From contig NZ_JAOTIK010000001.1 in assembly GCF_030116705.1 (NCBI RefSeq), forward strand, positions 1,879,001-1,943,000: 64,000 nt of DNA, in the 5' to 3' direction. Below the pieces are notes generated by a model, which ran no database searches, was not told the origin of the DNA, and saw nothing but the letters and a program-made list of their open reading frames with translations. The DNA is from Streptomyces sp. ML-6. Its GTDB lineage: Bacteria > Actinomycetota > Actinomycetes > Streptomycetales > Streptomycetaceae. Every line of letters begins with the position of its first letter. The stretch's first letter is position 1. The position numbers and the translations under genes are program-made. Below are positions 1-64,000 of the stretch, one piece after another.

Positions 1-456
1 CCGCGCGTGCAGCTGCTGGCCTCCGGCACGGCGATCCACTGGGCCCTGGAGGCGCAGGAGTTGCTGTCCTCGGACTGGGGCGTGACGGCCGACGTCTGGT
101 CCGCCACGTCCTGGGGCGAGCTGCGCCGCGATGCGCTGGAGTGCGACGAGGCGCTGCTCCGCGGCGAGCAGCGGGTGCCGTACGTGACGCAGGCGCTGGA
201 GGGCGCCCCCGGTCCGGTCCTCGCGGTCAGCGACTGGATGCGTCAGGTCCCGGACCAGATCAGCCAGTGGGTGGAGCAGGACTGGTCCTCGCTCGGCACG
301 GACGGCTTCGGCCTGTCGGACACCCGTGACGCGGCCCGCCGCCACTTCGGCGTGGACGCGCGGTCGATCACGGTCGCGGCCCTGGCCCAGCTCGCCCGGC
401 GCGGCGAGGTGACCGCGACCGCGGTCAAGGAGGCCCGGGAGCGCTACGGGCTCTGA
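1..456 (+). CDS. aceE: Pyruvate dehydrogenase E1 component, C-terminal part (5' end outside window)
   Basis: The reading frame is open from the first base and ends with TGA at 454-456, giving 151 residues that match the C-terminal domain of homodimeric AceE-type E1. The stretch contains ASGTAIHWALEAQELL, a tract like DVWSATSWGELRRDA, and the C-terminal HFGVDARSITVAALAQLA helix region. AceE decarboxylates pyruvate with thiamine diphosphate and transfers the acetyl group to the E2 lipoyl domain. Its lipoyl cofactor would be made by the lipB/lipA products 7 kb downstream. The catalytic N-terminal domains are outside the window. A strong terminator follows directly, so the gene ends its transcription unit here. 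Assignment is by recognition of family sequence; no alignment could be run. Confidence 0.93.
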   Translation, partial: PRVQLLASGTAIHWALEAQELLSSDWGVTADVWSATSWGELRRDALECDEALLRGEQRVPYVTQALEGAPGPVLAVSDWMRQVPDQISQWVEQDWSSLGTDGFGLSDTRDAARRHFGVDARSITVAALAQLARRGEVTATAVKEARERYGL

Positions 457-464
457 TCCGTGAC

Positions 465-503
465 GAAGCGGTGGCCGGGCCCGTCCCGGCCACCGCTTCT
501 TTT
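465..503 (+). terminator. Rho-independent terminator after aceE
   Basis: A perfect 15-bp inverted repeat (GAAGCGGTGGCCGGG at 465-479, complement at 485-499) with a 5-base loop is followed by a short T run. It lies nine bases after the aceE stop codon. Confidence 0.85.
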
Positions 504-547
504 CGTCGGTCCGTCCCTGCCCGGGGACGGAGGGCGGGGGCGGGCCG

Positions 548-1531
548 ATGGTCACAATGGACCGCATGCGTGCCGCCCGTCTCATCAAAATGGTGCTGCT
601 CCTGCAGTCCCGCCCCGCCATGACCGCCGCCGAACTCGCCCGTGAGCTGGAGGTGTCCGAGCGGACCGTCACCCGGGACGCGCAGGCGCTCTCCGAGGCG
701 GGCGTCCCGGTGTACGCGGACCGGGGCCGGGCGGGCGGCTACCGGCTGATCGGCGGGTACCGCACCCGCCTCACCGGCCTCGCCCGCACCGAGGCGGAGG
801 CCCTCTTCCTCTCCGGGCTGCCGTCCGCCCTGCGCGACATGGGTCTGGAGGACGCCGCGTCCGCCGCCCGGCTCAAGGTCTCGGCGGCCCTGCTGCCCTC
901 GTTGCGGGACGCCTCCGACAGCGCCGCCCGGCGCTTCCACCTGGACGCCCCCGGCTGGTACCAGGAGCCGGCCACTCCCGAACTGCTGCCGGTCCTCGCC
1001 GAGGCGGTCTGGGACGACCGGCTCGTCCGGGCCCGCTACCGCCGCCGGGACGGCGAGGTGGAGCGGGAGATGGCACCGTACGGCCTCGTGCTGAAGGCGG
1101 GGGTCTGGTACCTCTGCGCCCGGGTGGCGGGCGACTTCCGGGTGTACCGGATCGACCGGTTCTCGGCCGTCGAGGTGTCGGACGAGCGGTTCGGGCGCGA
1201 CGAGCGGTTCGACCTGCCGGGCTTCTGGGACGAGCGGGCCGCCCAGTTCGCCCGCTCGCTGCTGCGGGCCGAGGTGAAGGTGCGGCTGTCGCCGGAGGGG
1301 GTACGCCGACTGCCGCACACGATGGACCGTTCGGCGGTCCGGGAGGCGCTGGAGGCGGCCGGTCCGGCCGATGCCGAGGGGTGGCTCACCGTCACCCTGC
1401 CGGTCGAGTCCCTGGAGGTGGCCTACAGCCAACTGCTGGCGCTGGGGCCGGAATCGGAGGTCCTGGGACCGGCCGCCCTGCGGGACCGTTTCGCCGCGGC
1501 GGCCGAGCGGCTGCACGACCTCTACCGCTGA
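548..1531 (+). CDS. YafY-type HTH/WYL-domain transcriptional regulator
   Basis: The 327-residue protein has an N-terminal winged helix (about residues 10-60, with AAELARELEVSERTVTRD as the helix-turn-helix). A central WYL domain follows (about 140-220, with YGLVLKAGVWYLCARV and FRVYRIDRFSAVEV), then a WCX-type C-terminal extension with alternating strands. The WYL family binds small ligands or nucleic acid and usually regulates the gene beside it, but the ligand cannot be told from sequence. The start is uncertain because three in-frame ATGs occur at 548, 557 and 566; the third fits the usual MRAARLIK beginning. It stands between the aceE terminator and a same-strand DUF4240-type gene about 60 bp downstream. 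Confidence 0.88.
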   Translation: MVTMDRMRAARLIKMVLLLQSRPAMTAAELARELEVSERTVTRDAQALSEAGVPVYADRGRAGGYRLIGGYRTRLTGLARTEAEALFLSGLPSALRDMGLEDAASAARLKVSAALLPSLRDASDSAARRFHLDAPGWYQEPATPELLPVLAEAVWDDRLVRARYRRRDGEVEREMAPYGLVLKAGVWYLCARVAGDFRVYRIDRFSAVEVSDERFGRDERFDLPGFWDERAAQFARSLLRAEVKVRLSPEGVRRLPHTMDRSAVREALEAAGPADAEGWLTVTLPVESLEVAYSQLLALGPESEVLGPAALRDRFAAAAERLHDLYR

Positions 1532-1588
1532 GGGCCGCCCTCCCCGCGTCCGCGTGCGTCGCCCGTCGCCAGGGCCGATGCTTGACCC

Positions 1589-2113
1589 GTGATGGACGAG
1601 ACGGAGTTCTGGGAGATCGTCGACAGCACCCGCGAGGCCGCCGAGGGCGACCCCGAGGACCAGGCCGACCTGCTCGTCGAACGGCTGGTGCGGCTCGATC
1701 CCGAGGCGGTGCTGGACTTCGCCAGACACTTCGAGGCCCGTTACGACCGTGCCCACCGCTGGGACCTGTGGGGCGCCGCCGCCGTGCTGCTGGACGGCGC
1801 GGGCGAGGACGCCTTCGACTGGTTCCGCTGCTGGCTGATCGGCCAGGGCCGGGAGGTCTTCGAGGGGGCGCTGCACGACCCGGACAGCCTCGCCGAGCTC
1901 CTCGACGACTTCGACGAGGAGCTCGACGGGGACGGCGAGGACCTCGGCTACGCCGCCGACGAGGCGTACGAGCAGCTCACCGGTGCGGTCACCCCGGACC
2001 TCGGCCTGCCGCCCCGGGCGTCGGAGCCGGAGGGCACCCCGATCGACCTCGAGGACGATGCCGCCCTGGCGAAGCGCTTCCCCGCGCTTTGGGAGCGGTT
2101 CGGAGCGCGCTGA
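1589..2113 (+). CDS. DUF4240 domain protein
   Basis: The 174-residue acidic cytoplasmic protein begins VMDETEFWEIVDSTRE and carries the DUF4240 signature: a helical N-terminus, then an RLDPEAVLDFARHF tract and a WDLWGAAAVLLDGAGEDAFDWFRCWLIGQG-type core. GTG at 1589 and ATG at 1592 are adjacent in-frame starts. There is no signal peptide or membrane segment. The family is widespread in actinobacteria and I know of no established function. It lies 57 bp after the WYL regulator on the same strand, so co-transcription is possible. It converges with the GNAT gene downstream. Confidence 0.82.
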   Translation: MMDETEFWEIVDSTREAAEGDPEDQADLLVERLVRLDPEAVLDFARHFEARYDRAHRWDLWGAAAVLLDGAGEDAFDWFRCWLIGQGREVFEGALHDPDSLAELLDDFDEELDGDGEDLGYAADEAYEQLTGAVTPDLGLPPRASEPEGTPIDLEDDAALAKRFPALWERFGAR

Positions 2114-2270
2114 ACGGGCCCGTGACCGCGGCGCGGACGGCGGGGCCCGTCGTTCCGGTGCCGCCGGTCGTGCCGGAGGAAACCGAGCCGGGGGCGACGG
2201 CCCTGCTTGTTGTACTCGCTCGTCGGCGCGTGCGTCTTGGACCGGCCGGGAACGGGCGGGCGGCGGAACG

Positions 2271-2801
2271 TCACCGGTCGAGCGAGCGCCCCATCATGAC
2301 GTCGTCGACATAGCGTCCGCCCAGGAAGAACTCGCCGCGCAGCACGCCCTCGACGACGAAGCCCTCCGACTCGTACAGGGCCCGCGCGGGCGTGTTGTGG
2401 CCGAGCACCCGCAGGGTCATCCGGTTCGCCCCCTCGGCGCGCGCCGCCGCGAACGCGGCCCGCAGCAGCCCCCTGGCGACGCCCTTGCCGCGTGCCCGGC
2501 CGGCCACGGCGAGGCCCTGTATCTGCCGGACGTGCGTGTTGCAGGCCAGCGGGGTCGGCGGGACCAGCCGGAGGTAGCCGACGGGCCCCGGCTCGCCCGC
2601 CGTCTCGGCCACCAGGAAATCCTCGGGGCGGTGGCGGTCGTCGAAGAAGGGGCTGTACGGCGGTTGCGGCTTCGGCATCACGGCGTGCAGCGTCGACCAG
2701 GTTTCGCGGTCGAGTTCGGCGAGGGCGTCCCCGTCGGAGAAGACCGCGGGACGGATCGAGAACAGGTGGTTCTCCGGCGTGTACGTGTGGTTCTCGGACA
2801 T
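2271..2801 (-). CDS. GNAT family N-acetyltransferase
   Basis: The roughly 176-residue protein has the full GNAT fold order: an N-terminal strand (FSIRPAVFSDGDALAEL), the acetyl-CoA pyrophosphate loop R-G-K-G-V-A-R-G (motif A) near residue 105, and the C-terminal LGHNTPARALYESEGFVVEGVLRGEF-type region ending in DDVMMG. These features indicate acetyl-CoA-dependent N-acylation, and the C-terminal part resembles RimJ/RimL-like or amine acetyltransferases. The substrate is unknown. ATG at 2801 is used here; a GTG at 2810 would add three residues. No clear Shine-Dalgarno site precedes either. About 190 bp separate it from the divergently transcribed epimerase gene. Confidence 0.88.
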   Translation of the reverse strand: MSENHTYTPENHLFSIRPAVFSDGDALAELDRETWSTLHAVMPKPQPPYSPFFDDRHRPEDFLVAETAGEPGPVGYLRLVPPTPLACNTHVRQIQGLAVAGRARGKGVARGLLRAAFAAARAEGANRMTLRVLGHNTPARALYESEGFVVEGVLRGEFFLGGRYVDDVMMGRSLDR

Positions 2802-2994
2802 GTGCGCCACTGTGTCACGCCGCGCCTCCCCCGGTCAGCCCGAATTCTCCGCCCCGCGCACGGACCGCGCACGGGCCGCGAGGGGCCGTGCGCCGGACGC
2901 GTGGGGAGGTCGGCGCACATGACGGCGCGGGGCCCGCAGGGGTCGTGGGCCCGGTCGGCGGCGCGCGCCGGAGCCGCTGCGGCAGGATGGAACC

Positions 2995-3894
2995 ATGCTG
3001 CACTCCCGTATCGCTGTCACCGGAGCATCCGGACTCATCGGAGCGGCGCTGGTGCGCTCGCTGCGTACCGACGGGCACGAGGTGGTACGCCTCGTGCGGC
3101 ACCCGGCGCGGGCCGGCGACGAGGTGGAGTGGGATCCCCGACGCGGTTACGTCGACGTGGCGGGTTTGGTGGGCTGCGACGCCGTCGTCCATCTCGCCGG
3201 CGCCGGGGTCGGCGACCGGCGCTGGACCGCCGCGTACAAGCAGGAGATCCGGGACAGCCGGGTGCTCGGGACGGCGGCGATCGCCGAGGCGGTCGCCTCG
3301 CTGGACACGCCCCCGAAGGTGCTGCTGTCCGGGTCGGCCATCGGCTACTACGGCGACACCGGGGACCGGGCCGTCGACGAGAGCGCCCCGGCCGGCGAGG
3401 GGTTCCTGCCGTCCGTCTGCGTGGAGTGGGAGGCGGCCACGGCCGCCGCCCAGGAGGCGGGCGTACGGACGGTGCACGCGCGCACCGGTCTGGTCGTCGC
3501 CCGCGAGGGCGGGGCCTGGGGCCGGCTCTTCCCGTTGTTCCGCGCGGGGCTCGGCGGCCGGCTGGGCAACGGGCGCCAGTACTGGAGCTTCATCTCGCTG
3601 CACGACGAGGTCGCGGCCCTGCGCCACATCCTGGACACCGAGTCGCTGTCGGGTCCGGTGAACCTGACCGGGCCCGATCCGGTCACCAACGGCGAGGTGA
3701 CGGCCGCGATGGGGCGGGTGCTGCACCGCCCCACGCTCTTCGCCGCGCCCGCCCCGGCCCTGCGGATCGTCCTGGGCGACTTCGCCGAGGACGTGCTGGG
3801 CAGTCAGCGGGTGCTGCCCGGACGGTTGTTGGACTCGAGCTTCGCGTTCGCCTTCCCGGGCATCGACTCGGCGATCCGCGCGGCCCTGCGCTGA
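2995..3894 (+). CDS. TIGR01777-family NAD(P)-dependent epimerase (SDR, YfcH/SulA-like)
   Basis: The 299-residue protein opens with the Rossmann motif TGASGLIGAALVRSL. It continues with VVHLAGAGVGDRRW, the GSAIGYYG active-site region (YYG replacing the YxxxK form) and a C-terminal DUF1731-like domain ending VLPGRLLDSSFAF. These are hallmarks of the TIGR01777 branch of extended SDR proteins, whose substrates are largely unknown; some members are linked to cell division or plastid development. There is no signal peptide. It starts at ATG 2995. Three 20-bp tandem repeats lie just past the stop codon. Confidence 0.9.
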   Translation: MLHSRIAVTGASGLIGAALVRSLRTDGHEVVRLVRHPARAGDEVEWDPRRGYVDVAGLVGCDAVVHLAGAGVGDRRWTAAYKQEIRDSRVLGTAAIAEAVASLDTPPKVLLSGSAIGYYGDTGDRAVDESAPAGEGFLPSVCVEWEAATAAAQEAGVRTVHARTGLVVAREGGAWGRLFPLFRAGLGGRLGNGRQYWSFISLHDEVAALRHILDTESLSGPVNLTGPDPVTNGEVTAAMGRVLHRPTLFAAPAPALRIVLGDFAEDVLGSQRVLPGRLLDSSFAFAFPGIDSAIRAALR

Positions 3895-3910
3895 ACGCGC
3901 CGGTGCGGAC

Positions 3911-3970
3911 GCCGTACCGAGCACGCCGACGCCGTACCAAGCACACCGGCCCCGTACCAAACACACCGGC
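3911..3970. repeat. Three tandem 20-bp repeats in an intergenic gap
   Basis: Three consecutive 20-bp units (3911-3930, 3931-3950, 3951-3970) share the core CCGTACC-AGCAC-CCG, with a few substitutions. They occupy the start of the roughly 306-bp gap between the epimerase stop and the next start at 4201. The rest of this gap shows no gene and is probably promoter DNA for the FAD enzyme. Confidence 0.75.
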
Positions 3971-4200
3971 GGCGCGCCGGGAACGCACCGGCGCACGCCG
4001 GACCGCGCACCCCGCGCGTCCCCGGACCACGCCCCTCGCGCCGAATCGGACACGGATGCGACCCCGTGCAACGGTGCCCCTGGCGCGCGCGACTGCGACC
4101 CGGTCGGCGGCCCTCCTAGCCTCCTTGCGAACTCGGGCATTCCGGGGGCCTGTCGGGGGCAAGAGCCTCCCAGTAGTTGCGCCGACTCGGGGAGGGGCAC

Positions 4201-5508
4201 GTGCTCAGCTCGGCACATCACGCGGACGTCGTCATCATCGGGGCCGGGATCGCCGGCCTGTCAGCAGCCCACCGCCTGACCGGCGCGGGGGTGAGTGTCA
4301 GCGTTCTGGAGGCCGGCCCGCGGGTCGGCGGCCGGATGGCCACGGCCGAGCTGGACGGCTTCCGGCTCGACCACATCGGCCCGCTCCTCAGCACCTCCTG
4401 CCCGGAGCTGCGCACGACGCCCGGCCTGGAGGGGCTGGCGCTGCGCACCTTCGCTCCGGGGGTCCTCGTCCACAGCGAGGGCCGCCAGTACCGGACCGGC
4501 GATGCACGGGGCGCGCGGGGCGCATTCAAGGCGGCGCGCGCCCTCGCAAGCGCCCCCAGGCCGCCGATGGGCGGGCCGATCGACCAGGCCCGGCTGGGCG
4601 CCGCACTGTCCCGGCTCGCCGCCACCCCGACCGCCCGCATCCTGGCCCGGCCCGAACAGACGGCGCTCGCCGCCCTGTCCCACCGCGGCCTGCCCTCCCG
4701 CACGGTCAACGGCTTCCTCCGCCCGCTGCTCTCCGCGCTGCTCGGCGACCCCGGTCTCAGCACGTCCAGCCGGTGCGCGGATCTCGCCCTGCGCGGCTAC
4801 GCGCGCGGCCGGCTGTGCGTGCCCGAGGGCGGCTCGGGCACCCTGCCCGACCTGCTCGCGGCCTCGCTGCCGCCCGGCACGGTACGTACGGGCGTGCATG
4901 TCACGGCTGCCGACATCACCTCGGTCCGCACCAAGGAGCACGGCGAACTGGGCTGCCGTTCCCTGCTGTTGGCGACCGGCGCCGGGGCCGCCGCCGAACT
5001 GTTGCCGGGCCTGCGGACGCCGTCCTTCCATCCGGTGACGGTCCTTCACCACACCGCCCCCGTCGCCCCGCCGACCGGTGCCTCGCTGCTGCTGGACGCC
5101 GACCGCTCGGGGCCGGTCGCGCACACCGCGGTGATGAGCGCGGTCGATCCCTCGCGCGCGCCGCGCGGCCGGACGCTGATCAGCTCGACGGTGCTCGGCA
5201 CCCCGCCGCCCGATCTGGACCGCACGGTCCGCGCCCATCTCGCCGCGCTGTACGGCACCCCCACCGACGACTGGGAGCTGCTGGCCTCCCACCACGACCC
5301 CGAGGCGATACCCGCGATGCCGGCCCCGCACGACCCGCGCCGCCCGGTCCGGCTGCTCTCCGGCCTGTACGTGTGCGGCGACCACCGCGACACCAGCTCG
5401 GTCCAGGGCGCGCTGGTGTCGGGCCGCCGCGCGGCCGAGGCGATCCTCACCGACCTGGGCGTGCGTCCGGGGCGCGGCAGCGGGACGGGGCTGCCCGAGG
5501 CCGCGTAG
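4201..5508 (+). CDS. FAD-dependent protoporphyrinogen/amine oxidase-like oxidoreductase
   Basis: The 435-residue protein has an N-terminal dinucleotide-binding motif, IIGAGIAGLSAAHRL, followed by the acidic strand end SVLEAGPRVGGRM that contacts FAD ribose. At the C-terminus LYVCGDHRDTSSVQGALVSGRRAAEAIL is the second FAD-binding block. This order is typical of the NAD(P)/FAD amine oxidase superfamily, which includes HemY-like and carotenoid-desaturase-like enzymes. The substrate is not evident. GTG 4201 was chosen because GGGAGG at about 4190-4196 sits at the right spacing; an upstream in-frame start at 4177 has no ribosome site. It converges with the HTH/TPR regulator and is separated from it by an inverted repeat. 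Confidence 0.88.
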   Translation: MLSSAHHADVVIIGAGIAGLSAAHRLTGAGVSVSVLEAGPRVGGRMATAELDGFRLDHIGPLLSTSCPELRTTPGLEGLALRTFAPGVLVHSEGRQYRTGDARGARGAFKAARALASAPRPPMGGPIDQARLGAALSRLAATPTARILARPEQTALAALSHRGLPSRTVNGFLRPLLSALLGDPGLSTSSRCADLALRGYARGRLCVPEGGSGTLPDLLAASLPPGTVRTGVHVTAADITSVRTKEHGELGCRSLLLATGAGAAAELLPGLRTPSFHPVTVLHHTAPVAPPTGASLLLDADRSGPVAHTAVMSAVDPSRAPRGRTLISSTVLGTPPPDLDRTVRAHLAALYGTPTDDWELLASHHDPEAIPAMPAPHDPRRPVRLLSGLYVCGDHRDTSSVQGALVSGRRAAEAILTDLGVRPGRGSGTGLPEAA

Positions 5509-5520
5509 TCGGGACCATCC

Positions 5521-5552
5521 CCCCGCCCGGGGCCGCCCGGTCCCGGGCGGGG
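5521..5552. terminator. Bidirectional hairpin between convergent genes
   Basis: A perfect 11-bp inverted repeat, CCCCGCCCGGG at 5521-5531 and its complement at 5542-5552, lies between the convergent FAD-enzyme and HTH/TPR-regulator genes. There is no T run on either side. Confidence 0.6.
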
Positions 5553-5616
5553 CGGGGCCGAGCGGGGCCGTCGTCCGCCCGCCGAACGAAATACCCGGCC
5601 CCGGCCCCTCGGGGCC

Positions 5617-7288
5617 TCACCCCAGTGCGGCGACCCGTTCGCGGTAGTTCCGTACGGCGGCCGCGTCCCGGTACGGCTCCAGGCGGCGCTCGAAGTCCCG
5701 TACGTACTCCGTCGCCCGCACCGAGCGCATCTCCGCGGCCTGCTGGGCGGCCTCGGCGCCGAGCGCGCACGCCTGGTCCAGTTCGCCGAGCCCGAGCCGC
5801 GCGGAGGCCAGCACCACCCGGCAGAACAGCCGGCTGCGGGCGTACGCGGGGGAGCGCAGCTGGAGCGAGCGCTCCGCGTGCTGGGCCGCGGCCCGGTGCT
5901 GCTGCAGGTCGCGGTGGCAGTGGCCGAACTCGTCGGCGAGCTGGGCCTCGTCGAAGTACCGCGCCCAGTGCGGCACCTCGTCCCCGGGCCGGGCGGTCTC
6001 CAGCGCGTGTTCCGCCCTCGCCAGCGAGGTGGTGCAGGGCCTGGCCTCGCCGAGCACGCCGTGCGCGCGGGCCTCGACGGCGTGCAGCAGGGCCTGGACG
6101 ACGGGCGGCGCCGAGGAGCCGATGCCCTGCTGGGCCACCCGGGCCAGCTGCACGGCCTCCCTGCCGTGTCCGAGGTAGACCGCCTGTCGGCTCATGGTCA
6201 TCAGGACGTAGCTGCCGTACGCGCGGTCGCCCGCGGCCTGGGCGAGCCGCAGGGCCTGGACGAAGTACCGCTGGGCCAGGCCGTGGGCCGCGATGTCGTA
6301 GGAGGTCCAGCCGGCCAGCCGGGTGAGGTCGGCGGCGGCGGAGAAGAGCCGGCGCCCGGTGGCCTCCCCGTACGTGCCGCGGAGCATCGGTTCCGCCTCG
6401 TGCTCCAGGTAACGGACGAGTGCCTGGCGGGCGTGGCCGCCGCCATAGGTGTTGTCGAGGGCGCGGAAGAGCTCGCCGACCGAGCGCAGGGCGGCCACGT
6501 CGCCGCCGCTGACCCGCTGGCCGGGGCCGCGTTCGGTCCGCTGGCGGGGGACGCCCGGGGTGCCCGGCAGGCCGGGGACCGCGGGGGCGCGGGCGCCCCG
6601 GGGGTGCGGTGGGGCCGGAGGGCCTGGCGGGCACGGGGCCGCGGGCTCCGCCCCGGCCGGGCCCGGGTGCCATGGGCCCGCCGGGGCCTGCCGTCCCGTG
6701 CGTCCCGTACGTCCCGCGCACCCCCGGCACCACGCGTGCGCCCATGGGGCCGCCGGGGCGTGCGGAGCCGCCCGGCTCGGCCGTCCCGTGGGCGCCACCG
6801 GCCCCGGCGTGCGCCGGGGGTGCGGGTTCGTGGCCCCGTCCCACCCATTCGTCGGCCCGGCCGATCAGCCAGTCCCTGCTGGGCACGACGAGTCCGGCGG
6901 GGGTGAAGGCGATCTTGCGCAGTTCCGCGTTGCTGCCCGAGTCCTTGCGCCACAGCCCGCTGACGATGTCGACCGCCTCCGCGGGCGTGGCCGCGAACTC
7001 CAGGCCGGCGTAGACCGGGGCGCACGCGTCGAGGCCCAGGTCCTGCGCGGAGAGGCGGCGGCCGAGCCGCCGGGTGAAGACCTCGGCGATCAGCGCGGGG
7101 GTGGTGCCGCGGGGTTGCTGACCGCGCAGCCAGCGGGTCACGGAGGTTTTGTCGTACCGCAGGTCGAGGCCGTGTTCGAGGCCGAGTTGGTCCACCCTGC
7201 GGGCGAGACCGGCATTGGAGAAACCGGCCTCGGTGATGAGCGAGGCGAGTCGGCGGTTGGGGGTGCGCTGCGGAGGTCGTTCCGACAT
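5617..7288 (-). CDS. HTH/TPR regulator with apparent frameshift in a Gly/Pro-rich linker
   Basis: Reading from ATG 7288, the first frame encodes a DNA-binding-like N-terminus (RRLASLITEAGFSNAGLARR, then TSVTRWLRGQQPRG) and a conserved stretch through WLIGRADEWVG. The matching C-terminal region lies in another minus-strand frame: it begins RVSGGDVAALRSVGELFRAL near 6530 and ends at the TGA at 5617-5619. It holds TPR-like helices such as GLAQRYFVQALRLAQAAG. Both parts belong to one regulator family conserved beside lipB in Streptomyces, so one indel is implied between roughly 6540 and 6700. That segment is an unusually long collagen-like linker rich in G, P and A with G/C homopolymers. Whether the shift is biological or a sequencing error cannot be decided here. 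The first frame alone would run on to 5447 without conserved content. It is transcribed divergently from lipB. Confidence 0.68.
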
Positions 7289-7553
7289 CAGCTGTACGGT
7301 CTCCTGCCTTCGGGGCCGGTCGGCCGGCCCTTATGGAACGGCGCGAATTTAGCGGCCTCCGTGCCCATCACAGCTACCTTCGCTTCACTTTCATCCGATC
7401 GTGTGAGGATTGATGGTGGCGCTGACGGGTAAGACCTGCCGGGCCGCCGCCCCGGGGCCGGTCGTACAGTGGCCGGGGGCGTGATCCAGTGCATGGTGGC
7501 GCGGTTCCGGGCACCTCCCGGCTCCCGTCACCGCTAGTAGGAGGGCATCTGTC
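7289..7553. promoter_or_regulatory. Divergent control region between the HTH/TPR regulator and lipB
   Basis: This 265-bp intergenic region is AT-richer than its surroundings around 7345-7425 and must hold the promoters for both divergent genes. I cannot place -10/-35 boxes with confidence. The lipB ribosome site, GGAGGG at 7540-7545, is at its right end. Confidence 0.5.
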
Positions 7554-8366
7554 GTGGCTGAGCTTCGGTTCGTCCGGCTGGGATTCGGCGAGGAAGCCGT
7601 CGACTACCAGGAGGCATGGCAGAAGCAGCGCGAGGTGCACGCGGCCAGATTCGAGGACGCCGTCCCGGACACCTGTCTGCTGCTGGAACACCTGCCCGTG
7701 TACACGGCCGGACGGCGCACGACCGACAGCGAGCGTCCGCTGGACGGCACCCCGGTCATCGACGTGGACCGCGGCGGCAAGATCACCTGGCACGGCCCCG
7801 GGCAGCTGGTCGGCTACCCGATCCAGAAGCTGCCCCGCCCGGTGGACGTGGTCGCGCACGTGCGCCGGCTGGAGGACGCGCTGATCCGCACCGCGGCCGA
7901 GTTCGGCGTGGAGACCACCCGGGTCGAGGGCCGCAGCGGCGTCTGGGTGCTCGGCGACCCGGTCGAGGACCGTCCGTCGCTCGGCGGCCTCTCGCTCGAC
8001 TTCGACCCCCGGCTCCAGGACGAGGAGTTCGACGCGCGGCTGAACGGCCCCGAGTACGCCCCGTCCAACGCCGGCCAGCGCCGCGAGGACCGCAAGCTGG
8101 CCGCGATCGGCATCCGGGTGGCCAAGGGCGTGACCATGCACGGCTTCTCGTTCAACGTGAACCCGGACAACACCTGGTTCGACCGGATCGTGCCGTGCGG
8201 CATCCGGGACGCGGGCGTCACCTCGCTCGCGTACGAGCTGGGCCGTGACATCACCATCGCGGAGGTGCTCCCGGTCGTGGAGAAGCACCTCCGGGACGTC
8301 CTGGAGAACGCGCACCTGGCGCCGCGCGTCGTCGAACGACCGGCGGATGCCGTGGCCACGGCATGA
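7554..8366 (+). CDS. lipB: Octanoyl-[acyl carrier protein]:protein N-octanoyltransferase (LipB)
   Basis: LipB transfers octanoyl groups from ACP to lipoyl domains of E2 and GcvH, the first step of lipoate assembly. The 270-residue protein shows [15 protein letters not shown], the substrate-pocket signature [17 protein letters not shown], and [19 protein letters not shown] with the catalytic lysine-bearing RKLAAIGI tract. [17 protein letters not shown] carries the catalytic cysteine of the PCGI motif. It starts at GTG 7554 with a good ribosome site (GGAGGG) 8 bp upstream. The insertion [20 protein letters not shown] is an actinobacterial variable loop. lipA begins 132 bp downstream on the same strand, so both steps are probably co-expressed. 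Confidence 0.96.
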
Positions 8367-8498
8367 CACTCTGGAGGGCCGACGGGGAATAGGACCTGTC
8401 GGCCACAGGTTGGCCAGACGTAAAGCCGTCTGAACCACGGGCGTACCCTGGTGTTCGCCGAAGAATCCAATGCAGTGAAAGCAAAGGGGAGTGCCGAA

Positions 8499-9464
8499 GT
8501 GTCCGCTGTCGCACCCGACGGACGCAAGATGCTTCGCCTGGAGGTCCGGAACAGCCAGACCCCCATCGAGCGCAAGCCCGAGTGGATCAAGACCCGGGCG
8601 AAGATGGGCCCCGAGTACAACCAGCTGCAGAAGCTCGTGAAGAGCGAAGGTCTGCACACGGTGTGCCAGGAGGCCGGCTGCCCCAACATCTTCGAATGCT
8701 GGGAGGACCGCGAGGCCACCTTCCTCATCGGCGGCGACCAGTGCACCCGGCGCTGCGACTTCTGCCAGATCGACACGGGCAAGCCGCAGGCCCTGGACCG
8801 GGACGAGCCCCGCAGGGTCGGCGAGTCCGTCGTCACGATGGACCTGAACTACGCCACCATCACCGGCGTCGCGCGCGACGACCTGGAGGACGGCGGCGCC
8901 TGGCTGTACGCGGAGACCGTGCGCCAGATCCACGCGCTGACCGCCGGCCGGGAGGCCGGCCGCACCAAGGTCGAGCTGCTGATCCCGGACTTCAACGCGG
9001 TCCCCGAGCAGCTCGCCGAGGTCTTCTCCGCACGCCCCGAGGTGCTCGCGCACAACGTGGAGACGGTGCCGCGGATCTTCAAGCGGATCCGCCCCGGCTT
9101 CCGCTACGAGCGCTCCCTGGAGGTCATCACGCGGGCCCGCGAGGCCGGTCTGGTGACCAAGTCGAACCTGATCCTCGGCATGGGCGAGACCCGCGAGGAG
9201 GTCAGCGAGGCGCTCCGGGACCTGTACGAGGCGGGGTGCGAGCTGATCACGATCACGCAGTACCTGCGCCCCTCCGTGCGGCACCACCCGGTCGAGCGCT
9301 GGGTGAAGCCGCAGGAGTTCGTGGAGCTGAAGGACGAGGCCGACGAGATCGGCTACTCCGGCGTGATGTCCGGGCCGCTGGTCCGTTCCTCGTACCGTGC
9401 CGGGCGCCTCTTCCAGCAGGCGATCGAGCGCCGGGACGCCGCCGCCGCGGCGCCCGCCGTGTGA
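8499..9464 (+). CDS. lipA: Lipoyl synthase (radical SAM, LipA)
   Basis: LipA inserts two sulfur atoms into protein-bound octanoyl groups made by LipB, using S-adenosylmethionine and two 4Fe-4S clusters. The auxiliary-cluster cysteines are visible in [13 protein letters not shown] (C-x4-C-x5-C) and the radical SAM cysteines in CTRRCDFC (C-x3-C-x2-C). The C-terminal RSSYRAG motif supplies the conserved serine ligand of the auxiliary cluster. GTG 8499 ([12 protein letters not shown]) is preferred over GTG 8451 because AAAGGGG precedes it and family members begin there, giving 321 residues. The gene is intact. Confidence 0.97.
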
Positions 9465-9798
9465 ATCCGGGCACAAGAAGCTACCGAGCAGTAACGGATG
9501 GTCCGACGCGGCTCATACGCTCTCCGCAGGTCGGAGGCGCGGATGGGCCGCGTCGGCGTGCGCGGCGCCCGGATCAGGGTTTCATTGGTGTTTGACCGAC
9601 CGGTCATGCGCTGGTAACACCGAGCAATGACGCTGGGTGCACACGGGCGCAGTGGCTCGCGGTGGCCGTCCGGCCGCCACCGGCCCTGTTCCCCGCGCCC
9701 GCCGCTCATTCCGCGCAACGCAGTCCCGGGCACGTCCGCCCCGGGCAGCTGAGTCCACGCAACTCAGTCCGCACATCCGCTCCGAGGAGATTTCCACG
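9465..9798. other. Intergenic region after lipA without a recognisable gene
   Basis: I see no convincing coding potential or RNA gene in this 334-bp gap. It ends with the ribosome site GAGGAGA (9784-9790) of the small gene that follows. Confidence 0.5.
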
Positions 9799-9999
9799 AT
9801 GCAGGCCGTGCCGGTACGCGCCACCGCCATCCCTTCCGTCACCGATGCCCTCCGCGCCGTCGAGTCGCTGCTCCTGAGCGGCGGCCAGCGCACCGCCCGC
9901 CGCAATGCCTGGAACGCGGTCGTGGAGGACCGGCGCCGGGCCAAGGACAGGGTCGAGGCCGAGTACGTACTGGAGGCCGCGGCCGACCGCCGTTCCTAG
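9799..9999 (+). CDS. Conserved small Streptomyces protein (66 aa), unknown function
   Basis: ATG 9799 is preceded by GAGGAGA with 8-bp spacing. The 66-residue product begins MQAVPVRATAIPSVTDAL and continues with a charged helix, RTARRNAWNAVVEDRRRAKDRVEAE, predicted to be amphipathic. The position between lipA and a DUF4191 gene is the same as for a small conserved gene in S. coelicolor, as I recall. There is no signal peptide or membrane segment, and I do not recognise a function. The downstream membrane-protein gene starts only 19 bp after the stop, which suggests one transcript. Confidence 0.75.
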   Translation: MQAVPVRATAIPSVTDALRAVESLLLSGGQRTARRNAWNAVVEDRRRAKDRVEAEYVLEAAADRRS

Positions 10000-10018
10000 G
10001 CCACGTAAACTTCTGTAC

Positions 10019-10723
10019 ATGGCGAGGAAGGCAAACACTGAAGGCGCGGACAGCGCCGAGAACGCGGGGCGGCTCAAGCAGATCGCCCTGACCTACAAGA
10101 TGGCCAAGAGGACCGATCCCAAGGTCGGTCTCGTCGTCGCGGGCGTGGGAATCGTCACCTTCGGTGTCCTTCTCGGGGTCGGCTTCCTGATCGACCACCC
10201 GATCTACCTGGGCATCCTGGGCTTCGTGCTGGCCCTCCTCGCAATGGCGATCGTCTTCGGACGGCGTGCCGAGCGTGCCGCCTTCGGGCAGATGGAGGGG
10301 CAGCCGGGCGCCGCCGCGGCCGTGCTGGACCGGGTGGGACGCGGCTGGACCACGACCCCGGCGGTCGCGATGAACCGCAACCAGGACGTCGTCCACCGCG
10401 CCGTCGGCAAGGCGGGCATCGTGCTGGTCGGCGAGGGCAACCCGAACCGGGTGAAGGCGCTGCTCGCGGCCGAGAAGAAGAAGATGGCGCGCATCCTGCT
10501 CGACGTGCCGGTGCACGACATCATCGTCGGCAACGACGAGGGCCAGGTGCCGCTGAAGAAGGTGCGCACCAAGATGCTGAAGCTGCCGCGCGTCCTGACC
10601 GGCCCGCAGGTGACGGCCGCCAACGACCGGCTGCGCGCGATGGGCGACCTGATGAGCAACATGCCCCTGCCGAAGGGCCCCATGCCCAAGGGCATGCGGA
10701 TGCCGCGGGGCAAGATGCGCTGA
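10019..10723 (+). CDS. DUF4191 integral membrane protein
   Basis: The 234-residue protein starts at ATG 10019 (MARKANTEGADSAEN). Two adjacent membrane helices occupy about residues 38-85 (VGLVVAGVGIVTFGVLL and YLGILGFVLALLAMAIV). A basic soluble C-terminal domain follows, with conserved GQPGAAAAVLDRVGRGWTTTPAVAMN and a Met/Pro/Lys-rich tail (LPKGPMPKGMRMPRGKMR). This matches the actinobacterial DUF4191 family, of unknown function. It follows the 66-residue gene by 19 bp and is closed by a strong terminator 14 bp after the stop codon. Confidence 0.92.
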   Translation: MARKANTEGADSAENAGRLKQIALTYKMAKRTDPKVGLVVAGVGIVTFGVLLGVGFLIDHPIYLGILGFVLALLAMAIVFGRRAERAAFGQMEGQPGAAAAVLDRVGRGWTTTPAVAMNRNQDVVHRAVGKAGIVLVGEGNPNRVKALLAAEKKKMARILLDVPVHDIIVGNDEGQVPLKKVRTKMLKLPRVLTGPQVTAANDRLRAMGDLMSNMPLPKGPMPKGMRMPRGKMR

Positions 10724-10737
10724 CGCCCGGACACGCC

Positions 10738-10780
10738 GAAGGGCGGGGCGCGAACCGGACCGGTTCGCGCCCCGCCCTTC
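10738..10780 (+). terminator. Strong rho-independent-type hairpin
   Basis: A perfect 21-bp inverted repeat with almost no loop (arms 10738-10758 and 10760-10780) lies 14 bp after the DUF4191 stop. It contains GGGCGGGGCGCGAACCGG and its complement. The bases beyond it, to 10959, hold imperfect direct repeats (GCCGTCGGAGACC, twice) and no gene. Confidence 0.88.
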
Positions 10781-10959
10781 GTGTACGTACGCTTTCGGCG
10801 GTGCCGGTGCCCCGGGCACGTCCCGGGCCGTCCCGGCACCGGACGCCCGCAGGACGACCGCCCCGGGTGTCCCGGACCGCTTCGGACGGGATGCCCCGGA
10901 GGCCGTCGGAGACCTCGGACGCCCGGATGCCGTCGGAGACCTTGGACGCGCCGGACGCC

Positions 10960-11427
10960 TCAGATACGGACCTGGACGGCGCGGGCCAGCCGGTCGTGCA
11001 GCCCGCGGCTGTCGCGGTCCCACACCAGGGCCGGGATCACCAGGCACAGCAGCACGCTGCGGACGACGGCCCGCCCGAACGACAGCCGGCCGCCGTTCTC
11101 CGCGATGACCCTGATGCCCAGGACGCGCTTGCCGGGGGTGCAGCCGATGGTCCCGACGGTGAGCACGCTCAGTACGAGGAAGATGCCCAGGGCCCAGTTT
11201 CCGGTCGCCTGCTGGTCACCGCGAGCGAACAGCCCGTATGCAATCAGCATGCACAGGGCCCAGTCGATGAAGATCGCGCCGAAGCGCCGGCCGAGCGGCG
11301 CGACGGAGCCCGGCCCCTGCTCGGGCAGGCCCAGCCGTTTGCCCCGGTGGCCGAAGTCGGCCCCCATCTCCTCGGCGGCCGCGCGCGGCCCGGACAGCCA
11401 CGATCCGATTGCTTGCCTGTTGTCCAC
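10960..11427 (-). CDS. RDD family membrane protein
   Basis: The 155-residue protein has an RDD-type first helix region, GRRFGAIFIDWALCMLIAYGLF, with the hallmark R..D pair. A second helix is ALGIFLVLSVLTVGTIGC, followed by the TPGKRVLGIRVI signature and a third hydrophobic stretch (AVVRSVLLCLVIPALVW). RDD proteins are small multi-pass membrane proteins of unclear, possibly transport-related, function. It starts at GTG 11427. It is convergent with the DUF4191 gene and divergent from glnA, as in other Streptomyces I recall. The DHDRLA-like end (GLHDRLARAVQVR) is also typical of the family. Confidence 0.9.
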   Translation of the reverse strand: MDNRQAIGSWLSGPRAAAEEMGADFGHRGKRLGLPEQGPGSVAPLGRRFGAIFIDWALCMLIAYGLFARGDQQATGNWALGIFLVLSVLTVGTIGCTPGKRVLGIRVIAENGGRLSFGRAVVRSVLLCLVIPALVWDRDSRGLHDRLARAVQVRI

Positions 11428-11592
11428 CCCAACACGGTACTGCGCCCGCCTCCTCCCCCCGCCCTGCGGGTACCGCGCAGGGCCCGGGACAACCGGGAAA
11501 GGACCGGGGAAACGGCGGGAGGAAGAGTGGGAGGAACGGCGGGGGCGATGCCTCCATTACCGGCCATGAGGCGCCGGTCACACCCGGCCCGG

Positions 11593-11646
11593 TTAACTTC
11601 TGCGAAACAAATGGGTCATGCTTGAGAAATCCGGTCTGCCTATGGT
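11593..11646 (+). promoter_or_regulatory. GlnR operator (four half-sites) and glnA promoter
   Basis: Four 5-bp boxes with strict 6-bp spacing are visible: TTAAC (11593-11597), GAAAC (11604-11608), GTCAT (11615-11619) and GAAAT (11626-11630). They fit the known GlnR pattern gTnAc-n6-GaAAc repeated twice. A -10-like TATGGT lies at 11641-11646, placing the operator just upstream, as expected for activation under nitrogen limitation. The distance to the glnA ATG leaves a leader of about 75 nt. Confidence 0.85.
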
Positions 11647-11727
11647 CAGGTCCAGCGTGTGCCACCGCACCGGCCTCACCACGAGCTGCAACCCCGTCCC
11701 TCCCGGGCCGGGAGTAGGAGGAGTTGG

Positions 11728-13137
11728 ATGTTCCAGAACGCCGACGACGCGAAGAAGTACATCGCCGAGAACGACGTCAAGTTCGTCGATGTCCGGTTCT
11801 GCGACCTGCCCGGTGTGATGCAGCACGTCACCGTCCCGGCGGCGACCTTCGACCCGACCGAGGAGCTTGCCTTCGACGGCTCGTCGATCCGTGGCTTCCA
11901 GGCCATCCACGAATCCGACATGGCCCTGCGCGCGGACCTGTCGACCGCCCGGGTCGACCCCTTCCGCCGCGACAAGACCCTCAACATCAACTTCTTCATC
12001 CACGACCCGATCACCGGCGAGCAGTACAGCCGTGACCCGCGGAACGTGGCCAAGAAGGCGGAGGCGTACCTCGCCTCCACCGGCATCGCCGACACCGCGT
12101 ACTTCGGCCCCGAGGCCGAGTTCTACGTCTTCGACAGCGTCCGCTTCCAGACGTCGGCGAACGAGAGCTTCTACCACATCGACTCCGAGGCCGGCGCCTG
12201 GAACACCGGTGCGCTCGAGGACAACCGCGGTTACAAGGTCCGCTACAAGGGCGGTTACTTCCCGGTCCCGCCGGTCGACCACTTCGCCGACCTGCGCGCC
12301 GAGATGTCCCTGGAGCTGGAGAAGAGCGGCCTCCAGATCGAGCGCCAGCACCACGAGGTCGGCACCGCCGGCCAGGCCGAGATCAACTACAAGTTCAACA
12401 CGCTGCTCGCCGCCGCCGACGACCTGATGCTCTTCAAGTACATCGTGAAGAACGTCGCCTGGCGCAACGGCAAGACCGCGACCTTCATGCCGAAGCCGAT
12501 CTTCGGCGACAACGGCTCGGGCATGCACGTCCACCAGTCCCTGTGGTCCGGCGGCACCCCGCTGTTCTACGACGAGCAGGGCTACGCGGGCCTCTCGGAC
12601 ACCGCCCGCCACTACATCGGCGGCATCCTCAGGCACGCCCCGTCGCTGCTGGCGTTCACCAACCCGACGGTGAACTCCTACCACCGCCTGGTCCCGGGCT
12701 TCGAGGCCCCGGTCAACATGGTGTACTCGCAGCGCAACCGCTCCGCCGCGATGCGCATCCCGATCACGGGCTCCAACCCGAAGGCCAAGCGCGTCGAGTT
12801 CCGCGCCCCGGACCCGTCGTCCAACCCGTACCTCGCCTTCTCCGCGCTGCTGATGGCGGGCCTGGACGGCATCAAGAACAAGATCGAGCCCGCGGAGCCG
12901 ATCGACAAGGACCTCTACGAGCTGGCTCCCGAGGAGCACGCGAACGTCCAGCAGGTCCCGACCTCCCTCCCGGCCGTCCTGGACGCGCTGGAGGCGGACA
13001 ACGAGTACCTGCAGGCCGGTGGCGTCTTCACGGCCGACCTGATCGAGACGTGGATCGACTACAAGCGCACCTACGAGATCGCCCCGATCCAGCTGCGCCC
13101 GCACCCGCACGAGTTCGAGCTGTACTTCGACCTCTAG
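11728..13137 (+). CDS. glnA: Glutamine synthetase type I (GlnA)
   Basis: GlnA makes glutamine from glutamate, ammonia and ATP and is the main ammonium-assimilating enzyme. The 469-residue protein has the beta-grasp start ([19 protein letters not shown]), the metal/substrate loops of the catalytic barrel ([30 protein letters not shown]), the ATP-site [11 protein letters not shown] and the glutamate flap region. Tyr397 in [11 protein letters not shown] is the adenylylation site, making it a beta-type enzyme and a target of GlnE encoded at 58532-61522. ATG 11728 follows AGGAGGA at about 11717. An upstream GlnR operator gives nitrogen regulation. Confidence 0.98.
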
Positions 13138-13293
13138 GCCGCGGGGCCGGGTGGCCTGGGCCGGAGCCCTGGAAACAGGCAGTGACCCGCGAACCTCTTC
13201 CCGGTGGTTCTCGCTGTCGCCTCTCGCTCCCCACCCTCTGATGCACCGAGTGTGCGCCGCCCGACCAATTCGCTGATCGGCTGTCAGGGCTGT

Positions 13294-13331
13294 CGAGGGC
13301 CGCTACCCCGCCTGTGGGGCAGCGGCCCTCG
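13294..13331 (+). terminator. Hairpin downstream of glnA
   Basis: Arms CGAGGGCCGCT (13294-13304) and its complement (13321-13331), extended inward by a CCCC/GGGG pairing, lie about 160 bp after the glnA stop. The sequence from the glnA stop to here shows no gene. Confidence 0.65.
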
Positions 13332-13433
13332 GCGGCTTTCCGGACTTCGTGTACAGCCGCAGCCCTCTTTGGCCTCCCCGCCAAGGGGCGGATGGTCACA
13401 CCTCCTGGTCCGGCTTGCTGCCACACAGGTTCA

Positions 13434-13465
13434 TGAGCCCTCATCAAGGATCCGATGAGGGCTCA
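13434..13465 (-). terminator. Perfect 12-bp hairpin downstream of the proline-alanine-repeat gene
   Basis: TGAGCCCTCATC (13434-13445) and its complement (13454-13465) flank the 8-base loop AAGGATCC. It sits 53 bp past the 3' end of the minus-strand gene at 13518-14402 and probably ends that transcript. It could also back up glnA termination from the other strand. Confidence 0.7.
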
Positions 13466-13517
13466 CGAACGGTCGGGACTGACGTTCAACCACGGATGCA
13501 GGACAGCCGCGGACAGC

Positions 13518-14402
13518 TCACGCCCCCATGAGACCACCAGGGGCCGGGGCGGGTGCCGGTTCCGGGGCGGGTGCCGGGGCCGGAGCAGGTGCCGGGGCCG
13601 GAGCAGGTGCCGGAGCAGGGGCCGGAGCCGGGGCGGGTGCCGGGGCGGGTGCCGGGGCGGGTGCCGGAGCAGGGGCCGGAGCCGGAGCAGGGGCCGGAGC
13701 CGGAGCAGGGGCCGGAGCCGGAGCCGGAGCAGGTGCAGGGGCCGGAGCAGGAGCCGGAGCCGGAGCAGGGGCCGGAGCCGGAGCCGGAGCAGGAGCCGGG
13801 GCCGGAGCCGGTGCAGGTGCAGGGGCCGGAGCCGGTGCAGGTGCAGGGGCCGGAGCCGGAGCAGGTGCCGGAGTACCAGGCACCGTGTTGCCGCTGCCCA
13901 CGACGACGGAGCCGCCAACGGTGGAACCGATGATCTGGTTCACGTTGTTGATCGTCTGATTACTGATCTGGTTGATCACGCTCTGCGACAGGCCAAGGCT
14001 TCTGCCCGCGGCCTGGGCGGCCGCCACGCCCTGTGCCGTCGCCTGCTGCGGGGAGGCGCCCCTGCTGATCGCCGTCTGGGCCGCCCTCGCTCCGGCAGCC
14101 ACGGCGGCGGCGGTGCCCCCGGCCGCGTCACCCCCGGTGCAGGCCACGGGGCCCACGGAGACGCTGCCCGTACCCGTCACGGTGGACGGTCCGATACGAC
14201 CGTCGGCAGCGGGGCGCAGCACCATCCCGCCGGGAGAAACGACGAACAGCGCGTTGGGGTCGAAGGCTTCTCCGGTCAAGGTGTTTCCCGCCACCCGGCA
14301 TGTCTGGGTCGGTGCGGCGGAAGCGGGCGCGGCCGCGGTCACGGCCAGCCCTCCGACAAGCGCCGCTGCCACGGCGGAGCTCAGGACGAGTTTTCCCTTC
14401 AC
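13518..14402 (-). CDS. Secreted protein with a long (Pro-Ala)n tail
   Basis: GTG 14402 is preceded by AAAGGGGA and starts a Sec signal peptide ([18 protein letters not shown], cleavage after about residue 28). The globular part (to about residue 175) has two cysteines, in [10 protein letters not shown] and PVACTGGD, and ends in an Asn/Gln-rich segment, [18 protein letters not shown]. From about residue 178 to 288 the protein is an almost pure alternation of P and A, then GGLMGA. The tail would be stiff and extended and could span the cell wall. No LPXTG signal follows, so it is secreted rather than sortase-anchored. I do not recognise a characterised homologue. The upstream operator-like palindrome at 14658 may control it. 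Confidence 0.8.
13540..13870 (-). repeat. GC-rich short tandem repeat encoding alternating Pro-Ala
   Basis: About 330 bp is built from GGAGCC, GGTGCC, GGGGCC and GGTGCA-type hexanucleotides, which on the minus strand encode (PA)n. Codon choice varies between copies, so selection appears to keep the protein pattern while the DNA units differ. The tract is prone to slippage, and its length may vary between strains. Confidence 0.85.
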
Positions 14403-14839
14403 GGTTTTCCCCTTTCGGAAACTGCGCTTTCTTTCTGTTCCAGCCGCGTGCCGTCGTGTGCGGCGGGCCGGAGCCACGACGTGACCCCGGCGTGAAGCCG
14501 ATAGGACGACGGGACTGAAAGCAGCAACTCCGGACGGGATCCGGAATCCCTCCTCACCCAGCTTGCACGCTCTCCTCGAGGATGTCGCACCGAAAGATTT
14601 CCCGGGTTCAACCAGTAATGACCGGGGAGTTGAGAAAGGCGCCCTACGGGACGCGCGCCGGGAAACGTTTACCCGGCTGAACGATGGCTGACCGGCAGCA
14701 GACCGGCCCGAACGATACGATGGTCATCAACACCCAGTACCGGTTCCGCGGAAATCGCATTCGTCGAACCATGGCGCCGGGATCACCGAAGCCCCAGAAA
14801 CTTGTGGGGCAATCCAGTTCACCTCGAGCCCTTGAGCTG
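14403..14839. promoter_or_regulatory. Divergent intergenic region with an AAACGTTT-centred palindrome
   Basis: This 437-bp gap separates two divergent genes for secreted proteins. At 14658-14676 the core AAACGTTT is flanked by CCGGG and CCCGG. This resembles a LacI-family operator in symmetry, though the regulator is unknown. No RNA gene or further coding region is apparent. Confidence 0.4.
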
Positions 14840-15202
14840 ATGAACATGAAGAAGACAACCTTGCGGACCATCGGGGCCGCAGCGGCGGCTTCCTTCCTCG
14901 CGGCCGGCATCCTGGGCACATCGGCGAGCAACTCCTTCGCCTCACCGCAGATTTCCCAGGCCGCCCCGTCGGTGGTCAAGTGCTACTCGGACATCGACCA
15001 TCCGAGCGAAATCGTTTGCTACCAGGTTTCGCAACGGGCCACGAACACGGGCAGTCAGATCGTTTTCTGGCCCTTCCTCATCCAGGTGCCCACGCCTTTG
15101 AATCATCCGGCGCCGGTCATCGTGAATGTCCTGCCACCTGATCTGCCTTCGGCGGGATTCTTCGACGACACGGGGCAGTTGCTCCAGTTGTCGGCCGGCT
15201 GA
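14840..15202 (+). CDS. Small secreted protein, unknown function
   Basis: The likely start is ATG 14840 (MNMKKTTLRTIGAAAAASFL), or ATG 14846, because it opens a clean Sec signal peptide with cleavage near SNSFA-S. The mature part is about 85 residues with two cysteines (VKCYSDIDHPSEIVCYQV) likely to form a disulfide. It is rich in Pro and beta-branched residues (FWPFLIQVPTPLNH, VIVNVLPPDLP). An upstream in-frame ATG at 14684 would bury the signal peptide internally and is less likely. Only a weak ribosome site precedes the chosen start. I do not recognise the family. It is divergent from the proline-alanine-repeat gene, so the two might be co-regulated envelope proteins. Confidence 0.68.
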   Translation: MNMKKTTLRTIGAAAAASFLAAGILGTSASNSFASPQISQAAPSVVKCYSDIDHPSEIVCYQVSQRATNTGSQIVFWPFLIQVPTPLNHPAPVIVNVLPPDLPSAGFFDDTGQLLQLSAG

Positions 15203-15313
15203 GACCGCCTTCACCGGATGACACCGGGCTTTCCAAAGACCGCAGGTGGCGTGTGTGCCCCGGAGCCCGGTGGACACGCACCCGTCGCGGGCCGAGGGAC
15301 TGCCGTGGGGCGA

Positions 15314-15799
15314 TCAGTGCCGCAGGGCCGTTCCCACCTCGGCCTCGATGTCGCCCGACAGCTTGCGGTTGCTGCGGGCCGTGGCGTCCTTGGATGCCTT
15401 GGGGGCGACGTCGGCGACCGTCACCACCACCGTGTCGACCAGACCGCCCTTGGCGTCGCGGAAATTGATCTGCACCGCGTAGGACTTCGCCGAGTCGCTG
15501 CCGTTCGTCACGGTGACCTTCGCGGTGGCCCGGCCGTCGCCGTCGGTGACCGGGGAGCCCACCTTCACGTCGCCCTTGGCGTTCACGCCGTTCTTGAAGC
15601 CCTTCAGCTTCTCGCCCGCCGCCGCTGTCGCCGAGGCCACCGCGTCGGCGCCCCTGGACGCCGCCGACGCGGCGGCGGACGCGGCCCTGGAGGCCGTGTC
15701 GGAGGCGCTCCCGCCGTCGTCGGAGCAGGCCGCGGCCGTCGACACCACGACCGCCGTCAGCAGTACGGCCGCCGGTCCCCGTACGGCGTTCCTCGTCAT
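15314..15799 (-). CDS. Secreted lipoprotein, FxLYD-like domain
   Basis: The 161-residue protein has a lipoprotein signal (AVLLTAVVVSTAAAC, lipobox Cys25). An alanine/serine-rich linker (TASRAASAAASAASRGADA) follows, then a beta-sandwich-like domain of about 95 residues. The domain reads VGSPVTDGDGRATAKVTVTN and SYAVQINFRDAKGGLVDTV, the layout of FxLYD/DUF4352-type extracellular domains. It is therefore probably anchored outside the membrane; the function is unknown. It starts at ATG 15799. The next plus-strand gene, at 15963, is divergent and encodes a membrane-anchored protein of similar topology. Confidence 0.82.
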   Translation of the reverse strand: MTRNAVRGPAAVLLTAVVVSTAAACSDDGGSASDTASRAASAAASAASRGADAVASATAAAGEKLKGFKNGVNAKGDVKVGSPVTDGDGRATAKVTVTNGSDSAKSYAVQINFRDAKGGLVDTVVVTVADVAPKASKDATARSNRKLSGDIEAEVGTALRH

Positions 15800-15962
15800 C
15801 GTGCCTCCCGGCGCTCGCCCCTTGCCCCCTTCTCCCCGGCCCAGTCAAAGGGGCGGCGGGCGATGCCGCATGCCGTGGGCCCCGGACGGGTGGTGGTCCG
15901 GGTGGCCGAAGCGGGCCGGTGCCGGGTCGCGGCGCGGCGCGGGACGGACCAGCCTGGGGGGC

Positions 15963-16478
15963 GTGAACGACACCGACCGGCCCGGGTGTGTGAACGAGAC
16001 CGACCTGCCCGGGGGCACGAGTGACACGGCCCTGGCCAGGGGCGCAAGCGGCGGGGAGACGGCCCCCGCCCCCGGGGAGGCGCGGCCCCGGCGGTGGTGG
16101 CCCGGGGTGCTGCTGCTCGCCGTGCTCGTACCGGCCGTCGGCGGTGCCGTGGCCGTCGAGTGGACCGCCGGCGTACTGGTGCGGGAGGGGACGAGACCCC
16201 TCCGCGTCACCTACGAGGTCACCGGGACCGCCCGGGACGTCACCGTCACCTACCCCGCCTGGCAGGACGGCGGCCTGTCCACGGCGCGGCTGTCCCTGCG
16301 CTCCCTGCCCTGGACCGGGGAAGTGCGGACCAGGGGATTCCTGCGGGGCGGTTCCCTCGCCGTCACCGTCGGGAGGTCGGGCGGCGAGGTCTCCTGCGCC
16401 GTGACGGTGGACGACGGGACCGTGCGGACGGCCTCGGCCTCCGGAGCCTTCGCCACCGCCACCTGCGACGGCTTCTGA
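15963..16478 (+). CDS. Membrane-anchored MmpS-like protein
   Basis: The 171-residue protein starts at GTG 15963 after GGGGGG. A hydrophilic, charged N-terminus precedes one membrane helix (about residues 46-66, WWPGVLLLAVLVPAVGGAVAVEW). An extracellular beta-rich domain follows, with RVTYEVTGTARDVTVTYPAW and two cysteines (VSCAVTVDD, ATATCDGF). That layout is typical of MmpS-type accessory proteins in actinobacteria, but no MmpL transporter is nearby, so the role is open. GTG 15990 is an alternative start. A perfect 20-bp stem terminator follows the gene. Confidence 0.75.
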   Translation: MNDTDRPGCVNETDLPGGTSDTALARGASGGETAPAPGEARPRRWWPGVLLLAVLVPAVGGAVAVEWTAGVLVREGTRPLRVTYEVTGTARDVTVTYPAWQDGGLSTARLSLRSLPWTGEVRTRGFLRGGSLAVTVGRSGGEVSCAVTVDDGTVRTASASGAFATATCDGF

Positions 16479-16529
16479 GCCTGCCGCGCAGAGGTGCCGC
16501 AAAGGTCCCGATGTGCCGGTACGCGCGTA

Positions 16530-16577
16530 CGCGGCCGGGTTCCCGGGCTCGGTGAGGAGCCCGGGAACCCGGCCGCG
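16530..16577. terminator. Bidirectional terminator, perfect 21-bp stem
   Basis: The arms 16530-16550 and 16557-16577 are exact complements around a 6-base loop (GGTGAG). It lies between convergent genes ending at 16478 and 16592 and could stop both. Confidence 0.9.
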
Positions 16578-16591
16578 CGGGATGCGTCGGG

Positions 16592-16861
16592 TCAGCGCCC
16601 GTAGCGGATCAGGGCGCGGACCATGCGGCAGGTCGTGTCCGACGGCGGGTGGACGCCGATGCGCTCGGCGGTCGCGCGTATCCTGGCGTTGGTCGCCGTC
16701 GACGGGTAGTAGACACCCGTGTCGAGCAGGGCTATCGCCAGGCGCATGGCCTTCAGGCGACGGTTGTGGGAGATGTACCACTCACGGGGCCGGCCCGCGG
16801 GGAGCGGCTTCTTCTGCAGGGGCTTGTGGAACGGCTTGGTCGTGACTGCGGCAACGGCCAT
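16592..16861 (-). CDS. Small conserved basic protein (89 aa), unknown function
   Basis: ATG 16861 is preceded by AGGAGG at 6-bp spacing, an unusually strong ribosome site for this genome. The product is basic: MAVAAVTTKPFHKPLQKKP, then WYISHNRRLKAMRLAIALLD and RIRATAERIGVHPPSDTTCRM. No signal or membrane segment is seen. The C-terminal half could form a small helical domain, perhaps nucleic-acid binding given its charge, but this is inference only. It is convergent with the MmpS-like gene and divergent from the ArsC-like gene. Confidence 0.75.
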   Translation of the reverse strand: MAVAAVTTKPFHKPLQKKPLPAGRPREWYISHNRRLKAMRLAIALLDTGVYYPSTATNARIRATAERIGVHPPSDTTCRMVRALIRYGR

Positions 16862-17050
16862 GAACAACCTCCTGGCACGGTCGTGGAACCCTCACGAACT
16901 CCCTCCATTTTACGGCCCACCACTGACAATCGCCGCTGGCCAGCAGGGCTTTCGTGGATTCCCTCCGGCCTCTTCGGCCCCACCGGGAGCGGGGTCCTTC
17001 CGGGGCTTCGCCGTCCTGGGGAGCGGGGTCGCTCCCGTACCTTTGACCCC

Positions 17051-17410
17051 ATGGAGATCTGGATCAATCCCGCCTGTTCGAAGTGCCGCAGCGCGGTGCA
17101 GCTGCTCGACGCGGAAGGTGCCGAGTACACCGTCCGCCGCTATCTGGAGGACGTGCCGTCGCCGGACGAGATCCGGGCCGTGCTCGACCGGCTGGGGCTG
17201 GAACCGTGGGACATCGCACGGACCCAGGAGGCGGACGCGAAGGAGCTGGGGATCAAGGAGTGGCCGCGCGAGGCCGGCTCCCGCGAACGGTGGATCTCGG
17301 CCCTCGCCGGGCATCCGAAGCTGATCCAGCGGCCGATCATCACCGCGGACGACGGGACCGCCGTCGTGGCGCGCACGGACGAGGCGGTACGGGACGCCAT
17401 GGGCCGCTGA
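17051..17410 (+). CDS. ArsC/Spx-family thioredoxin-fold protein (arsenate-reductase-like)
   Basis: The 119-residue protein begins MEIWINPACSKCRSAVQLLD. Its CSKC motif is at the start of the first helix and it continues with DVPSPDEIRAVLDRLG and LIQRPIITADDGTAVVAR. This is the ArsC family fold, in which the first cysteine attacks arsenate or a disulfide. The presence of CxxC rather than a single cysteine is seen in Spx/YffB-like members, so the actual activity may be redox regulation rather than arsenate reduction. No other arsenic genes are nearby. A convergent palindrome follows at 17466. Confidence 0.88.
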   Translation: MEIWINPACSKCRSAVQLLDAEGAEYTVRRYLEDVPSPDEIRAVLDRLGLEPWDIARTQEADAKELGIKEWPREAGSRERWISALAGHPKLIQRPIITADDGTAVVARTDEAVRDAMGR

Positions 17411-17465
17411 GGAACCGGTACGCGGAGCGGGTACGTCGGGCGGGTACGCCGCCCCCGGAAGCACC

Positions 17466-17504
17466 CCCGTACGGTATACCGGTCCGTCCGGCATACCGTA
17501 CGGG
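17466..17504. terminator. Inverted repeat between convergent genes
   Basis: CCCGTACGGTAT (17466-17477) and its exact complement (17493-17504) lie between the ArsC-like gene and the convergent hydrolase gene and could form a bidirectional terminator. Confidence 0.65.
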
Positions 17505-17552
17505 CGTATCGGGGCCGTGGCCGCCCGTGCCGGGCCCCATGCCGCCGAGCCG

Positions 17553-18407
17553 TCAGTGGGCCGCCAGGAAGTCGGCCGTCCTGCGGTTCAGTTCGGCGGC
17601 CGTCGGTTCGTGCAGGGGCAGGGTGTGGTGGGTCGCGCCGGGGATCGTCACCGTCTCCGCGTGCGGCAGCAGCCGGGCCGCCGCGGCGGCGACGCGGGCC
17701 GGGTCGTGGGCCCTGCCGCTCCCGGCCAGCAGGCCCAGGGTCGGCACGTCCAGGCCGCGCAGGGCTTCGGGGGCGGGACGGGGGCCGATGACGGGGCGGG
17801 CGGAGGGGAAGTCCGCCGCGGCGCACCGCAACCGCAGCCAGGCCGGGTCCAGTGCGGCGCCGCCCGTCTCCCACTCCAGGAAGGCGCGCGTCCGCCTCGC
17901 GGCGGGGCGGAGCAGCATCGGCAGCGCGCGCAGCAGGTAGCCGGGGCGGAAACCGGCGAAGCACCGGGTGGGGTCGAGGAGGATCAGCTTCCGGACGCGG
18001 TGGGGGGCGTGCAGGGCGTGGTGGAGGGCGATCCAGGCCCCGTACGAGTGGCCGCACAGTGCGGCGCGGTCGGCGCCCAGCCCGTCCAGCACGGCGTCGA
18101 GCCAGGTCGTCAGGTCCCGCACGGTGCGGACCGGGCGCTCCCCCGCGACGCTGCGGCCCGGGTCGCCGACGAGGTCGACGGCGTGCACGCGGTGGGTCCG
18201 GCCCAGGTGGGCGGCCTGGGCGTACCAGACGGTGGAGGTGGCGCCGCCCCCGGCCAGCAGCACCAGGGGCGGGGCGTCCTCGGGGCCGTGGCTGTTGACC
18301 CGGGTGGTGCCGTACGGGGTGGGGAGTTCCGCGTGCGTCGTGCCGGCGGGCCATCTGGTCGCCAGGACCTCGTCGTAGGCCGCGAGGAAGGACGTGCTGA
18401 CGGTCAT
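17553..18407 (-). CDS. Alpha/beta-fold hydrolase
   Basis: The 284-residue protein shows the fold in order: PPLVLLAGGGATSTVWYAQ (oxyanion-hole loop), HRVHAVDLVGDPGRS, the nucleophile elbow GHSYGAW, a helical cap, LDVPTLGLLAGSGRAHDPARV (acid region) and a late histidine in IPGATHHTLPLHEPTA. The catalytic triad is therefore plausible and intact. The substrate is unknown. It starts at ATG 18407 with GGGAGG upstream. It is divergent from a MarR gene, with a 23-bp palindrome between, so it is probably the gene that regulator represses. Confidence 0.9.
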   Translation of the reverse strand: MTVSTSFLAAYDEVLATRWPAGTTHAELPTPYGTTRVNSHGPEDAPPLVLLAGGGATSTVWYAQAAHLGRTHRVHAVDLVGDPGRSVAGERPVRTVRDLTTWLDAVLDGLGADRAALCGHSYGAWIALHHALHAPHRVRKLILLDPTRCFAGFRPGYLLRALPMLLRPAARRTRAFLEWETGGAALDPAWLRLRCAAADFPSARPVIGPRPAPEALRGLDVPTLGLLAGSGRAHDPARVAAAAARLLPHAETVTIPGATHHTLPLHEPTAAELNRRTADFLAAH

Positions 18408-18439
18408 GGATGTGCCTCCCGGATCGACTGCCGGCCGAT

Positions 18440-18462
18440 ATTATCTCGCTGAGCGAGGTAAT
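18440..18462. promoter_or_regulatory. MarR-type palindromic operator
   Basis: ATTATCTCGCT (18440-18450) and AGCGAGGTAAT (18452-18462) are complementary except for one base around a single central G. The site is in the 85-bp divergent gap between the hydrolase and MarR genes, AT-rich where MarR recognition helices usually contact, and would cover both promoters. Confidence 0.8.
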
Positions 18463-18495
18463 TGGAACGGGTGGACCGGGAGAGGGGACGGCGTG

Positions 18496-18957
18496 ATGAG
18501 CGACGAGGGGCCCGAGCTGGAGCTCGTCCATCTGCTGCGCAGGGTGACCGTCGAATTCGGGCTGCGCCAGGCCGAGTTCGCGAGCCTGCACGGGATGCAC
18601 AGCACCGACGTGCGCGCGCTGATCTGTCTGCTGGACGCGGAACGGGCCGGTACCGCGGCCACCGCCGGGTGGCTCGGCCCGCAGCTCGGGCTCAACTCCG
18701 CGGGCACCACCTCGCTCATCGACCGTCTGGAGCGGCTGGGGCACCTCACCCGGGTCCGGGACACGCACGACCGGCGACGGGTGCTGCTGGGCGTGACGCC
18801 GCGCGCGAGGGAGCTGGGGCGGGCGTTCTTCGGGCCCCTGATCGAGGACACCACGGCGGTGCTGCGCGACCTAGACGAGCACGGGACGGCCGCCGTCCGG
18901 CGTTTCCTGGAAGCCGCGCACCGGGCGGTCGCCACGCCTCCCCCGCCGGCCACCTGA
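18496..18957 (+). CDS. MarR-family transcriptional regulator
   Basis: The 153-residue protein starts at ATG 18496 (GTG 18493 is also in frame). The winged helix reads AGWLGPQLGLNSAGTTSLIDRLERLGHLTRVRDTHDRRRVLLGVT, with the DRRR wing tip typical of MarR. Dimer helices flank it on both sides. The divergent hydrolase and the palindrome at 18440-18462 suggest autorepression together with control of the hydrolase gene, relieved by a phenolic or other small ligand as is usual for the family. The ligand is unknown. Confidence 0.9.
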   Translation: MSDEGPELELVHLLRRVTVEFGLRQAEFASLHGMHSTDVRALICLLDAERAGTAATAGWLGPQLGLNSAGTTSLIDRLERLGHLTRVRDTHDRRRVLLGVTPRARELGRAFFGPLIEDTTAVLRDLDEHGTAAVRRFLEAAHRAVATPPPPAT

Positions 18958-19042
18958 ACCGGCCCGCCCGCCATCCCCGTCCCACCCCCTGCCCGGCCGG
19001 TCGCCCGAACCGGCCCGTCCGACGAAGCGGAGACCCCGTCCC

Positions 19043-20014
19043 ATGCCCCGGCCCGATCCCTTCCCCCTGACGTACTTCAGCGACTTCGTCATCACCGGCA
19101 CGGTGGGCGGCGCCGACGCCACCTCCACGCCCGACGAGGTCACGGCGCTGCTCGGCGACGACTTCGTGGAGAGCTTCGAGCGGGGGCAGCGGCTGCGCGG
19201 TTACGACCTCGCCGAGTTCGCCTGGCAACGGCTCTCGCCCGAGGAGCCCTGGGACGGCCTCTACGCCATGGTGCAGGCCCACCGGCTCGAAGTGCCCCTG
19301 CTGATGGACGACTTGGACCGGGAGCTGCGGCGGGCGGGCTTCCCCGTCACCGAGGTGGCGCCCGACGGGCTCGGCTGCCGTCGTTTCGTGCGGGAGGACA
19401 GCCGGGTCGGTCTGCTCGTCGACGAGGACACCGGGGCCGTGCTCAAGATCTCGACGCCGACGTGGTTCGGGACCGGCCCCCGGTACGCGACGCCCGCCTG
19501 GTCGCGGGAGGCCGGGAGGGACTGGGTGGAGCACCTGGTGGGGCTGGACCCCGACGGGCGGGAGCGGTGGGCCGCGCACCGCGCGCCCGGGGCGGCGGAG
19601 GAACGCGCCCGCTGGTGGTGGTTCCTGCTGGACTCCTGCCTGCGGCGGACCCCCAAGGGGCCGGACCGGACGGGGAGCCCGTGGGCGGGGCTGGCGCTCT
19701 GGCTGGTCGGGAAGTGCCGTACGGCCGGGGTGCTGGACCGGGCGGAGGCGGCGCTGGAGGTCGCCGGACGGGAGCTGCTGCCGCCGGACGAGGCCGTCCG
19801 GATGTGTCTCGACGCCATGCCGGTGTCCCGGGCCGGGGTGGCGACCAGGCACACCACCGCGTACACCCGGGAACACCTCGTGGCGGTCAACCGGTCCCGG
19901 CAGGCCAAGGCCCTGGCCCTGGCCGCCGGCGCCCAGCTGCGCAGGGGCGTGCGGGAGCCGGCGCTGCGGGCCGAGGTGGCGGCGTGGCTGGAGCTCCGCC
20001 CGGTACTGATGTAG
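19043..20014 (+). CDS. Hypothetical protein of 323 aa
   Basis: I do not recognise this family. The protein has an N-terminal stretch like immunity/YwqJ-linked proteins (YFSDFVITGTVGGADATSTPDEVTALLGDDF), which may form an alpha/beta half. An acidic middle follows (EVPLLMDDLDRELRRAGFPVTEV, then LLVDEDTGAVLKISTPTWFG), and a helical, Arg/Ala-rich C-terminus (AKALALAAGAQLRRGVREPALRAEVAAWLELRP). There is no signal peptide or membrane helix, so it is probably cytoplasmic. ATG 19043 is preceded by GCGGAG. It stands 85 bp after the MarR gene on the same strand. The 80 bp after its stop contain GC-rich direct repeats that may terminate the convergent transcripts. Confidence 0.75.
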   Translation: MPRPDPFPLTYFSDFVITGTVGGADATSTPDEVTALLGDDFVESFERGQRLRGYDLAEFAWQRLSPEEPWDGLYAMVQAHRLEVPLLMDDLDRELRRAGFPVTEVAPDGLGCRRFVREDSRVGLLVDEDTGAVLKISTPTWFGTGPRYATPAWSREAGRDWVEHLVGLDPDGRERWAAHRAPGAAEERARWWWFLLDSCLRRTPKGPDRTGSPWAGLALWLVGKCRTAGVLDRAEAALEVAGRELLPPDEAVRMCLDAMPVSRAGVATRHTTAYTREHLVAVNRSRQAKALALAAGAQLRRGVREPALRAEVAAWLELRPVLM

Positions 20015-20094
20015 CGGGCGGGGCGAAGCCACCGGGCCGAACCCGGAGGGCCCGGGTCAGGGCCGGGTCCGGGCCGAACCCGGCCTCGCTTCCC

Positions 20095-21018
20095 CTACTC
20101 CCTCTCCTGCTCCTCCACCTGCTTCTCCGCCTCGGCCAGCAGTTCCGTGAGGCGCAGGCCGAACCGTACGTCGCACGGGTCCGGCTCCCCCGTGCGCACC
20201 GATTCGATCAGCGCGTCCACCGCCGCCCGGAAGGAGCCGACCGCGTCGCCCCAGCGCGGCAGCGTGACGACTCCCCGCTCGCCCCGGAGCTCGATGACGG
20301 TGCCCACCGCGGCCGTCGGGGCGCCCAGGGCGAGCGTCACCGTGCTGGACGCTCCGGAGGTGTGACGGAGGATCAGGTGGACGGCGTCGGACGGGCCGCG
20401 CGCCGCGGTCAGCCGGGTCACGTCCCCCAGCACCGGGATCAGGACCGACAGGACGTGCGGGCCGACGTCCCACAGGCCGCCCTTCTCGCGACGCCAGGGC
20501 GATGCGGCGTACTCGCTGGTCGAGCCCGGTGCGAACAGCGACCCGATCCACTCGGCACGGGCGGTGAACCACCCGTCCAGGGCGGCCTGTTCACCGATCC
20601 AGACGGAGGTGTCGGCCGCGAACCTCAAGGTGCAGAAGACGACGGACGCGACCCCCGTCCGTTCGACGGCCCGGACGACCTCGCCGGCCCCCGCGACGGT
20701 GGTGGCGACCGGCTTGTCCAGCAGCAGGTGGCGTCCGGTGGCCGCGGCGCGGGCGGCGAGCGGGGCCTGGACGTCCGGCGGCACGGCGAACGCGATGGCG
20801 TCGCTGGTGGCGAAGAGCTCGTCGATGCCCGCGTCGCCGGTGTACGCCGTGGTGCCGTGCGCGGCGGCCAGCGCGTCCGCGGCCCCGGCGTTGCGGCCCC
20901 ACACACCGCTGAGCACGGCGCCGGGGTGGGCGGCGAGGGCGGGGGCCTGGGTGTTGCGGGCCCAGGGCCCCGTACCGACGAGGCCGATGCGCAAGGGGGT
21001 CGGGGGAAGTGTCGTCAT
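20095..21018 (-). CDS. Gfo/Idh/MocA-family NAD(P)-dependent oxidoreductase
   Basis: The 307-residue protein starts with a Rossmann motif, RIGLVGTGPWARNTQAPALAAH, and continues to DAIAFAVPPDVQAPLAARAA and the signature GRHLLLDKPVATT, in which DKP carries the conserved lysine of the EKP motif. A C-terminal beta-sheet domain of the usual length follows. Such enzymes oxidise or epimerise sugars, inositols or amino sugars; the substrate is not evident and no sugar cluster adjoins. It starts at ATG 21018 and is divergent from the TROVE-like gene at 21287. Confidence 0.9.
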   Translation of the reverse strand: MTTLPPTPLRIGLVGTGPWARNTQAPALAAHPGAVLSGVWGRNAGAADALAAAHGTTAYTGDAGIDELFATSDAIAFAVPPDVQAPLAARAAATGRHLLLDKPVATTVAGAGEVVRAVERTGVASVVFCTLRFAADTSVWIGEQAALDGWFTARAEWIGSLFAPGSTSEYAASPWRREKGGLWDVGPHVLSVLIPVLGDVTRLTAARGPSDAVHLILRHTSGASSTVTLALGAPTAAVGTVIELRGERGVVTLPRWGDAVGSFRAAVDALIESVRTGEPDPCDVRFGLRLTELLAEAEKQVEEQERE

Positions 21019-21118
21019 GGGGCAAGTCTGCCGGGTCGGCCGGACCCGCCCCGTATCGAGGCACCGCCCGGCCCCGGCACGGCCCGGGCGGGATCCCGGC
21101 CCCGCCGCCCTTATCCAT

Positions 21119-21268
21119 TTGGCGGAGGGTGAGGTTCATGGCTACGTTTGCGGGGCCGGCCGCGGGACTCCGGCGCGACTTCCGGGACTTGCCTCTGAAG
21201 CAGTGATTTCGCTGTTCGCGCCCCCATTCCCCGGCCGGCATCGCACCGCCCCCGCCCCGGGCGGTGCG
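21119..21268 (+). promoter_or_regulatory. Candidate promoter and leader hairpin before the TROVE-like gene
   Basis: TTGGCG at 21119-21124 and TACGTT at 21143-21148 are separated by 18 bp and could be -35/-10 boxes. The resulting leader would hold a perfect 10-bp stem, CGCACCGCCC (21242-21251) with its complement at 21259-21268. That stem ends 18 bases before the start codon. This leader, or a transcript in it, is where I would look for an RNA partner of the encoded protein. Confidence 0.4.
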
Positions 21269-21286
21269 CGACACCACGGGGGAACC

Positions 21287-22852
21287 ATGTCCACCAGCAC
21301 CGGCACCGACGCCGGGCTCGTCGCCGCCGAGGACGTGCTGCTCTTCGTCAACGCGGCGATCACCGCCACCGGCCAGCGCGAGTTCCGCTCGACCGCGTAC
21401 CAGCAGCAGCTCTCGCTGGACTTCCTGCACGAGTACGTACGGGTCAACTACCGCCGGCTCTACGCCTGCGCGCTCGCCCTCGACATCAACGACCACAACG
21501 CGGCGCGCATCGTCCACGGCCTGCTGGAGCACGCCGGGGACGCGACGCCCGGGGAGAAGCGCACCGAGGGCCGGCTGATCGCCGCCCGGCTGGCGAAACT
21601 GCCGCCGCAGCGCGTGTACCGGCTGTTCCGGGCGCTGCGCGCGGCCGGGGTGAACAACCGGCGCACCCGCGCGATCATGCGCGACTGGCTGGCCGCCCGG
21701 CCCGACCTGGCGCACGACGCGGTGAAGTACCGCTCCGGCCTGAAGACCGCGGCCCGCCACGCCCACCTCCCGCTCGACGGGACCGGGGAGCAGAAGAGGG
21801 CCGAGGAGCCGAAGGAGGCCGGAGCGCCGAAGAGGACCGGGGAGCCGGAGGGGGCCGCCGAGGTCGGGGACTTCCTGTTCCGGCCGGGGCTGCGCACCCA
21901 CTACCGGCACCAGCTGCTCGACGCCTGGCGGCGCGCCCACTACGAGCAGCGGGCCGTCGAGGAACTGCCGTTCACCGTCGCCGAGGGCTTCGCCGCCCGG
22001 CACGGGATGAAGCGCGAGGCGTTCCTGGAGCGGGCCGCGCCGCGGATGACCCGGCTGGAGCGGCTGCGGACCCAGCGGCAGCGCACCGACGCGATCGGCC
22101 TGCTGCCCGCCGACGTGGACCTGACCGTGATGCCGCTGACCCGGCTCGCCCTGTACGTCCTGTCGCTCCACTTCGACGAGCGCCGGATCCGCCGCGCGGA
22201 CCTGACCCGTGCGCTGCGTTCGGCGGCCCGGCGCGCGGCCGGTCCGCACGCCGGGAGCTGGGGCCGGGTGGCCGCCGTGCTGGACGACAGCTACTCCTCG
22301 TACGGCTCGGGCGAGAAGCGACGCCGTCCGCTCGCCGTGGCGCTGGCCTGCCACCACCTGCTGGAGGCGCTGGCCGCGCCGGGCGGGTACACCCCGCTGT
22401 GGACCTCGGGCCGCACCGATGCGCTGCTGGTCGGGCCCTGGGGGGCGACCCCGCTCGGCACCCGGGTGCTGGACGCCCTGGAGCTCGGCCCCGACCGGCT
22501 GATCATCGTGTCGGACGGCTGGGACAACGCCCCGCCCGGACTGGCCGGCGAGGTGCTCAGGGTGTGGCGGACCCGGCTCGACCCGGACCGGCGCACCGAG
22601 GTGGTGCACGTGAACCCCGTGTACGACGCGGACGGTTTCGACGTGCGGCGCCTGGCGCCGAGCGTGCCGACGGCGGGCATCCGGGACGCGGAGGACCTGC
22701 CGACGCTGGTGGAGATCGCGCAGTTCGCCGAGGGGCGCACGGGCCCTGCGGCCCTGTACGCCTATCTGGACCGGCAGGTCGCGCGTTTCGTGGCCGAGGA
22801 CCGGACGGCCGGGGAGCCGACGGCCGGGGACCGGTCGGGAGCCGCATCGTGA
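21287..22852 (+). CDS. TROVE/Ro60-like protein: helical repeat domain plus von Willebrand A domain
   Basis: The 521-residue protein has a helical N-terminal half (LFVNAAITATGQREFRSTAYQQQ, NYRRLYACALALDIN, PQRVYRLFRALRAAG). A charged Glu/Lys/Gly linker (about residues 165-190) and a second helical block follow, then a C-terminal alpha/beta region. There VLDDSYSSYGSGEKRRR gives the D-x-S-x-S metal-binding motif (residues about 333-337), TPLG supplies a threonine near 388, and IIVSDGWDN supplies the aspartate near 410. That is a vWA MIDAS site. Helical repeats plus vWA is the Ro60/TROVE layout, which binds non-coding RNA (Y RNA). The assignment is by pattern and not confirmed by alignment. It starts at ATG 21287 after GGGGGAA. 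The following gene starts 16 bp after its stop. Confidence 0.72.
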   Translation: MSTSTGTDAGLVAAEDVLLFVNAAITATGQREFRSTAYQQQLSLDFLHEYVRVNYRRLYACALALDINDHNAARIVHGLLEHAGDATPGEKRTEGRLIAARLAKLPPQRVYRLFRALRAAGVNNRRTRAIMRDWLAARPDLAHDAVKYRSGLKTAARHAHLPLDGTGEQKRAEEPKEAGAPKRTGEPEGAAEVGDFLFRPGLRTHYRHQLLDAWRRAHYEQRAVEELPFTVAEGFAARHGMKREAFLERAAPRMTRLERLRTQRQRTDAIGLLPADVDLTVMPLTRLALYVLSLHFDERRIRRADLTRALRSAARRAAGPHAGSWGRVAAVLDDSYSSYGSGEKRRRPLAVALACHHLLEALAAPGGYTPLWTSGRTDALLVGPWGATPLGTRVLDALELGPDRLIIVSDGWDNAPPGLAGEVLRVWRTRLDPDRRTEVVHVNPVYDADGFDVRRLAPSVPTAGIRDAEDLPTLVEIAQFAEGRTGPAALYAYLDRQVARFVAEDRTAGEPTAGDRSGAAS

Positions 22853-22873
22853 AGACGGGAGCCGCATCGTGAA
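22836..22873 (+). repeat. 18-bp direct repeat making a stop in one copy and a start in the other
   Basis: CGGGAGCCGCATCGTGAA occurs at 22836-22853 and again at 22856-22873. In the first copy TGA (22850-22852) ends the TROVE-like gene; in the second GTG (22869-22871) starts the next gene. The GGGAG in each copy can act as ribosome site. It looks like a small tandem duplication at the gene junction. Confidence 0.85.
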
Positions 22874-24008
22874 CAGGCTCGAACTGACCGGGCTCACCCC
22901 CCGCCCCGCCCAGGTGTGGGGCGGCATCCGGCTGGTGCCACTGGTGCGCGAACAGCCGGTCGAGGGGCTCCGGCTGCACGAGGAGCTCTACCTGGACGCC
23001 CTGCCCGGCGTCGTGAGCCTCGGGCCGCGCGAGCACTACGTCTCGGTCATTCCGCACGGCTTCGTCGCCGACTGGTCCGGCGAGGGCGGGCAGAGCGTCG
23101 CGTACGGCACGCAGCTCGGCGCCCCGGCGGGCTCCCCGGGCGGGGGCCGGCCGCCCCGGACCGCCCGGCTCCAGCGCCACCGCCACCACCGCATGGCCAA
23201 GCGGCAGCCCGGCGACCGGCTGCGTTTCCTGCCGCTGCACCTCGCGCTGGAGGGGTATCTCGCCCTGCACTTCGGCGGACCCTCGACCGCCTGGGAGGAG
23301 TGGTCGCGGCAGGCGCTGCGCGACGGCCTCTCGCCGCGCGCCGAGGACGCGTACCTGGGGTGGACGGTGCAGGGGCTCGACGACGCGCTGCGGGCCTTCG
23401 AGATCCATCCCGGCCAGTGCGGCGTGATGGTGTACGCGGCCGACGTGCTCGCCGCCGCGTTCGTGGTGCCGCACCCGGACGACTACCGGCTGCTGCATCC
23501 CTCGCTGCTCCAGGACCTGTACGGCGAGCTGATCCACCAGTACGCGATGTACGGCGGGCCGGTGGCGGAGTTCACGGCGCGGATCTCCGACGGCGCGCGG
23601 CTGCGGACGCTCGCCGAGCTGCGGTCGGCGGCGCGGCGCCAGGAGCTGGAGTGGGCGCGGGCGCACGACACCCTGTTCGCGGGCGAGCTGCTGGACGGCT
23701 CGTACGCCTTCGACCAGGTGTACCGGATGGGTTCGTTCACGCTGTGGCGGTTCCTGCCCCCGTTCCGGCCGGGCGGGGAGGGGCAGCACATCGGCGAGAC
23801 GATCACCGACCACAAGGGGCGGGTCGCGTACCTGAAGACGTTCCGGCTGTCCGAGGCCCAGATCCGGCGGGGGCACCTGCTGCACCGGCTCGCCGACGCG
23901 GACTGGCGGCTCCCGCGGGCGGCCGCGGCGCTGAACACCACCGAGGCGGAAGTGCGGCGCCGCATCCGCGCGGCCGGCTTCGAGTCGCTGCTGAAGGTCC
24001 GCTCGTAG
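22869..24008 (+). CDS. ARPP-2-like protein, partner of the TROVE-like gene
   Basis: The 379-residue protein begins MNRLELTGLTPRPAQVWGG and continues with IRLVPLVREQPVEGLRLHEELY, a beta-rich N-terminal domain. It then has a bulky central domain (RLRFLPLHLALEGYLALHFGGPS, HPGQCGVMVYAADVLAAAFVVP, LYGELIHQYAMYGG). A C-terminal helix-turn-helix-like segment reads ADWRLPRAAAALNTTEAEVRRRIRAAGF. The opening fits what I remember as the ARPP-2 domain, a family found beside Ro60/TROVE-like and ADP-ribosylglycohydrolase genes in proposed RNA-repair or conflict loci; I could not verify this. GTG 22869 lies 16 bp after the TROVE-like stop, so the two form one transcription unit. The terminal helix-turn-helix is reminiscent of Fis-type helices. 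Confidence 0.68.
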   Translation: MNRLELTGLTPRPAQVWGGIRLVPLVREQPVEGLRLHEELYLDALPGVVSLGPREHYVSVIPHGFVADWSGEGGQSVAYGTQLGAPAGSPGGGRPPRTARLQRHRHHRMAKRQPGDRLRFLPLHLALEGYLALHFGGPSTAWEEWSRQALRDGLSPRAEDAYLGWTVQGLDDALRAFEIHPGQCGVMVYAADVLAAAFVVPHPDDYRLLHPSLLQDLYGELIHQYAMYGGPVAEFTARISDGARLRTLAELRSAARRQELEWARAHDTLFAGELLDGSYAFDQVYRMGSFTLWRFLPPFRPGGEGQHIGETITDHKGRVAYLKTFRLSEAQIRRGHLLHRLADADWRLPRAAAALNTTEAEVRRRIRAAGFESLLKVRS

Positions 24009-24059
24009 GACGGGTTCGAAGGCGGTGCCGTCCGCCCGTGCACGGCGCGGGAGACCTCG

Positions 24060-24097
24060 GTAACACGGGGTTCACATCGGGGCAACGGACGGGAAAT
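24060..24097 (+). promoter_or_regulatory. GlnR operator before glnII (four half-sites)
   Basis: Boxes GTAAC (24060-24064), TTCAC (24071-24075), GCAAC (24082-24086) and GAAAT (24093-24097) repeat exactly every 11 bp. They fit the GlnR pattern gTnAc-n6-GaAAc-n6-gTnAc-n6-GaAAc better in the outer boxes. The operator ends 59 bp before the glnII ATG, consistent with direct activation under nitrogen limitation, as at glnA. Confidence 0.82.
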
Positions 24098-24156
24098 CGC
24101 GTCTTGCGAAGCTGCGCCGGACAGACCGGACCGCAGGACCGCAGCACCCGCAAAGG

Positions 24157-25200
24157 ATGGCTTCCGTGACGTTCAAGGCCGAGTACATCTGGATCGACGG
24201 CACCGAGCCGACCGCCAAGCTCCGTTCCAAGACGAAGATCATGACCGGGAGTCCCTCGCAGGACGTGGACCGGCTGCCGACCTGGGGCTTCGACGGTTCG
24301 AGCACCAACCAGGCCGAGGGCCACGCCTCGGACCGGGTGTTGAAGCCGGTCTTCGTCTGCCCGGACCCGATCCGCGGCGGCGACGACATCCTCGTGCTGT
24401 GCGAGGTCTTCGACATCGACATGACGCCGCACGCCTCCAACACCCGTGCCGCGCTGCGTCCGGTGGCCGAGCGGTTCGCCGGTCAGGAGCCGGTCTTCGG
24501 CATCGAGCAGGAGTACACCTTCTTCGACGGCCACCGGCCGCTCGGCTTCCCCGAGGGCGGCTTCCCGGCCGCGCAGGGCGGCTACTACTGCGGGGTCGGC
24601 GCCGACGAGATCTTCGGCCGCGAGATCGTCGAGAAGCACCTCGACCACTGCCTGCGGGCGGGCCTCGGCATCTGTGGCATCAACGCCGAGGTCATGCCCG
24701 GCCAGTGGGAGTTCCAGGTCGGTCCGCTGTCCCCGCTGGAGGTCTCCGACCAGCTGTGGGTCGCCCGTTGGCTGCTGTACCGCACCGCCGAGGAGTTCGA
24801 CGTCTCCGCGACCCTCGACCCGAAGCCGGTCAAGGGCGACTGGAACGGGGCGGGCGCGCACACCAACTTCTCCACCAGGGCGATGCGCGAGGGCTACGAC
24901 GCGATCATCACCGCGTGCGAGTCGCTGGGCGAGGGCTCGAAGCCGATGGACCACGTCAAGAACTACGGCGCGGGCATCGACGACCGGCTGACCGGCCTGC
25001 ACGAGACCGCCCCGTGGAACGAGTACAGCTACGGCGTCTCCGACCGCGGCGCCTCGGTCCGCATCCCCTGGCAGGTCGAGCAGGACCGCAAGGGCTACAT
25101 CGAGGACCGTCGGCCGAACGCCAACGTCGACCCGTACGTCGTCACGCGGCTGATCGTCGACACCTGCTGCTCCGCGCTGGAGAAGGCCGGCCAGGTCTGA
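24157..25200 (+). CDS. glnII: Glutamine synthetase type II (GlnII)
   Basis: The 347-residue protein is a eukaryote-like type II glutamine synthetase, also found in Streptomyces, Frankia and rhizobia. It shows VTFKAEYIWIDG, LPTWGFDGSSTNQAEGHASD, FGIEQEYTFFDG (metal ligands), GGYYCGVGADE, AEVMPGQWEFQVGP, and the ATP-site tract GDWNGAGAHTNFST. The length is typical. Unlike GlnA it has no adenylylation tyrosine motif. It starts at ATG 24157. The upstream GlnR operator and a downstream terminator define a single-gene unit. GlnII is usually heat-labile and expressed under nitrogen limitation or during differentiation. Confidence 0.97.
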   Translation: MASVTFKAEYIWIDGTEPTAKLRSKTKIMTGSPSQDVDRLPTWGFDGSSTNQAEGHASDRVLKPVFVCPDPIRGGDDILVLCEVFDIDMTPHASNTRAALRPVAERFAGQEPVFGIEQEYTFFDGHRPLGFPEGGFPAAQGGYYCGVGADEIFGREIVEKHLDHCLRAGLGICGINAEVMPGQWEFQVGPLSPLEVSDQLWVARWLLYRTAEEFDVSATLDPKPVKGDWNGAGAHTNFSTRAMREGYDAIITACESLGEGSKPMDHVKNYGAGIDDRLTGLHETAPWNEYSYGVSDRGASVRIPWQVEQDRKGYIEDRRPNANVDPYVVTRLIVDTCCSALEKAGQV

Positions 25201-25217
25201 TCCCGCGGCACCGTCGT

Positions 25218-25259
25218 GGCGAGGGGGCGTCCGTCCGTCAGGGTGGGCGCCCCCTCGCC
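25218..25259 (+). terminator. Rho-independent-type hairpin after glnII
   Basis: GGCGAGGGGGCG (25218-25229) and its exact complement (25248-25259) lie 18 bp after the glnII stop. Confidence 0.8.
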
Positions 25260-25385
25260 GTGACCGCCCCCGGCCCGGACCGGCCCCGACCGGCCCGGAG
25301 CTGCGTGAGGAAGCCAACACCGGGGTGCGTACCGAGGGGTGGGAGGGGCCTGCTGCGCCGAGCGGTTGTCTGGTTCAATGGGGCC

Positions 25386-25505
25386 ATGGTCGGCATCCAG
25401 TACACCTCGACAGGTCGCGGCGACCTCGAACCGTTCTGGCCTTCCCGTCAGCACCACGACTTCGACCGGGTGTGTTGCCGCGCGTTGAACGCGCAGGCCC
25501 TCTAA
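25386..25505 (+). CDS. Small ORF (39 aa), possible leader peptide before the GlnRII-like gene
   Basis: ATG 25386 to TAA 25503-25505 encodes MVGIQYTSTGRGDLEPFWPSRQ followed by HHDFDRVCCRALNAQAL. The segment HHDFDRVCCR resembles the short leader peptides with a His-Asp-x-x-Arg core and Cys residues that precede some actinobacterial genes. The tandem cysteines would make it sensitive to Cys-tRNA supply. It ends 79 bp before the regulator start, in the 384-bp gap after glnII. No good ribosome site precedes it, so translation is not certain. Confidence 0.45.
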   Translation: MVGIQYTSTGRGDLEPFWPSRQHHDFDRVCCRALNAQAL

Positions 25506-25584
25506 AGCCGCTCACCCCGGCCTTCGGTCCGCGCGCAAGCAAGTCCGTCCACCGACGACTCCTTCGCGCGAAAGAGCTGACCCC

Positions 25585-26205
25585 ATGGCGAACACCCGTA
25601 CCTTCTCCGCCTCTGCCGCCGCCACCGCGGCGCCCGCGGCCCCCGCTGCGGCCACCCCCTCCGCCCGCCCCTTCCCGCCCCAGCGCCACCGGCTGCGCGC
25701 CGTCGACCCCGATGAGGTCGCCCGGCCCGCCGCCGTGGCCGATTTCCTGCCGCCGGGCGCCACCTGGCTGCCCGCACCCCAGCACACCGTTCCGGCGCTG
25801 CCCGGCCGGCCGCCGATGATCGGCTACCTGGTGCTCGTACCCGCCGACCAGCGGCCCGCCCCCGGAAGCCCGCTCGCCGGGGCCGCCCAGTACGTGGTGC
25901 CGACCCCGGTGGAGGAGCCGGCCGCGGGCCCGGTGCGCATCGACCCCGTGCAGCGCACCGCCGCGGTGGACGGGAACCCGCTCGACCTCACCTACCTGGA
26001 GTTCGAGCTGCTCGCCCACCTGGTCGCACACCCCCACCGGGTGCACACCCGCGACCAGTTGGTGACCACGGTCTGGGGTTACGGGCACGTGGGCGACGGC
26101 CGCACCGTGGACGTCCACATCGCCCGGCTGCGGCGCAAGCTGGGCGCCGAGCACCGCCGCTCGATCCAGACCGTGCGGCGCGTCGGCTACAAGTACATCC
26201 CCTGA
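25585..26205 (+). CDS. GlnRII-type winged-helix regulator (OmpR/PhoB DNA-binding domain)
   Basis: The 206-residue protein has a low-complexity Ala/Pro-rich N-terminus (about residues 1-70), a short beta segment (MIGYLVLVPADQRP), and a complete C-terminal OmpR-type winged helix (about 115-205). The winged helix includes LTYLEFELLAHLVAHPHRVHTRDQLV, VHIARLRRKLGAEHRRSIQTVRRVGYKYIP. There is no receiver domain with a phospho-acceptor aspartate, so it is an orphan regulator. Its place three features downstream of glnII matches the S. coelicolor gene glnRII, described as binding nitrogen-assimilation promoters with GlnR; the identification rests on synteny and the domain. If right, it could act at 11593 and 24060. 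A hairpin follows the gene. Confidence 0.75.
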   Translation: MANTRTFSASAAATAAPAAPAAATPSARPFPPQRHRLRAVDPDEVARPAAVADFLPPGATWLPAPQHTVPALPGRPPMIGYLVLVPADQRPAPGSPLAGAAQYVVPTPVEEPAAGPVRIDPVQRTAAVDGNPLDLTYLEFELLAHLVAHPHRVHTRDQLVTTVWGYGHVGDGRTVDVHIARLRRKLGAEHRRSIQTVRRVGYKYIP

Positions 26206-26225
26206 CGGCACCGGGAACGCCTGAC

Positions 26226-26261
26226 GCGGCCCCGGCCCGGCACCTGCCGGACCGGGGCCGC
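26226..26261 (+). terminator. Hairpin after the GlnRII-type gene
   Basis: Arms GCGGCCCCGGCCCGGCA (26226-26242) and their near-complement (26245-26261), with one mismatch, lie 20 bp after the stop. Confidence 0.7.
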
Positions 26262-26402
26262 TCCTCGTGGCCGGCGGGGGGGTGTTGCTGGATACACCCC
26301 CGGCCGGGTGCCGGACCGGCTGACGCCCGGGCCGCCCGCCGGGTGAGACTGTCTGCGCGACGGGGTCCGGCACGAGGGCCCCACGAAGGGGGGCGGACCA
26401 CG

Positions 26403-27671
26403 ATGAGTACGGCAAGAGGACGGGTGCGCGGTGCGCTGCTGGCCGCCGGGCGGGGGTTCGTGCTGTCGTTCGCGAGCCTGGTCGGCTCGGTCACCCTCTT
26501 CGTGTGGACGGTGCTCTCCCTCGCCTTCATCCCGCTGGGCATCGGCCTGGTGACCACCCCGCACATGCTGGAGCTGGTGCGCAGGCACGCCAATCGGCGT
26601 CGGCTGCTCTCGGTCACCTGGTCCGACGTCCGCATCCCGGTCCCGTACCGCCCCTTCCCGGAGGATCTGCGCACCGGGTTCACCGGGCGGGTGGAGCGGA
26701 CCACGCTGATGCTGAAGGACCCGGCGACCTGGCGCGACATCCGGTGGCTGCTGGTCGACATGACGGCCGGTTACGTGGTGCTGGCCCTGGTCGTCGGGCT
26801 GTTCGTCTATCCGCTGGAGGGCTTCGTCCTGGCGGCGGGCCTGTGGCGGGTCTTCACCGACAACCGGTACTGGTACGGGTTCGTGCCGGTCGACAGCCAG
26901 GCGACGGGGCTGGCCGCCGCCGCGCTCGGGGTGGTGCTGCTCGCGATCGGCCTGCGGTTCTCCGAGCCGCTGCTGCGGCTGCACTTCGTGATCACCCGCG
27001 CGATGCTGGCCCCCGTCCGGGAACAGGAACTGGCCCGGCGCATCGACCGGTTGACCGAGACCCGGCACGAGGCGGTGGACACCGCCGCCTCCGAGCTGCG
27101 CCGCATCGAACGCGACCTGCACGACGGCGCCCAGGCCCGGCTGGTCGCCATGGGCATGAGCCTGGGCACCGTGGAGGCGCTCATCGAGAAGGACCCGGCT
27201 CAGGCGAAGAAGCTCCTGGCCGCGGCCCGCGCGTCCTCCGCCGAGGCCCTCACGGAGCTGCGCGACCTGGTGCGGGGCATCCACCCGCCGGTCCTCGCCG
27301 AGCGCGGACTCGGGGACGCGGTACGGGCGTTGGCGCTGCGGATGCCCTTCGCGTCCGAGGTCGAGGTGGAACTGGCCGGGCGGGCGGACGCCGCGGTCGA
27401 GTCGGCGGCGTACTTCGCGGTGAGCGAGGCGCTGACGAACGCCGCCAAGCACTCGGGGGCGGACCGGGTCCGGGTGGACATCTGGCACGCGGACTCCGTG
27501 CTGCGGATGTCCGTCACCGACAACGGCAGGGGCGGGGCGAGGGTCGGGGCGGGGTCGGGCCTCAGCGGAATCGAACGCCGACTCGGTACATTCGACGGCG
27601 TCATGGCCGTCAGCAGCCCCGCGGGCGGCCCCACCATGGTGACCATGGAGATCCCTTGCGAGTTGTCCTAG
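26403..27671 (+). CDS. NarL-type sensor histidine kinase with multi-pass sensor domain
   Basis: The 422-residue protein starts at ATG 26403 after AAGGGGGGCGG. The N-terminal half is a membrane sensor with several helices (SLVGSVTLFVWTVLSLAFIPLGIGL, AGYVVLALVVGLFVYPLEGFVL, GLAAAALGVVLLAIGLRF). The HisKA_3 box is ERDLHDGAQARLVAMGM, with His240 as phosphorylation site. The HATPase region has SEALTNAAKHSGA (N box) and VTDNGRGG (D/G1 box), SGLSGIERRLGTFDG (G2 box). The stop overlaps the response regulator start by 16 bp, so the two are translationally coupled. The sensed signal is unknown; such sensors are typical of desensitised envelope-stress or developmental systems. Confidence 0.92.
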   Translation: MSTARGRVRGALLAAGRGFVLSFASLVGSVTLFVWTVLSLAFIPLGIGLVTTPHMLELVRRHANRRRLLSVTWSDVRIPVPYRPFPEDLRTGFTGRVERTTLMLKDPATWRDIRWLLVDMTAGYVVLALVVGLFVYPLEGFVLAAGLWRVFTDNRYWYGFVPVDSQATGLAAAALGVVLLAIGLRFSEPLLRLHFVITRAMLAPVREQELARRIDRLTETRHEAVDTAASELRRIERDLHDGAQARLVAMGMSLGTVEALIEKDPAQAKKLLAAARASSAEALTELRDLVRGIHPPVLAERGLGDAVRALALRMPFASEVEVELAGRADAAVESAAYFAVSEALTNAAKHSGADRVRVDIWHADSVLRMSVTDNGRGGARVGAGSGLSGIERRLGTFDGVMAVSSPAGGPTMVTMEIPCELS

Positions 27672-28303
27672 CCGAAGATCTCTTCCTGCTGCGCGACGGC
27701 CTGGTCCGGATGCTGGAGGCGTACGACTTCGAGATCGCGGCCGCGGTCGAGTCCGGTCCCGAACTGACCAGGGCACTCGCCGAGTCGGAGCCGGACGTCG
27801 CGATAGTCGACGTCCGGCTCCCGCCGTCCCACACGGACGAGGGCCTGCAGTGCGCGCTGGCGGCGCGGCGGGCCAGGCCGGGACTGCCGGTGCTGGTGCT
27901 GTCGCAGCACGTGGAGCAGTTGTACGCGCGCGAACTGCTGGCGGACGGCAACGGGGGCATCGGCTACCTGCTCAAGGACCGGGTCTTCGACGCCGACCAG
28001 TTCGTCGACGCGGTGCGCAGGGTCGCGGCCGGCGGCACCGCGATGGATCCGCAGGTGATCTCGCAGCTGCTCTCGCGGCGGTCGCAGGACAAGCCGCTGG
28101 GCGGACTCACCCCGCGCGAGCTGGAGGTCATGGAGCTGATGGCCCAGGGCCGTTCGAACATGGCGATCGCCGCGCAACTGGTGATCACGGAGCGGGCGGT
28201 GGCCAAGCACACCTCGAACATCTTCGGGAAGCTCGCCCTGCCGCCGTCCGACGACGACAACCGCAGGGTCCTCGCGGTGCTCGCCTATCTGGACCGGGGC
28301 TGA
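27656..28303 (+). CDS. NarL/LuxR-family response regulator, TTG start overlapping the kinase gene
   Basis: The 215-residue protein reads MRVVLAEDLFLLRDGL from TTG 27656, with GGAG at 27648-27651. No ATG or GTG is usable without losing the first beta strand and the acidic pocket (AED). The receiver continues with VAIVDVRLPP (phospho-acceptor Asp near 51), LVLSQHVEQLYARELL and IGYLLKDRV (Lys switch). The C-terminal LuxR helix-turn-helix is LTPRELEVMELMAQGRSNMAIAAQLVITERAVAKHTSNIFGKL. It overlaps the kinase stop (27669-27671). A weak hairpin lies at about 28329-28363. Confidence 0.9.
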   Translation: MRVVLAEDLFLLRDGLVRMLEAYDFEIAAAVESGPELTRALAESEPDVAIVDVRLPPSHTDEGLQCALAARRARPGLPVLVLSQHVEQLYARELLADGNGGIGYLLKDRVFDADQFVDAVRRVAAGGTAMDPQVISQLLSRRSQDKPLGGLTPRELEVMELMAQGRSNMAIAAQLVITERAVAKHTSNIFGKLALPPSDDDNRRVLAVLAYLDRG

Positions 28304-28490
28304 TCCCGGCCGGACGCGCTGAACCGTACGGCCCACGAGGCCCCGCCCACGCGTCGTGGGGGCCGAACGGCTGGATCGGAACAAACCGCCGCCCGCCCCG
28401 TTGCCCGCCCCCTCACCCGTCATTAACGTGCGCACCGCACACGCCTGTTGTCGCATGCACCACCATGAACAACACCGAGGAGTGCGGACC

Positions 28491-31400
28491 GTGACGGAAC
28501 CTTCCCTGCCCATCAGCTCCTCCCGCCCCATCAGCTCCTCCCGCGCCTCCGGCCCGTCCCGTTCCTTCGGCCCGCCCCGGCTCACGAGACGTGCGCTGCT
28601 GGGCGCGGCCGGAGCCGCCGGGGCCGTTGCCGCCGTCGGCGCCGCCCCGCGTCCGCCGTCGCCGCGCCGTCCGCCCCCGCCCGGGACCTCGCCCCCGCGC
28701 ACGACGCGCTCCGCCGGCTGCTGCCGGACCACGCGGACCAGTTCCGTCTGCGCGCCCTCCCCCGGGGCGAGGGCGCGCAGGCCCCCGACCGGTTCCGGGT
28801 CACCGGCTCCACCGGCCGGATCGAGATCGCCGCGACCACGCCGGCCGCCGCGCTGACGGGGGCGCACTGGTACCTCAAGTACACCTGCGACGCCGTCGTC
28901 TCGTGGGCCGGCAGCCGTACCGCGCTGCCCCGTCGGCTGCCCGCACCCCGCACCCCCGTGGAGCGCTCCGCGACCGTGCCGCACCGCTTCGCGCTCAACG
29001 ACACCCACGACGGCTACACCGCCCCGTACGCCGACTGGCCGCGCTGGGAGCGGATGCTCGACGTCCTGGCCCTGCACGGCTGCAACGAGGTCCTGGTGAC
29101 CGCCGGCCAGGAGGCCGTCTACCACCGGCTGCTCCAGGACTTCGGCTACGACGACGCCGAGGCCCGCGCCTGGCTGCCCGCCCCCTCCCACCAGCCGTGG
29201 TGGCTGCTCCAGAACATGAGCGGATACGGCGGCCCGCTCGGCACCGGGCTGATCGACCGGCGTGCCGCCCTGGGGCGGAGCATCGCCGACCGGATGCGGG
29301 AACTGGGCATGGCACCGGTGTTCCCCGGCTACTTCGGCACGGTCCCGGACGGCTTCGTGGACCGCAATCCGGGTGCCCGGGTCGTCCCGCAGGGCACCTG
29401 GAACGGGTTGCGCCGCCCCGACTGGCTCGACCCGCGCACCCCCGTCTTCGCCGAGGTGGCCGCCGCCTTCTACCGGCACCAGGAGGAGCTGTTCGGCCCC
29501 GCGGCGCACTTCAAGATGGACCTGCTGCACGAGGGCGGCGACGCCGGTGACGTCCCGGTGCCGGACGCCGCCCGCGCCGTCGAATCCGCGCTGCGCACCG
29601 CGCACCCCGGCGCGACCTGGGTGATCCTCGGCTGGCAGGCCAATCCCCGGCCCGCGCTGCTGGAGGCCGTCGACACCGAGCGGCTCCTGATCGTCGACGG
29701 CCTCTCCGACCTGGACACCGTCACCGACCGGGAGAAGGACTGGGGCGGGGCCCCGTACGCCTTCGGCACCATCCCGAACTTCGGCGGCCGGACGACGATC
29801 GGGGCCAACACCGACCGCTGGACGGAGAAGTTCACGGCCTGGCGCGACAAACCGGGCAGTGCGCTGGTCGGCACGGCGTACATGCCGGAGGCGACCGAGC
29901 GCGACCCGGCGGCCTTCGAGCTCTTCGGCGAGCTGGCCTGGCGGTCCGAGAAGGTGGACCGGGAGGCGTGGTTCCGGGCGTACCCGACGTTCCGCTACGG
30001 CGGCCGCGACAGGGCGGCGGAGGCGGCCTTCGCCGCGCTGGCCGCCACGGCGTACCGGCTGACCAGCACCGACGGCCGCCCCGTCGACTCGCTCTTCTCA
30101 CGGCGCCCGAACCTCACCGCCTCGGTGCGCACCGCCTTCGACCCGGCCGGTTTCGACCGGGCGTTCGCGGCGCTCCTCGACGTACGCCCGGCCCTGCGCG
30201 ACTCGGACACCTACCGCCACGACCTCACCGACCTGGCCCGGCAGGCGCTCGCCGACCGTTCCCGGACCCTGCTGCCGCAGCTGAGGGCCGCCCACGCCGA
30301 CAAGGACGTCGCCCGGTTCCGTACCCTCGCCGCGCTCTGGCTGAAGCTGATGCGACTGGCCGACGCGGTGGCGGGCTGCCACCGGGCCTTCCTGCTGGGG
30401 CCGTGGCTGGAGGACGCCAAGCGGCTGGCGACGAACCCGGCGGAGGCGGTCCGGCTGGAGTGGACGGCGCGCACCCTGATCACCACCTGGGCGGACCGGG
30501 CGGCCGCCGACCAGCTCGGCAACTACGCCAACCGCGACTGGCACGGGCTGCTGGCCGAGGTCCATCTCCCGCAGTGGCGGGCCTACTTGGACGAGCTGAC
30601 CGACGCGCTCGTGGAGGGCCGGGCCGCGAAGCCGTTCGACTGGTACCCGGGCGAGGAGGAGTGGACCCGCCGGACCGACGTCCATCCGGTACGGGCCACG
30701 GGCGACGCCCACCGCACGGCGCGGCGGGTCTTCGAGACCCTGTCCACCGCCCCGTACCAGGGTGCCGTCACGGTCTCGGCCGATCCGGCGACGTTCACCC
30801 CCGGCAGCACCGGCACGGTGACGGCCGCCTTCCGCAATCTGAACGGCCTGCGGTCCACCGGCCGGGTCGACTTCGAGCTCACCGGCCTCGACGCCACCGC
30901 GACGGGTGACACCTCCCTCGACGAGGTCGCGGCCGGCGGGTCCGGTTCGGTGCACTGGCGGGTCACCGCCCCGTCCGAGCCGCTGACCGCTCCGCTGCGG
31001 CCGATGCCGTACGGGCTGAGCACCATGTACGGGCCGCGCGGCGAGGAGCGGGTGACCGATCTGCGGCGCGGCGCGGTGTACCTGGCGGCGCCGCTGGAGC
31101 CGGGCTGGCGCACGTACACGTCGAACGCTGCGGTCTTCGGGCAGTTGGGCGGGCGGCTCGCGATCAACGGGGCGGGCCAGGACCTGTGGAAGGGCACCAG
31201 CCAGTTCGGCACGGCGTACCGGGAGGGGGCCTGGTCCGAGGGGGCGGAGGTGACCGTGCGGGTCGACGCGCAGGAGAACACCGGGGGCTGGGCGCGGGCG
31301 GGGATCGTGGTGCGCAACGGCCTCGCCACGCCGGGCTCCGCCGGGTTCCTGAACCTGGCGGTGACCCCGTCGAACGGCGTGGCGCTCTCGTACGACACGA

Positions 31401-31654
31401 ACGGCGACGGCACCCTGGACGCCTACCGGCGGATCACCGGGATCAAGGCCCCGGTGCTGCTCCGGCTGACCCGGACCGGGGACGGGTGCACGGGTTCCTG
31501 TTCCACCGACGGCGGGACGACCTGGCGGACGGTGGCGACGGTCGCCGTGCCGGGGACGGCGACGGCGCAGGACGTGGGGATCTTCATGAGCGCGACGAAC
31601 GGCGGGAGCGGGCTGCGCGGCACGGCCGAGTTCAGCGGGTGGCAGCTGGGCTGA
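28491..31654 (+). CDS. GH89 alpha-N-acetylglucosaminidase with an apparent one-base frameshift near 28648
   Basis: The enzyme removes terminal alpha-N-acetylglucosamine. GTG 28491 after GAGGAG opens a twin-arginine signal (RLTRRALLGAAGAAGAVAAV). The frame is then lost at the C4 run 28645-28648: adding one C there restores VGAAPASAVAAPSAP, and the next frame runs RDLAPAHDALRRLLPDHADQF and onward to 31654. The main domain has RFALNDTHDGYTAPYADW, FKMDLLHEGGD and WQANPRPALLEAVD, typical of NAGLU proteins. A C-terminal domain with GGRLAINGAGQDLWKG and a lectin-like VRVDAQENTGGWARAGIVVRNGL follows. An intact protein would be about 1054 residues. The frameshift could be a sequencing error or a phase switch. 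The 28958-31654 part alone lacks the signal. Confidence 0.75.
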
Positions 31655-32099
31655 GGCGGCGGCCCGCCGCGCCGCCCGCGAGCGGGCCGGGTATTCCCCA
31701 CGATTCGCCCGTTCCGCTGAACGCGCGGGCTGTCCGGGTGCACCCGACGGCGCGGCGCGGCGGCTGCGAACGCCCCTTCCCGAGGCTTGTCACGGTACGC
31801 AACCGGCCGGGCACGCCACTCGGCCGGACTCCTGCCCCGACCTGCGCGTATCGGGCCATCACGTGGCGGCCGCAGCCGACCCGGCCGACGGCCGGCGCCG
31901 GTTCGGGGCCGGGGAGGCGCCGCCGTCCCCGGGAAGATCCGCGGACGGGGCCGGAGCGTGAGCAGCCGCCCGCGGAGAGCCTCCGCCGGTCGCCGTCGGC
32001 CGGGCCGGTCACGCCGGCGTCACGCCGCGGTGACGCCCGCACCCGAGGATGGCTGGTGCAGGCAAGCTCAACCCCGCTTTCACACGCAAGGAATCCACC
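31655..32099. other. Gap of 445 bp with one of two matching 29-bp elements
   Basis: No gene is evident. At 31699-31727 lies an element matching 25 of 29 bases of the one at 34446-34474, both containing CACGATTCGC, CGTTC and TGAACG, with all differences C/T. The rest is promoter DNA for the repeat protein, with a weak ribosome site AAGGAA just before its ATG. Confidence 0.6.
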
Positions 32100-33137
32100 A
32101 TGATGAGAAGCGTTCGGCAAGGAATTCCCCGCCTGATCGGCGTGTCGAGCTTGGTCGCGGCACTCGCCGGCGGCCTTGGCGTGGCAAGCGCCGCAGCAGC
32201 GCCCCAGGCCCAGGCCCCGTCCCAGATCGTCTGCACCCAGTCCTTCCCCCCGACCTGCATCGACACCGTCACCGGCAACATCGTCCAGCAGGGCACGCAG
32301 ATCGGCAGCTTCGGCAACGTGCTGCAACAGGGTGCACAGACCGGCGGCACCGGCAACGTGCTGCAACAGGGCGCGCAGACCGGACGCGGCACCGGCAACG
32401 TGCTCCAGCAGGGCGCGCAGACTGGACCCGGTACCGGCAACGTGCTGCAACAGGGCGCGCAGACCGGACGCGGCACCGGCAACGTGCTCCAGCAAGGCGC
32501 GCAGACCGGACGCGGCACCGGCAACGTCCTCCAGCAAGGCGCCCAGACCGGACCCGGTACCGGCAACGTCCTGCAACAGGGCGCCCAGACCGGACGCGGC
32601 ACCGGCAACGTCCTCCAGCAAGGCGCCCAGACCGGACCCGGTACCGGCAACGTCCTGCAACAGGGCGCCCAGACCGGACGCGGCACCGGCAACGTCCTGC
32701 AACAGGGCGCCCAGACCGGACGCGGCACCGGCAACGTCCTCCAGCAAGGCGCCCAGACCGGACCCGGTACCGGCAACGTCCTGCAACAGGGCGCCCAGAC
32801 CGGACGCGGCACCGGCAACGTCCTCCAGCAAGGCGCCCAGACCGGACCCGGTACCGGCAACGTCCTGCAACAGGGCGCCCAGACCGGACGCGGCACCGGC
32901 AACGTCCTCCAGCAGGGCGCACAGACCGGCGGCCTCGGCAACGTCCTGCAACAGGGCGCACAGACCGGCGGTGGCTTCGGTGACGTCCTCCAGCAGGGCG
33001 CACAGACCGGCGGTGGCTTCGGTGACGTCCTCCAGCAGGGCGCACAGACCGGCGGTGGCTTCGGTGACGTCCTCCAGCAGGGCGCACAGACCGGCGGTGG
33101 CTTCGGTGACGTCCTCCAGCAGGGCGCACAGACGTGA
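32100..33137 (+). CDS. Secreted protein of 21 Gln-rich 14-residue repeats
   Basis: ATG 32100 (or 32103) opens a Sec signal peptide (RLIGVSSLVAALAGGLGVAS, cleavage near AAAA-PQ). A short head has two cysteines (IVCTQSFPPTCIDTV). From about residue 58 to the end it is 21 repeats of 13-14 residues: GNIVQQGTQIG once, GNVLQQGAQTG sixteen times with linkers such as RGT, PGT, GT or GGF, then GDVLQQGAQTG four times. The N...Q-x-G spacing resembles curlin repeats, suggesting a stacked-strand, possibly amyloid, structure; this is inference from pattern. The final repeat stops right after GAQT with no anchor, so the product is released. A hairpin follows. Confidence 0.82.
   Translation: MMRSVRQGIPRLIGVSSLVAALAGGLGVASAAAAPQAQAPSQIVCTQSFPPTCIDTVTGNIVQQGTQIGSFGNVLQQGAQTGGTGNVLQQGAQTGRGTGNVLQQGAQTGPGTGNVLQQGAQTGRGTGNVLQQGAQTGRGTGNVLQQGAQTGPGTGNVLQQGAQTGRGTGNVLQQGAQTGPGTGNVLQQGAQTGRGTGNVLQQGAQTGRGTGNVLQQGAQTGPGTGNVLQQGAQTGRGTGNVLQQGAQTGPGTGNVLQQGAQTGRGTGNVLQQGAQTGGLGNVLQQGAQTGGGFGDVLQQGAQTGGGFGDVLQQGAQTGGGFGDVLQQGAQTGGGFGDVLQQGAQT
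32272..33137 (+). repeat. Tandem 39/42-bp coding repeats, 21 copies
   Basis: DNA copies are nearly identical, with two alternating variants (GGACGCGGC and GGACCCGGT linkers) in runs, and a third set of four copies ending GGTGGCTTC at the 3' end. The order of variants shows that blocks of several units were duplicated together. Copy number is likely to vary between strains. Confidence 0.9.
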
Positions 33138-33188
33138 CTTCTGTCGCGTGCTGACCGTGTCAAACCCACCGGCCGAACCCGGTAGCAC

Positions 33189-33216
33189 GAACCCGCCACT
33201 GAACAGTGGCGGGTTC
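33189..33216 (+). terminator. Perfect 12-bp hairpin after the repeat protein
   Basis: GAACCCGCCACT (33189-33200) and its complement (33205-33216) flank the loop GAAC. It lies 51 bp after the stop and before the convergent SARP gene. Confidence 0.85.
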
Positions 33217-33279
33217 TCCGGCTCCGGCGACTGCGGGTCCGCTGTTCTGCCCGGGCGACCCGGGCAATTTGCCGGGGCG

Positions 33280-34035
33280 CTACTGCCGCAGTTCGGACAC
33301 CAGCCGGCACAGCCTCGGTGTGGGGCGGAGTCCCAGCTCGTCACGGAGGTGCCGCTCGTAGCGTTCGAAGTCGCACAGCGCCTCGGACAGGTTGTCCTCC
33401 GCCAGGTGGGCGCGGATCAGCGAGGCCTGACTGCTCTCCCGCAGCGGGTCCGCCTGCACGGCCGCGTGGGCGGCCGCCACGGCCCAGGCGAACTCCTTCA
33501 GGCCGATGAAGGTCCCCGTCAGGGCCTCGAGCGCATGCAGTCGAAGCTGCCGCCACTGCTCCGCCTCCGGGAGCACCCACTCGTCGTACCAGCCGGGCAG
33601 CAGATCGGCGGACAGCTGGTCGACGGCCGCCACGTCGAGGTCGAGGTCCTCGGCCGGGACCTGGGGGTCGAGTATGCGCCGGGCCAACGACCGGGCCCGG
33701 AACAGGTCCACCGTGACCTCCCGCGCGAGGCGCAGCTCGGCGGGGCAGATGTTCAGTGCCTGCTTCCCGAGGTCCTGGAGGCGTGACAGCGCCGAGCGCA
33801 GGTTCGTGTTCGCGCCCTGCTCGGACGCCTCGGGCCAGAGGTTCCCCGCGACCAGGGTCCGGGGGACGGCAGCGCGGTATTGTAGCACGATAAACGCCAA
33901 CAGCCGCTTCGAGCCGACCGGTACGGTCAGCGGTTCCTCACCGACCACGATGTCGAAACCGCCGAGGAGAGAGATGCTCACGGACGGTCCGGCCCTGGTG
34001 GGCGGCAGCGAGAAAGCAAGATCGTATGAGCTCAT
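33280..34035 (-). CDS. SARP-family regulator (winged helix plus BTAD)
   Basis: The 251-residue protein starts at ATG 34035 (MSSYDLAFSLPP). The N-terminal OmpR-like winged helix reads ISLLGGFDIVVGEEPLTVPVGSKRLLAFIVLQYRAAVPRTLVAGNLWPEASEQGANTNLRSALSRL, typical of SARPs. The BTAD domain follows (DLDVAAVDQLSADLLPGWYDEWVLPEAEQWRQLRLHALEAL, then AHAAVQADPLRESSQASLIRAHLAEDNLSEALCDFERY). It has no ATPase domain, so it is a small SARP. Many SARPs are pathway-specific activators, but no secondary-metabolite genes are seen nearby. It lies between the repeat protein and a sigma-like membrane protein, either of which it might control. The ribosome site is weak. Confidence 0.88.
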   Translation of the reverse strand: MSSYDLAFSLPPTRAGPSVSISLLGGFDIVVGEEPLTVPVGSKRLLAFIVLQYRAAVPRTLVAGNLWPEASEQGANTNLRSALSRLQDLGKQALNICPAELRLAREVTVDLFRARSLARRILDPQVPAEDLDLDVAAVDQLSADLLPGWYDEWVLPEAEQWRQLRLHALEALTGTFIGLKEFAWAVAAAHAAVQADPLRESSQASLIRAHLAEDNLSEALCDFERYERHLRDELGLRPTPRLCRLVSELRQ

Positions 34036-34200
34036 GGCTTTGTGATCGCGTAGGGGTCGGTCCACCCGGCGCCCGTCGATCGGTCGCGCCGCCATTGCTG
34101 GGAGCCAGCGATCTGTGACACCTCCCGAAAAGCCATGCTGCTCCACCTGCCGAGAGATGTCGAATTGTTCTGACCCGGGCAGATGACCGGTATTTCCCGG

Positions 34201-34264
34201 CCCGGTTTCCGCCAGTGCGGTGCGTCGGCCGGCCCGTTTTCCGCCGGTACGGTGCGTCGGCCGG
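34201..34264. repeat. Two tandem 32-bp repeats upstream of the SARP gene
   Basis: Units 34201-34232 and 34233-34264 differ at three bases; both contain GTGCGTCGGCCGG. They are within the 434-bp divergent gap (34036-34469) between the SARP and the sigma-like gene. Nothing else in the gap is coding. They could be two binding sites for a regulator such as the SARP itself, since SARPs bind direct repeats, but the spacing is longer than usual for SARP sites. Confidence 0.6.
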
Positions 34265-34445
34265 GCCGGTGGACGCGGCTGCGGTCGCCCCGCCGGGAAC
34301 GGCGATGGTACGGAGGGTGCGGGGTCCGCGCGGATGCGGCGACCGGCCGGAACGGTCCGCGCGGCACGACCGGGGCCGGCGGGCGGCAACCGCGGTGGCA
34401 CGGCGGTCCGTTGAGCCGTTCGCGGGCGGGCCGGGGTGACCATCG

Positions 34446-34474
34446 CACGATTCGCTCGTTCTGTTGAACGTGCG
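34446..34474 (+). promoter_or_regulatory. 29-bp element at the start of the sigma-like gene, matching 31699-31727
   Basis: CACGATTCGCTCGTTCTGTT continues to TGAACGTGCG. It includes the imperfect inverted pair CGCACGaTTC and GAACGTGCG and overlaps the probable start codon. Its near-copy at 31699 has only C/T differences. Its role is unknown; it could be a promoter or operator, or a duplication footprint. Confidence 0.45.
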
Positions 34475-36407
34475 TCCACTGCCAGAAGTACCTTCCGCAG
34501 CCGCCCCGGTCGACGGGGAGCAGGCCGGGGCCGCGCTCGTCGAGCACTACCCGCGGCTGGTCCGGCTCGGCTATCTCGTCCTGCCGCCGTCGCCGGGCAG
34601 TCACCGCCGGGTGTTGAGGGCGCACGCCCTGGCCCAACGGTGCCTGCTGGCCGGGCACGCGTCGGGACACGGGCCGCCGGGCGGCATCCCGGCACCGCGC
34701 AGGCCCGGTGGCGCGGCGGCGGTGGACCCGGCCTACGCGGACGCCCGCAGACGGGTGCTGCGCGCGGCCCTGGAGGCGGGCCGGTCGCAGCGCCGGCCCC
34801 TCGGTGTCCGGCTGCCCCCGTTCCTGCCGCTCGTGTGGGGGCTGCGGCTGTTCCCGCACTCGGGCGGGGCCGACGGGCTCGCCCTGGAGAGTGCCCTGGC
34901 CTCGCTCTCCGGCCCCGGTCGCGCCGCCCTCGCCCTGCGCGGCCTGGAACGGCTGGCCGACGCGGAGGTGCGGCGGGTGCTCGCCGGTGCCGGGGTGGCC
35001 GACCCGCACGCGGCGCTCGCGGAGGCGGACGAGGTGCCCGAGTCGGGCGCGCTCCTCGACTCCCGGGAGTTCGACCCCTGTTCGCTCCAGGCCCGGCCGC
35101 CGGACCTGCTGCGCCGTCGGCGGCGCGCGCGGGCGGGCCTGACGGCCGTCGCGGCGCTGTTGGTGTGCGGGGCGCTGCTGGGGCCGGCGGACGGGGGCCG
35201 GGGCCGCGCCGTCACTGCCGGACCGGAGCAATTCACCGGTGACAGCGGGCAGTTGCTGGACCCCGCCGGGCTGCGGCGGGTGTCCGCGACGTTCTGGCAG
35301 CACTCGTCCCGTACCGACTTCACCTCCTGGCCCACCCGTGGCGACCGCACCGGGGACACCGCCCTGCTGCGACGCGCGCTCGCCGCGTGGGCCCGGCCCG
35401 GCGCCGGGGTGCGCACGTCGGCGACCCCGGGCACCCCCGTCGGCCCTCCGGCGGGTCCGCCCCAACTGCTGTACGCGGGCGGGACGGAGCGGGCGGCGGT
35501 GGTGCTCCTCCACGACGGGCTGCGCGTGGTGCGGTACGCGGAGCCCCGTCGCGGCGGCCCGGACGGGGGCGTCGTGCTCGACTTCGCCCGGGTGGACGGC
35601 GCGGACGCCGCCGCGGCCGGTGCCGTGGTCGTGGAGCGCGCGGGCGACCGCGTCCGCTACCTCGTCGCGCCCTGGGCGTCCGGGGTCCGGGCGCGGGACC
35701 TGCTGGCGCCGGGCGGTGCGCCGCGCCCGCTGCCCCGGGCCGCGGACGGCACGGTCGCCGCGCAGGCCGGTCCGGCGGCCACCCGCGACTGCCGCACCTG
35801 GGACGCCGTCGAGATCCGGGACGGTTCCGCCACCCGGCTGCTGACGGACCTCGGCGAACTGGTCCCCGCCCGGCTGACGTCGGGCCCGCCGGCCGCGCCG
35901 CACGACGTCGCCGGGCGGGCCGAGCGGGACGTCTGGGCGCGCACCGCCTGCCTGCTGCCCGCGCTGCGCTCGCACGGGGTGCGGTCGGTGAACTCCTGGC
36001 AGTACGCCGAGCAGCCGCTGCCCGAGGGCAACGGTTCCGCGCGCTGGCTCTGCACCAGGGCGGAGACCTGGCGGGGCACCGGCAGCCGGGTACTCGCCCA
36101 GTTCCAGGCCCCGTCGGCACCGTCCGTCGCGACGGGCGGGCCGCCGGGGGCGGTCGCGGCCAGGGCCGAGGACTCGCCGGCCTGCGGGCCGCGCGATCCC
36201 CGGGTGCTGGCCGGGGTGCTGTGGAAGTCGCAGGCCGGTCACTGGTACGTACTGGCCGCGGGCAGCGGGCAGTTCACCTCGCTGGCCACGTCGGGCGGGG
36301 TGACGGGGCGGTCCCGGGGCCGGTTGCTCGCCGTGCCCGCCGGGGCCGGGGACCGGGCGCGGCTGACCGGGACGCTGGCCGACGGCAGCCGGGTGGGGGC
36401 CCTGTGA
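34470..36407 (+). CDS. Sigma-factor-like membrane-anchored protein, unknown function
   Basis: The roughly 645-residue protein (GTG 34470, or TTG 34464) has an N-terminal segment that looks like a degenerate ECF sigma factor. ALVEHYPRLVRLGYLVLPP resembles region 2, and ALASLSGPGRAALALRGLERLADAEVRRVLAGAGVADP resembles region 4.2 (the LP-x-RAALALR and AEVRRVL helices). After a basic stretch (LLRRRRRARAG), one membrane helix follows at about residues 223-241 (LTAVAALLVCGALLG). A long extracytoplasmic domain comes next with paired cysteines (RDCRTW, RTACLLPALR, ARWLCTRAE, SPACGPRDP). No helix-turn-helix is intact, so the sigma-like part may be structural. I know of no assigned function. Confidence 0.72.
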   Translation: MRPLPEVPSAAAPVDGEQAGAALVEHYPRLVRLGYLVLPPSPGSHRRVLRAHALAQRCLLAGHASGHGPPGGIPAPRRPGGAAAVDPAYADARRRVLRAALEAGRSQRRPLGVRLPPFLPLVWGLRLFPHSGGADGLALESALASLSGPGRAALALRGLERLADAEVRRVLAGAGVADPHAALAEADEVPESGALLDSREFDPCSLQARPPDLLRRRRRARAGLTAVAALLVCGALLGPADGGRGRAVTAGPEQFTGDSGQLLDPAGLRRVSATFWQHSSRTDFTSWPTRGDRTGDTALLRRALAAWARPGAGVRTSATPGTPVGPPAGPPQLLYAGGTERAAVVLLHDGLRVVRYAEPRRGGPDGGVVLDFARVDGADAAAAGAVVVERAGDRVRYLVAPWASGVRARDLLAPGGAPRPLPRAADGTVAAQAGPAATRDCRTWDAVEIRDGSATRLLTDLGELVPARLTSGPPAAPHDVAGRAERDVWARTACLLPALRSHGVRSVNSWQYAEQPLPEGNGSARWLCTRAETWRGTGSRVLAQFQAPSAPSVATGGPPGAVAARAEDSPACGPRDPRVLAGVLWKSQAGHWYVLAAGSGQFTSLATSGGVTGRSRGRLLAVPAGAGDRARLTGTLADGSRVGAL

Positions 36408-36430
36408 CGACGCCTCGGTCCGGCGGAACC

Positions 36431-36500
36431 CCGGGAGAACAGGGGTGCGCGGGGTCGGGAAGCGGTGTCAGGAAAACGCCGCACACCCCTGTTCTCCCGG
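36431..36500. repeat. 17-bp perfect inverted repeat between two same-strand genes
   Basis: CCGGGAGAACAGGGGTG at 36431-36447 is exactly complementary to 36484-36500, with a 36-base loop. It lies in the 117-bp gap between the sigma-like gene and the diiron-like gene. It could be a terminator for the first, an operator or a leader element for the second. It ends 24 bp before ATG 36525, which has no visible ribosome site. Confidence 0.75.
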
Positions 36501-36524
36501 CTTACCCCTCAGTACATTGACGCC

Positions 36525-37430
36525 ATGTCTAACACGCAGCCGGCGCCGGTCGCTTCGGAGCGGACGCCGCTCAAGGCCCGCAAGGTCTCCTTCGCCTGGG
36601 AGAAGACACCGCTGCACTGGGTGCCGGGCGATCCCTTCACCACGCACACCATCAACGTGCTCCACCTCCTGCTCCCCGCCGGGGAGCGCTGGTTCGTCCA
36701 CGTGTACCGGCAGGTGCTGCCGTACCTCCACGACGAGCGGCTGCGTCAGGACGTGATCGGGTTCATCGGCCAGGAGGCCGTGCACTCCCAGGCGCACGAC
36801 GACGTCCTGCCCCGGCTGAAGGAGCTCGGCCTCGACCCGACGCCGTACACCGCGCAGGTCGACTGGTTCTTCGAGAAACTGCTCGGCGACCGGACGCTGC
36901 CGCCGGGCAGGGCGCGCACGTGGTGGCTGATGGAGCGGGTGGCGCTGATCGCGGCGATCGAGCACTACACCGCCTTCCTCGGCGACTGGGTGCTGAACGC
37001 CGACGAGTTGGACCGGCGCGGCGCCGACCCGATGATGCTGGACCTGCTGCGCTGGCACGGCGCGGAGGAGGTCGAGCACCGCTCGGTCGCGTTCGAGGTG
37101 TTCATGCACGTCGACGGCGGCTACCGGCGACGGGCCCGCACCTGGGCGACGGCGTTCAGTGCGCTGGTCTTCCTCTGGCAGCGCGGCATCCGCTTCTTCA
37201 TGGAGAACGACCCGACCCTGCCGGCCGGCAAGGGGTCGTTCAAGGAGTTCTACCTCGGCGGCAGGCGCGGCACCCTGCCCGCCACCGGTGATCTGCTGCG
37301 TTCCGTCCCCCGTTACCTGAGCCGCGGCTACCACCCCTCGCAGGAGGGCAGCACGGCCCAGGCCCTCGCCTACCTCGCCCAGTCGCCCGCGGCCACGGCC
37401 GCCGAGGCCCGTACGACGGGAGCCGGCTGA
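36525..37430 (+). CDS. Metal-dependent hydrolase family protein (PF10118-type, diiron-like)
   Basis: The 301-residue protein matches the predicted metal-dependent hydrolase family. It has the paired EAVHSQAH (with GQEAVHSQAHDD), IAAIEHYTAFLGD and GAEEVEHRSVAFEVF segments, which supply E-x2-H metal ligands in a ferritin-like four-helix bundle. Members resemble membrane fatty-acid or alkane-type diiron proteins in ligand layout. The next gene, a ferredoxin-reductase fusion, starts 2 bp after the stop, so it very likely supplies electrons, which argues for an oxygenase or desaturase role over hydrolysis. ATG 36525 lacks a Shine-Dalgarno site and may be read from a leaderless or short-leader transcript. 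Confidence 0.85.
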   Translation: MSNTQPAPVASERTPLKARKVSFAWEKTPLHWVPGDPFTTHTINVLHLLLPAGERWFVHVYRQVLPYLHDERLRQDVIGFIGQEAVHSQAHDDVLPRLKELGLDPTPYTAQVDWFFEKLLGDRTLPPGRARTWWLMERVALIAAIEHYTAFLGDWVLNADELDRRGADPMMLDLLRWHGAEEVEHRSVAFEVFMHVDGGYRRRARTWATAFSALVFLWQRGIRFFMENDPTLPAGKGSFKEFYLGGRRGTLPATGDLLRSVPRYLSRGYHPSQEGSTAQALAYLAQSPAATAAEARTTGAG

Positions 37431-37432
37431 CC

Positions 37433-38515
37433 ATGCCCTTCCCCCTGCCCCGCCCGCGCACCGTCGTTCTGGCCGCCGGCGCCGCGCTGCTGGCGAAGCG
37501 GGCCCTGCGCCGCCGCATCCAGGGCTCCCCGTTGTGGCCCCTGCCGGCCCTGGAGGAGCCGGTCTCGGGCCGCTCCGAACGGCGTTCCACAGCCGCCCGC
37601 CGGGTGCTGGTCACCGAGCGGACCACGCCCGCCGAGGGCGTCGTCCAACTGCGCCTGGAGGGCTCCTCGCTGCCCGCCTGGCGGCCCGGCGCGCACCTCG
37701 ACCTCGTGCTGCCCTCCGGCCTGGTCCGGCAGTACTCCCTGTGCGGGGACCCGGCCGAGCCCGACACGTACACCGTCGCGACGCGGCTGGTCGAGGACGG
37801 CCGGGGCGGCTCCCGCGAGGTCCACGCGCACCTGCACGAGGGCGTGGAGGTGGAGATCCACGCCCCCCGCAACCGTTTCCCCCTCGTCGAGGCCCCCGCG
37901 TACCTCTTCGTCGTGGGCGGCATCGGCATCACCCCGGTCCTGCCGATGCTGCGGGCCCTGGCCGCCGTGGGCGCCGACTGGCGGCTGCTGTACGGCGGCC
38001 GGTCGCGCGCCTCGATGCCGTTCCTGGACGAGGTCGAGGGGCTCGGCGCGGCGGGCGGCCGGGTGACGGTCGTGCCCGAGGACGAGGCGGGCCGCCCGGA
38101 CACCGCCGCGGCCCTGGCGGACACGGCGGAGGGCACGGCGGTCTACTGCTGCGGCCCCGAGCCGCTGATGGACGCGGTCGCCGCCACCCTCCCGCCCGGC
38201 CGGACCCTGCACCTGGAGCGCTTCACGGCGGCGACCGCCTCGTCGGCCGGTTCCGGTCCCTTCGAGGTCGAGCTGCGCCGCTCCGGCCGCACGGTGCGGG
38301 TGGCGGCGGACCAGTCGGTGCTGGCGGCGGTGCGCGCGGAGGTGCCGTACGTCTCGTACTCCTGCGAGCAGGGCTTCTGCGGGACGTGCCAACAACGCGT
38401 CCTGGCGGGCGAGATCGACCACCGCGACGAGCTCCTGACGGACGCGGAACGGGACGGCACGATGCTGATCTGCGTGTCGCGGTGCCGGGGCGAGCGGCTC
38501 GTGCTGGATCTGTAG
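37433..38515 (+). CDS. Flavodoxin-reductase/ferredoxin fusion (PDR/VanB family)
   Basis: The 360-residue protein has an N-terminal hydrophobic segment, then an FNR-type reductase. LVRQYSLCGDPAE is the flavin-binding RxYSL motif, VGGIGITPVLPML the NAD(P)-binding GGIGITP motif, and VYCCGPEPLMDAV the CGPxxM motif. The C-terminal plant-type 2Fe-2S domain has CEQGFCGTC and a distant C in LICVSRC (C-x4-C-x2-C ... C). It transfers electrons from NAD(P)H via flavin and the iron-sulfur centre to a partner. It starts 2 bp after the preceding diiron-like gene, so the partner is most likely that protein. ATG 37433 overlaps nothing but is tightly coupled. Confidence 0.93.
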   Translation: MPFPLPRPRTVVLAAGAALLAKRALRRRIQGSPLWPLPALEEPVSGRSERRSTAARRVLVTERTTPAEGVVQLRLEGSSLPAWRPGAHLDLVLPSGLVRQYSLCGDPAEPDTYTVATRLVEDGRGGSREVHAHLHEGVEVEIHAPRNRFPLVEAPAYLFVVGGIGITPVLPMLRALAAVGADWRLLYGGRSRASMPFLDEVEGLGAAGGRVTVVPEDEAGRPDTAAALADTAEGTAVYCCGPEPLMDAVAATLPPGRTLHLERFTAATASSAGSGPFEVELRRSGRTVRVAADQSVLAAVRAEVPYVSYSCEQGFCGTCQQRVLAGEIDHRDELLTDAERDGTMLICVSRCRGERLVLDL

Positions 38516-38563
38516 GGGGGCCGGGGCCGTGGCCCGTCGCCCCTCCCCCGTCGTCCCACTCGG

Positions 38564-38569
38564 TACCCT
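38564..38569 (+). promoter_or_regulatory. -10 box (TACCCT) of a likely leaderless TetR transcript
   Basis: TACCCT lies with its end 7 bp before ATG 38577, which has no ribosome site. Transcription starting at the A of the start codon is the usual leaderless arrangement in Streptomyces. Confidence 0.55.
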
Positions 38570-38576
38570 GTCCACC

Positions 38577-39299
38577 ATGACGACCGGGGTGCGGCGCAGG
38601 ATGGGCGTCGAGGAGCGCAGGCAGCAGCTGATCGGTGTCGCGCTGGAGTTGTTCAGTCACCGCGCCCCCGACGAGGTGTCGATCGACGAGATCGCGGCCG
38701 CCGCGGGCATCTCGCGACCGCTGGTCTACCACTACTTCCCGGGGAAGCAGAGCCTGTACGAGGCAGCGCTGCGGCGGGCGGCCGACGAGTTGGCGGCGCG
38801 GTTCGTGGAGCCGCGCGAAGGGCCGCTCGGGGAGCGGCTGTTGCGGGTGATGGGGCGGTTCTTCGACTTCGTCGACGAGCACGGCCCGGGGTTCTCGGCG
38901 CTGATGCGGGGCGGGCCCGCGGTGGGTTCCTCGACGGCGAACGCGATGATCGACGGGGTGCGGCAGGCCGCGTGCGAGCAGATCCTGGCCCACCTCGGGG
39001 TCGAGGAGCCGTCGGCGCGGCTGGAGTTGGTCGTGCGGTCGTGGGTGTCGCTGGCCGAGTCGACGGCGCTGATCTGGCTGGACGGGCGGCGGATCCCGCG
39101 CCAGGAGCTGGAGGTCCAGCTGGTGAACGACTTCGTGGCGCTGGCCGCGGTGAGCGCCGCGTACGACACGGAGACGGCGGACATCGTGCTGCGGGTGCTC
39201 GGCCAGGAGCCGGCGGACGGGCCGTTCGGGCAGCTGCTGGAGCGGCTCTCCGCCCTGGCCCCCGCCGGACCGGCCGTTCCCGCACAGCGCCGCCCGTGA
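38577..39299 (+). CDS. TetR-family transcriptional regulator
   Basis: The 240-residue protein has the TetR_N helix-turn-helix at its start: RRQQLIGVALELFSHRAPDEVSIDEIAAAAGISRPLVYHYFPGKQSLYEAAL. The remainder is helical (WVSLAESTALIWLDGRRIPRQ), a ligand-binding domain of typical length. It follows the ferredoxin-reductase operon by 61 bp on the same strand and may regulate it by sensing a lipid-like substrate, a common TetR setting. The regulator appears to be transcribed from its own leaderless promoter. Confidence 0.92.
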   Translation: MTTGVRRRMGVEERRQQLIGVALELFSHRAPDEVSIDEIAAAAGISRPLVYHYFPGKQSLYEAALRRAADELAARFVEPREGPLGERLLRVMGRFFDFVDEHGPGFSALMRGGPAVGSSTANAMIDGVRQAACEQILAHLGVEEPSARLELVVRSWVSLAESTALIWLDGRRIPRQELEVQLVNDFVALAAVSAAYDTETADIVLRVLGQEPADGPFGQLLERLSALAPAGPAVPAQRRP

Positions 39300-39386
39300 C
39301 GCCCGGCCCCACGGGACACGGCAGGGCTCCGGCACCGGTCGAACGGTCTCTGAACCAGGCAGCCTTCGAGCCGCACGGTCTCTGAT

Positions 39387-39433
39387 CGGGCAGCCTCCGG
39401 ACCGGGCAGTCTCCGGACCGGGCGGCCCCCGAG
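39387..39433. repeat. Three tandem 16-bp repeats
   Basis: CGGGCAGCCTCCGGAC (39387-39402), CGGGCAGTCTCCGGAC (39403-39418) and a degenerate third copy (39419-39433) lie between the convergent TetR and AfsR-like genes. No gene is in the gap. Confidence 0.65.
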
Positions 39434-39445
39434 TCCGGCGGGCGC

Positions 39446-41482
39446 TCAGCCGAGCAGTTCGGCCTGGAGCGCGGCCGCCAGTCCCACCTCCGCGTTGTCC
39501 GACCGGCCCCGCTCGAAGGCGCGCTGGTAGGCGGCGTCGCCGACGGCCGCACGGGCCTGGCGCTCGCACGCCTCGCGCACCGGGGCCAGTTCCGGGGTGC
39601 CGCGCTGCGGGTGGCCGACCATGTGCCAGTAGACCTGTCCCGTGCCGTAGACCCGGGCGGCGCGGGCACCCGCGCCCTGGGCGGCGATCGCCGCGGCCAG
39701 GATGTCCAGTCCGAGCGCGATGCCGAAGCGGTCGCGGAGGCGGTGCTTGCCCGCGAGCATGGAGCGGGCGTGGGCGGCGGACGTCTCGGCCTCGCCGCGC
39801 AGCAGGGCGATCAGGGCGAGCTGGTAGTCGACGTAGCTGCGGGTCCAGCACTCGTCCTGGGCCACGCAGACCGCGCGCAGGTCGGTGGCCGCCCGGGCCG
39901 CCTCGTCCAGCCGGCCGAGGCTGGTCAGGGCGAAGACCGTGATGAGGTGACAGCGCAGCCGGTAGGCGGCCTCGAGCCGGGTGGCGAAGCCGGTGGCGCG
40001 CAGCACCCGGTCGATCTGGCGGAGGCTCGCCTCGGGCCGGCCGGTCATCAGGTCGATGAAGCCGCACAGGTAGGCGGCGGCGAGCACGCCCTCGTCGGTG
40101 CCGTCGCGGGCGGCCTCCCTGGTGCACTCCCGGCCCAGGCGGCGGGCGGTCGGGTAGTCGCCCTGGAGCATGACGGTCATGCCCAGCACCCACAGGACGC
40201 GGGTGCGGTGGGGGCCCTCGGACGGTCCGGTGTCCAGGGCGCGCTGCGCGTATTCGCGGGTCTGCGGCAGGTGGCCGCAGCAGCACCAGAAGAAGCCGAT
40301 GCGGCCCGCCATCTCCTGGGCGGCCGGGGTGTCGTGGGCGAGCAGGTGGTCCAGGGCGGCGCACAGGTCGGCGTGCGCGTCGGCGATGCGGTGGTACCAG
40401 GTGATCTGGTCGTCGCCGGTCCAGCCCGCGTGGGCCTCGCGGGCCAGGCCCAGGAAGCAGGCGGCGTGCCGGTCGGCGGCGGCCCGTTCCTCGCCGAGTT
40501 CGGCGAGCCACATCCGGCCGTACTCGCGGATGGAGTCGAGCATCCGGTGGCGGGGGCCGTCCCGTCCGACGACGGACTTGGCGACCAGGCCGGCCAGCGC
40601 CTCGCCCACCCCGTCCGGGGTGAGCGGTCCCTCGGCGCAGACCTCGCGGGCCGCGGCCTCGTCGAAGTCGCCGCGCAGCACGGTCAGCCGGGCCCAGAGC
40701 AGCCGTTCCAGCGGGGTGCACAGCTCGTGGCTCCAGCCGATGGCGGTGCGCAGGGTGCGGTGGCGCGGCGGTCGCACGGAGGGGTCGGCCGGTACGTCGA
40801 AGCGGGTGCCGATCCGGGCGGCGACCTGTTCGACGGTGTCCTTGCCGAGGGCGCCCGCCGCGAGTTCGATGGCGAGCGGGATGCCTTCGAGGCGGCGGCA
40901 GATCTCGGTGGCCGCGGCGGTGTGGTCGGGGGTGTCGAGGGCGAGGTGGGGGGCCGCGGTGTTCGCCCGGTCCCGGAACAGGGCCAGGGCGTCGCCGGTG
41001 ACGGGCAGCGGCTGCACCTCGACGGTCCGCTCGCCCCGCAGTCCCAGGGGCTGCCGGCTGGTGGCGAGCACGGTGAGGCCGGGCGAGGTGGTGAGGATCT
41101 CGCCGAGCAGGTGTGCGCAGGCGGGGCGCAGGTGCTCGCACGAGTCGAGGACCAGCAGCATCTCCTTGTCGACCAGCCATTCGCACAGCGCGTCGATGGG
41201 CATGCGCAGGGTGTGGTCGGAGAGCCCGACCGCGTCGGAGACGGTCGCGATGAGCAGTCCGTCGTCGTGGAGCGGTGAGAGGTCGGCCCACCGCACGCCG
41301 TCGCGGTGTCCGGGTCCGGCCGCCGCCTGCCGGGCCGCGCGGACCGCGAGCCTGGTCTTGCCGACGCCGCCGCTGCCGGTGAGCGTGGTCAGCCGGTGCG
41401 TGGCGAGGATGTGTTCGAGCCTGGCAAGTTCCGCTTTCCGTCCGACAAAGCTCGTCGTCTCCTCGGGGATGTTGCTCGCCAT
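39446..41482 (-). CDS. AfsR-like NB-ARC ATPase with TPR-like domain (regulator lacking the SARP DNA-binding part)
   Basis: The roughly 678-residue protein starts at ATG 41482 (MASNIPEETTSFVGR); ATG 41632 would add 50 unconserved residues. The ATPase has Walker A (LTGSGGVGKTRLAV), Walker B (MLLVLDSCEHL), and the arginine/GLPL-like tract (RRLEGIPLAIELAAGAL). This is the AfsR/SARP-type STAND core. The C-terminal half is helical TPR-like (WVLGMTVMLQGDYPTARRL, LDEAARAATDL). A DNA-binding domain is absent at both ends, as in LuxR/AfsR-like ATPase-only proteins, so it may act through a partner. Convergent with the TetR gene; its start lies close to the end of the amylopullulanase gene. Confidence 0.85.
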   Translation of the reverse strand: MASNIPEETTSFVGRKAELARLEHILATHRLTTLTGSGGVGKTRLAVRAARQAAAGPGHRDGVRWADLSPLHDDGLLIATVSDAVGLSDHTLRMPIDALCEWLVDKEMLLVLDSCEHLRPACAHLLGEILTTSPGLTVLATSRQPLGLRGERTVEVQPLPVTGDALALFRDRANTAAPHLALDTPDHTAAATEICRRLEGIPLAIELAAGALGKDTVEQVAARIGTRFDVPADPSVRPPRHRTLRTAIGWSHELCTPLERLLWARLTVLRGDFDEAAAREVCAEGPLTPDGVGEALAGLVAKSVVGRDGPRHRMLDSIREYGRMWLAELGEERAAADRHAACFLGLAREAHAGWTGDDQITWYHRIADAHADLCAALDHLLAHDTPAAQEMAGRIGFFWCCCGHLPQTREYAQRALDTGPSEGPHRTRVLWVLGMTVMLQGDYPTARRLGRECTREAARDGTDEGVLAAAYLCGFIDLMTGRPEASLRQIDRVLRATGFATRLEAAYRLRCHLITVFALTSLGRLDEAARAATDLRAVCVAQDECWTRSYVDYQLALIALLRGEAETSAAHARSMLAGKHRLRDRFGIALGLDILAAAIAAQGAGARAARVYGTGQVYWHMVGHPQRGTPELAPVREACERQARAAVGDAAYQRAFERGRSDNAEVGLAAALQAELLG

Positions 41483-41674
41483 GGTCACCGTCGCCAAAAC
41501 AGGTGGACCGGCCGGTTCCGGACCCTGCTTCCGGTGGGGCACGGGCGTGCGGGGACGCCCGTGCCGTACCGGAGAGGGGCCGGGACCGGCCGGGGGGTGG
41601 GAGGGCGCGTCGGGGATGCGGTGCTGCGGCATTCCCCGACGGCTGCTGCCCCCCCAACTTAGCCCCGTCGGGGC

Positions 41675-44600
41675 TCAGCTCAGGACGAACACCGCCACCG
41701 TGCGTCCCGGTACGGTGAAGGTTCCCGAATTCCTCTCATACGTGGACTTCCTGACAGTAGAATCCGCGCCCTTGGCCTGGACGGGGTGCAGTGCGTACGG
41801 CTTCCCCGCCAGTTCGGCGACCTGCTGCGTCGTGGTGCCGGGGGCCGCGTTGAGGACGACCACCAGCTTCCCGAGCCGCATGGTGATCACGCCCGGCGTC
41901 TCGTCCTTCCCGGAGAGCGGGAAGGACAGGGCGGACTGCACCTGGCCGGTGGTGGCGAGGGAGAAGTCCGGCTCCGTGGAGCGGATGGTGAGCAGGTCCC
42001 GGTACGCGGCGGACGCGCCGTCGATCTGCGCGCAGCCGGGCCGGAGCGCCGCGTCGGCCAGCAGCGGCTTGGCGTGGGACCACTTGTCGGCGTTGTCGGC
42101 GGCCGGGGGCAGGCCGCGGCCGAAGCCGTTGCCGTCGCGGCAGTCCCAGTGCAGGGCGTTGAACCAGTCGCCGCTGTCGTAGGAGTTGCGGTCCAGGGAC
42201 TTGGAGCGCAGCAGGTCGCTGCCCGCCTGGGAGAGCGCCGGTCCCTGGGAGAGGGTGGCCGTGGCCATCGCCAGGACCTGCATGCGGGCCCGGTCGGCCG
42301 CCGACGTGCCCGCCGGGAGCTTGAAGGCGAGCGTGTCGTACAGCGACTCGTTGTCGTGGGCGTCCGCGTAGGCGAGGGCGTCGCCGGGGGCGGCGGCGTA
42401 TCCGGCGGGAGCGCCGTTGTAGTCGACCCCGGAGCCCTTGACCGTGCGGCCCGAGGAGTCGGTGAAGGTGTAGTCGGCGAGGTTGCCGGTGAGCCCGACC
42501 TTGATCAGGTCCTGGTAGTGCAGCAGCCGGGCCTTCTGTTCGGCCTTCGTGCCGTTGGCGGGCGAGGTGTTGGGGTCGGTGTAGAGGCCGCTGGCGAAGC
42601 CCTGCACGCCGGGGTCCTCGTCGAACGGGCCGCCGCCGCGCACCGCGTCGCGGGCCCGGTCGGAGAAGGTGGCGACGCCGGTGCCGGCCATGTTCTTCTG
42701 GGTGGCCTGGACGAAGCGGGCGTCGTCGGCGATCTCGCCGAAGTTCCAGCCCTCCCCGTACAGGACGATCCGCTTGCCGTCGACGCCGTCCTTCGCCATG
42801 GTCAGCGCGTCGAGGGCCTTGCGGACAGCGAGGATGTTGGCCTTGGGGTGGTGGCCCATCAGGTCGAAGCGGAAGCCGTCGACCTTGTACTGCTTGGCCC
42901 AGGTGACGACGGAGTCCACGACGAGCTTGCCCATCATGGTGTTCTCGGGCGCGGTGTTGGCGCAGCAGGTGGAGGTGGCGACGGTGCCGTCCGCCAGGAG
43001 CCGCTGGTAGTAGCCGGGCACGATCCGGTCGAGGACGGACTTGTCGTCCTGGCCGGCGGCGACGGTGTGGTTGTAGACGACGTCCATGACGGTCCGCAGC
43101 CCCGCGCCGTTCAGGCCCTGCACCATCTGCCGGAACTCGACGGTGCGCCGGGTGCCGTCGGGGTCGGAGGCGTAGGAGCCCTCCGGGACGGTGTAGTGCA
43201 GCGGGTCGTAGCCCCAGTTGTACCCGTCCTTCGCGGCGGCCTTCGCCACGCACGCCTGCTGCTCCTCGGAGTCGGGGGCATACACGGACAGGTCGCAGGC
43301 GGGCTCGGTGCGCCCGGACTTCTCCTCGGGGATGGTGCCGATGTCGAAGGCGGGCAGCAGGTGGACGTAGCTCGTGCCGGAGTCGGCGAGCTTCTTGAGG
43401 TGCTTCATCCCGTCGGAGCGGGTGTCGGTGAAGGCGAGGTATTCGCCGGGGTGCTTCGAGGTGCGGTCCGCGATCGAGAAGTCGCGGATGTGCAGTTCCT
43501 GGATCTGGGCGTCGCGCAGCGGGGTTGCAGCGGGCTTCTTCAGCCCGGACCAGCCCTTCGGGGCGAGCTGCGGGTCGGTGAGGTCGACGACGAGGCTGCG
43601 CGCGGAGTCGGTGGTCAGGGCGGTGGAGTAGGGGTCGGTGACCTTGTTGGTGACGAACTTCTGGACGGTGGGCGCCCAGACGTCCACCAGGTAGCGGTAG
43701 GGCCTGCCGGTCCAGCCCTTCGTGCCGGTGGCCGACCAGACGCCGGTGCGGTCGTCGCGGCGCATCGGCAGGGTGCGGCCGTCGAGTTCGAGGGCGACGG
43801 TGCGGGCGGTGGGGGCCCACACGGACAGGGTGGGGCGGCCCTTGCGGTCGAAGACCGGGCCGAGCGCGGCGTCGGCGGCGTTCTTCCCGTACAGGTCGTC
43901 GAGGACGCCGGCGGTCTGCACCCCGGTGGCGGCGAGCAGGGCGCCGTTGGCGGCGCGCTGGGTGGCGATCAGCTGGCCGCGCAGGGCCTCGCGGACGCGG
44001 CCCCGGTCCCGGGCGTCGACGGTGAAGGCGGGGTAGTCCTTGAGGTGCGGGTACTTCGCCTTCTGCGCGTCGGTGAGCGCGGACGGGGTGAGCCGCAGCC
44101 ACTTGCCCTCGTCGCTCAGGGCGCCGTCGACGACGGAGATGCCGCCCTTCTCGGCGTGGACGAGCTGCTGGCTGGTGGCCTCGGTGGCCTTCACCTTCCA
44201 CACGACGGTGTCGGCGTCGATCCACTGCGCCTCGGCCCTGGTGAGGTCGGGGGTGGGCACGCCGCCGGCCTGGGGCAGCAGGGGGGTGGAGGTTCCGGCG
44301 AGCAGCCAGACCTCGTTGCCGTGGGTGGCGAGGTCAAGGGACTGGTCGCTGGGGAGGTCCTTCTCGTCGCCCTTGTGCAGGATGTAGCTGAGCGAGGTGG
44401 CGCCGTCCACGAGCGGGACCTCGAAGGTGGCGCCGGAGGCGTCCTTCTTGACGGGCTGGAGCGGCTTCGCCCAGTCGGTGGGGTTCTTCGCGCCGGTCCA
44501 GGTGTGCAGGCCCCAGCCGTCGTAGTCACCGCCGGGCCGGTAGTAGTGCAGGACGGCCTTGGTGGTGTCCTGTGGCGGGTAGGCGCCGTCGGGGGCCTTG

Positions 44601-46999
44601 TCGGCCTGGCCGTCGCCGCCCTGCTCGATCCAGACCTCTCCGGTCCTGGCGAGTTCGACGGTGCGCTGCGGCCCGTCGGCGGTGCCGTCCTTCTCGACGG
44701 TGTACGGGAGGGTGGACGCGCCCTCTTCGAGCTTGATCCAGGCGAACGCGCCGTAGGCGTCGCGGCCGGTGAAGTCGGCCGCGGTGTCGCCGGAGCGGAG
44801 CTTCCAGCCGTCGTAGTCGCCGTCGGCGCGCTGGTAGTGGACGACGGCGTAATCGCGCTCGACGGCCACGGGCTTCGGCTCGGGGGGTGCCTGTCCGGCG
44901 GTGGTCGAGGCCGACGCGCTCGCGGTGCGTCCGGTGCGGTCGACGACGACCGCCTTGTAGCGCAGGGGTGTGCCGGCCCGCACCTCGTCGCCGAGGTGCT
45001 GGGTGACCTTGTACGGGGCGTGGTCGGCGGAGCCGAGCGTGACCCACTTGCCGTTGCCGGTCTGTGCGGCGAACACGACGCGGTTGAGCTGTCCGCCGGC
45101 CACGTCGGCGGACAGCTCGACGGTTCCGGTGGCTCCGGCGGCCGGGGCCTTCAGGGTGATCGAGGGCTTGGTGGCCGGGTCGCCCATCGCCTTCTGCGCG
45201 CGCAGCACGAGGCTGGACAGGGCGGGCACGGTGACGGTGATCTTCTTGTCGGCGCCGCTGCGGACGGTGTCCGAACCGCCGTACAGGGTGCGGAAGTCCG
45301 TGTTCGCCGTGCCGGTGGGCAGTTCGACGGTGCGCGGGGCGGTGCCGTTGTTGGCGGCGACGAGGTACTCGTACGGCTTCGCGGGGTCCGTGCGGGAGAA
45401 GGCGTACACGGGGCCCTCGGCGTACCGCTCGGTCTGGACTCCGTCGCGCAGGGCCGGGTGCTTGCGGGTGAGTCCGGAGAGCGCGGCGATGTTCCGGTAC
45501 AGCGGGTGCTCCGGGTCGTACGCGTCGGAGGCGTGGGTGCGGCCGGTGCCCAGCTGCTCGTCGTCGAGGTAGTCGGCGGTCTTCGAGGCGAACATGGTCT
45601 GGCGGGCGTCCTTGTCGCCGCCGGCGCCGGTGAAGCCCTGTTCGTCGCCGTAGTAGACGACGGGGTTGCCCCGGCCGAGGAACATCAGTTCGTTGGCGAG
45701 GCGGGCCCGGTCGAGGAGTTCGGCGTCGTCGGCCTTCGGGTTGTCCTGCTTCAGGAACGTCCCGATGCGGCCCATGTCGTGGTTGCCGAGGAAGGTCACC
45801 TGCTCGTAGGCGTTGGCCTTGTCGGTGGTGTAGCGGTAGTCGTCGCCGAACACCGCGGCGAGCTTCCCGGCCGGGGCGCCCTGCGAGGCGTACTGGCGGG
45901 CCGCTTCCTGGAACGGGAAGTCGAGCGTCGCGTCGAGCCGGCCCCGGGTGACGTAGGGCGAGGTGACGGCGGTGTCGGAGGAGTAGACCTCGCCGAACAT
46001 GAAGAAGTCGTCCCGGCCCCGCTTCGCCGCGTAGGCGTCGAGGGCGGTGGCCCACTGGGTCCAGAAGTCCAGGTCGACGTGTTTGACGGTGTCGACGCGG
46101 AAGCCGTCGATGTCGAAGTCGCGGACCCACTTCTCGTAGATCTTCGCCATGCCGGAGACGACCTCGGGGCGTTCGGTCCACAGGTCGTCGAGGCCGGAGA
46201 AGTCGCCGTACGTGGTGGACTCGCCGGCGTAGGTGGAGTCGCCCCGGTTGTGGTACATCGTCGGGTCGTTGAGCCAGGCGGGGACCTTTCGCCCGGTGTT
46301 CTTCGGGGTGTACGGGAACGAGTCCGCGTCCACCTTCGCCATGCCCTCGGCGTCGTCGAAGGGGCGGCCGTCCCGGTCCAGGTACGGGTAGGCGCCCTTG
46401 GGCCGGTAGCCGTAGGCCTTCTCGGCGTGGTCGACGGTGTCCGCGGTGTGGTTGGTGATGACGTCGAAGAAGACCTTCATGCCCTTGGCGTGGGCCTTGT
46501 CGATCAGCTTCGACAGGTCGGCGTCGGTACCGAAGTGCGGGTCCACCCGGGTGAAGTCGGTGATCCAGTAGCCGTGGTAGCCGGCCGAGGCGTCCTTGCC
46601 GGTGCCCTGGACGGGGCGGTTCTTGAAGATCGGGGCGAGCCAGATGGCGGTGGTGCCCAGGCCCTTGATGTAGTCGAGCCGGTCGGTCAGGCCCTTGAGG
46701 TCGCCGCCCTGGTAGAACCCCTTGTCCGTGGGGTCGTAGCCGGTCTTCGTGCGCGAACCGGTGAGCCCGCCGCGGTTGTTGGACGCGTCGCCGTCGGCGA
46801 ACCGGTCGGGCAGGACGAAGTAGAACTGCTCGCGCGTCAGGTCGTGGCGGGCCGGTTCGCGGGCGAGTTTCGCGTCCGAGGGCGGGGACGGGGGTCTGGG
46901 CGCGGCGGACGCGGAGGCCGCCGGCACGACGGGCAGCAGTGCCGCGCACAGCGCGGCGACGACTCCCCGCCTCAGAGCCTGTCGGGTGGTTCGGGACAC
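41675..46999 (-). CDS. pulA: Secreted amylopullulanase with two GH13 domains (1774 aa)
   Basis: A Sec signal ([19 protein letters not shown]) precedes an alpha-amylase-type GH13 domain with [19 protein letters not shown], the nucleophile region [10 protein letters not shown], the acid/base FGEVYSSD and LGNHDMGR. Then come two starch-binding-like PUD modules, each with a YxRxDGDYDGW-type start (near 44530 and 44830). A second GH13 of pullulanase type follows: [31 protein letters not shown] and [11 protein letters not shown]. The C-terminal DUF3372-like sheet ends near 41675. Both catalytic triads are visible. It would cut alpha-1,4 and alpha-1,6 bonds of starch or glycogen outside the cell. 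It lies 105 bp past the alpha-amylase gene on the same strand. Confidence 0.93.
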
Positions 47000-47040
47000 G
47001 GGCGGGTTCTCCTCGGGCTTTCAGGGGTGGGTGGTCCGGC

Positions 47041-47083
47041 GGTACGGGCCGGGGCCGGGCGTCTCGTGGCCCCGGCCCGTACC
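47041..47083 (-). terminator. Hairpin between alpha-amylase and amylopullulanase genes
   Basis: GGTACGGGCCGGGGCC (47041-47056) and its exact complement (47068-47083) form a 16-bp stem. It lies after the alpha-amylase stop, so it probably attenuates or ends that transcript before the amylopullulanase gene. Confidence 0.75.
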
Positions 47084-47104
47084 GGTCGGTGGGACGGGGC
47101 GGTG

Positions 47105-48826
47105 TCAGCCGCGCCAGACGTCGGCGGTCAGGGCGACGCGGCCGGAGGCGGGGACGGTGGCCGTGCGGTTGGCGCCGCTCTCCCAGGTGACGTTTCCGTT
47201 CGCGTCCGTGCGGACGTACTTGTACGCGAACGCCGTTCCGGCGGGCAGGGCGACGTCGAGCTTCCAGACGGGGTACGCCGCCGGGTCGAGCTTCGGCGCG
47301 GAGGCGGGGTTCCAGTTGCCGAGGGCGGGCTGGTCGCCGGTCACGTGGATGTTCTGGCCGGGCTGCGTGGTGGCGGTGACGCCGAAGGACGCGCCGGACT
47401 GTCCGGTGCCGCCGCCGTTGTCACCGCCCCCGTTGTCGCCGCCGCCGGTGCAGGTGCGGGCCCCGGCATGCAGGGCGAGGGCGGTGTTCGCGCCGAGGGT
47501 CGCGGTGAACTGCCCGGAACCGTTCACCGTGACGCCCTTGCCGGACTGGACGTCGCAGTAGTCGCCGGCGGGCAGCGAGGTCTGGAAGGTGCGGGTCAGC
47601 GCGGAGCCCTCGTGGTTGATCGCCACGTACGCCTTGGTGCCGCGGCCGAAGGCGATCCGGTCGCCGCCGTCGTCCCACCAGTCCGTGACGGCCTGGCCGC
47701 GCGCGGTGTTGCGGAAGCCGACCATGGAGGAGATCTCGCGCCAGGCGTGCTGGCACTTCCAGCCGTCGCTGTAACAGGCTTTCACGGTGCCGCCGTTGGG
47801 CGGGCCCGCGTCCTTGTCGGACCACTCGTAGCCGGAGTGGACGTCGGGCGAGCCGTACGGCCAGGCCAGCATGAAGACGTTGGCGAGGGTGTAGTCGGCG
47901 CCGTCCTTGTAGTTCAGGGTGTCGCCGCCGCGCTCGGTGTCGTGGTTGTCGACGAAGACCGCGGACCTGCCCGACTCCATGAAGCCCCAGCCCTCGCCGA
48001 AGTTCTTCAGGTGGGCGAGGTTCTCGTTCTTGAAGACCTGCTTGAGGCTGCGGGCGTAGCGGAACTCCTGGACGTCCCCGGTGCCGAGGTACTCCGAGGG
48101 CGATACGGCCTCGCCCGCGCCGTATATCGCCTCCTGCTTCCAGTGGACGTCCGGGTCGGCCAGCCGTGACTTGATGTTCGCCAGGTCGGCAGCGGGCATG
48201 TGCTTGGCGGCGTCGATGCGGAAGCCGTCCACGCCCAGGGAGCGCAGGTCGTCGAGGTAGGCGGCGATCCGGCCGCGGACGTGGTCCTCGCCGGTGTCCA
48301 GGTCGGCCAGGCCGACGAGTTCGCAGTTCTGGACGTTGGCCCGGTCGCCGTAGTCGCTGATCTGCGACTGGCAGTCGTTCATGTCGTCGGCCGAGTACAG
48401 GCCCGGGTAGCCGTACTTGGTGTACGAGGACCCGCCGGTGCCGGTGCCGGAGCCGGCCGACATGTGGTTGATGACCGAGTCGGCAACGACCTTCACCCCG
48501 GCGCTGTGGCAGGTGTTGACCATGTGGGCGAAGGAGGCGCGGTCACCGAGCCGTCCGGCGATCTTGTAGCTGACCGGCTGGTACGAGGTCCACCACTGGC
48601 CGCCCTGGATGTGCTCCTGCGGGGGCGAGACCTGGACGAAGCCGTAGCCGGCGGGGCCGAGGATGTCCGTGCACGCCTTGGCCACGGAGTCGAACTTCCA
48701 CTCGAAGAGAACGGCGGTGACGTCCTTGTCGCCCGGCGTGGCCGCCAGGGCGTTCGGGGCGGGGATCACGAGAGCGGCGGCGCCTGCGGACAGGGCGAGC
48801 GCTGCGGACAGTGCTCTGCGTGCCAT
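47105..48826 (-). CDS. aml: Secreted alpha-amylase (GH13) with CBM20 starch-binding domain
   Basis: ATG 48826 after AGGAGG opens a Sec signal peptide ([17 protein letters not shown]). The 573-residue protein then has the GH13 regions: [27 protein letters not shown] (nucleophile Asp), a GEAV acid/base site in the [15 protein letters not shown] tract, and [11 protein letters not shown] Gly/Asp-rich linker ([13 protein letters not shown]) leads to CBM20, with [25 protein letters not shown] and the tryptophan-bearing [16 protein letters not shown]. The enzyme endo-cleaves alpha-1,4 bonds. A well-formed promoter and a TTGCA palindrome lie upstream. It matches the single-domain Streptomyces amylase plus CBM20 architecture. 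Confidence 0.95.
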
Positions 48827-48907
48827 GTTTCCTCCTGCTGTGGGGGGAAATGCGGGTGACGGTGCAGCCTCACGTGGCAACGCGCCCTGCCCTCAAGGCT
48901 CTGAATG

Positions 48908-48973
48908 TTCTTGCTGCAAGAATGCAAACCTTGCCGCGACGCAGACCGTACGAGCCCACCCGCCCCTGGTCAA
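48908..48973 (-). promoter_or_regulatory. Alpha-amylase promoter and MalR-type operator
   Basis: On the minus strand TTGACC (48973-48968) and TACGGT (48950-48945) have 17-bp spacing, close to the housekeeping consensus. Just downstream lies TTCTTGCAGCAAGAA (48922-48908), a 15-bp palindrome of the TTGCAG/CTGCAA type reported for the maltose repressor of Streptomyces. A LacI-family protein bound there would block transcription. The rest of the 439-bp gap (48827-49265) also contains TTGCAA at about 49045. Confidence 0.75.
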
Positions 48974-49265
48974 CCCTTTGGACACCGTCCGCTCACATCC
49001 AGGAAATACAGCAGTTTTCTCCCCGCAAGGACTTACGCAAGACATTGCAACGCTGTTACGTTTCTCCCAGCTCCGGTCCGGCCGGCCGGGGGCTCCGGCG
49101 ATCCCGGGCCCCACGCGCCCGGCCGGCCGGGCCGGTCACAGAACAAGAGGGGCACCGGAGGTCGCACTCCCCGCCGGCCCGACCGGGCCGACTTCCGGTG
49201 CTCCTCCTGTGCGCGTGTCCGCACACCGGCCCCCGCGCACCGGGCGCCGCCTAGGATCACCTCCC

Positions 49266-49748
49266 ATGCGCAGCAGTCGCCCCCTGACCGGGCGCGGACG
49301 CGTGTTCGTCCGCGTCGCCATCGCCTTCGTCCTGCTCGTCTCGCTCGGCGGCGGGCTCGGCCTGGCCGTCGAGGGCTTCGAGGGGCGGGCGGCCCTGCGC
49401 GCCGGCCCGGTGGGCTCGCTGGTGCCCACGGACCGCACGTGCGGCAAGGAGTCCTGCACCTGGATCGGCACCTTCACCAGCGCCGACGGGGCCGTCACCG
49501 CCCACGATGTCGAGCTGAGGGACGCCACCGACGTGGGGCGCGGCGCTCCCGCCCCGGCCCGGATCGACGGAGTCCGGCTCGCCGAGGACGCCGGGGCCGC
49601 CTACACCGCCGACTACGCCTGGCACGGCCCCGTCGTCAACGGCGCCGTCCTGGCCCTGGTGGGCCTCGCGGTGGCGACCGGGCTCGTCCTGATGCTGCGC
49701 CGCCACCGCACCACCGCCGCGTCCGCGCGGACGGCCGGGTACGCGTAA
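49266..49748 (+). CDS. Small membrane protein with two helices
   Basis: The 160-residue protein starts at ATG 49266, which has a -10-like TAGGAT at 49251-49256 and is probably leaderless. Helices are at about residues 12-32 (VFVRVAIAFVLLVSLGGGLGL) and 122-142 (VVNGAVLALVGLAVATGLVLML). The intervening extracellular loop carries CGKESCTWIG (a CxxxxC pair, likely disulfide). I do not recognise a function. It is divergent from the amylase gene, so it shares that control region without being part of the maltose operon. Confidence 0.78.
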   Translation: MRSSRPLTGRGRVFVRVAIAFVLLVSLGGGLGLAVEGFEGRAALRAGPVGSLVPTDRTCGKESCTWIGTFTSADGAVTAHDVELRDATDVGRGAPAPARIDGVRLAEDAGAAYTADYAWHGPVVNGAVLALVGLAVATGLVLMLRRHRTTAASARTAGYA

Positions 49749-49777
49749 GGGCCGGGTCTCCCCTCCGGACCCGGCCC
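49749..49777. terminator. Hairpin between convergent genes
   Basis: GGGCCGGGTC (49749-49758) and GACCCGGCCC (49768-49777) are exact complements directly after the membrane-protein stop and before the convergent LacI gene end. Confidence 0.8.
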
Positions 49778-49791
49778 CCGCCCGCACCGCG

Positions 49792-50850
49792 TCACGCGCC
49801 GCGCAGTGCCGCCGTGGAGCCGCGCACCACCAGCTCCGGCTGGAACACGTACTCCGTGCGCTGCACCGGGCTGCCGCCTATCTCCTCCAGCAGGGCCCCC
49901 ACCGCCGCCGAGGCCATCGCCTGCACGGGCTGGCGCACCGTCGTCAGCGGCGGATCGGTGAACGCGATCAGCTGCGAGTCGTCGAAGCCGACCACCGACA
50001 CGTCGCGCGGCACGTCCAGCCCCCGGTCGCGGGCCGCGCGGACCACGCCCAGCGCCATCAGGTCGCTGCCGCAGACGATGCCGGTGCAGCCCCGGTCGAG
50101 CAGCGCCCCGGCCGCGACCTGGCCGCCCTCGACGCTGAACAGCGTGGAGCAGACCAGGAGTTCGGCCTCCGCACGGTCCATGCCCAGCAGCTTCACGGCG
50201 GCCTCGACGAAGCCCTCGCGCTTGCGGCGGGAGGGCACGTAGCGCTGCGGCCCGATCGCCAGCCCGACCCTGCTGTGGCCGAGGTCGGCGAGGTGCCCGA
50301 CGGCCATCCGCACGGCGGCGGCGTCGTCGGGCGAGACGAACGGCGCGCTGATCCGCTCGTTGCAGCCGTTGATCAGGACGAACGGTACGCCGCGCTCGGT
50401 GAGCGCGGCGTACCTGGCCGGGTCGGCCGACAGGTCGGCGTGCAGCCCGGAGATGAAGACGATCCCGCCGACGCCGCGCTCGACGAGCTGCTCGACGAGT
50501 TCGTCCTCGGTGGCGCCGCCGGGCAGCTGGGTGCAGAGCACCGGGGTGTAGCCGTGCCCGGCCAGCACCTGCTCGACGGACTGCGCGAACGCCGGGAAGA
50601 TCGGGTTGATGAGTTCGGGCGTCACCAGTCCGATCAGCCCGGCGCTGCGCTGCCGCAGCCGTAGCGGACGTTCGTAGCCCAGGATGTCCAGCGCCGCGAG
50701 CACCCGCTGCCGGGTGGCATCCGAGACGCCCGGTTTCCCGTTCAGCACCCGGCTGACGGTCGCCTCGCTGACCGCTGCCTGGCCGGCGATGTCCGAGAGC
50801 CTCGGAGCACCGCCGGCCGCGGGGCCGCTCCTGGACAGGGGGACCGTCAC
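49792..50850 (-). CDS. LacI-family regulator, second MalR-like paralogue
   Basis: The 352-residue protein has the LacI helix-turn-helix RLSDIAGQAAVSEATVSRVLNGKPGVSDATR. It is strikingly like the malR product at 56267-57334: both have RSAGL(I/V)GL, a GLHADxSAD tract, GGxTEDEL and FTDPPLTT(V/I)RQPV. A typical periplasmic-binding-like ligand domain follows. GTG 50850 overlaps the alpha-glucosidase stop by 4 bases (GTGA), so it is translationally coupled to that gene. That would make the regulator level track enzyme synthesis, possible feedback on the same sugar signal. It could bind the same operators as MalR, or hetero-oligomerise, but this is inference. Confidence 0.92.
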   Translation of the reverse strand: MTVPLSRSGPAAGGAPRLSDIAGQAAVSEATVSRVLNGKPGVSDATRQRVLAALDILGYERPLRLRQRSAGLIGLVTPELINPIFPAFAQSVEQVLAGHGYTPVLCTQLPGGATEDELVEQLVERGVGGIVFISGLHADLSADPARYAALTERGVPFVLINGCNERISAPFVSPDDAAAVRMAVGHLADLGHSRVGLAIGPQRYVPSRRKREGFVEAAVKLLGMDRAEAELLVCSTLFSVEGGQVAAGALLDRGCTGIVCGSDLMALGVVRAARDRGLDVPRDVSVVGFDDSQLIAFTDPPLTTVRQPVQAMASAAVGALLEEIGGSPVQRTEYVFQPELVVRGSTAALRGA

Positions 50851-52523
50851 ACCGTCCACCACACCGTGGTGTCCGCGGGCAGCTCGATCCCGTCGCCGTC
50901 GGTGAGGACCGGGGCGCTGGACAGCAGGACGGTGCCGCGCACCGGGACGCGCACCGGGCGGTCCGTCGTGTTGACGGTGCAGACGAAGCCGGGGCGGGCG
51001 AGGACCAGCACTCCCTCGGGGGCCGCCGGCCACTCCACCGATGTTCCGGCGCCCAGCCCGGGGTGCGCCCGGCGGGCGGCGATCGCGGCCCGGTACAGCT
51101 CCAGCGTGGAGCCGGGCACGCCGGTCTGCGCCTCGACGCTCAGCTCGCCCCAGCCGTCGGGCTGGGGCAGCCAGCTGCCGCCGTCGCCGAAGCCGTACGA
51201 GCTGCCGCCGCGGGTCCACGGGATCGGCACCCGGCAGCCGTCGCGGAAGCCGTCCTGGCCCTCGGCGCGGAAGAACGACGGGTCCTGGCGGACCTCGTCG
51301 GGCAGGTCGGTGACGTCGGGCAGGCCGAGTTCCTCGCCCTGGTAGATGTAGGCGGAGCCGGGCAGGGCCAGCATCAGCAGGGTGGCGGCGCGGGCCCGGC
51401 GCAGGCCCAGCTCGCGGTCGCCGGGGGTGCGGATCTGGGTGCCGAGGCCGGGCGGGTTGGCGAACCGGGTGGCGTGCCGGGTCACGTCGTGGTTGGAGAG
51501 CACCCAGGTGGTGGGGGCGCCGACCGGGCGCATCGCGTCGAGCGAGGAGTCGATGACCTCGCGGAGCTCGGCGGCGTTCCAGGCGGTGGAGAGGTACTGG
51601 AAGTTGAACGCCTGGTGCATCTCGTCGGGCCGCACGTAGTTGGCGGTGCGCTCGACGGTGGGGGTCCACGCCTCGGCGACCAGGATCCTGGCGCCGGGGT
51701 ACTCGTCGAGGATGGTGCGCCAGGAGCGGTAGATCTCGTGCACCCCCTCCTGGTCGAAGAACGGCATGACGTCGTTGCCGAGCAGCTTGAGCTGGTCGCG
51801 GCTGCCGAGGTCGGGCAGGCCCTCGGCCTTGACCAGGCCGTGGGCGACGTCGACCCGGAAGCCGTCGACGCCCATGTCGAGCCAGAAGCGCAGGATGGAG
51901 CGGAACTCGTCGGCGACGGCCGGGTGCTCCCAGTTGAAGTCGGGCTGCTCGGGCGCGAAGAGGTGGAGGTACCAGTCGCCGGGGGTGCCGTCCGGGTCGG
52001 TGGTCCGGGTCCAGGCGGGCCCGCCGAAGACGGACTCCCAGTCGTTGGGCGGCAGTTCGCCGTTCTCCCCCTTGCCGGGGCGGAAGTGGTAGCGCTCGCG
52101 CAGGGCGGAGCCGGGGCCCTCGGCGAGGGCGCGCCGGAACCACTCGTGCCGGTCCGAGGAGTGGTTGGGCACCAGGTCCACGATGATCCGCAGGCCCAGT
52201 TCGTGGGCGTCCCGGATCAGCCCGTCGGCGTCCATCAGGGTGCCGAACATCGGGTCGATGTCACGGTAGTCGGCGACGTCGTAGCCCGCGTCGGCCTGCG
52301 GGGAGGCGTAGAACGGGCTGAGCCAGACCGCGTCCACACCGAGGTCCTTGAGGTACGGGAGTCTGGCCCGGACGCCGGCGAGGTCGCCCATGCCGTCGCC
52401 GTTGCCGTCGGCGAAGCTCCGTGGGTAGACCTGGTAGATCACCGCGTCCTGCCACCAGCCGGTCTGGTGGGCCGGAGCGTCGGCGGACGTGCCGGTGGAG
52501 GGGGCAGCGAGGTGCTGGGTCAT
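50847..52523 (-). CDS. aglA: Cytoplasmic GH13 alpha-glucosidase
   Basis: The 558-residue protein has no signal peptide. It shows WWQDAVIYQVYPRSFADGNGDGMGDLAG, VDLVPNHSSDRHEWF, VDGFRVDVAHGL (nucleophile Asp), ILVAEAWTPTVERTA (acid/base Glu) and VLSNHDVTRHATR. These are GH13 subfamily alpha-glucosidases cleaving maltose and malto-oligosaccharides (or isomaltose) from the non-reducing end. It follows malEFG in the same direction, 106 bp downstream of malG, and would process imported maltodextrins. Its stop overlaps the next regulator start by 4 bp. Confidence 0.93.
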   Translation of the reverse strand: MTQHLAAPSTGTSADAPAHQTGWWQDAVIYQVYPRSFADGNGDGMGDLAGVRARLPYLKDLGVDAVWLSPFYASPQADAGYDVADYRDIDPMFGTLMDADGLIRDAHELGLRIIVDLVPNHSSDRHEWFRRALAEGPGSALRERYHFRPGKGENGELPPNDWESVFGGPAWTRTTDPDGTPGDWYLHLFAPEQPDFNWEHPAVADEFRSILRFWLDMGVDGFRVDVAHGLVKAEGLPDLGSRDQLKLLGNDVMPFFDQEGVHEIYRSWRTILDEYPGARILVAEAWTPTVERTANYVRPDEMHQAFNFQYLSTAWNAAELREVIDSSLDAMRPVGAPTTWVLSNHDVTRHATRFANPPGLGTQIRTPGDRELGLRRARAATLLMLALPGSAYIYQGEELGLPDVTDLPDEVRQDPSFFRAEGQDGFRDGCRVPIPWTRGGSSYGFGDGGSWLPQPDGWGELSVEAQTGVPGSTLELYRAAIAARRAHPGLGAGTSVEWPAAPEGVLVLARPGFVCTVNTTDRPVRVPVRGTVLLSSAPVLTDGDGIELPADTTVWWTV

Positions 52524-52629
52524 GTCGTCCCTGGGGTGTCTGGGTGGGGGCGGCGCCGGGTCCGGGGTCGGAGACCGGCGGCCGCCGTGACTTGGTGCGT
52601 GCGGGGCGTACGGGCGTGCCGGGCGGGGG

Positions 52630-53511
52630 TCAGCCCTTGACGGCTCCGGCGGACATGCCGGTGACCAGGTGGCGCTGGGCGAAGAGGAAGACCAGGGCCG
52701 CGGGTATCGCGATCAGTACGGAGGCCGCGGTCATGGGGCCCCACTGGGCTCCGTACTGGTTGACGAACTTCTGCAGTCCGCCGGCGAGCGTCAGGTTCTC
52801 GTCGCCGACCATGAAGGCGGAGGCGTACGCCACCTCGCCCCAGGCGGTGATGAAGGAGTAGAAGGCGGTGACGGCGAGACCGGGCTTGGCGAGCGGCAGG
52901 ATCAGCCGCCAGAAGGTGCCGAACGGGGTCAGGCCGTCGACCTGTCCGGACTCGTCGATCTCGCGCGGGATGGTGTCGAAGAAGCCCTTCATCATCCAGG
53001 CGCAGAACGGCACCGAGATGGTGAGGTAGGTGATGACGAGTCCGGCGGGCTGGTTGATCAGGCCCATGCCCGACATGATGTTGTAGATCGGCACGATGAG
53101 GACGGCGACCGGGAACATCTGGGTGACCAGCAGGGTCCACATCAGCCCGCGCTTGCCGGGGAAGCGGAAGCGGCTGACGGCGTAGCCGGTGGTCGCGGAG
53201 ACGAAGACGCCGAGGACGGTGGTGAGTCCCGCGATGACCACGGAGTTGCCGAACCAGGTCAGGAACTCGGTGTCCCGGATCAGGTTCGTGTAGTTCTCGA
53301 ACGTCGTCTCTTTGAAGAAGTCGGTCGTCGTGGCGTACTTCGCCGGCTTCAGCGAGGTCAGCAGGACCCAGAGCACCGGGAAGACCGCGATGACGGACGC
53401 GGCGATCAGGGTGAGGTGCAGGGCCACGGAGGCGGCCGGGGAACGCTCCCCGCGGCGCCGGGGCCTGCGGGCGGAGTGCCGGACGGTGGTGGTCGGGGCG
53501 GCGGTGGTCAC
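52630..53511 (-). CDS. malG: Maltose/maltodextrin ABC transporter permease MalG
   Basis: The 293-residue protein has six membrane helices (SVALHLTLIAASVIAVFPVLWVLLTSL, then WFGNSVVIAGLTTVLGVFVSA and later). The permease EAA loop is IDESGQVDGLTPFGTFWRLILPLAKPG with the invariant G. The order malE-malF-malG and loop length match the MalG subgroup. GTG 53511 overlaps the malF stop (53508) by 4 bases, giving translational coupling. It ends 106 bp before the alpha-glucosidase gene. No ATP-binding gene is present; in Streptomyces, MsiK elsewhere is known to energise such transporters. Confidence 0.95.
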   Translation of the reverse strand: MTTAAPTTTVRHSARRPRRRGERSPAASVALHLTLIAASVIAVFPVLWVLLTSLKPAKYATTTDFFKETTFENYTNLIRDTEFLTWFGNSVVIAGLTTVLGVFVSATTGYAVSRFRFPGKRGLMWTLLVTQMFPVAVLIVPIYNIMSGMGLINQPAGLVITYLTISVPFCAWMMKGFFDTIPREIDESGQVDGLTPFGTFWRLILPLAKPGLAVTAFYSFITAWGEVAYASAFMVGDENLTLAGGLQKFVNQYGAQWGPMTAASVLIAIPAALVFLFAQRHLVTGMSAGAVKG

Positions 53512-54524
53512 CAGTTGTCTCCCTGCGTGCGGAGCACTCGCCGGTAGACCACGGCGAAGAGCATCAGGAGGACGAGGATCAGCACGCCCCAGGTGGAGGA
53601 CTGCGCGAAGTCGCGCGGGCTGATCTCGAAGGAGAATTTGTACGCCTGGGTCACCAGGATCTGGGTGGACTCGCCCGGACCGCCCCTGGTCAGCAGGAAG
53701 ATCACCGGGAACATGTTGAACGTCCAGATGGTGGAGAGCAGGGTCACCGTGGCGGAGACCGGGCGCAGGCCGGGCAGGGTGACGTGGCGGAAGCGCTGCC
53801 AGGCGGTCGCGCCGTCCATCTCGGCGGCCTCGTACTGCTCGGCGGGTATGGACTGCAGGCCGCCGAGCAGGGCCACCATGATGAAGGGGACGCCGAGCCA
53901 GACGTTGACGGCGATGACGGAGAACTTGGCCCAGGTGGGGTCGTTCAGCCACGGGACGCCGTCGATCCCGGCGCCGCCGAGGATCTTGTTGAGCAGGCCG
54001 CGCTCCTCGTTGTAGAGGAAGCGCCAGGCGAAGACGGAGACGAAGCCGGGGATGGCCCAGGGCAGGATCAGGGCCATCCGGTAGACGGAACGGCCGGCGA
54101 TCCTTCGGTTGAGGATGTTGGCGAGGGCCATGCCCAGGCAGAAGGTGATGCCCACGCAGGAGACCGTCCACACCAGCGTCCAGCCGAGCGTGCCGAGGAA
54201 CTGGTCACCGGTCAGGGCGTCGGCGTAGTTGTCCAGCCCCACGAACTCGTAGGTGGCGGGCAGCTCGTTGACACCGATGGACCGGGCGACGTTGCGTTCG
54301 TTGGCGTCGGTCAGCGACAGCCAGATACCGCGGACCAGGGGGTAGCCGATGATCACGCCGATCACGACGACGACCGGGGCGACCATGGTCCAGGCGTACC
54401 AGTGGACCGACAGGGCCCGCCGGAGCCTGCTCGGCGGCGGGGGGTTGCCAGTACCGCGGCTCCGGCCGCGGGCGACGTCGTCGCCCGCGGCCTTCGCCAC
54501 CGACTGGCTGGTGTGGACAGCCAT
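53508..54524 (-). CDS. malF: Maltose/maltodextrin ABC transporter permease MalF
   Basis: The 338-residue protein has membrane helices starting VHWYAWTMVAPVVVVIGVIIGYPLV-like (WYAWTMVAPVVVVIGVIIG) and the EAA loop AAEMDGATAWQRFRHVTLPGLRP. The C-terminal helix region reads TWGVLILVLLMLFAVVYRR. It is the membrane partner of MalG. It is separated from malE by 21 bp and overlaps malG by 4 bp, so the three form one operon. Confidence 0.95.
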   Translation of the reverse strand: MAVHTSQSVAKAAGDDVARGRSRGTGNPPPPSRLRRALSVHWYAWTMVAPVVVVIGVIIGYPLVRGIWLSLTDANERNVARSIGVNELPATYEFVGLDNYADALTGDQFLGTLGWTLVWTVSCVGITFCLGMALANILNRRIAGRSVYRMALILPWAIPGFVSVFAWRFLYNEERGLLNKILGGAGIDGVPWLNDPTWAKFSVIAVNVWLGVPFIMVALLGGLQSIPAEQYEAAEMDGATAWQRFRHVTLPGLRPVSATVTLLSTIWTFNMFPVIFLLTRGGPGESTQILVTQAYKFSFEISPRDFAQSSTWGVLILVLLMLFAVVYRRVLRTQGDNW

Positions 54525-54545
54525 CAGCCGGCCTGCCTTCCTGGG

Positions 54546-55817
54546 TTACTTCCAGCCCTCGAGGAGCTTGCGGTAGGAGTCGCCGGTCGCCTTGGCCGCC
54601 TTCTCCGGAGTGGTCTGGCCGGTGAGGACCTTGGTGTACTCGGTGTTCAGCGGGGCGAAGAGGCTGCCGGTCTCCGGGATCCAGGGACGCTCGACGGCGG
54701 TCTCCACGACCGGCTTGAAGAACTGGACGATCTCGCTGTCCACGGCCTGCTGCCTGCCGTACGCGGAGGTGCGGGTCGGGAGCAGGTTCAGCTCGCCGGC
54801 GACCTGCGCCTGGGACTCCACCGAGGTCATGTACTCGACGAAGGCGTAGGAGGCGTCCAGGTTCTTGGAGCCCGCGTAGACGGCCAGGTTGTGGCCGCCC
54901 TGCGGGGCGCCCTGCGCGACGGAGCCGGCCGGGACCGGGGCGATGCCCAGGTTCCCCTTGTCGGAGAACTCCTTGCCGGTCAGCGTGTCGGTGACGGCCC
55001 AGGGGCCGTTGATCATCATCGCGACGTCGCCGTTCTTGAACGACTGCATCATGTTCTCCCAGCCGTCCGTGGCGTCGGTCTTGGCCGCCCCGGAGTCGAC
55101 GAGGTCCTTCACGACGCCGAACGCCTTGACGCCCGCCGCGTTGTCGACGGTGATCTCCTTGTCGGCCGCGGCGACCAGGTCGCCGCCCTCGCCGTACAGG
55201 AAGGACAGGAAGTAGTACGAGTCGTCGCCGCGCAGGTAAAGACCGGTCTTGCCGGTCTTCTTCTTGATCTTCTTGGCGACGGACTTCAGGTCGGCGATGT
55301 TCGCGGGCGGCTCGACGCCGGCGTCCTTGAACATCTTCTTGTTGTAGAAGATGCCCATGGAGTCGATGACCTGCGGCACCGCGTACGTCTTGTCCTTGTA
55401 CTTGGTGGAGGCGGCGGCCTGCTTCAGGAAGTCGTCCGGGTTCTTCAGCGCGGCGGTGCCGTCGAGCGGGGCCAGGTAGCCGAGGTCGGCGAACTCGGGG
55501 GTCCAGGCGACCTCGGAACGGATGACGTCCGGAGCGCCGGAGCCGGCCTGCGCCGCGTTCTTGAACTTGTTCTGCGCGTCACCGAACGGGACGTTGACGT
55601 ACTTCACGTCGACCTTCGGGTGCTTCTTCTCGAAGCCCTCGGCGATCTTCTTGAAGACCTTGTCCTCGCTGCCGACGTTCGAGGTGTCCCACCACGTCAC
55701 GGTGCCGGAGAGCTCGCCCGACCCCTTCGTGCCGCCGGACTCGTCGTCGCTGCCGCAGGCGGTCGCCGCGAGCGCCAGGGCCGCGACCAGGGCGGTGGCC
55801 GTTATGCCACGTCGCAT
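54546..55817 (-). CDS. malE: Maltose/maltodextrin-binding lipoprotein MalE
   Basis: The 423-residue protein starts at ATG 55817, preceded by AAGGAG, and has a lipoprotein signal with lipobox LAATAC (Cys21) followed by GSDDES. Binding-protein features include VTWWDTSNV, a hinge-type IDSMGIFYNKKMF, and GDVAMMINGPWAVTDT; many tryptophans suit sugar stacking. A C-terminal TPEKAAKATGDSYRKLLEGW is typical. It captures maltodextrins for MalFG. Upstream is an operator-rich control region divergent from malR. Confidence 0.95.
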   Translation of the reverse strand: MRRGITATALVAALALAATACGSDDESGGTKGSGELSGTVTWWDTSNVGSEDKVFKKIAEGFEKKHPKVDVKYVNVPFGDAQNKFKNAAQAGSGAPDVIRSEVAWTPEFADLGYLAPLDGTAALKNPDDFLKQAAASTKYKDKTYAVPQVIDSMGIFYNKKMFKDAGVEPPANIADLKSVAKKIKKKTGKTGLYLRGDDSYYFLSFLYGEGGDLVAAADKEITVDNAAGVKAFGVVKDLVDSGAAKTDATDGWENMMQSFKNGDVAMMINGPWAVTDTLTGKEFSDKGNLGIAPVPAGSVAQGAPQGGHNLAVYAGSKNLDASYAFVEYMTSVESQAQVAGELNLLPTRTSAYGRQQAVDSEIVQFFKPVVETAVERPWIPETGSLFAPLNTEYTKVLTGQTTPEKAAKATGDSYRKLLEGWK

Positions 55818-56266
55818 CTGAACTCCTTCAACTGCCGTACCGCTCCGTCGCGGCGCCGGGTCGACGAGAACGTAACAAGGATGAAAGAACACCGAAAGAG
55901 TTTGCGGAAGATTTCTGCAAGCCCCGGCGATCGTTACATTCGCGTGTCCTCACGGTTGCCGTCAAGACCCTTGACTGCGGCAGTCCGATCCTGGTGTCTC
56001 CTGGCCATGGGCCGCCGCATCGCGGTACGACGATCCGATCACCGCCTGCAAACCGGGGCTGCAAGAGCTTGCAACACGTTGCCGCAGGGCCACCCGGCCC
56101 GCGGTATGGCTCCGGGGTCCGGTCGGCCGGGCGCACGGGCCCCGGGGGCGCGGGAGGGGCACGGCGGGGGCTCCGGAGGGGCACGGCGGGGGTGCAGGAG
56201 GGGCGCGGCCGCCCGGTTCATGGCCCTGGTGGGCAATCCGACACACGCCCGGTACAGTCCACTTCC
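55818..56266. promoter_or_regulatory. malE-malR divergent control region with two TTGCA palindromes
   Basis: TTGCGGAA-GAT-TTCTGCAA at 55902-55920 is a pseudo-palindrome with one mismatch. TGCAAG-AG-CTTGCA at 56060-56073 is a perfect palindrome, with a further GCTTGCAACACGTTGC just after. On the minus strand TTGACG (55965-55960) is a plausible malE -35, so the first site is downstream of the malE promoter. A -10-like TACAGT at 56253-56258 ends 8 bp before ATG 56267 of malR. The region has no gene. Confidence 0.75.
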
Positions 56267-57334
56267 ATGACCGCACGGCTTGCCGATATCGCAACTCAGG
56301 CGGGGGTCAGCGAAGCGACGGTCAGCCGTGTACTGAACGGCAAGCCCGGTGTTGCAGCGGCCACCCGTGAATCCGTCCTCGCCGCGCTCGACGTCCTCGG
56401 TTACGAGCGGCCCGTACGCCTGCGCAGGCGCAGCGCGGGGCTCGTCGGCCTGATCACCCCCGAGCTGGAGAACCCGATCTTCCCGGCGCTGGCCCAGGTC
56501 ATCGGCCAGGCGCTGACCCGGCAGGGCTACACCCCGGTGCTGGCGACCCAGACCCCCGGCGGCTCCACCGAGGACGAGCTGACCGAGATGCTGGTCGACC
56601 GCGGCGTGGCGGGCATCATCTTCGTCTCCGGGCTGCACGCCGACACCTCGGCCGACATGCAGCGCTACGAGCAACTGCGCGCCAAGGGTGTCCCGTTCGT
56701 CCTGGTCAACGGCTTCTCGCCGAAGGTCCAGGCCCCGTTCATCTCCCCGGACGACCGGGCCGCGATGCGGCTCGCGGTGACGCACCTGGTGTCGCTGGGC
56801 CATCAGCGGATCGGCCTGGCGGTCGGACCCAAGCGCTTCGTGCCCGTGCTGCGCAAGATCGAGGGCTTCCGCTCCACCGTGCGCGAGCAGTTGGGCATCG
56901 GGCCGGACGAGGTGGAGGAGCTGATCCAGCACTCGCTGTTCACCCTGGAGGGCGGCCAGGCCGCGGCGTCGGCGCTGATGGAGCGGGGCTGCACGGCGGT
57001 GGTGTGCGCGAGCGACATGATGGCGCTCGGCGCGATCCGGGCCGCCCGCCGGCTGTCGCTGGAGGTGCCGCGCGACCTGTCGGTGGTCGGCTACGACGAC
57101 TCGCCGCTCATAGCGTTCACCGATCCGCCGCTGACCACGATCCGGCAGCCGGTGACGGCGATGGGCCAGGCCGCCGTGCGCACCCTCCTGGAGGAGATCG
57201 GCGGCACCCCCGCCCCGCACAGCGAGTTCGTCTTCATGCCCGAACTCGTCGTCCGGGGTTCGACGGCGGCCGGTCCCGGGGCCGCCCCGGGCTCGTCCGC
57301 CGGACCCGTTCCAGGGTCGCACGCCCGCTCCTGA
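56267..57334 (+). CDS. malR: LacI-family maltose regulator MalR
   Basis: The 355-residue protein starts at ATG 56267 (MTARLADIATQAGVSEATVSRVLNGKPGVAAATRESV). This helix-turn-helix with hinge is followed by the ligand-binding core (GLVGLITPELENPIFPALAQ, FVSGLHADTSADM, VVGYDDSPLIAFTDPPLTTIRQP). It is divergent from malE, as in S. coelicolor and S. lividans, where MalR represses malE and starch genes until maltose-type sugars are present. The paralogue at 49792-50850 is very similar. It is probably leaderless or nearly so. Confidence 0.95.
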   Translation: MTARLADIATQAGVSEATVSRVLNGKPGVAAATRESVLAALDVLGYERPVRLRRRSAGLVGLITPELENPIFPALAQVIGQALTRQGYTPVLATQTPGGSTEDELTEMLVDRGVAGIIFVSGLHADTSADMQRYEQLRAKGVPFVLVNGFSPKVQAPFISPDDRAAMRLAVTHLVSLGHQRIGLAVGPKRFVPVLRKIEGFRSTVREQLGIGPDEVEELIQHSLFTLEGGQAAASALMERGCTAVVCASDMMALGAIRAARRLSLEVPRDLSVVGYDDSPLIAFTDPPLTTIRQPVTAMGQAAVRTLLEEIGGTPAPHSEFVFMPELVVRGSTAAGPGAAPGSSAGPVPGSHARS

Positions 57335-57480
57335 ACCGCAGCTCCGCCGCCGGGAAGCGGGCCGGGACCGGGGCCGGGAAGCGGTGCCGCGCCCTCCCCG
57401 GCCGGGCCGTGCGGCGTGCGGCCCGGACCCGGCAGGGGGGTCGTCGGGCGAAGAAGTCTTTTCTGGCAGACTCTGTGCCT

Positions 57481-58455
57481 ATGGGTGAATCGAGAGTGAC
57501 GTCACAGGAAGGCCGGGCAGAGGCCACCCCGTCACCCATCGCGGACGAGGCGGCCCCCTCGGCGAACGCGGGACCCGTCACCGGACGGCGCAACAGCGGC
57601 CCGGTGCGACTGCGGTCCCTGCGTTCCCCCCGCCGGCCACGCATCTGGTTCGAAATCCTGCTGATCGCGGCCAGTTACTGGATGTACTCGCTGGTGCGCA
57701 ACGCCGTCCCGGAGCAGAAGGCCGAGGCCCTGCGCAACGCCGACTGGATCTGGGCGGTCGAGAAGCACCTGGGGATCGCGGTGGAACAGACGGTCAACCA
57801 CGCGGTGAACTCCGTGACATGGCTGATCGTCTCGATGAACTACTACTACGCGACACTGCACTTCGTCGTCACCATCTGCGTGCTGGTGTGGCTGTTCCGC
57901 CGTCACCCCGGCCGGTACGCGGCGGCCCGGCTGGCCCTGTTCATGACCACGGGGGTGGCCCTGATCGGCTACTACCTGTACCCGTTGGCGCCGCCGCGCC
58001 TGATGAACGGCGGCGGGTTCGTCGACACCGTCCTCGTCCACCACACCTGGGGTTCGATGGCCTCGGGCAACTTCAAGAACATGTCGAACCAGTACGCGGC
58101 GATGCCGTCGATGCACATCGGCTGGTCGCTCTGGTGCGGCCTGATGATCTTCGCGCTGGCCACCGCGCCCTGGGCCCGCATCCTGGGCCTGCTCTACCCG
58201 GCGGCCACCCTGGTCGTGATCGTGGCGACCGCCAACCACTTCTGGCTGGACGCGCTGGGCGGCATGGCGTGCCTGGCCGTCGGCTTCCTGATCTCGTACG
58301 CCTGGTACGACTCGCTGCCGCACCACCTCCCGAAACGGGTGCAGCCACCGGGCACGGAGGTGCGGGCGGTCTGCCTGTCCGCCGGTGTGCCGGCCGGGAC
58401 GCGGCGCCCGACGGTGGATGCGGCGGCGCGCGATTCGGGCCCGTGGGGCGGCTGA
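57481..58455 (+). CDS. PAP2-superfamily integral membrane phosphatase/phosphotransferase (inositolphosphotransferase-like)
   Basis: The 324-residue protein has a basic cytoplasmic N-terminus (RLRSLRSPRRPR), then about six membrane helices. The PAP2-like pieces are PLAPPRLM (domain 1-like), SMHIGWSLW (MPSMH, domain 2) and ANHFWLDALGG (HxxxD-type, domain 3, with His and Asp). These match the aureobasidin-type InoP/PAP2_3 subgroup. The catalytic histidines are present, so a lipid or polyprenol phosphatase or inositol-phosphate transferase is expected. ATG 57481 directly follows a -10-like stretch and is probably leaderless. Divergent genes flank it. Confidence 0.88.
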   Translation: MGESRVTSQEGRAEATPSPIADEAAPSANAGPVTGRRNSGPVRLRSLRSPRRPRIWFEILLIAASYWMYSLVRNAVPEQKAEALRNADWIWAVEKHLGIAVEQTVNHAVNSVTWLIVSMNYYYATLHFVVTICVLVWLFRRHPGRYAAARLALFMTTGVALIGYYLYPLAPPRLMNGGGFVDTVLVHHTWGSMASGNFKNMSNQYAAMPSMHIGWSLWCGLMIFALATAPWARILGLLYPAATLVVIVATANHFWLDALGGMACLAVGFLISYAWYDSLPHHLPKRVQPPGTEVRAVCLSAGVPAGTRRPTVDAAARDSGPWGG

Positions 58456-58531
58456 CCACGCCCGTACCCGTGGAGCGACCGGCCGCGCTCCGTACCGGTG
58501 AGACGGTCGACCACGCTCCGCGAGAGGTCCC

Positions 58532-61522
58532 TCACGCCCCGTAGAACCGCTCCTCCACCACTGCCCTGGCCCGTCGGGTGATCCGCCGGTAGTCGTCCAG
58601 CATGTCCCCGACGTGCCCCGGCTCGTAGCCCAGGTACCGCCCCACCGCGGTGAGTTCGCGGGGTCCCGTGGGGAACGTGTCACCCGGTCGGCCCCGTACC
58701 AGCATCACCGCGTTGCGGACCCGGGTGGCCAGCACCCACGCCTCGTCCAGCGTCTGCGCGTCCTCCACGGAGATCAGCCCGGCCGCGCAGGCCGCGGCCA
58801 GGGCCTCGCGGGTGCGGGTGGTCCGCAGCCCCGGTTCCACCCAGCCGTGCTGCATCTGCATCAGCTGGACCGTCCACTCGACATCGCTCAGGCCGCCGCG
58901 CCCCAGTTTGGTGTGGAGCGTCGGATCGGCGCCGCGCGGCAGCCGTTCGGACTCCATGCGGGCCTTCAGCCGGCGGATCTCACGGACCGCGTCCTCCCCC
59001 AGCCCCTCCATCGGGTAGCGCAGCGGATCGACCAGGTCGACGAACTCGCGTCCGAGTTCCGCGTCGCCCGCGACCGGTTCGGCGCGCAGCAGGGCCTGGC
59101 TCTCCCAGACCAGCGACCAGCGCCGGTAGTACGCCTCGTAGGACCCCAGCGTACGGACCATCGGCCCGTTCCTGCCCTCCGGCCGCAGGTCCGCGTCGAT
59201 GATCAACGGCGGGTCGGCGGTGGGCAGCTGGAGCAGCCGGCGCATCTCGGACACCACCGCGTTCGCGGCGCGGGCCGCCTCCTGCTCGTCGACGCCCTCG
59301 CGCGGGGAGTGCACGAACAGCACGTCGGCGTCGGATCCGTAGCCGAGTTCGTGGCCGCCGAAGCGGCCCATGCCGATGACCGCGAACCGGGTGGGCAGGG
59401 TGTCCCCCCACTGCTCGCGCACGGCGGCGCGCAGGGCGCCCGCGATCGTGACGGCGTTCAGGTCGGTGACCGCGCCGCCGACCCGGTCGACGAGGGCCCC
59501 CGGGTCCTCCTCGGCGGGGTTGTCCTCCGTGCCGTACGAATCGATCAGGTCCCCGGCCGTGGTCCGGAACAGCTCGCGCCGCCGCACCCCGCGCACCACC
59601 GCGACCGCGGTCTCGGCGTCGTCCGCGCGCCCCACCGCGGCCAGCACCTCCTGTTCCAGGTGCTCCCGGGTGCGCGGCTTCAGCCCCTGCGGGTCGCCGA
59701 GCAGCGCCACCGCCTCCGGGGCCCGCAGCAGCAGGTCGGGGGCGAGCCGGCCGGCCGACAGCACCCGGGCGAGGTTCTCCGCCGCCGCGCCCTCGTCCCG
59801 CAGCAGCCGCAGGTACCAGGGGGTCTTGCCCAGCGCGTCGGACACCTTGCGGAAGCCGAGCAGCCCGGCGTCCGGGTCGGCGGAGTCCGCGAACCAGCCG
59901 AGCAGCACCGGCAGCAGGGTGCGCTGGATGGCGGCCTTGCGGGACACCCCGGACGACAGCGCCTCCAGGTGCCGCAGCGCGGCGGCCGGGTCGGCGTAGC
60001 CGAGGGCTTCGAGCCGGTGCCCGGCCGCCTTCGCGCTGAGCCGGGACTCGCCGGGGCCGAGCTGGGCGACGGCGTCGAGCAGCGGCCGGTAGAACAGCTT
60101 CTCGTGCAGCCGCCGCACCACGGAGGCGTGCCGCTTCCACGCCTGGTTGAGCTCGGTGATCGGGTCGGTGCGCATCCCCAGGGAACGGCCGAGCCGCCGC
60201 AGGTCCGGGGCGTCCTCGGGAACCAGGTGGGTGCGACGCAGCCGGTGGAGCTGGATGCGGTGCTCCATGGCGCGCAGGAAGCGGTAGGCGTCGTCGAGCT
60301 GCGCGGCGTCCACCCGGCCCACGTAGCCGCCCGCGGCGAGCGCGTGCAGGGCCTCCAGCGTGGTGCCGCTGCGCAGGGTGGAGTCGCTGCGGCCGTGCAC
60401 CAACTGGAGGAGCTGCACGGCGAATTCGACGTCCCGCAGTCCGCCGGGGCCGAGCTTGAGTTCGCGCTCGACGCGGTCGGCGGGGATGTTGTCGACGACG
60501 CGGCGGCGCATCTTCTGCACGTCGGGGACGAAGTTCTCGCGGTCGGCGGCCTGCCACACGAGCGGGGCGACGGCCTCGACGTACTCCGCGCCCAGCTCGG
60601 GGTCGCCGGCCACCGGGCGGGCCTTGAGCAGGGCCTGGAACTCCCAGGTCTTGGCCCAGCGCTGGTAGTACGCGAGGTGCGAGGAGAGGGTACGGACGAG
60701 GGGGCCGTTGCGGCCCTCGGGGCGGAGGTTGGCGTCGACCGGCCAGATGGTGCCCTCGACCGTCGTGTCGGAGCAGATCCGCATCATGTGCGCGGCCAGC
60801 CGGGTGGCGGCCCGCAGGGCCTCGTTCTCCTCGTGGCCGTCCACCGGTTCCGCGACGAAGATGACGTCGACGTCGGAGACGTAGTTCAGTTCGTGCCCGC
60901 CGCACTTGCCCATCGCGATGACGGCGAGCCGGCACTGCGCGGCGTCGGCGGGCGCCGCCGTCCGGGCGATGGCGAGGGCCGCCCGCAGGGTCGCGGTGGC
61001 CAGGTCGGCGAGTTCGGTGGCGGCCTCGGCGACGTCCGTGGTGCCGCACACGTCACGGGCCGCTATGGCCAGCAGGCACCGCCGGTAGGCGACGCGCAGC
61101 GAGTCCGGGTCGTCGGCCCCGGCGAGCCCCAGCTCGAACTCGGGCACGCCGGGGTGCAGGTCGGTGGCCTCGTAGGTGACGAGCGCCTGCCAGTCGTGGG
61201 GGTGGCGGGCGAGGTGGTCGCCGAGCGCCTCGGAGGCGCCGAGCACCCCGAGCAGCCGGTCCCGCAGCGGTTTGGCGGTGACGAGCGTGTCCAGGAGGAT
61301 CTGCCGCTCGTCCGGCTCCTCGGCCTCCACCAGCCGGACCAGGCCCCGCAGGGCCAGATCGGGGTCGGCGGTCGCGCCGAGGGCTTCGAACAGGACCGGG
61401 TCGGAGCGCACGGAGGACAGCTCCGGCAGGTCGAGGAGCCGCTCGGCGGCGGCGGGGTCGGTGAAACCGTGCCGCAGCAGTCGGGTGAATGTGCTGCTCC
61501 TGCGCCCCGGCACCGTCGTCAT
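58532..61522 (-). CDS. glnE: Bifunctional glutamine synthetase adenylyltransferase/deadenylase (GlnE)
   Basis: The 996-residue protein has two nucleotidyltransferase cores. The N-terminal one carries GKCGGHELNYVSDVDVIF and the C-terminal one GMGRFGGHELGYGSDADVLF. Each has the GGxELxYxSDxD metal motif and is followed by a helical domain (VQLLQLVHGRSDSTL and WTVQLMQMQHGW). GlnE adds AMP to Tyr397 of GlnA when nitrogen is plentiful and removes it when scarce. The size is normal. It starts at ATG 61522 and ends convergent with the PAP2 gene. It is about 45 kb from glnA, not adjacent. Confidence 0.97.
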   Translation of the reverse strand: MTTVPGRRSSTFTRLLRHGFTDPAAAERLLDLPELSSVRSDPVLFEALGATADPDLALRGLVRLVEAEEPDERQILLDTLVTAKPLRDRLLGVLGASEALGDHLARHPHDWQALVTYEATDLHPGVPEFELGLAGADDPDSLRVAYRRCLLAIAARDVCGTTDVAEAATELADLATATLRAALAIARTAAPADAAQCRLAVIAMGKCGGHELNYVSDVDVIFVAEPVDGHEENEALRAATRLAAHMMRICSDTTVEGTIWPVDANLRPEGRNGPLVRTLSSHLAYYQRWAKTWEFQALLKARPVAGDPELGAEYVEAVAPLVWQAADRENFVPDVQKMRRRVVDNIPADRVERELKLGPGGLRDVEFAVQLLQLVHGRSDSTLRSGTTLEALHALAAGGYVGRVDAAQLDDAYRFLRAMEHRIQLHRLRRTHLVPEDAPDLRRLGRSLGMRTDPITELNQAWKRHASVVRRLHEKLFYRPLLDAVAQLGPGESRLSAKAAGHRLEALGYADPAAALRHLEALSSGVSRKAAIQRTLLPVLLGWFADSADPDAGLLGFRKVSDALGKTPWYLRLLRDEGAAAENLARVLSAGRLAPDLLLRAPEAVALLGDPQGLKPRTREHLEQEVLAAVGRADDAETAVAVVRGVRRRELFRTTAGDLIDSYGTEDNPAEEDPGALVDRVGGAVTDLNAVTIAGALRAAVREQWGDTLPTRFAVIGMGRFGGHELGYGSDADVLFVHSPREGVDEQEAARAANAVVSEMRRLLQLPTADPPLIIDADLRPEGRNGPMVRTLGSYEAYYRRWSLVWESQALLRAEPVAGDAELGREFVDLVDPLRYPMEGLGEDAVREIRRLKARMESERLPRGADPTLHTKLGRGGLSDVEWTVQLMQMQHGWVEPGLRTTRTREALAAACAAGLISVEDAQTLDEAWVLATRVRNAVMLVRGRPGDTFPTGPRELTAVGRYLGYEPGHVGDMLDDYRRITRRARAVVEERFYGA

Positions 61523-61697
61523 CGCGTGCTCTCCTGCTCGCCGTCCACACCATTCAGCGTTCCGAGCCTAGCCCGTGTCCGGGAATCGCCGCCCGCCGCG
61601 CGAGGGCCGACCCGGCCGGTCCGGCCGGTCGGGAGCGGGTGCGTGGTCCGCGCTTCCCGGGCACGATCACTGTGGGGGACCAGACCGGGAGGACCGC

Positions 61698-62210
61698 ATG
61701 TCCGGATTCGAACCCTTCGCCGAGCTGAACGCCGACTTCAGCGACGAGAACGCGACGGCCTGCCCGTGGTCCGTGGCGAAGGAGTTGCTGACCGGGGCGG
61801 AGCTGTACTGGCTTTCCACGGTCCGTCCCGACGGCCGCCCCCACGTCACTCCGCTGATCGGGGTGTGGTCGGACAACGCGCTGTACTTCGCCACGGGCGC
61901 GGCGGAGCGCAAGGCCCTCAACCTGGGCGCCAACCCCGCCGTGGTGGTGACGACGGGCGTCAACACCCTGTCGGAGGGGGTCGACGTGGTGGTCGAGGGG
62001 CGGGCGGAGCGGGTGCGGGAGACGGACCGGCTGAGCGGGCTGGCCGGGCAGTGGGAGGCGAAGTACGGCCCCCGGTGGCACTTCGACGTCGAGGACGGCA
62101 CGTTCGTGAACGCGGGGCACTCGGCGCTGGTGTTCGAGGTGCGGCCCCACAAGGCGTTCGGTTTCGGCAGGGGCGACCACTACAGCCAGACCCGGTGGCG
62201 GTTCAGCTGA
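61698..62210 (+). CDS. Pyridoxamine 5'-phosphate oxidase-fold (PPOX) flavin/F420-type protein
   Basis: The 170-residue protein starts at ATG 61698. The split-barrel fold reads YWLSTVRPDGRPHVTPLIGVWSDNALYFATGAAERKALNL, then NPAVVVTTG, VDVVVEGRAERV and LVFEVRPHKAFGFGRGD. The PHVTPL and TGxxxRKxxNL motifs are typical of PPOX-class proteins that bind FMN, F420 or haem-breakdown substrates; the exact cofactor is not evident. It converges with the methyltransferase downstream, with an inverted repeat between. Confidence 0.9.
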   Translation: MSGFEPFAELNADFSDENATACPWSVAKELLTGAELYWLSTVRPDGRPHVTPLIGVWSDNALYFATGAAERKALNLGANPAVVVTTGVNTLSEGVDVVVEGRAERVRETDRLSGLAGQWEAKYGPRWHFDVEDGTFVNAGHSALVFEVRPHKAFGFGRGDHYSQTRWRFS

Positions 62211-62211
62211 C

Positions 62212-62244
62212 CCGGTCCGGGCCCGGGGCTCGGACCCGGACCGG
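62212..62244. terminator. Hairpin between convergent genes
   Basis: CCGGTCCGGG (62212-62221) and its complement (62235-62244) follow the PPOX stop immediately. Confidence 0.7.
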
Positions 62245-62302
62245 TGGCCGGCGCGGGGTGGCTGCGGCCCCGTGCCGGACCCCGGTGACCGGGTCGGGCC
62301 CG

Positions 62303-63112
62303 TCAGTGCCCGGTGGAGGGCGGGAGGGCCGGGCGGGTCGCGACGACGACGGTCGCGTACCGCTCCTCGGAGGTGACCACGCGCGGGATCAGACCGCTGC
62401 GGGCCACGGTCTCCTCGGCCCGCGCCGCCTGCCGTTCGCTCGTCTCGACCAGCAGGTGCCCGCCCGGGGCCAGCCAGCGCGGGGCCTCGGCGGCGACCCG
62501 GCGCAGGACGTCGAGGCCGTCCGCGCCGCCGTCGAGCGCCACCCTCGGTTCGTGGATGCGGGCCTCGGGCGGCAGCAGTTCGACGTCCTGGGTCGGTACG
62601 TACGGCACGTTGGCCAGCAGGATCTCCACCCGGCCGCGCAGCGCGGCGGGCAGCGGGTCGAAGAGGTCGCCCTCGTGGACGCGGCCCACTGCGCCGAGGT
62701 TGCGGCGGGCGCAGCGCACGGCGGCGGGTTCGACGTCGCAGGCGTGCAGTTCGACCCGGCCCAGCTTCGCGGCGAGCGCGGCGCCGAGGGCTCCCGAGCC
62801 GCAGCAGAGGTCGACGACGACCGCCTCGGGGCCGGCGAGTGCGGCGGCCCGTTCCACCAGGAACTCGGTGCGGCGGCGGGGTACGAAGACGCCGGGGTCC
62901 ACGGCGATCCGCAGACCGCTGAACTCGGCCCAGCCGAGGACGTGTTCCAGGGGGAGTCCGGCGGCCCGCCGTTCGACCATGGCCGCGAGGCTCGCGGGGT
63001 CGGGGGCGGTGGAGACGATCAACTCCGCCTCGTCCTCGGCGAATACGCAGCCTGCGGCGCGGAGCGCGGTGACGACGGCGGGGAGGGAGAGCGGTGGGGC
63101 GATGGTCGACAT
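62303..63112 (-). CDS. PrmC-related class I methyltransferase (putative N5-glutamine methyltransferase)
   Basis: The 269-residue protein begins with a short helical domain with VFAEDEAELIVSTAPDP, then LEHVLGWAEFSGLRIAVDPGVFVPRRRTEFLVE, and the SAM-binding loop VVVDLCCGSGALGAALAAKLG. The substrate motif is NVPYVP, matching the NPPY motif of glutamine methyltransferases except that its second residue is V. This fits the TIGR03704 group, PrmC-like proteins of uncertain target. The variant NVPY instead of NPPY is notable for activity. It starts at ATG 63112. Confidence 0.85.
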   Translation of the reverse strand: MSTIAPPLSLPAVVTALRAAGCVFAEDEAELIVSTAPDPASLAAMVERRAAGLPLEHVLGWAEFSGLRIAVDPGVFVPRRRTEFLVERAAALAGPEAVVVDLCCGSGALGAALAAKLGRVELHACDVEPAAVRCARRNLGAVGRVHEGDLFDPLPAALRGRVEILLANVPYVPTQDVELLPPEARIHEPRVALDGGADGLDVLRRVAAEAPRWLAPGGHLLVETSERQAARAEETVARSGLIPRVVTSEERYATVVVATRPALPPSTGH

Positions 63113-63346
63113 GGGAGCGGAGCCTTTCGGGGAAGCCGATGGGCGCTCCGCGGTCGACTACCTGGGGCCGACGCGACCCTGCGGGGTGAGCACCCGTTCT
63201 GATCCAGCGGTAATGGGTCTCACCTCCTCGGTCGTGGTCCCCCGTGGTGGGGATGCGTCACCTTACCCCATGCCCCGGCCGGTTCCCGCCGAGCCGGTCG
63301 AGGCGGTCCTCGACCGGATGTCCTGACGGTTCGACGGCACGGGACG

Positions 63347-63386
63347 ACGGCGGGGGCGGCACCGCGCTCGGTGCCGCCCCCGCCGT
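63347..63386. terminator. Strong hairpin downstream of the TolB-like gene
   Basis: ACGGCGGGGGCGGCACCG (63347-63364) and its complement (63369-63386) form an 18-bp stem, 31 bp past the 3' end of the minus-strand gene. The upstream part of this 304-bp gap (63113-63346) shows no gene. Confidence 0.85.
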
Positions 63387-63416
63387 GGTCGCCGTCCGTG
63401 CGTCCGTGGGCTCGGC

Positions 63417-64000
63417 TCAGCGCGTCGTCGTGGTCGCCACCGCCACCGGTGACGAGCCGCCCTTCACCGCCATGCGGGGCTTGCCCGTCCCGTCCGCCGG
63501 TACGGTCCAGACGTCGCTCTTCCGACCGGATTCGCCCGGCAGTCCGTAGGCGAGCGTGTCGTCGTCCAGCCAGGCCGCCTGGTCGTCGACGCTGCGTTCC
63601 TCCGCGAGGGGTGTCTCGCGCATGGTCCGCAGGTCGAGCACGTACAGCCGCCAGGGCGCGGCCACGTCGTCGGAGACCTTCTTCTTGAAGGCCAGCCGGG
63701 TGTTGTCGGGCGACAGGGAGGGGCACTCGACGTTCTGCCGCAGCGCCTTCGCCGACCAGTCCCGCATGTTCCCCTCGACGAGGTACGTGCGGCCCTTGGT
63801 GGAGACGGTCGCGTAGAAGCGGTTGTCGTCGCGGGCGAAGGTCACCCCCCAGTAGTTGACGTCGGGGGCGTGGTAGCGGGCGCCGTCGATGGTGAGGGGG
63901 AGGGTCTCGATGGACTTGATGAGGTAGCCGGTGCGCAGGTCGAGGATGGCGGTGCGGGTCGAGAAGGCCGTGGTGGCGTACGAGTCGCCGGTCGTGAACA
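63417..64000 (-). CDS. TolB-like beta-propeller protein, C-terminal part (5' end outside window)
   Basis: The frame is open from the window edge (FTTGDSYATTAFSTRTAILDLRTG, DGARYHAPDVNYWGV) and reaches TGA at 63417. PD40-type blades are visible: GVTFARDDNRFYATVSTKGRTYLVEG, CPSLSPDNTRLAFKKKV, AAWLDDDTLAYGLPG and DVWTVPADGTGKPRM. The SPDNTRLAF and TLAYG patterns are TolB/WD40-like repeats. In Streptomyces such proteins are often membrane or secreted and co-translocated by unknown routes. Start and any signal peptide lie beyond position 64000. A strong terminator follows. Confidence 0.85.
   Translation of the reverse strand, partial: FTTGDSYATTAFSTRTAILDLRTGYLIKSIETLPLTIDGARYHAPDVNYWGVTFARDDNRFYATVSTKGRTYLVEGNMRDWSAKALRQNVECPSLSPDNTRLAFKKKVSDDVAAPWRLYVLDLRTMRETPLAEERSVDDQAAWLDDDTLAYGLPGESGRKSDVWTVPADGTGKPRMAVKGGSSPVAVATTTTR

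Follow-up and report, generated by a model that had tools for sequence, protein, structure and literature searches.

A putative Ro60–Y RNA-type particle with an ARPP-2 gene in Streptomyces sp. ML-6

A gene pair of Streptomyces sp. ML-6, together with a conserved small RNA just upstream of it, probably specifies a divergent bacterial Ro60–Y RNA particle to which a third gene, encoding an ARPP-2 protein, is dedicated. Ro60 is an RNA-quality-control protein that binds Y RNAs. The pair lies in a window of 64,000 nucleotides (the whole stretch of DNA analysed); both genes are on the plus strand with 16 bp between the ORFs, and these coordinates confirm the tight linkage claimed in a preliminary description of this DNA. 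The nearest named matches are from Streptomyces (P0002 and L085, 90% each). The features of the locus are the following:

20095–21018, minus strand: GFO/IDH/MocA oxidoreductase gene, divergent, flanking the pair on one side
21143–21148, plus strand: -10 box TACGTT, its last base 7 nt before the first base of the RNA
21155–21239, plus strand: Y-RNA-like noncoding RNA of 85 nt, the conserved element from aligned upstream regions
21155–21162 with 21232–21239, plus strand: end helix of the RNA, 8 bp, pairing its 5' end with its 3' end
21163, plus strand: bulged C, nucleotide 9, a single unpaired base of the 5' strand
21164–21167 with 21228–21231, plus strand: second stretch of the helix, 4 pairs, directly after the bulged C
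21242–21268, plus strand: perfect stem of 10 bp (21242–21251 with 21259–21268), 18 nt before the ATG
21287 (ATG) to 22852 (TGA), plus strand: protein 1, 521 aa, predicted Ro60 fold with a helical N-terminal part and a C-terminal vWA domain
21686–21733, plus strand: WLAARPDLAHDAVKYR, residues 134–149 of protein 1, a motif common to protein 1 and a canonical actinobacterial Rsr
22283–22516, plus strand: MIDAS residues D333, S335, S337, T388 and D410 of the vWA domain (DxSxS...T...D), intact
22869 (GTG) to 24008 (TAG), plus strand: protein 2, 379 aa, with the ARPP-2 domain at residues 4–288
23865–23993, plus strand: tentative HTH-like tail of protein 2 (HTH_AsnC-type, E 0.26, below the curated cut-off)
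24157–25200, plus strand: glutamine synthetase gene, the other flank of the pair

Protein 1 is Ro60-like by its predicted fold and not by sequence family. Its AlphaFold model (pLDDT 81.5, pTM 0.81) places a helical-repeat part before a C-terminal vWA domain, which is the arrangement of Ro60, and every one of the top eight PDB matches that Foldseek returns for it is a Ro60. The match of the model to Ro60/Rsr runs along nearly the full chain (Foldseek/VIA), and the Ro60 alignment covers both halves (407 residues). Ro60/Rsr proteins such as Deinococcus radiodurans Rsr (PDB 2nvo) share with protein 1 this modelled whole-chain fold, the MIDAS, a length of about 520 aa and a gene that adjoins a Y-like RNA, but the two are only 11–16% identical in the Foldseek alignments, protein 1 has no Pfam TROVE match, and its partner is ARPP-2 instead of rtcB. 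At E≤1 Pfam detects neither TROVE nor vWA in protein 1, which by sequence is thus outside the Pfam TROVE family; two other proteins of the same genome score above the TROVE cut-off. A PDB search with the sequence gave no match, and one with the protein 1 profile gave just two weak matches to IWS1 (E 0.74–0.75). The preliminary description had read this gene as a Ro60/TROVE protein with a vWA domain; the Ro60 part stands, through the Ro60/Rsr-like model that structure prediction produced, but Pfam recognizes neither named domain. The metal-site residues that it had placed at about 333–337, 388 and 410 are indeed found there (motif as defined in PMC11277228), and they are invariant in two alignments of 11 and 6 rows (A1 and A9). 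The pattern W...RP.{4,9}A[VIL]K[YF]R, which describes the WLAARPDLAHDAVKYR motif, occurs in 63 of the 70 rows of a further alignment (A5) and in one Rsr (L169). Relatives from Nostoc do not keep its W and RP; K147-Y148-R149 and H158 are invariant in A9, two of whose six rows are from Nostoc.

The Y-like RNA proposed for the leader is borne out, as far as alignments can tell, by the conserved, covarying element at 21155–21239. Covariation shows that this putative RNA folds on itself: across 61 RNAs 98.6% of the cells pair and 8 of the 23 pairs are changed on both sides, a number reached by 0 of 500 shuffles, and when the structure is slid along the same RNAs as a control pairing drops to 39–61%. 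The RNA of the window folds 5.27 standard deviations better than its shuffles (z -5.27), and the covariance model finds a single match in the ML-6 genome (E 6.8e-20). Further in, beyond the bulged end stem, come an internal loop, a helix of 7 bp and a short innermost helix. In another family of the same class (f89), 24 RNAs that were found with the model and kept out of model building share the outer stem and its bulge; three pairs follow the bulge, and 6 pairs are changed on both sides. The inner helix (helix 3) is the least certain part, because the interior of these f89 RNAs folds differently. In a set of 30 diverse RNAs including those of Nostoc, 10 of 23 pairs are changed on both sides (3 of 500 shuffles reach that), and paired cells amount to 99.7% in helix 1, 93.3% in helix 2 and 86.7% in helix 3. 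The bulged base is C in 58/61 RNAs and in 22/24 of the f89 RNAs, and otherwise U, which makes up 5/88 overall. Just before the RNA start, TAnnnT is present in all of 100 distinct upstream regions and the extended form TGnTAnnnT in 62 of them; the -10 region of the window, GGCTACGTTT, is without the TG.

The perfect stem 18 nt before the ATG, to which the preliminary description had drawn attention, exists, but it is not the conserved feature, because only 4/26 spacers between RNA and gene hold a stem of at least 7 bp. It was rejected as the Y RNA for this lack of conservation. One relative (L052) has an 8-bp version of it, and in this lineage it is perhaps the terminator of the small RNA.

The layout of the leader RNA is closely similar, though not identical, to the vertebrate Ro60 site of Y RNAs, in which a 7-bp helix is followed by one bulged C and, opposite it, a bulge of three nucleotides (PMC4726728). 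Reviews describe this bulged C9 as the main site for Ro60 and as conserved in the Y RNAs of bacteria (PMC4030889). Like Y RNAs, the leader RNA is small, has its 5' and 3' ends paired in a stem from which one C bulges, and is encoded next to a Ro-type gene, as it is upstream of protein 1 in 80 of 80 actinobacterial loci (the best 80 of 254) and in 3/3 Nostoc loci. It has no match to YrlA (Rfam RF02553) even at E≤10, and YrlA was rejected as its identity; at that threshold Rfam gave one chance miRNA match for the leader, and the whole 64-kb window had no match at the gathering threshold. YrlA matches, below the Rfam gathering score, lie beside TROVE genes in 5/7 loci. One of them is a TROVE gene of ML-6 itself (L002), which is preceded by two YrlA-like stretches (E 1.2e-8 and 6.2e-6, both sub-gathering), and the others are L169, L171, L172 and L174; the YrlA search gave no match at the other TROVE gene of ML-6 (L001) and at L170. 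The ML-6 genome therefore holds two different Ro-type arrangements, since a TROVE gene adjoins a YrlA-like RNA and the leader RNA is not YrlA. The rsr-yrlBA-rtcBA operon of Salmonella also brings a Ro protein and Y RNA together (PMC7790460); the present unit differs from that operon in that the RNA precedes the protein gene, no rtcB is adjacent and ARPP-2 is present instead. The rtcB of the genome is at C1:3249431, about 1.3 Mb from the window (C1:1879001–1943000), which agrees with the earlier remark that none adjoins the pair; an RNA repair operon of the rtcBA type was rejected on this distance.

Conservation of the gene pair extends to all three parts: RNA, protein 1 and ARPP-2 recur together in actinobacterial loci. 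A scan of one genome per species yielded 254 loci with a relative of protein 1. In the best 80 of these, ARPP-2 is matched downstream by tblastn in all 80 (partial and with a late start in L157); the RNA profile behind the equally complete upstream count was trained on 26 loci, some of them from the same genomes. Both flanking genes of the window are present in 58 of these best 80 loci, and neither in 13. Among 33 fetched regions, protein 2 accompanies 26 of the 27 near-full-length copies of protein 1; in one locus (L077) protein 1 is split and no protein 2 was detected. In 246 Streptomyces genomes, protein 1 or pieces of it are found in 39, the RNA in 37 and both in 36. Three genomes (G677, G708 and G761) have protein pieces only, as decayed remnants, and two of them hold RNA remnants; another (G810) retains the RNA next to gene pieces, and in G763 the RNA is intact while neither gene is detected beside it by tblastn (E≤1e-4). 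When the DNA is read by eye, a short segment that follows the G763 RNA resembles the middle of protein 2. This distribution suggests a unit of long standing in Streptomyces that mostly occupies one site and has often been lost; Streptomyces griseus (L121) is among the carriers. Relatives of protein 1, or of the L018 type described below, occur in 49 of the 180 genomes of f89; the RNA is present in each of the 20 best loci of this family and in 6 additional protein-1/ARPP-2 loci. Farther away the unit is rare: relatives of protein 1 occur in 9/296 genomes of the class and 2/296 of the phylum, and ARPP-2 scores above the cut-off in 3/396 genomes of the phylum. In one genome of these 396 (G369) a fragment of ARPP-2 is accompanied by neither protein 1 nor the RNA.

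Three Nostoc plasmids have the same three parts: a protein 1 relative (44–46% identity over 94–96%), ARPP-2 downstream of it (E 6e-113 to 2e-115) and the RNA upstream in 3/3 loci (model R1, E 1.1e-9 to 1.8e-9). The end helix reads ACUGUUUG/CGAACAGU in Nostoc as against GCCGGCCG/CGGCCGGC here; among its 8 pairs, 4 are changed on both sides, 1 on one side and 3 are the same, and all remain paired. The bulged C is present in 3/3, and the GGGA/UCCC after the bulge is kept. Two of the three plasmids have xisH and xisI between the genes, and two of the three are typed as conjugative.

Protein 2 belongs to Pfam ARPP-2 (PF22549; E 6.3e-122, 406 bits against a cut-off of 27), as had been proposed, and its similarity to ARPP-1 (PF20208) is weak (E 0.011). 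ARPP-1 is reported to have an absolutely conserved cysteine and glutamine, and the ADP-ribose-linked host systems that contain it have been predicted to act against viruses (PMC9503650); the partners named in the accessible part of that source are ARG, HIRAN, WYL and deacetylase, none of them of Ro60 type. When 11 ARPP-2 and 4 ARPP-1 rows are aligned with MAFFT, the ARPP-2 rows lack the C..Q.G stretch seen in ARPP-1, although the described cysteine and glutamine may be others, and the Q of a later [GDS]-Q-x-G motif is common to both. ARPP-1-type chemistry is thus not to be assumed for ARPP-2, because the C..Q.G stretch is missing. The HTH-like end read in protein 2 is weakly backed: among the C-terminal tails of relatives the best match is to HTH_8 (Fis) at E 0.007 (L015), a third HTH family is matched at E 0.024 (L016), and none of the four C-terminal pieces scanned has an HTH family above its cut-off, L014 giving nothing. 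An AlphaFold model of protein 2 from its single sequence was useless (pLDDT 34.7). A related pair, vWA and ARPP-1 (L018/L079, L215–L218 and L221), has the same order, vWA then ARPP, and its vWA protein is homologous to protein 1 (hhalign 96.8%), but it has ARPP-1 in place of ARPP-2 and is not matched by the RNA model, either in 6 such loci or in 3 incomplete ones; inspection by eye of 9 aligned upstream regions of this type revealed no conserved RNA.

The RNA could alternatively be a cis-acting 5' leader, to which protein 1 or protein 2 would bind within its own mRNA for control of the operon, with no separate particle. It is indeed co-directional with protein 1 and lies immediately before it, protein 2 may have an HTH tail, and no terminator-like hairpin is conserved after the RNA, as the spacer counts show. 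We nevertheless consider this unlikely: the distance from the RNA to the estimated start codon varies from -1 to 225 nt (median 23, best 80 of 254 loci), the fold closes the two ends of the RNA itself, the end helix with its bulged C resembles the Ro60 site, and the intact RNA of G763 has by tblastn neither gene beside it, although that loss may be recent. It is very improbable that protein 1 is a chaperone-like vWA scaffold unrelated to RNA and the RNA a mere neighbour, given that Ro60 is matched across both of its halves and that the RNA tracks the gene in loci of two phyla.

It has also been suggested, in the preliminary description, that the pair is an RNA repair or conflict system, and this has no direct support: neither protein is matched by PADLOC or NCBIfam, and rtcB is not adjacent. 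In its anti-phage form, where protein 1 would sense RNA damage and ARPP-2 be the effector, the proposal draws on the predicted antiviral role of ARPP-1 systems (PMC9503650), on the patchy occurrence and decayed copies in Streptomyces and on the presence on Nostoc plasmids, mostly typed as conjugative. We judge it quite improbable, as PADLOC is silent, most of the best 80 loci lie between the oxidoreductase gene and glnII and not in a variable island, a phage collection gave one match (27% over 30% of the protein), and 66 pattern matches in viral contigs included no confirmed relative. The accompanying idea of a reduced rtcB/ADP-ribosyl operon is not supported, given the joint recurrence of RNA, protein 1 and ARPP-2 in actinobacteria and on the three Nostoc plasmids.

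The divergent Ro60–Y RNA particle thus remains the preferred reading, and such a particle would most likely serve RNA surveillance. In Deinococcus, Y RNA gates or tethers Rsr. The proposed model is that the small RNA would be transcribed from its own start site, at a promoter to which conservation points, and that its end helix with the bulged C9 would dock on the outer face of protein 1, whose helical repeats presumably form a ring that the vWA domain closes, as it does in Ro60. Structured or damaged RNAs would be captured by protein 1, which the bound RNA may gate or tether as in Deinococcus. ARPP-2 would work with the particle, either as an enzyme or sensor acting on ribose- or ADP-ribose-type ends or, through its tail, as a DNA- or RNA-binding regulator; this is the weakest step, and each of the two roles is doubtful. 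Since protein 1 falls outside Pfam TROVE and the RNA is not YrlA, the unit is classed as a variant that would work like a Ro RNP.

Ro60 RNPs are found in animals and, among bacteria, in a minority amounting to about 5% of genomes (PMC4726728). The literature searched gave no description of a unit of RNA, protein 1 and ARPP-2, although an earlier account in subscription papers is possible; it likewise gave no paper that mentions ARPP-2, or TROVE together with ARPP-2, and the origin of the name was not found. A 2013 survey of Streptomyces ncRNAs (PMC3765725) makes no mention of Y RNA, Ro60, glnII, SCO2210 or TROVE. As the three-part unit is also on cyanobacterial plasmids, some bacteria appear to carry a Ro–RNA particle missed by standard searches. 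A bolder and tentative proposal, to which we give somewhat less than an even chance, is that of a second bacterial Ro–Y RNP, cryptic to Pfam and Rfam, which would have a C9-bulged Ro-binding helix without the tRNA mimic of YrlA, coexist with TROVE/YrlA in one cell, have passed from one phylum to another (plasmid-borne in Nostoc) and be coupled to ARPP-2, whose part would be that of an enzyme for damaged RNA ends or a sensor of them. The pairing of a Ro60-fold protein at about 12% identity with a Y-like RNA of its own suggests a wider occurrence of Ro-type particles than sequence searches reveal; the bulged-C helix may be their ancient common denominator, the tRNA-like module being optional. 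It makes the role of the Ro-binding helix alone testable and gives ARPP-2 a concrete partner, with two Ro systems within one genetically workable genus.

Across 100 upstream regions, a GAA(T/A) motif followed by a GGTGGCG-like sequence is conserved approximately 43 nt 5' of the start of the Y-RNA-like element, and position -43 from the RNA start is occupied by A in 83% of them. This conserved stretch is located about 30 nt upstream of the -10 box and may be a site for an activator, not a -35 box.

A second, related gene pair, composed of a vWA protein and ARPP-1, is found in genomes of another family of the class (f89), at loci L018, L079, L215-L218 and L221, and the vWA protein of L018 harbors the DTSGSM motif. 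Both pair types are present together in some genomes, such as G985. Searches with the covariance model of the RNA gave no matches in these vWA and ARPP-1 loci, nor in the three incomplete loci of this type (L219, L220 and L222). Residues 6-159 of the Ro60-fold vWA protein have a 27% match encoded by an uncultured phage with a genome of 462 kb (L232:4001-4498), and the same model found no match at this locus at E<=10. Two candidate Y RNAs, both scoring below the Rfam gathering cut-off, lie at a canonical TROVE locus of the window's own genome (L002), and a further ORF lies in the window:

L002:2556-2655, minus strand, YrlA-like, tRNA-mimic Y RNA candidate upstream of the TROVE gene
L002:2823-2887, minus strand, YrlA-like, tRNA-mimic Y RNA candidate upstream of the TROVE gene
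Window 19043-20014, 323-aa ORF, no Pfam match at E<=1

This ORF was not found in the 33 compared regions.

In Streptomyces, copies of the unit are in decay at L072-L075 and L214 (G763), three of which (L072-L074) occupy the same site between the oxidoreductase gene and glnII. In two Nostoc plasmids (L229 and L231), xisH and xisI are located between the Ro60-fold vWA and ARPP-2 genes. The junction of these two genes in the window carries an 18-nt direct repeat with a period of 20 (22836-22873). Because this repeat takes in the stop codon of the first gene and the GTG start of the second, its sequence suggests that both genes formerly overlapped as GTGA.
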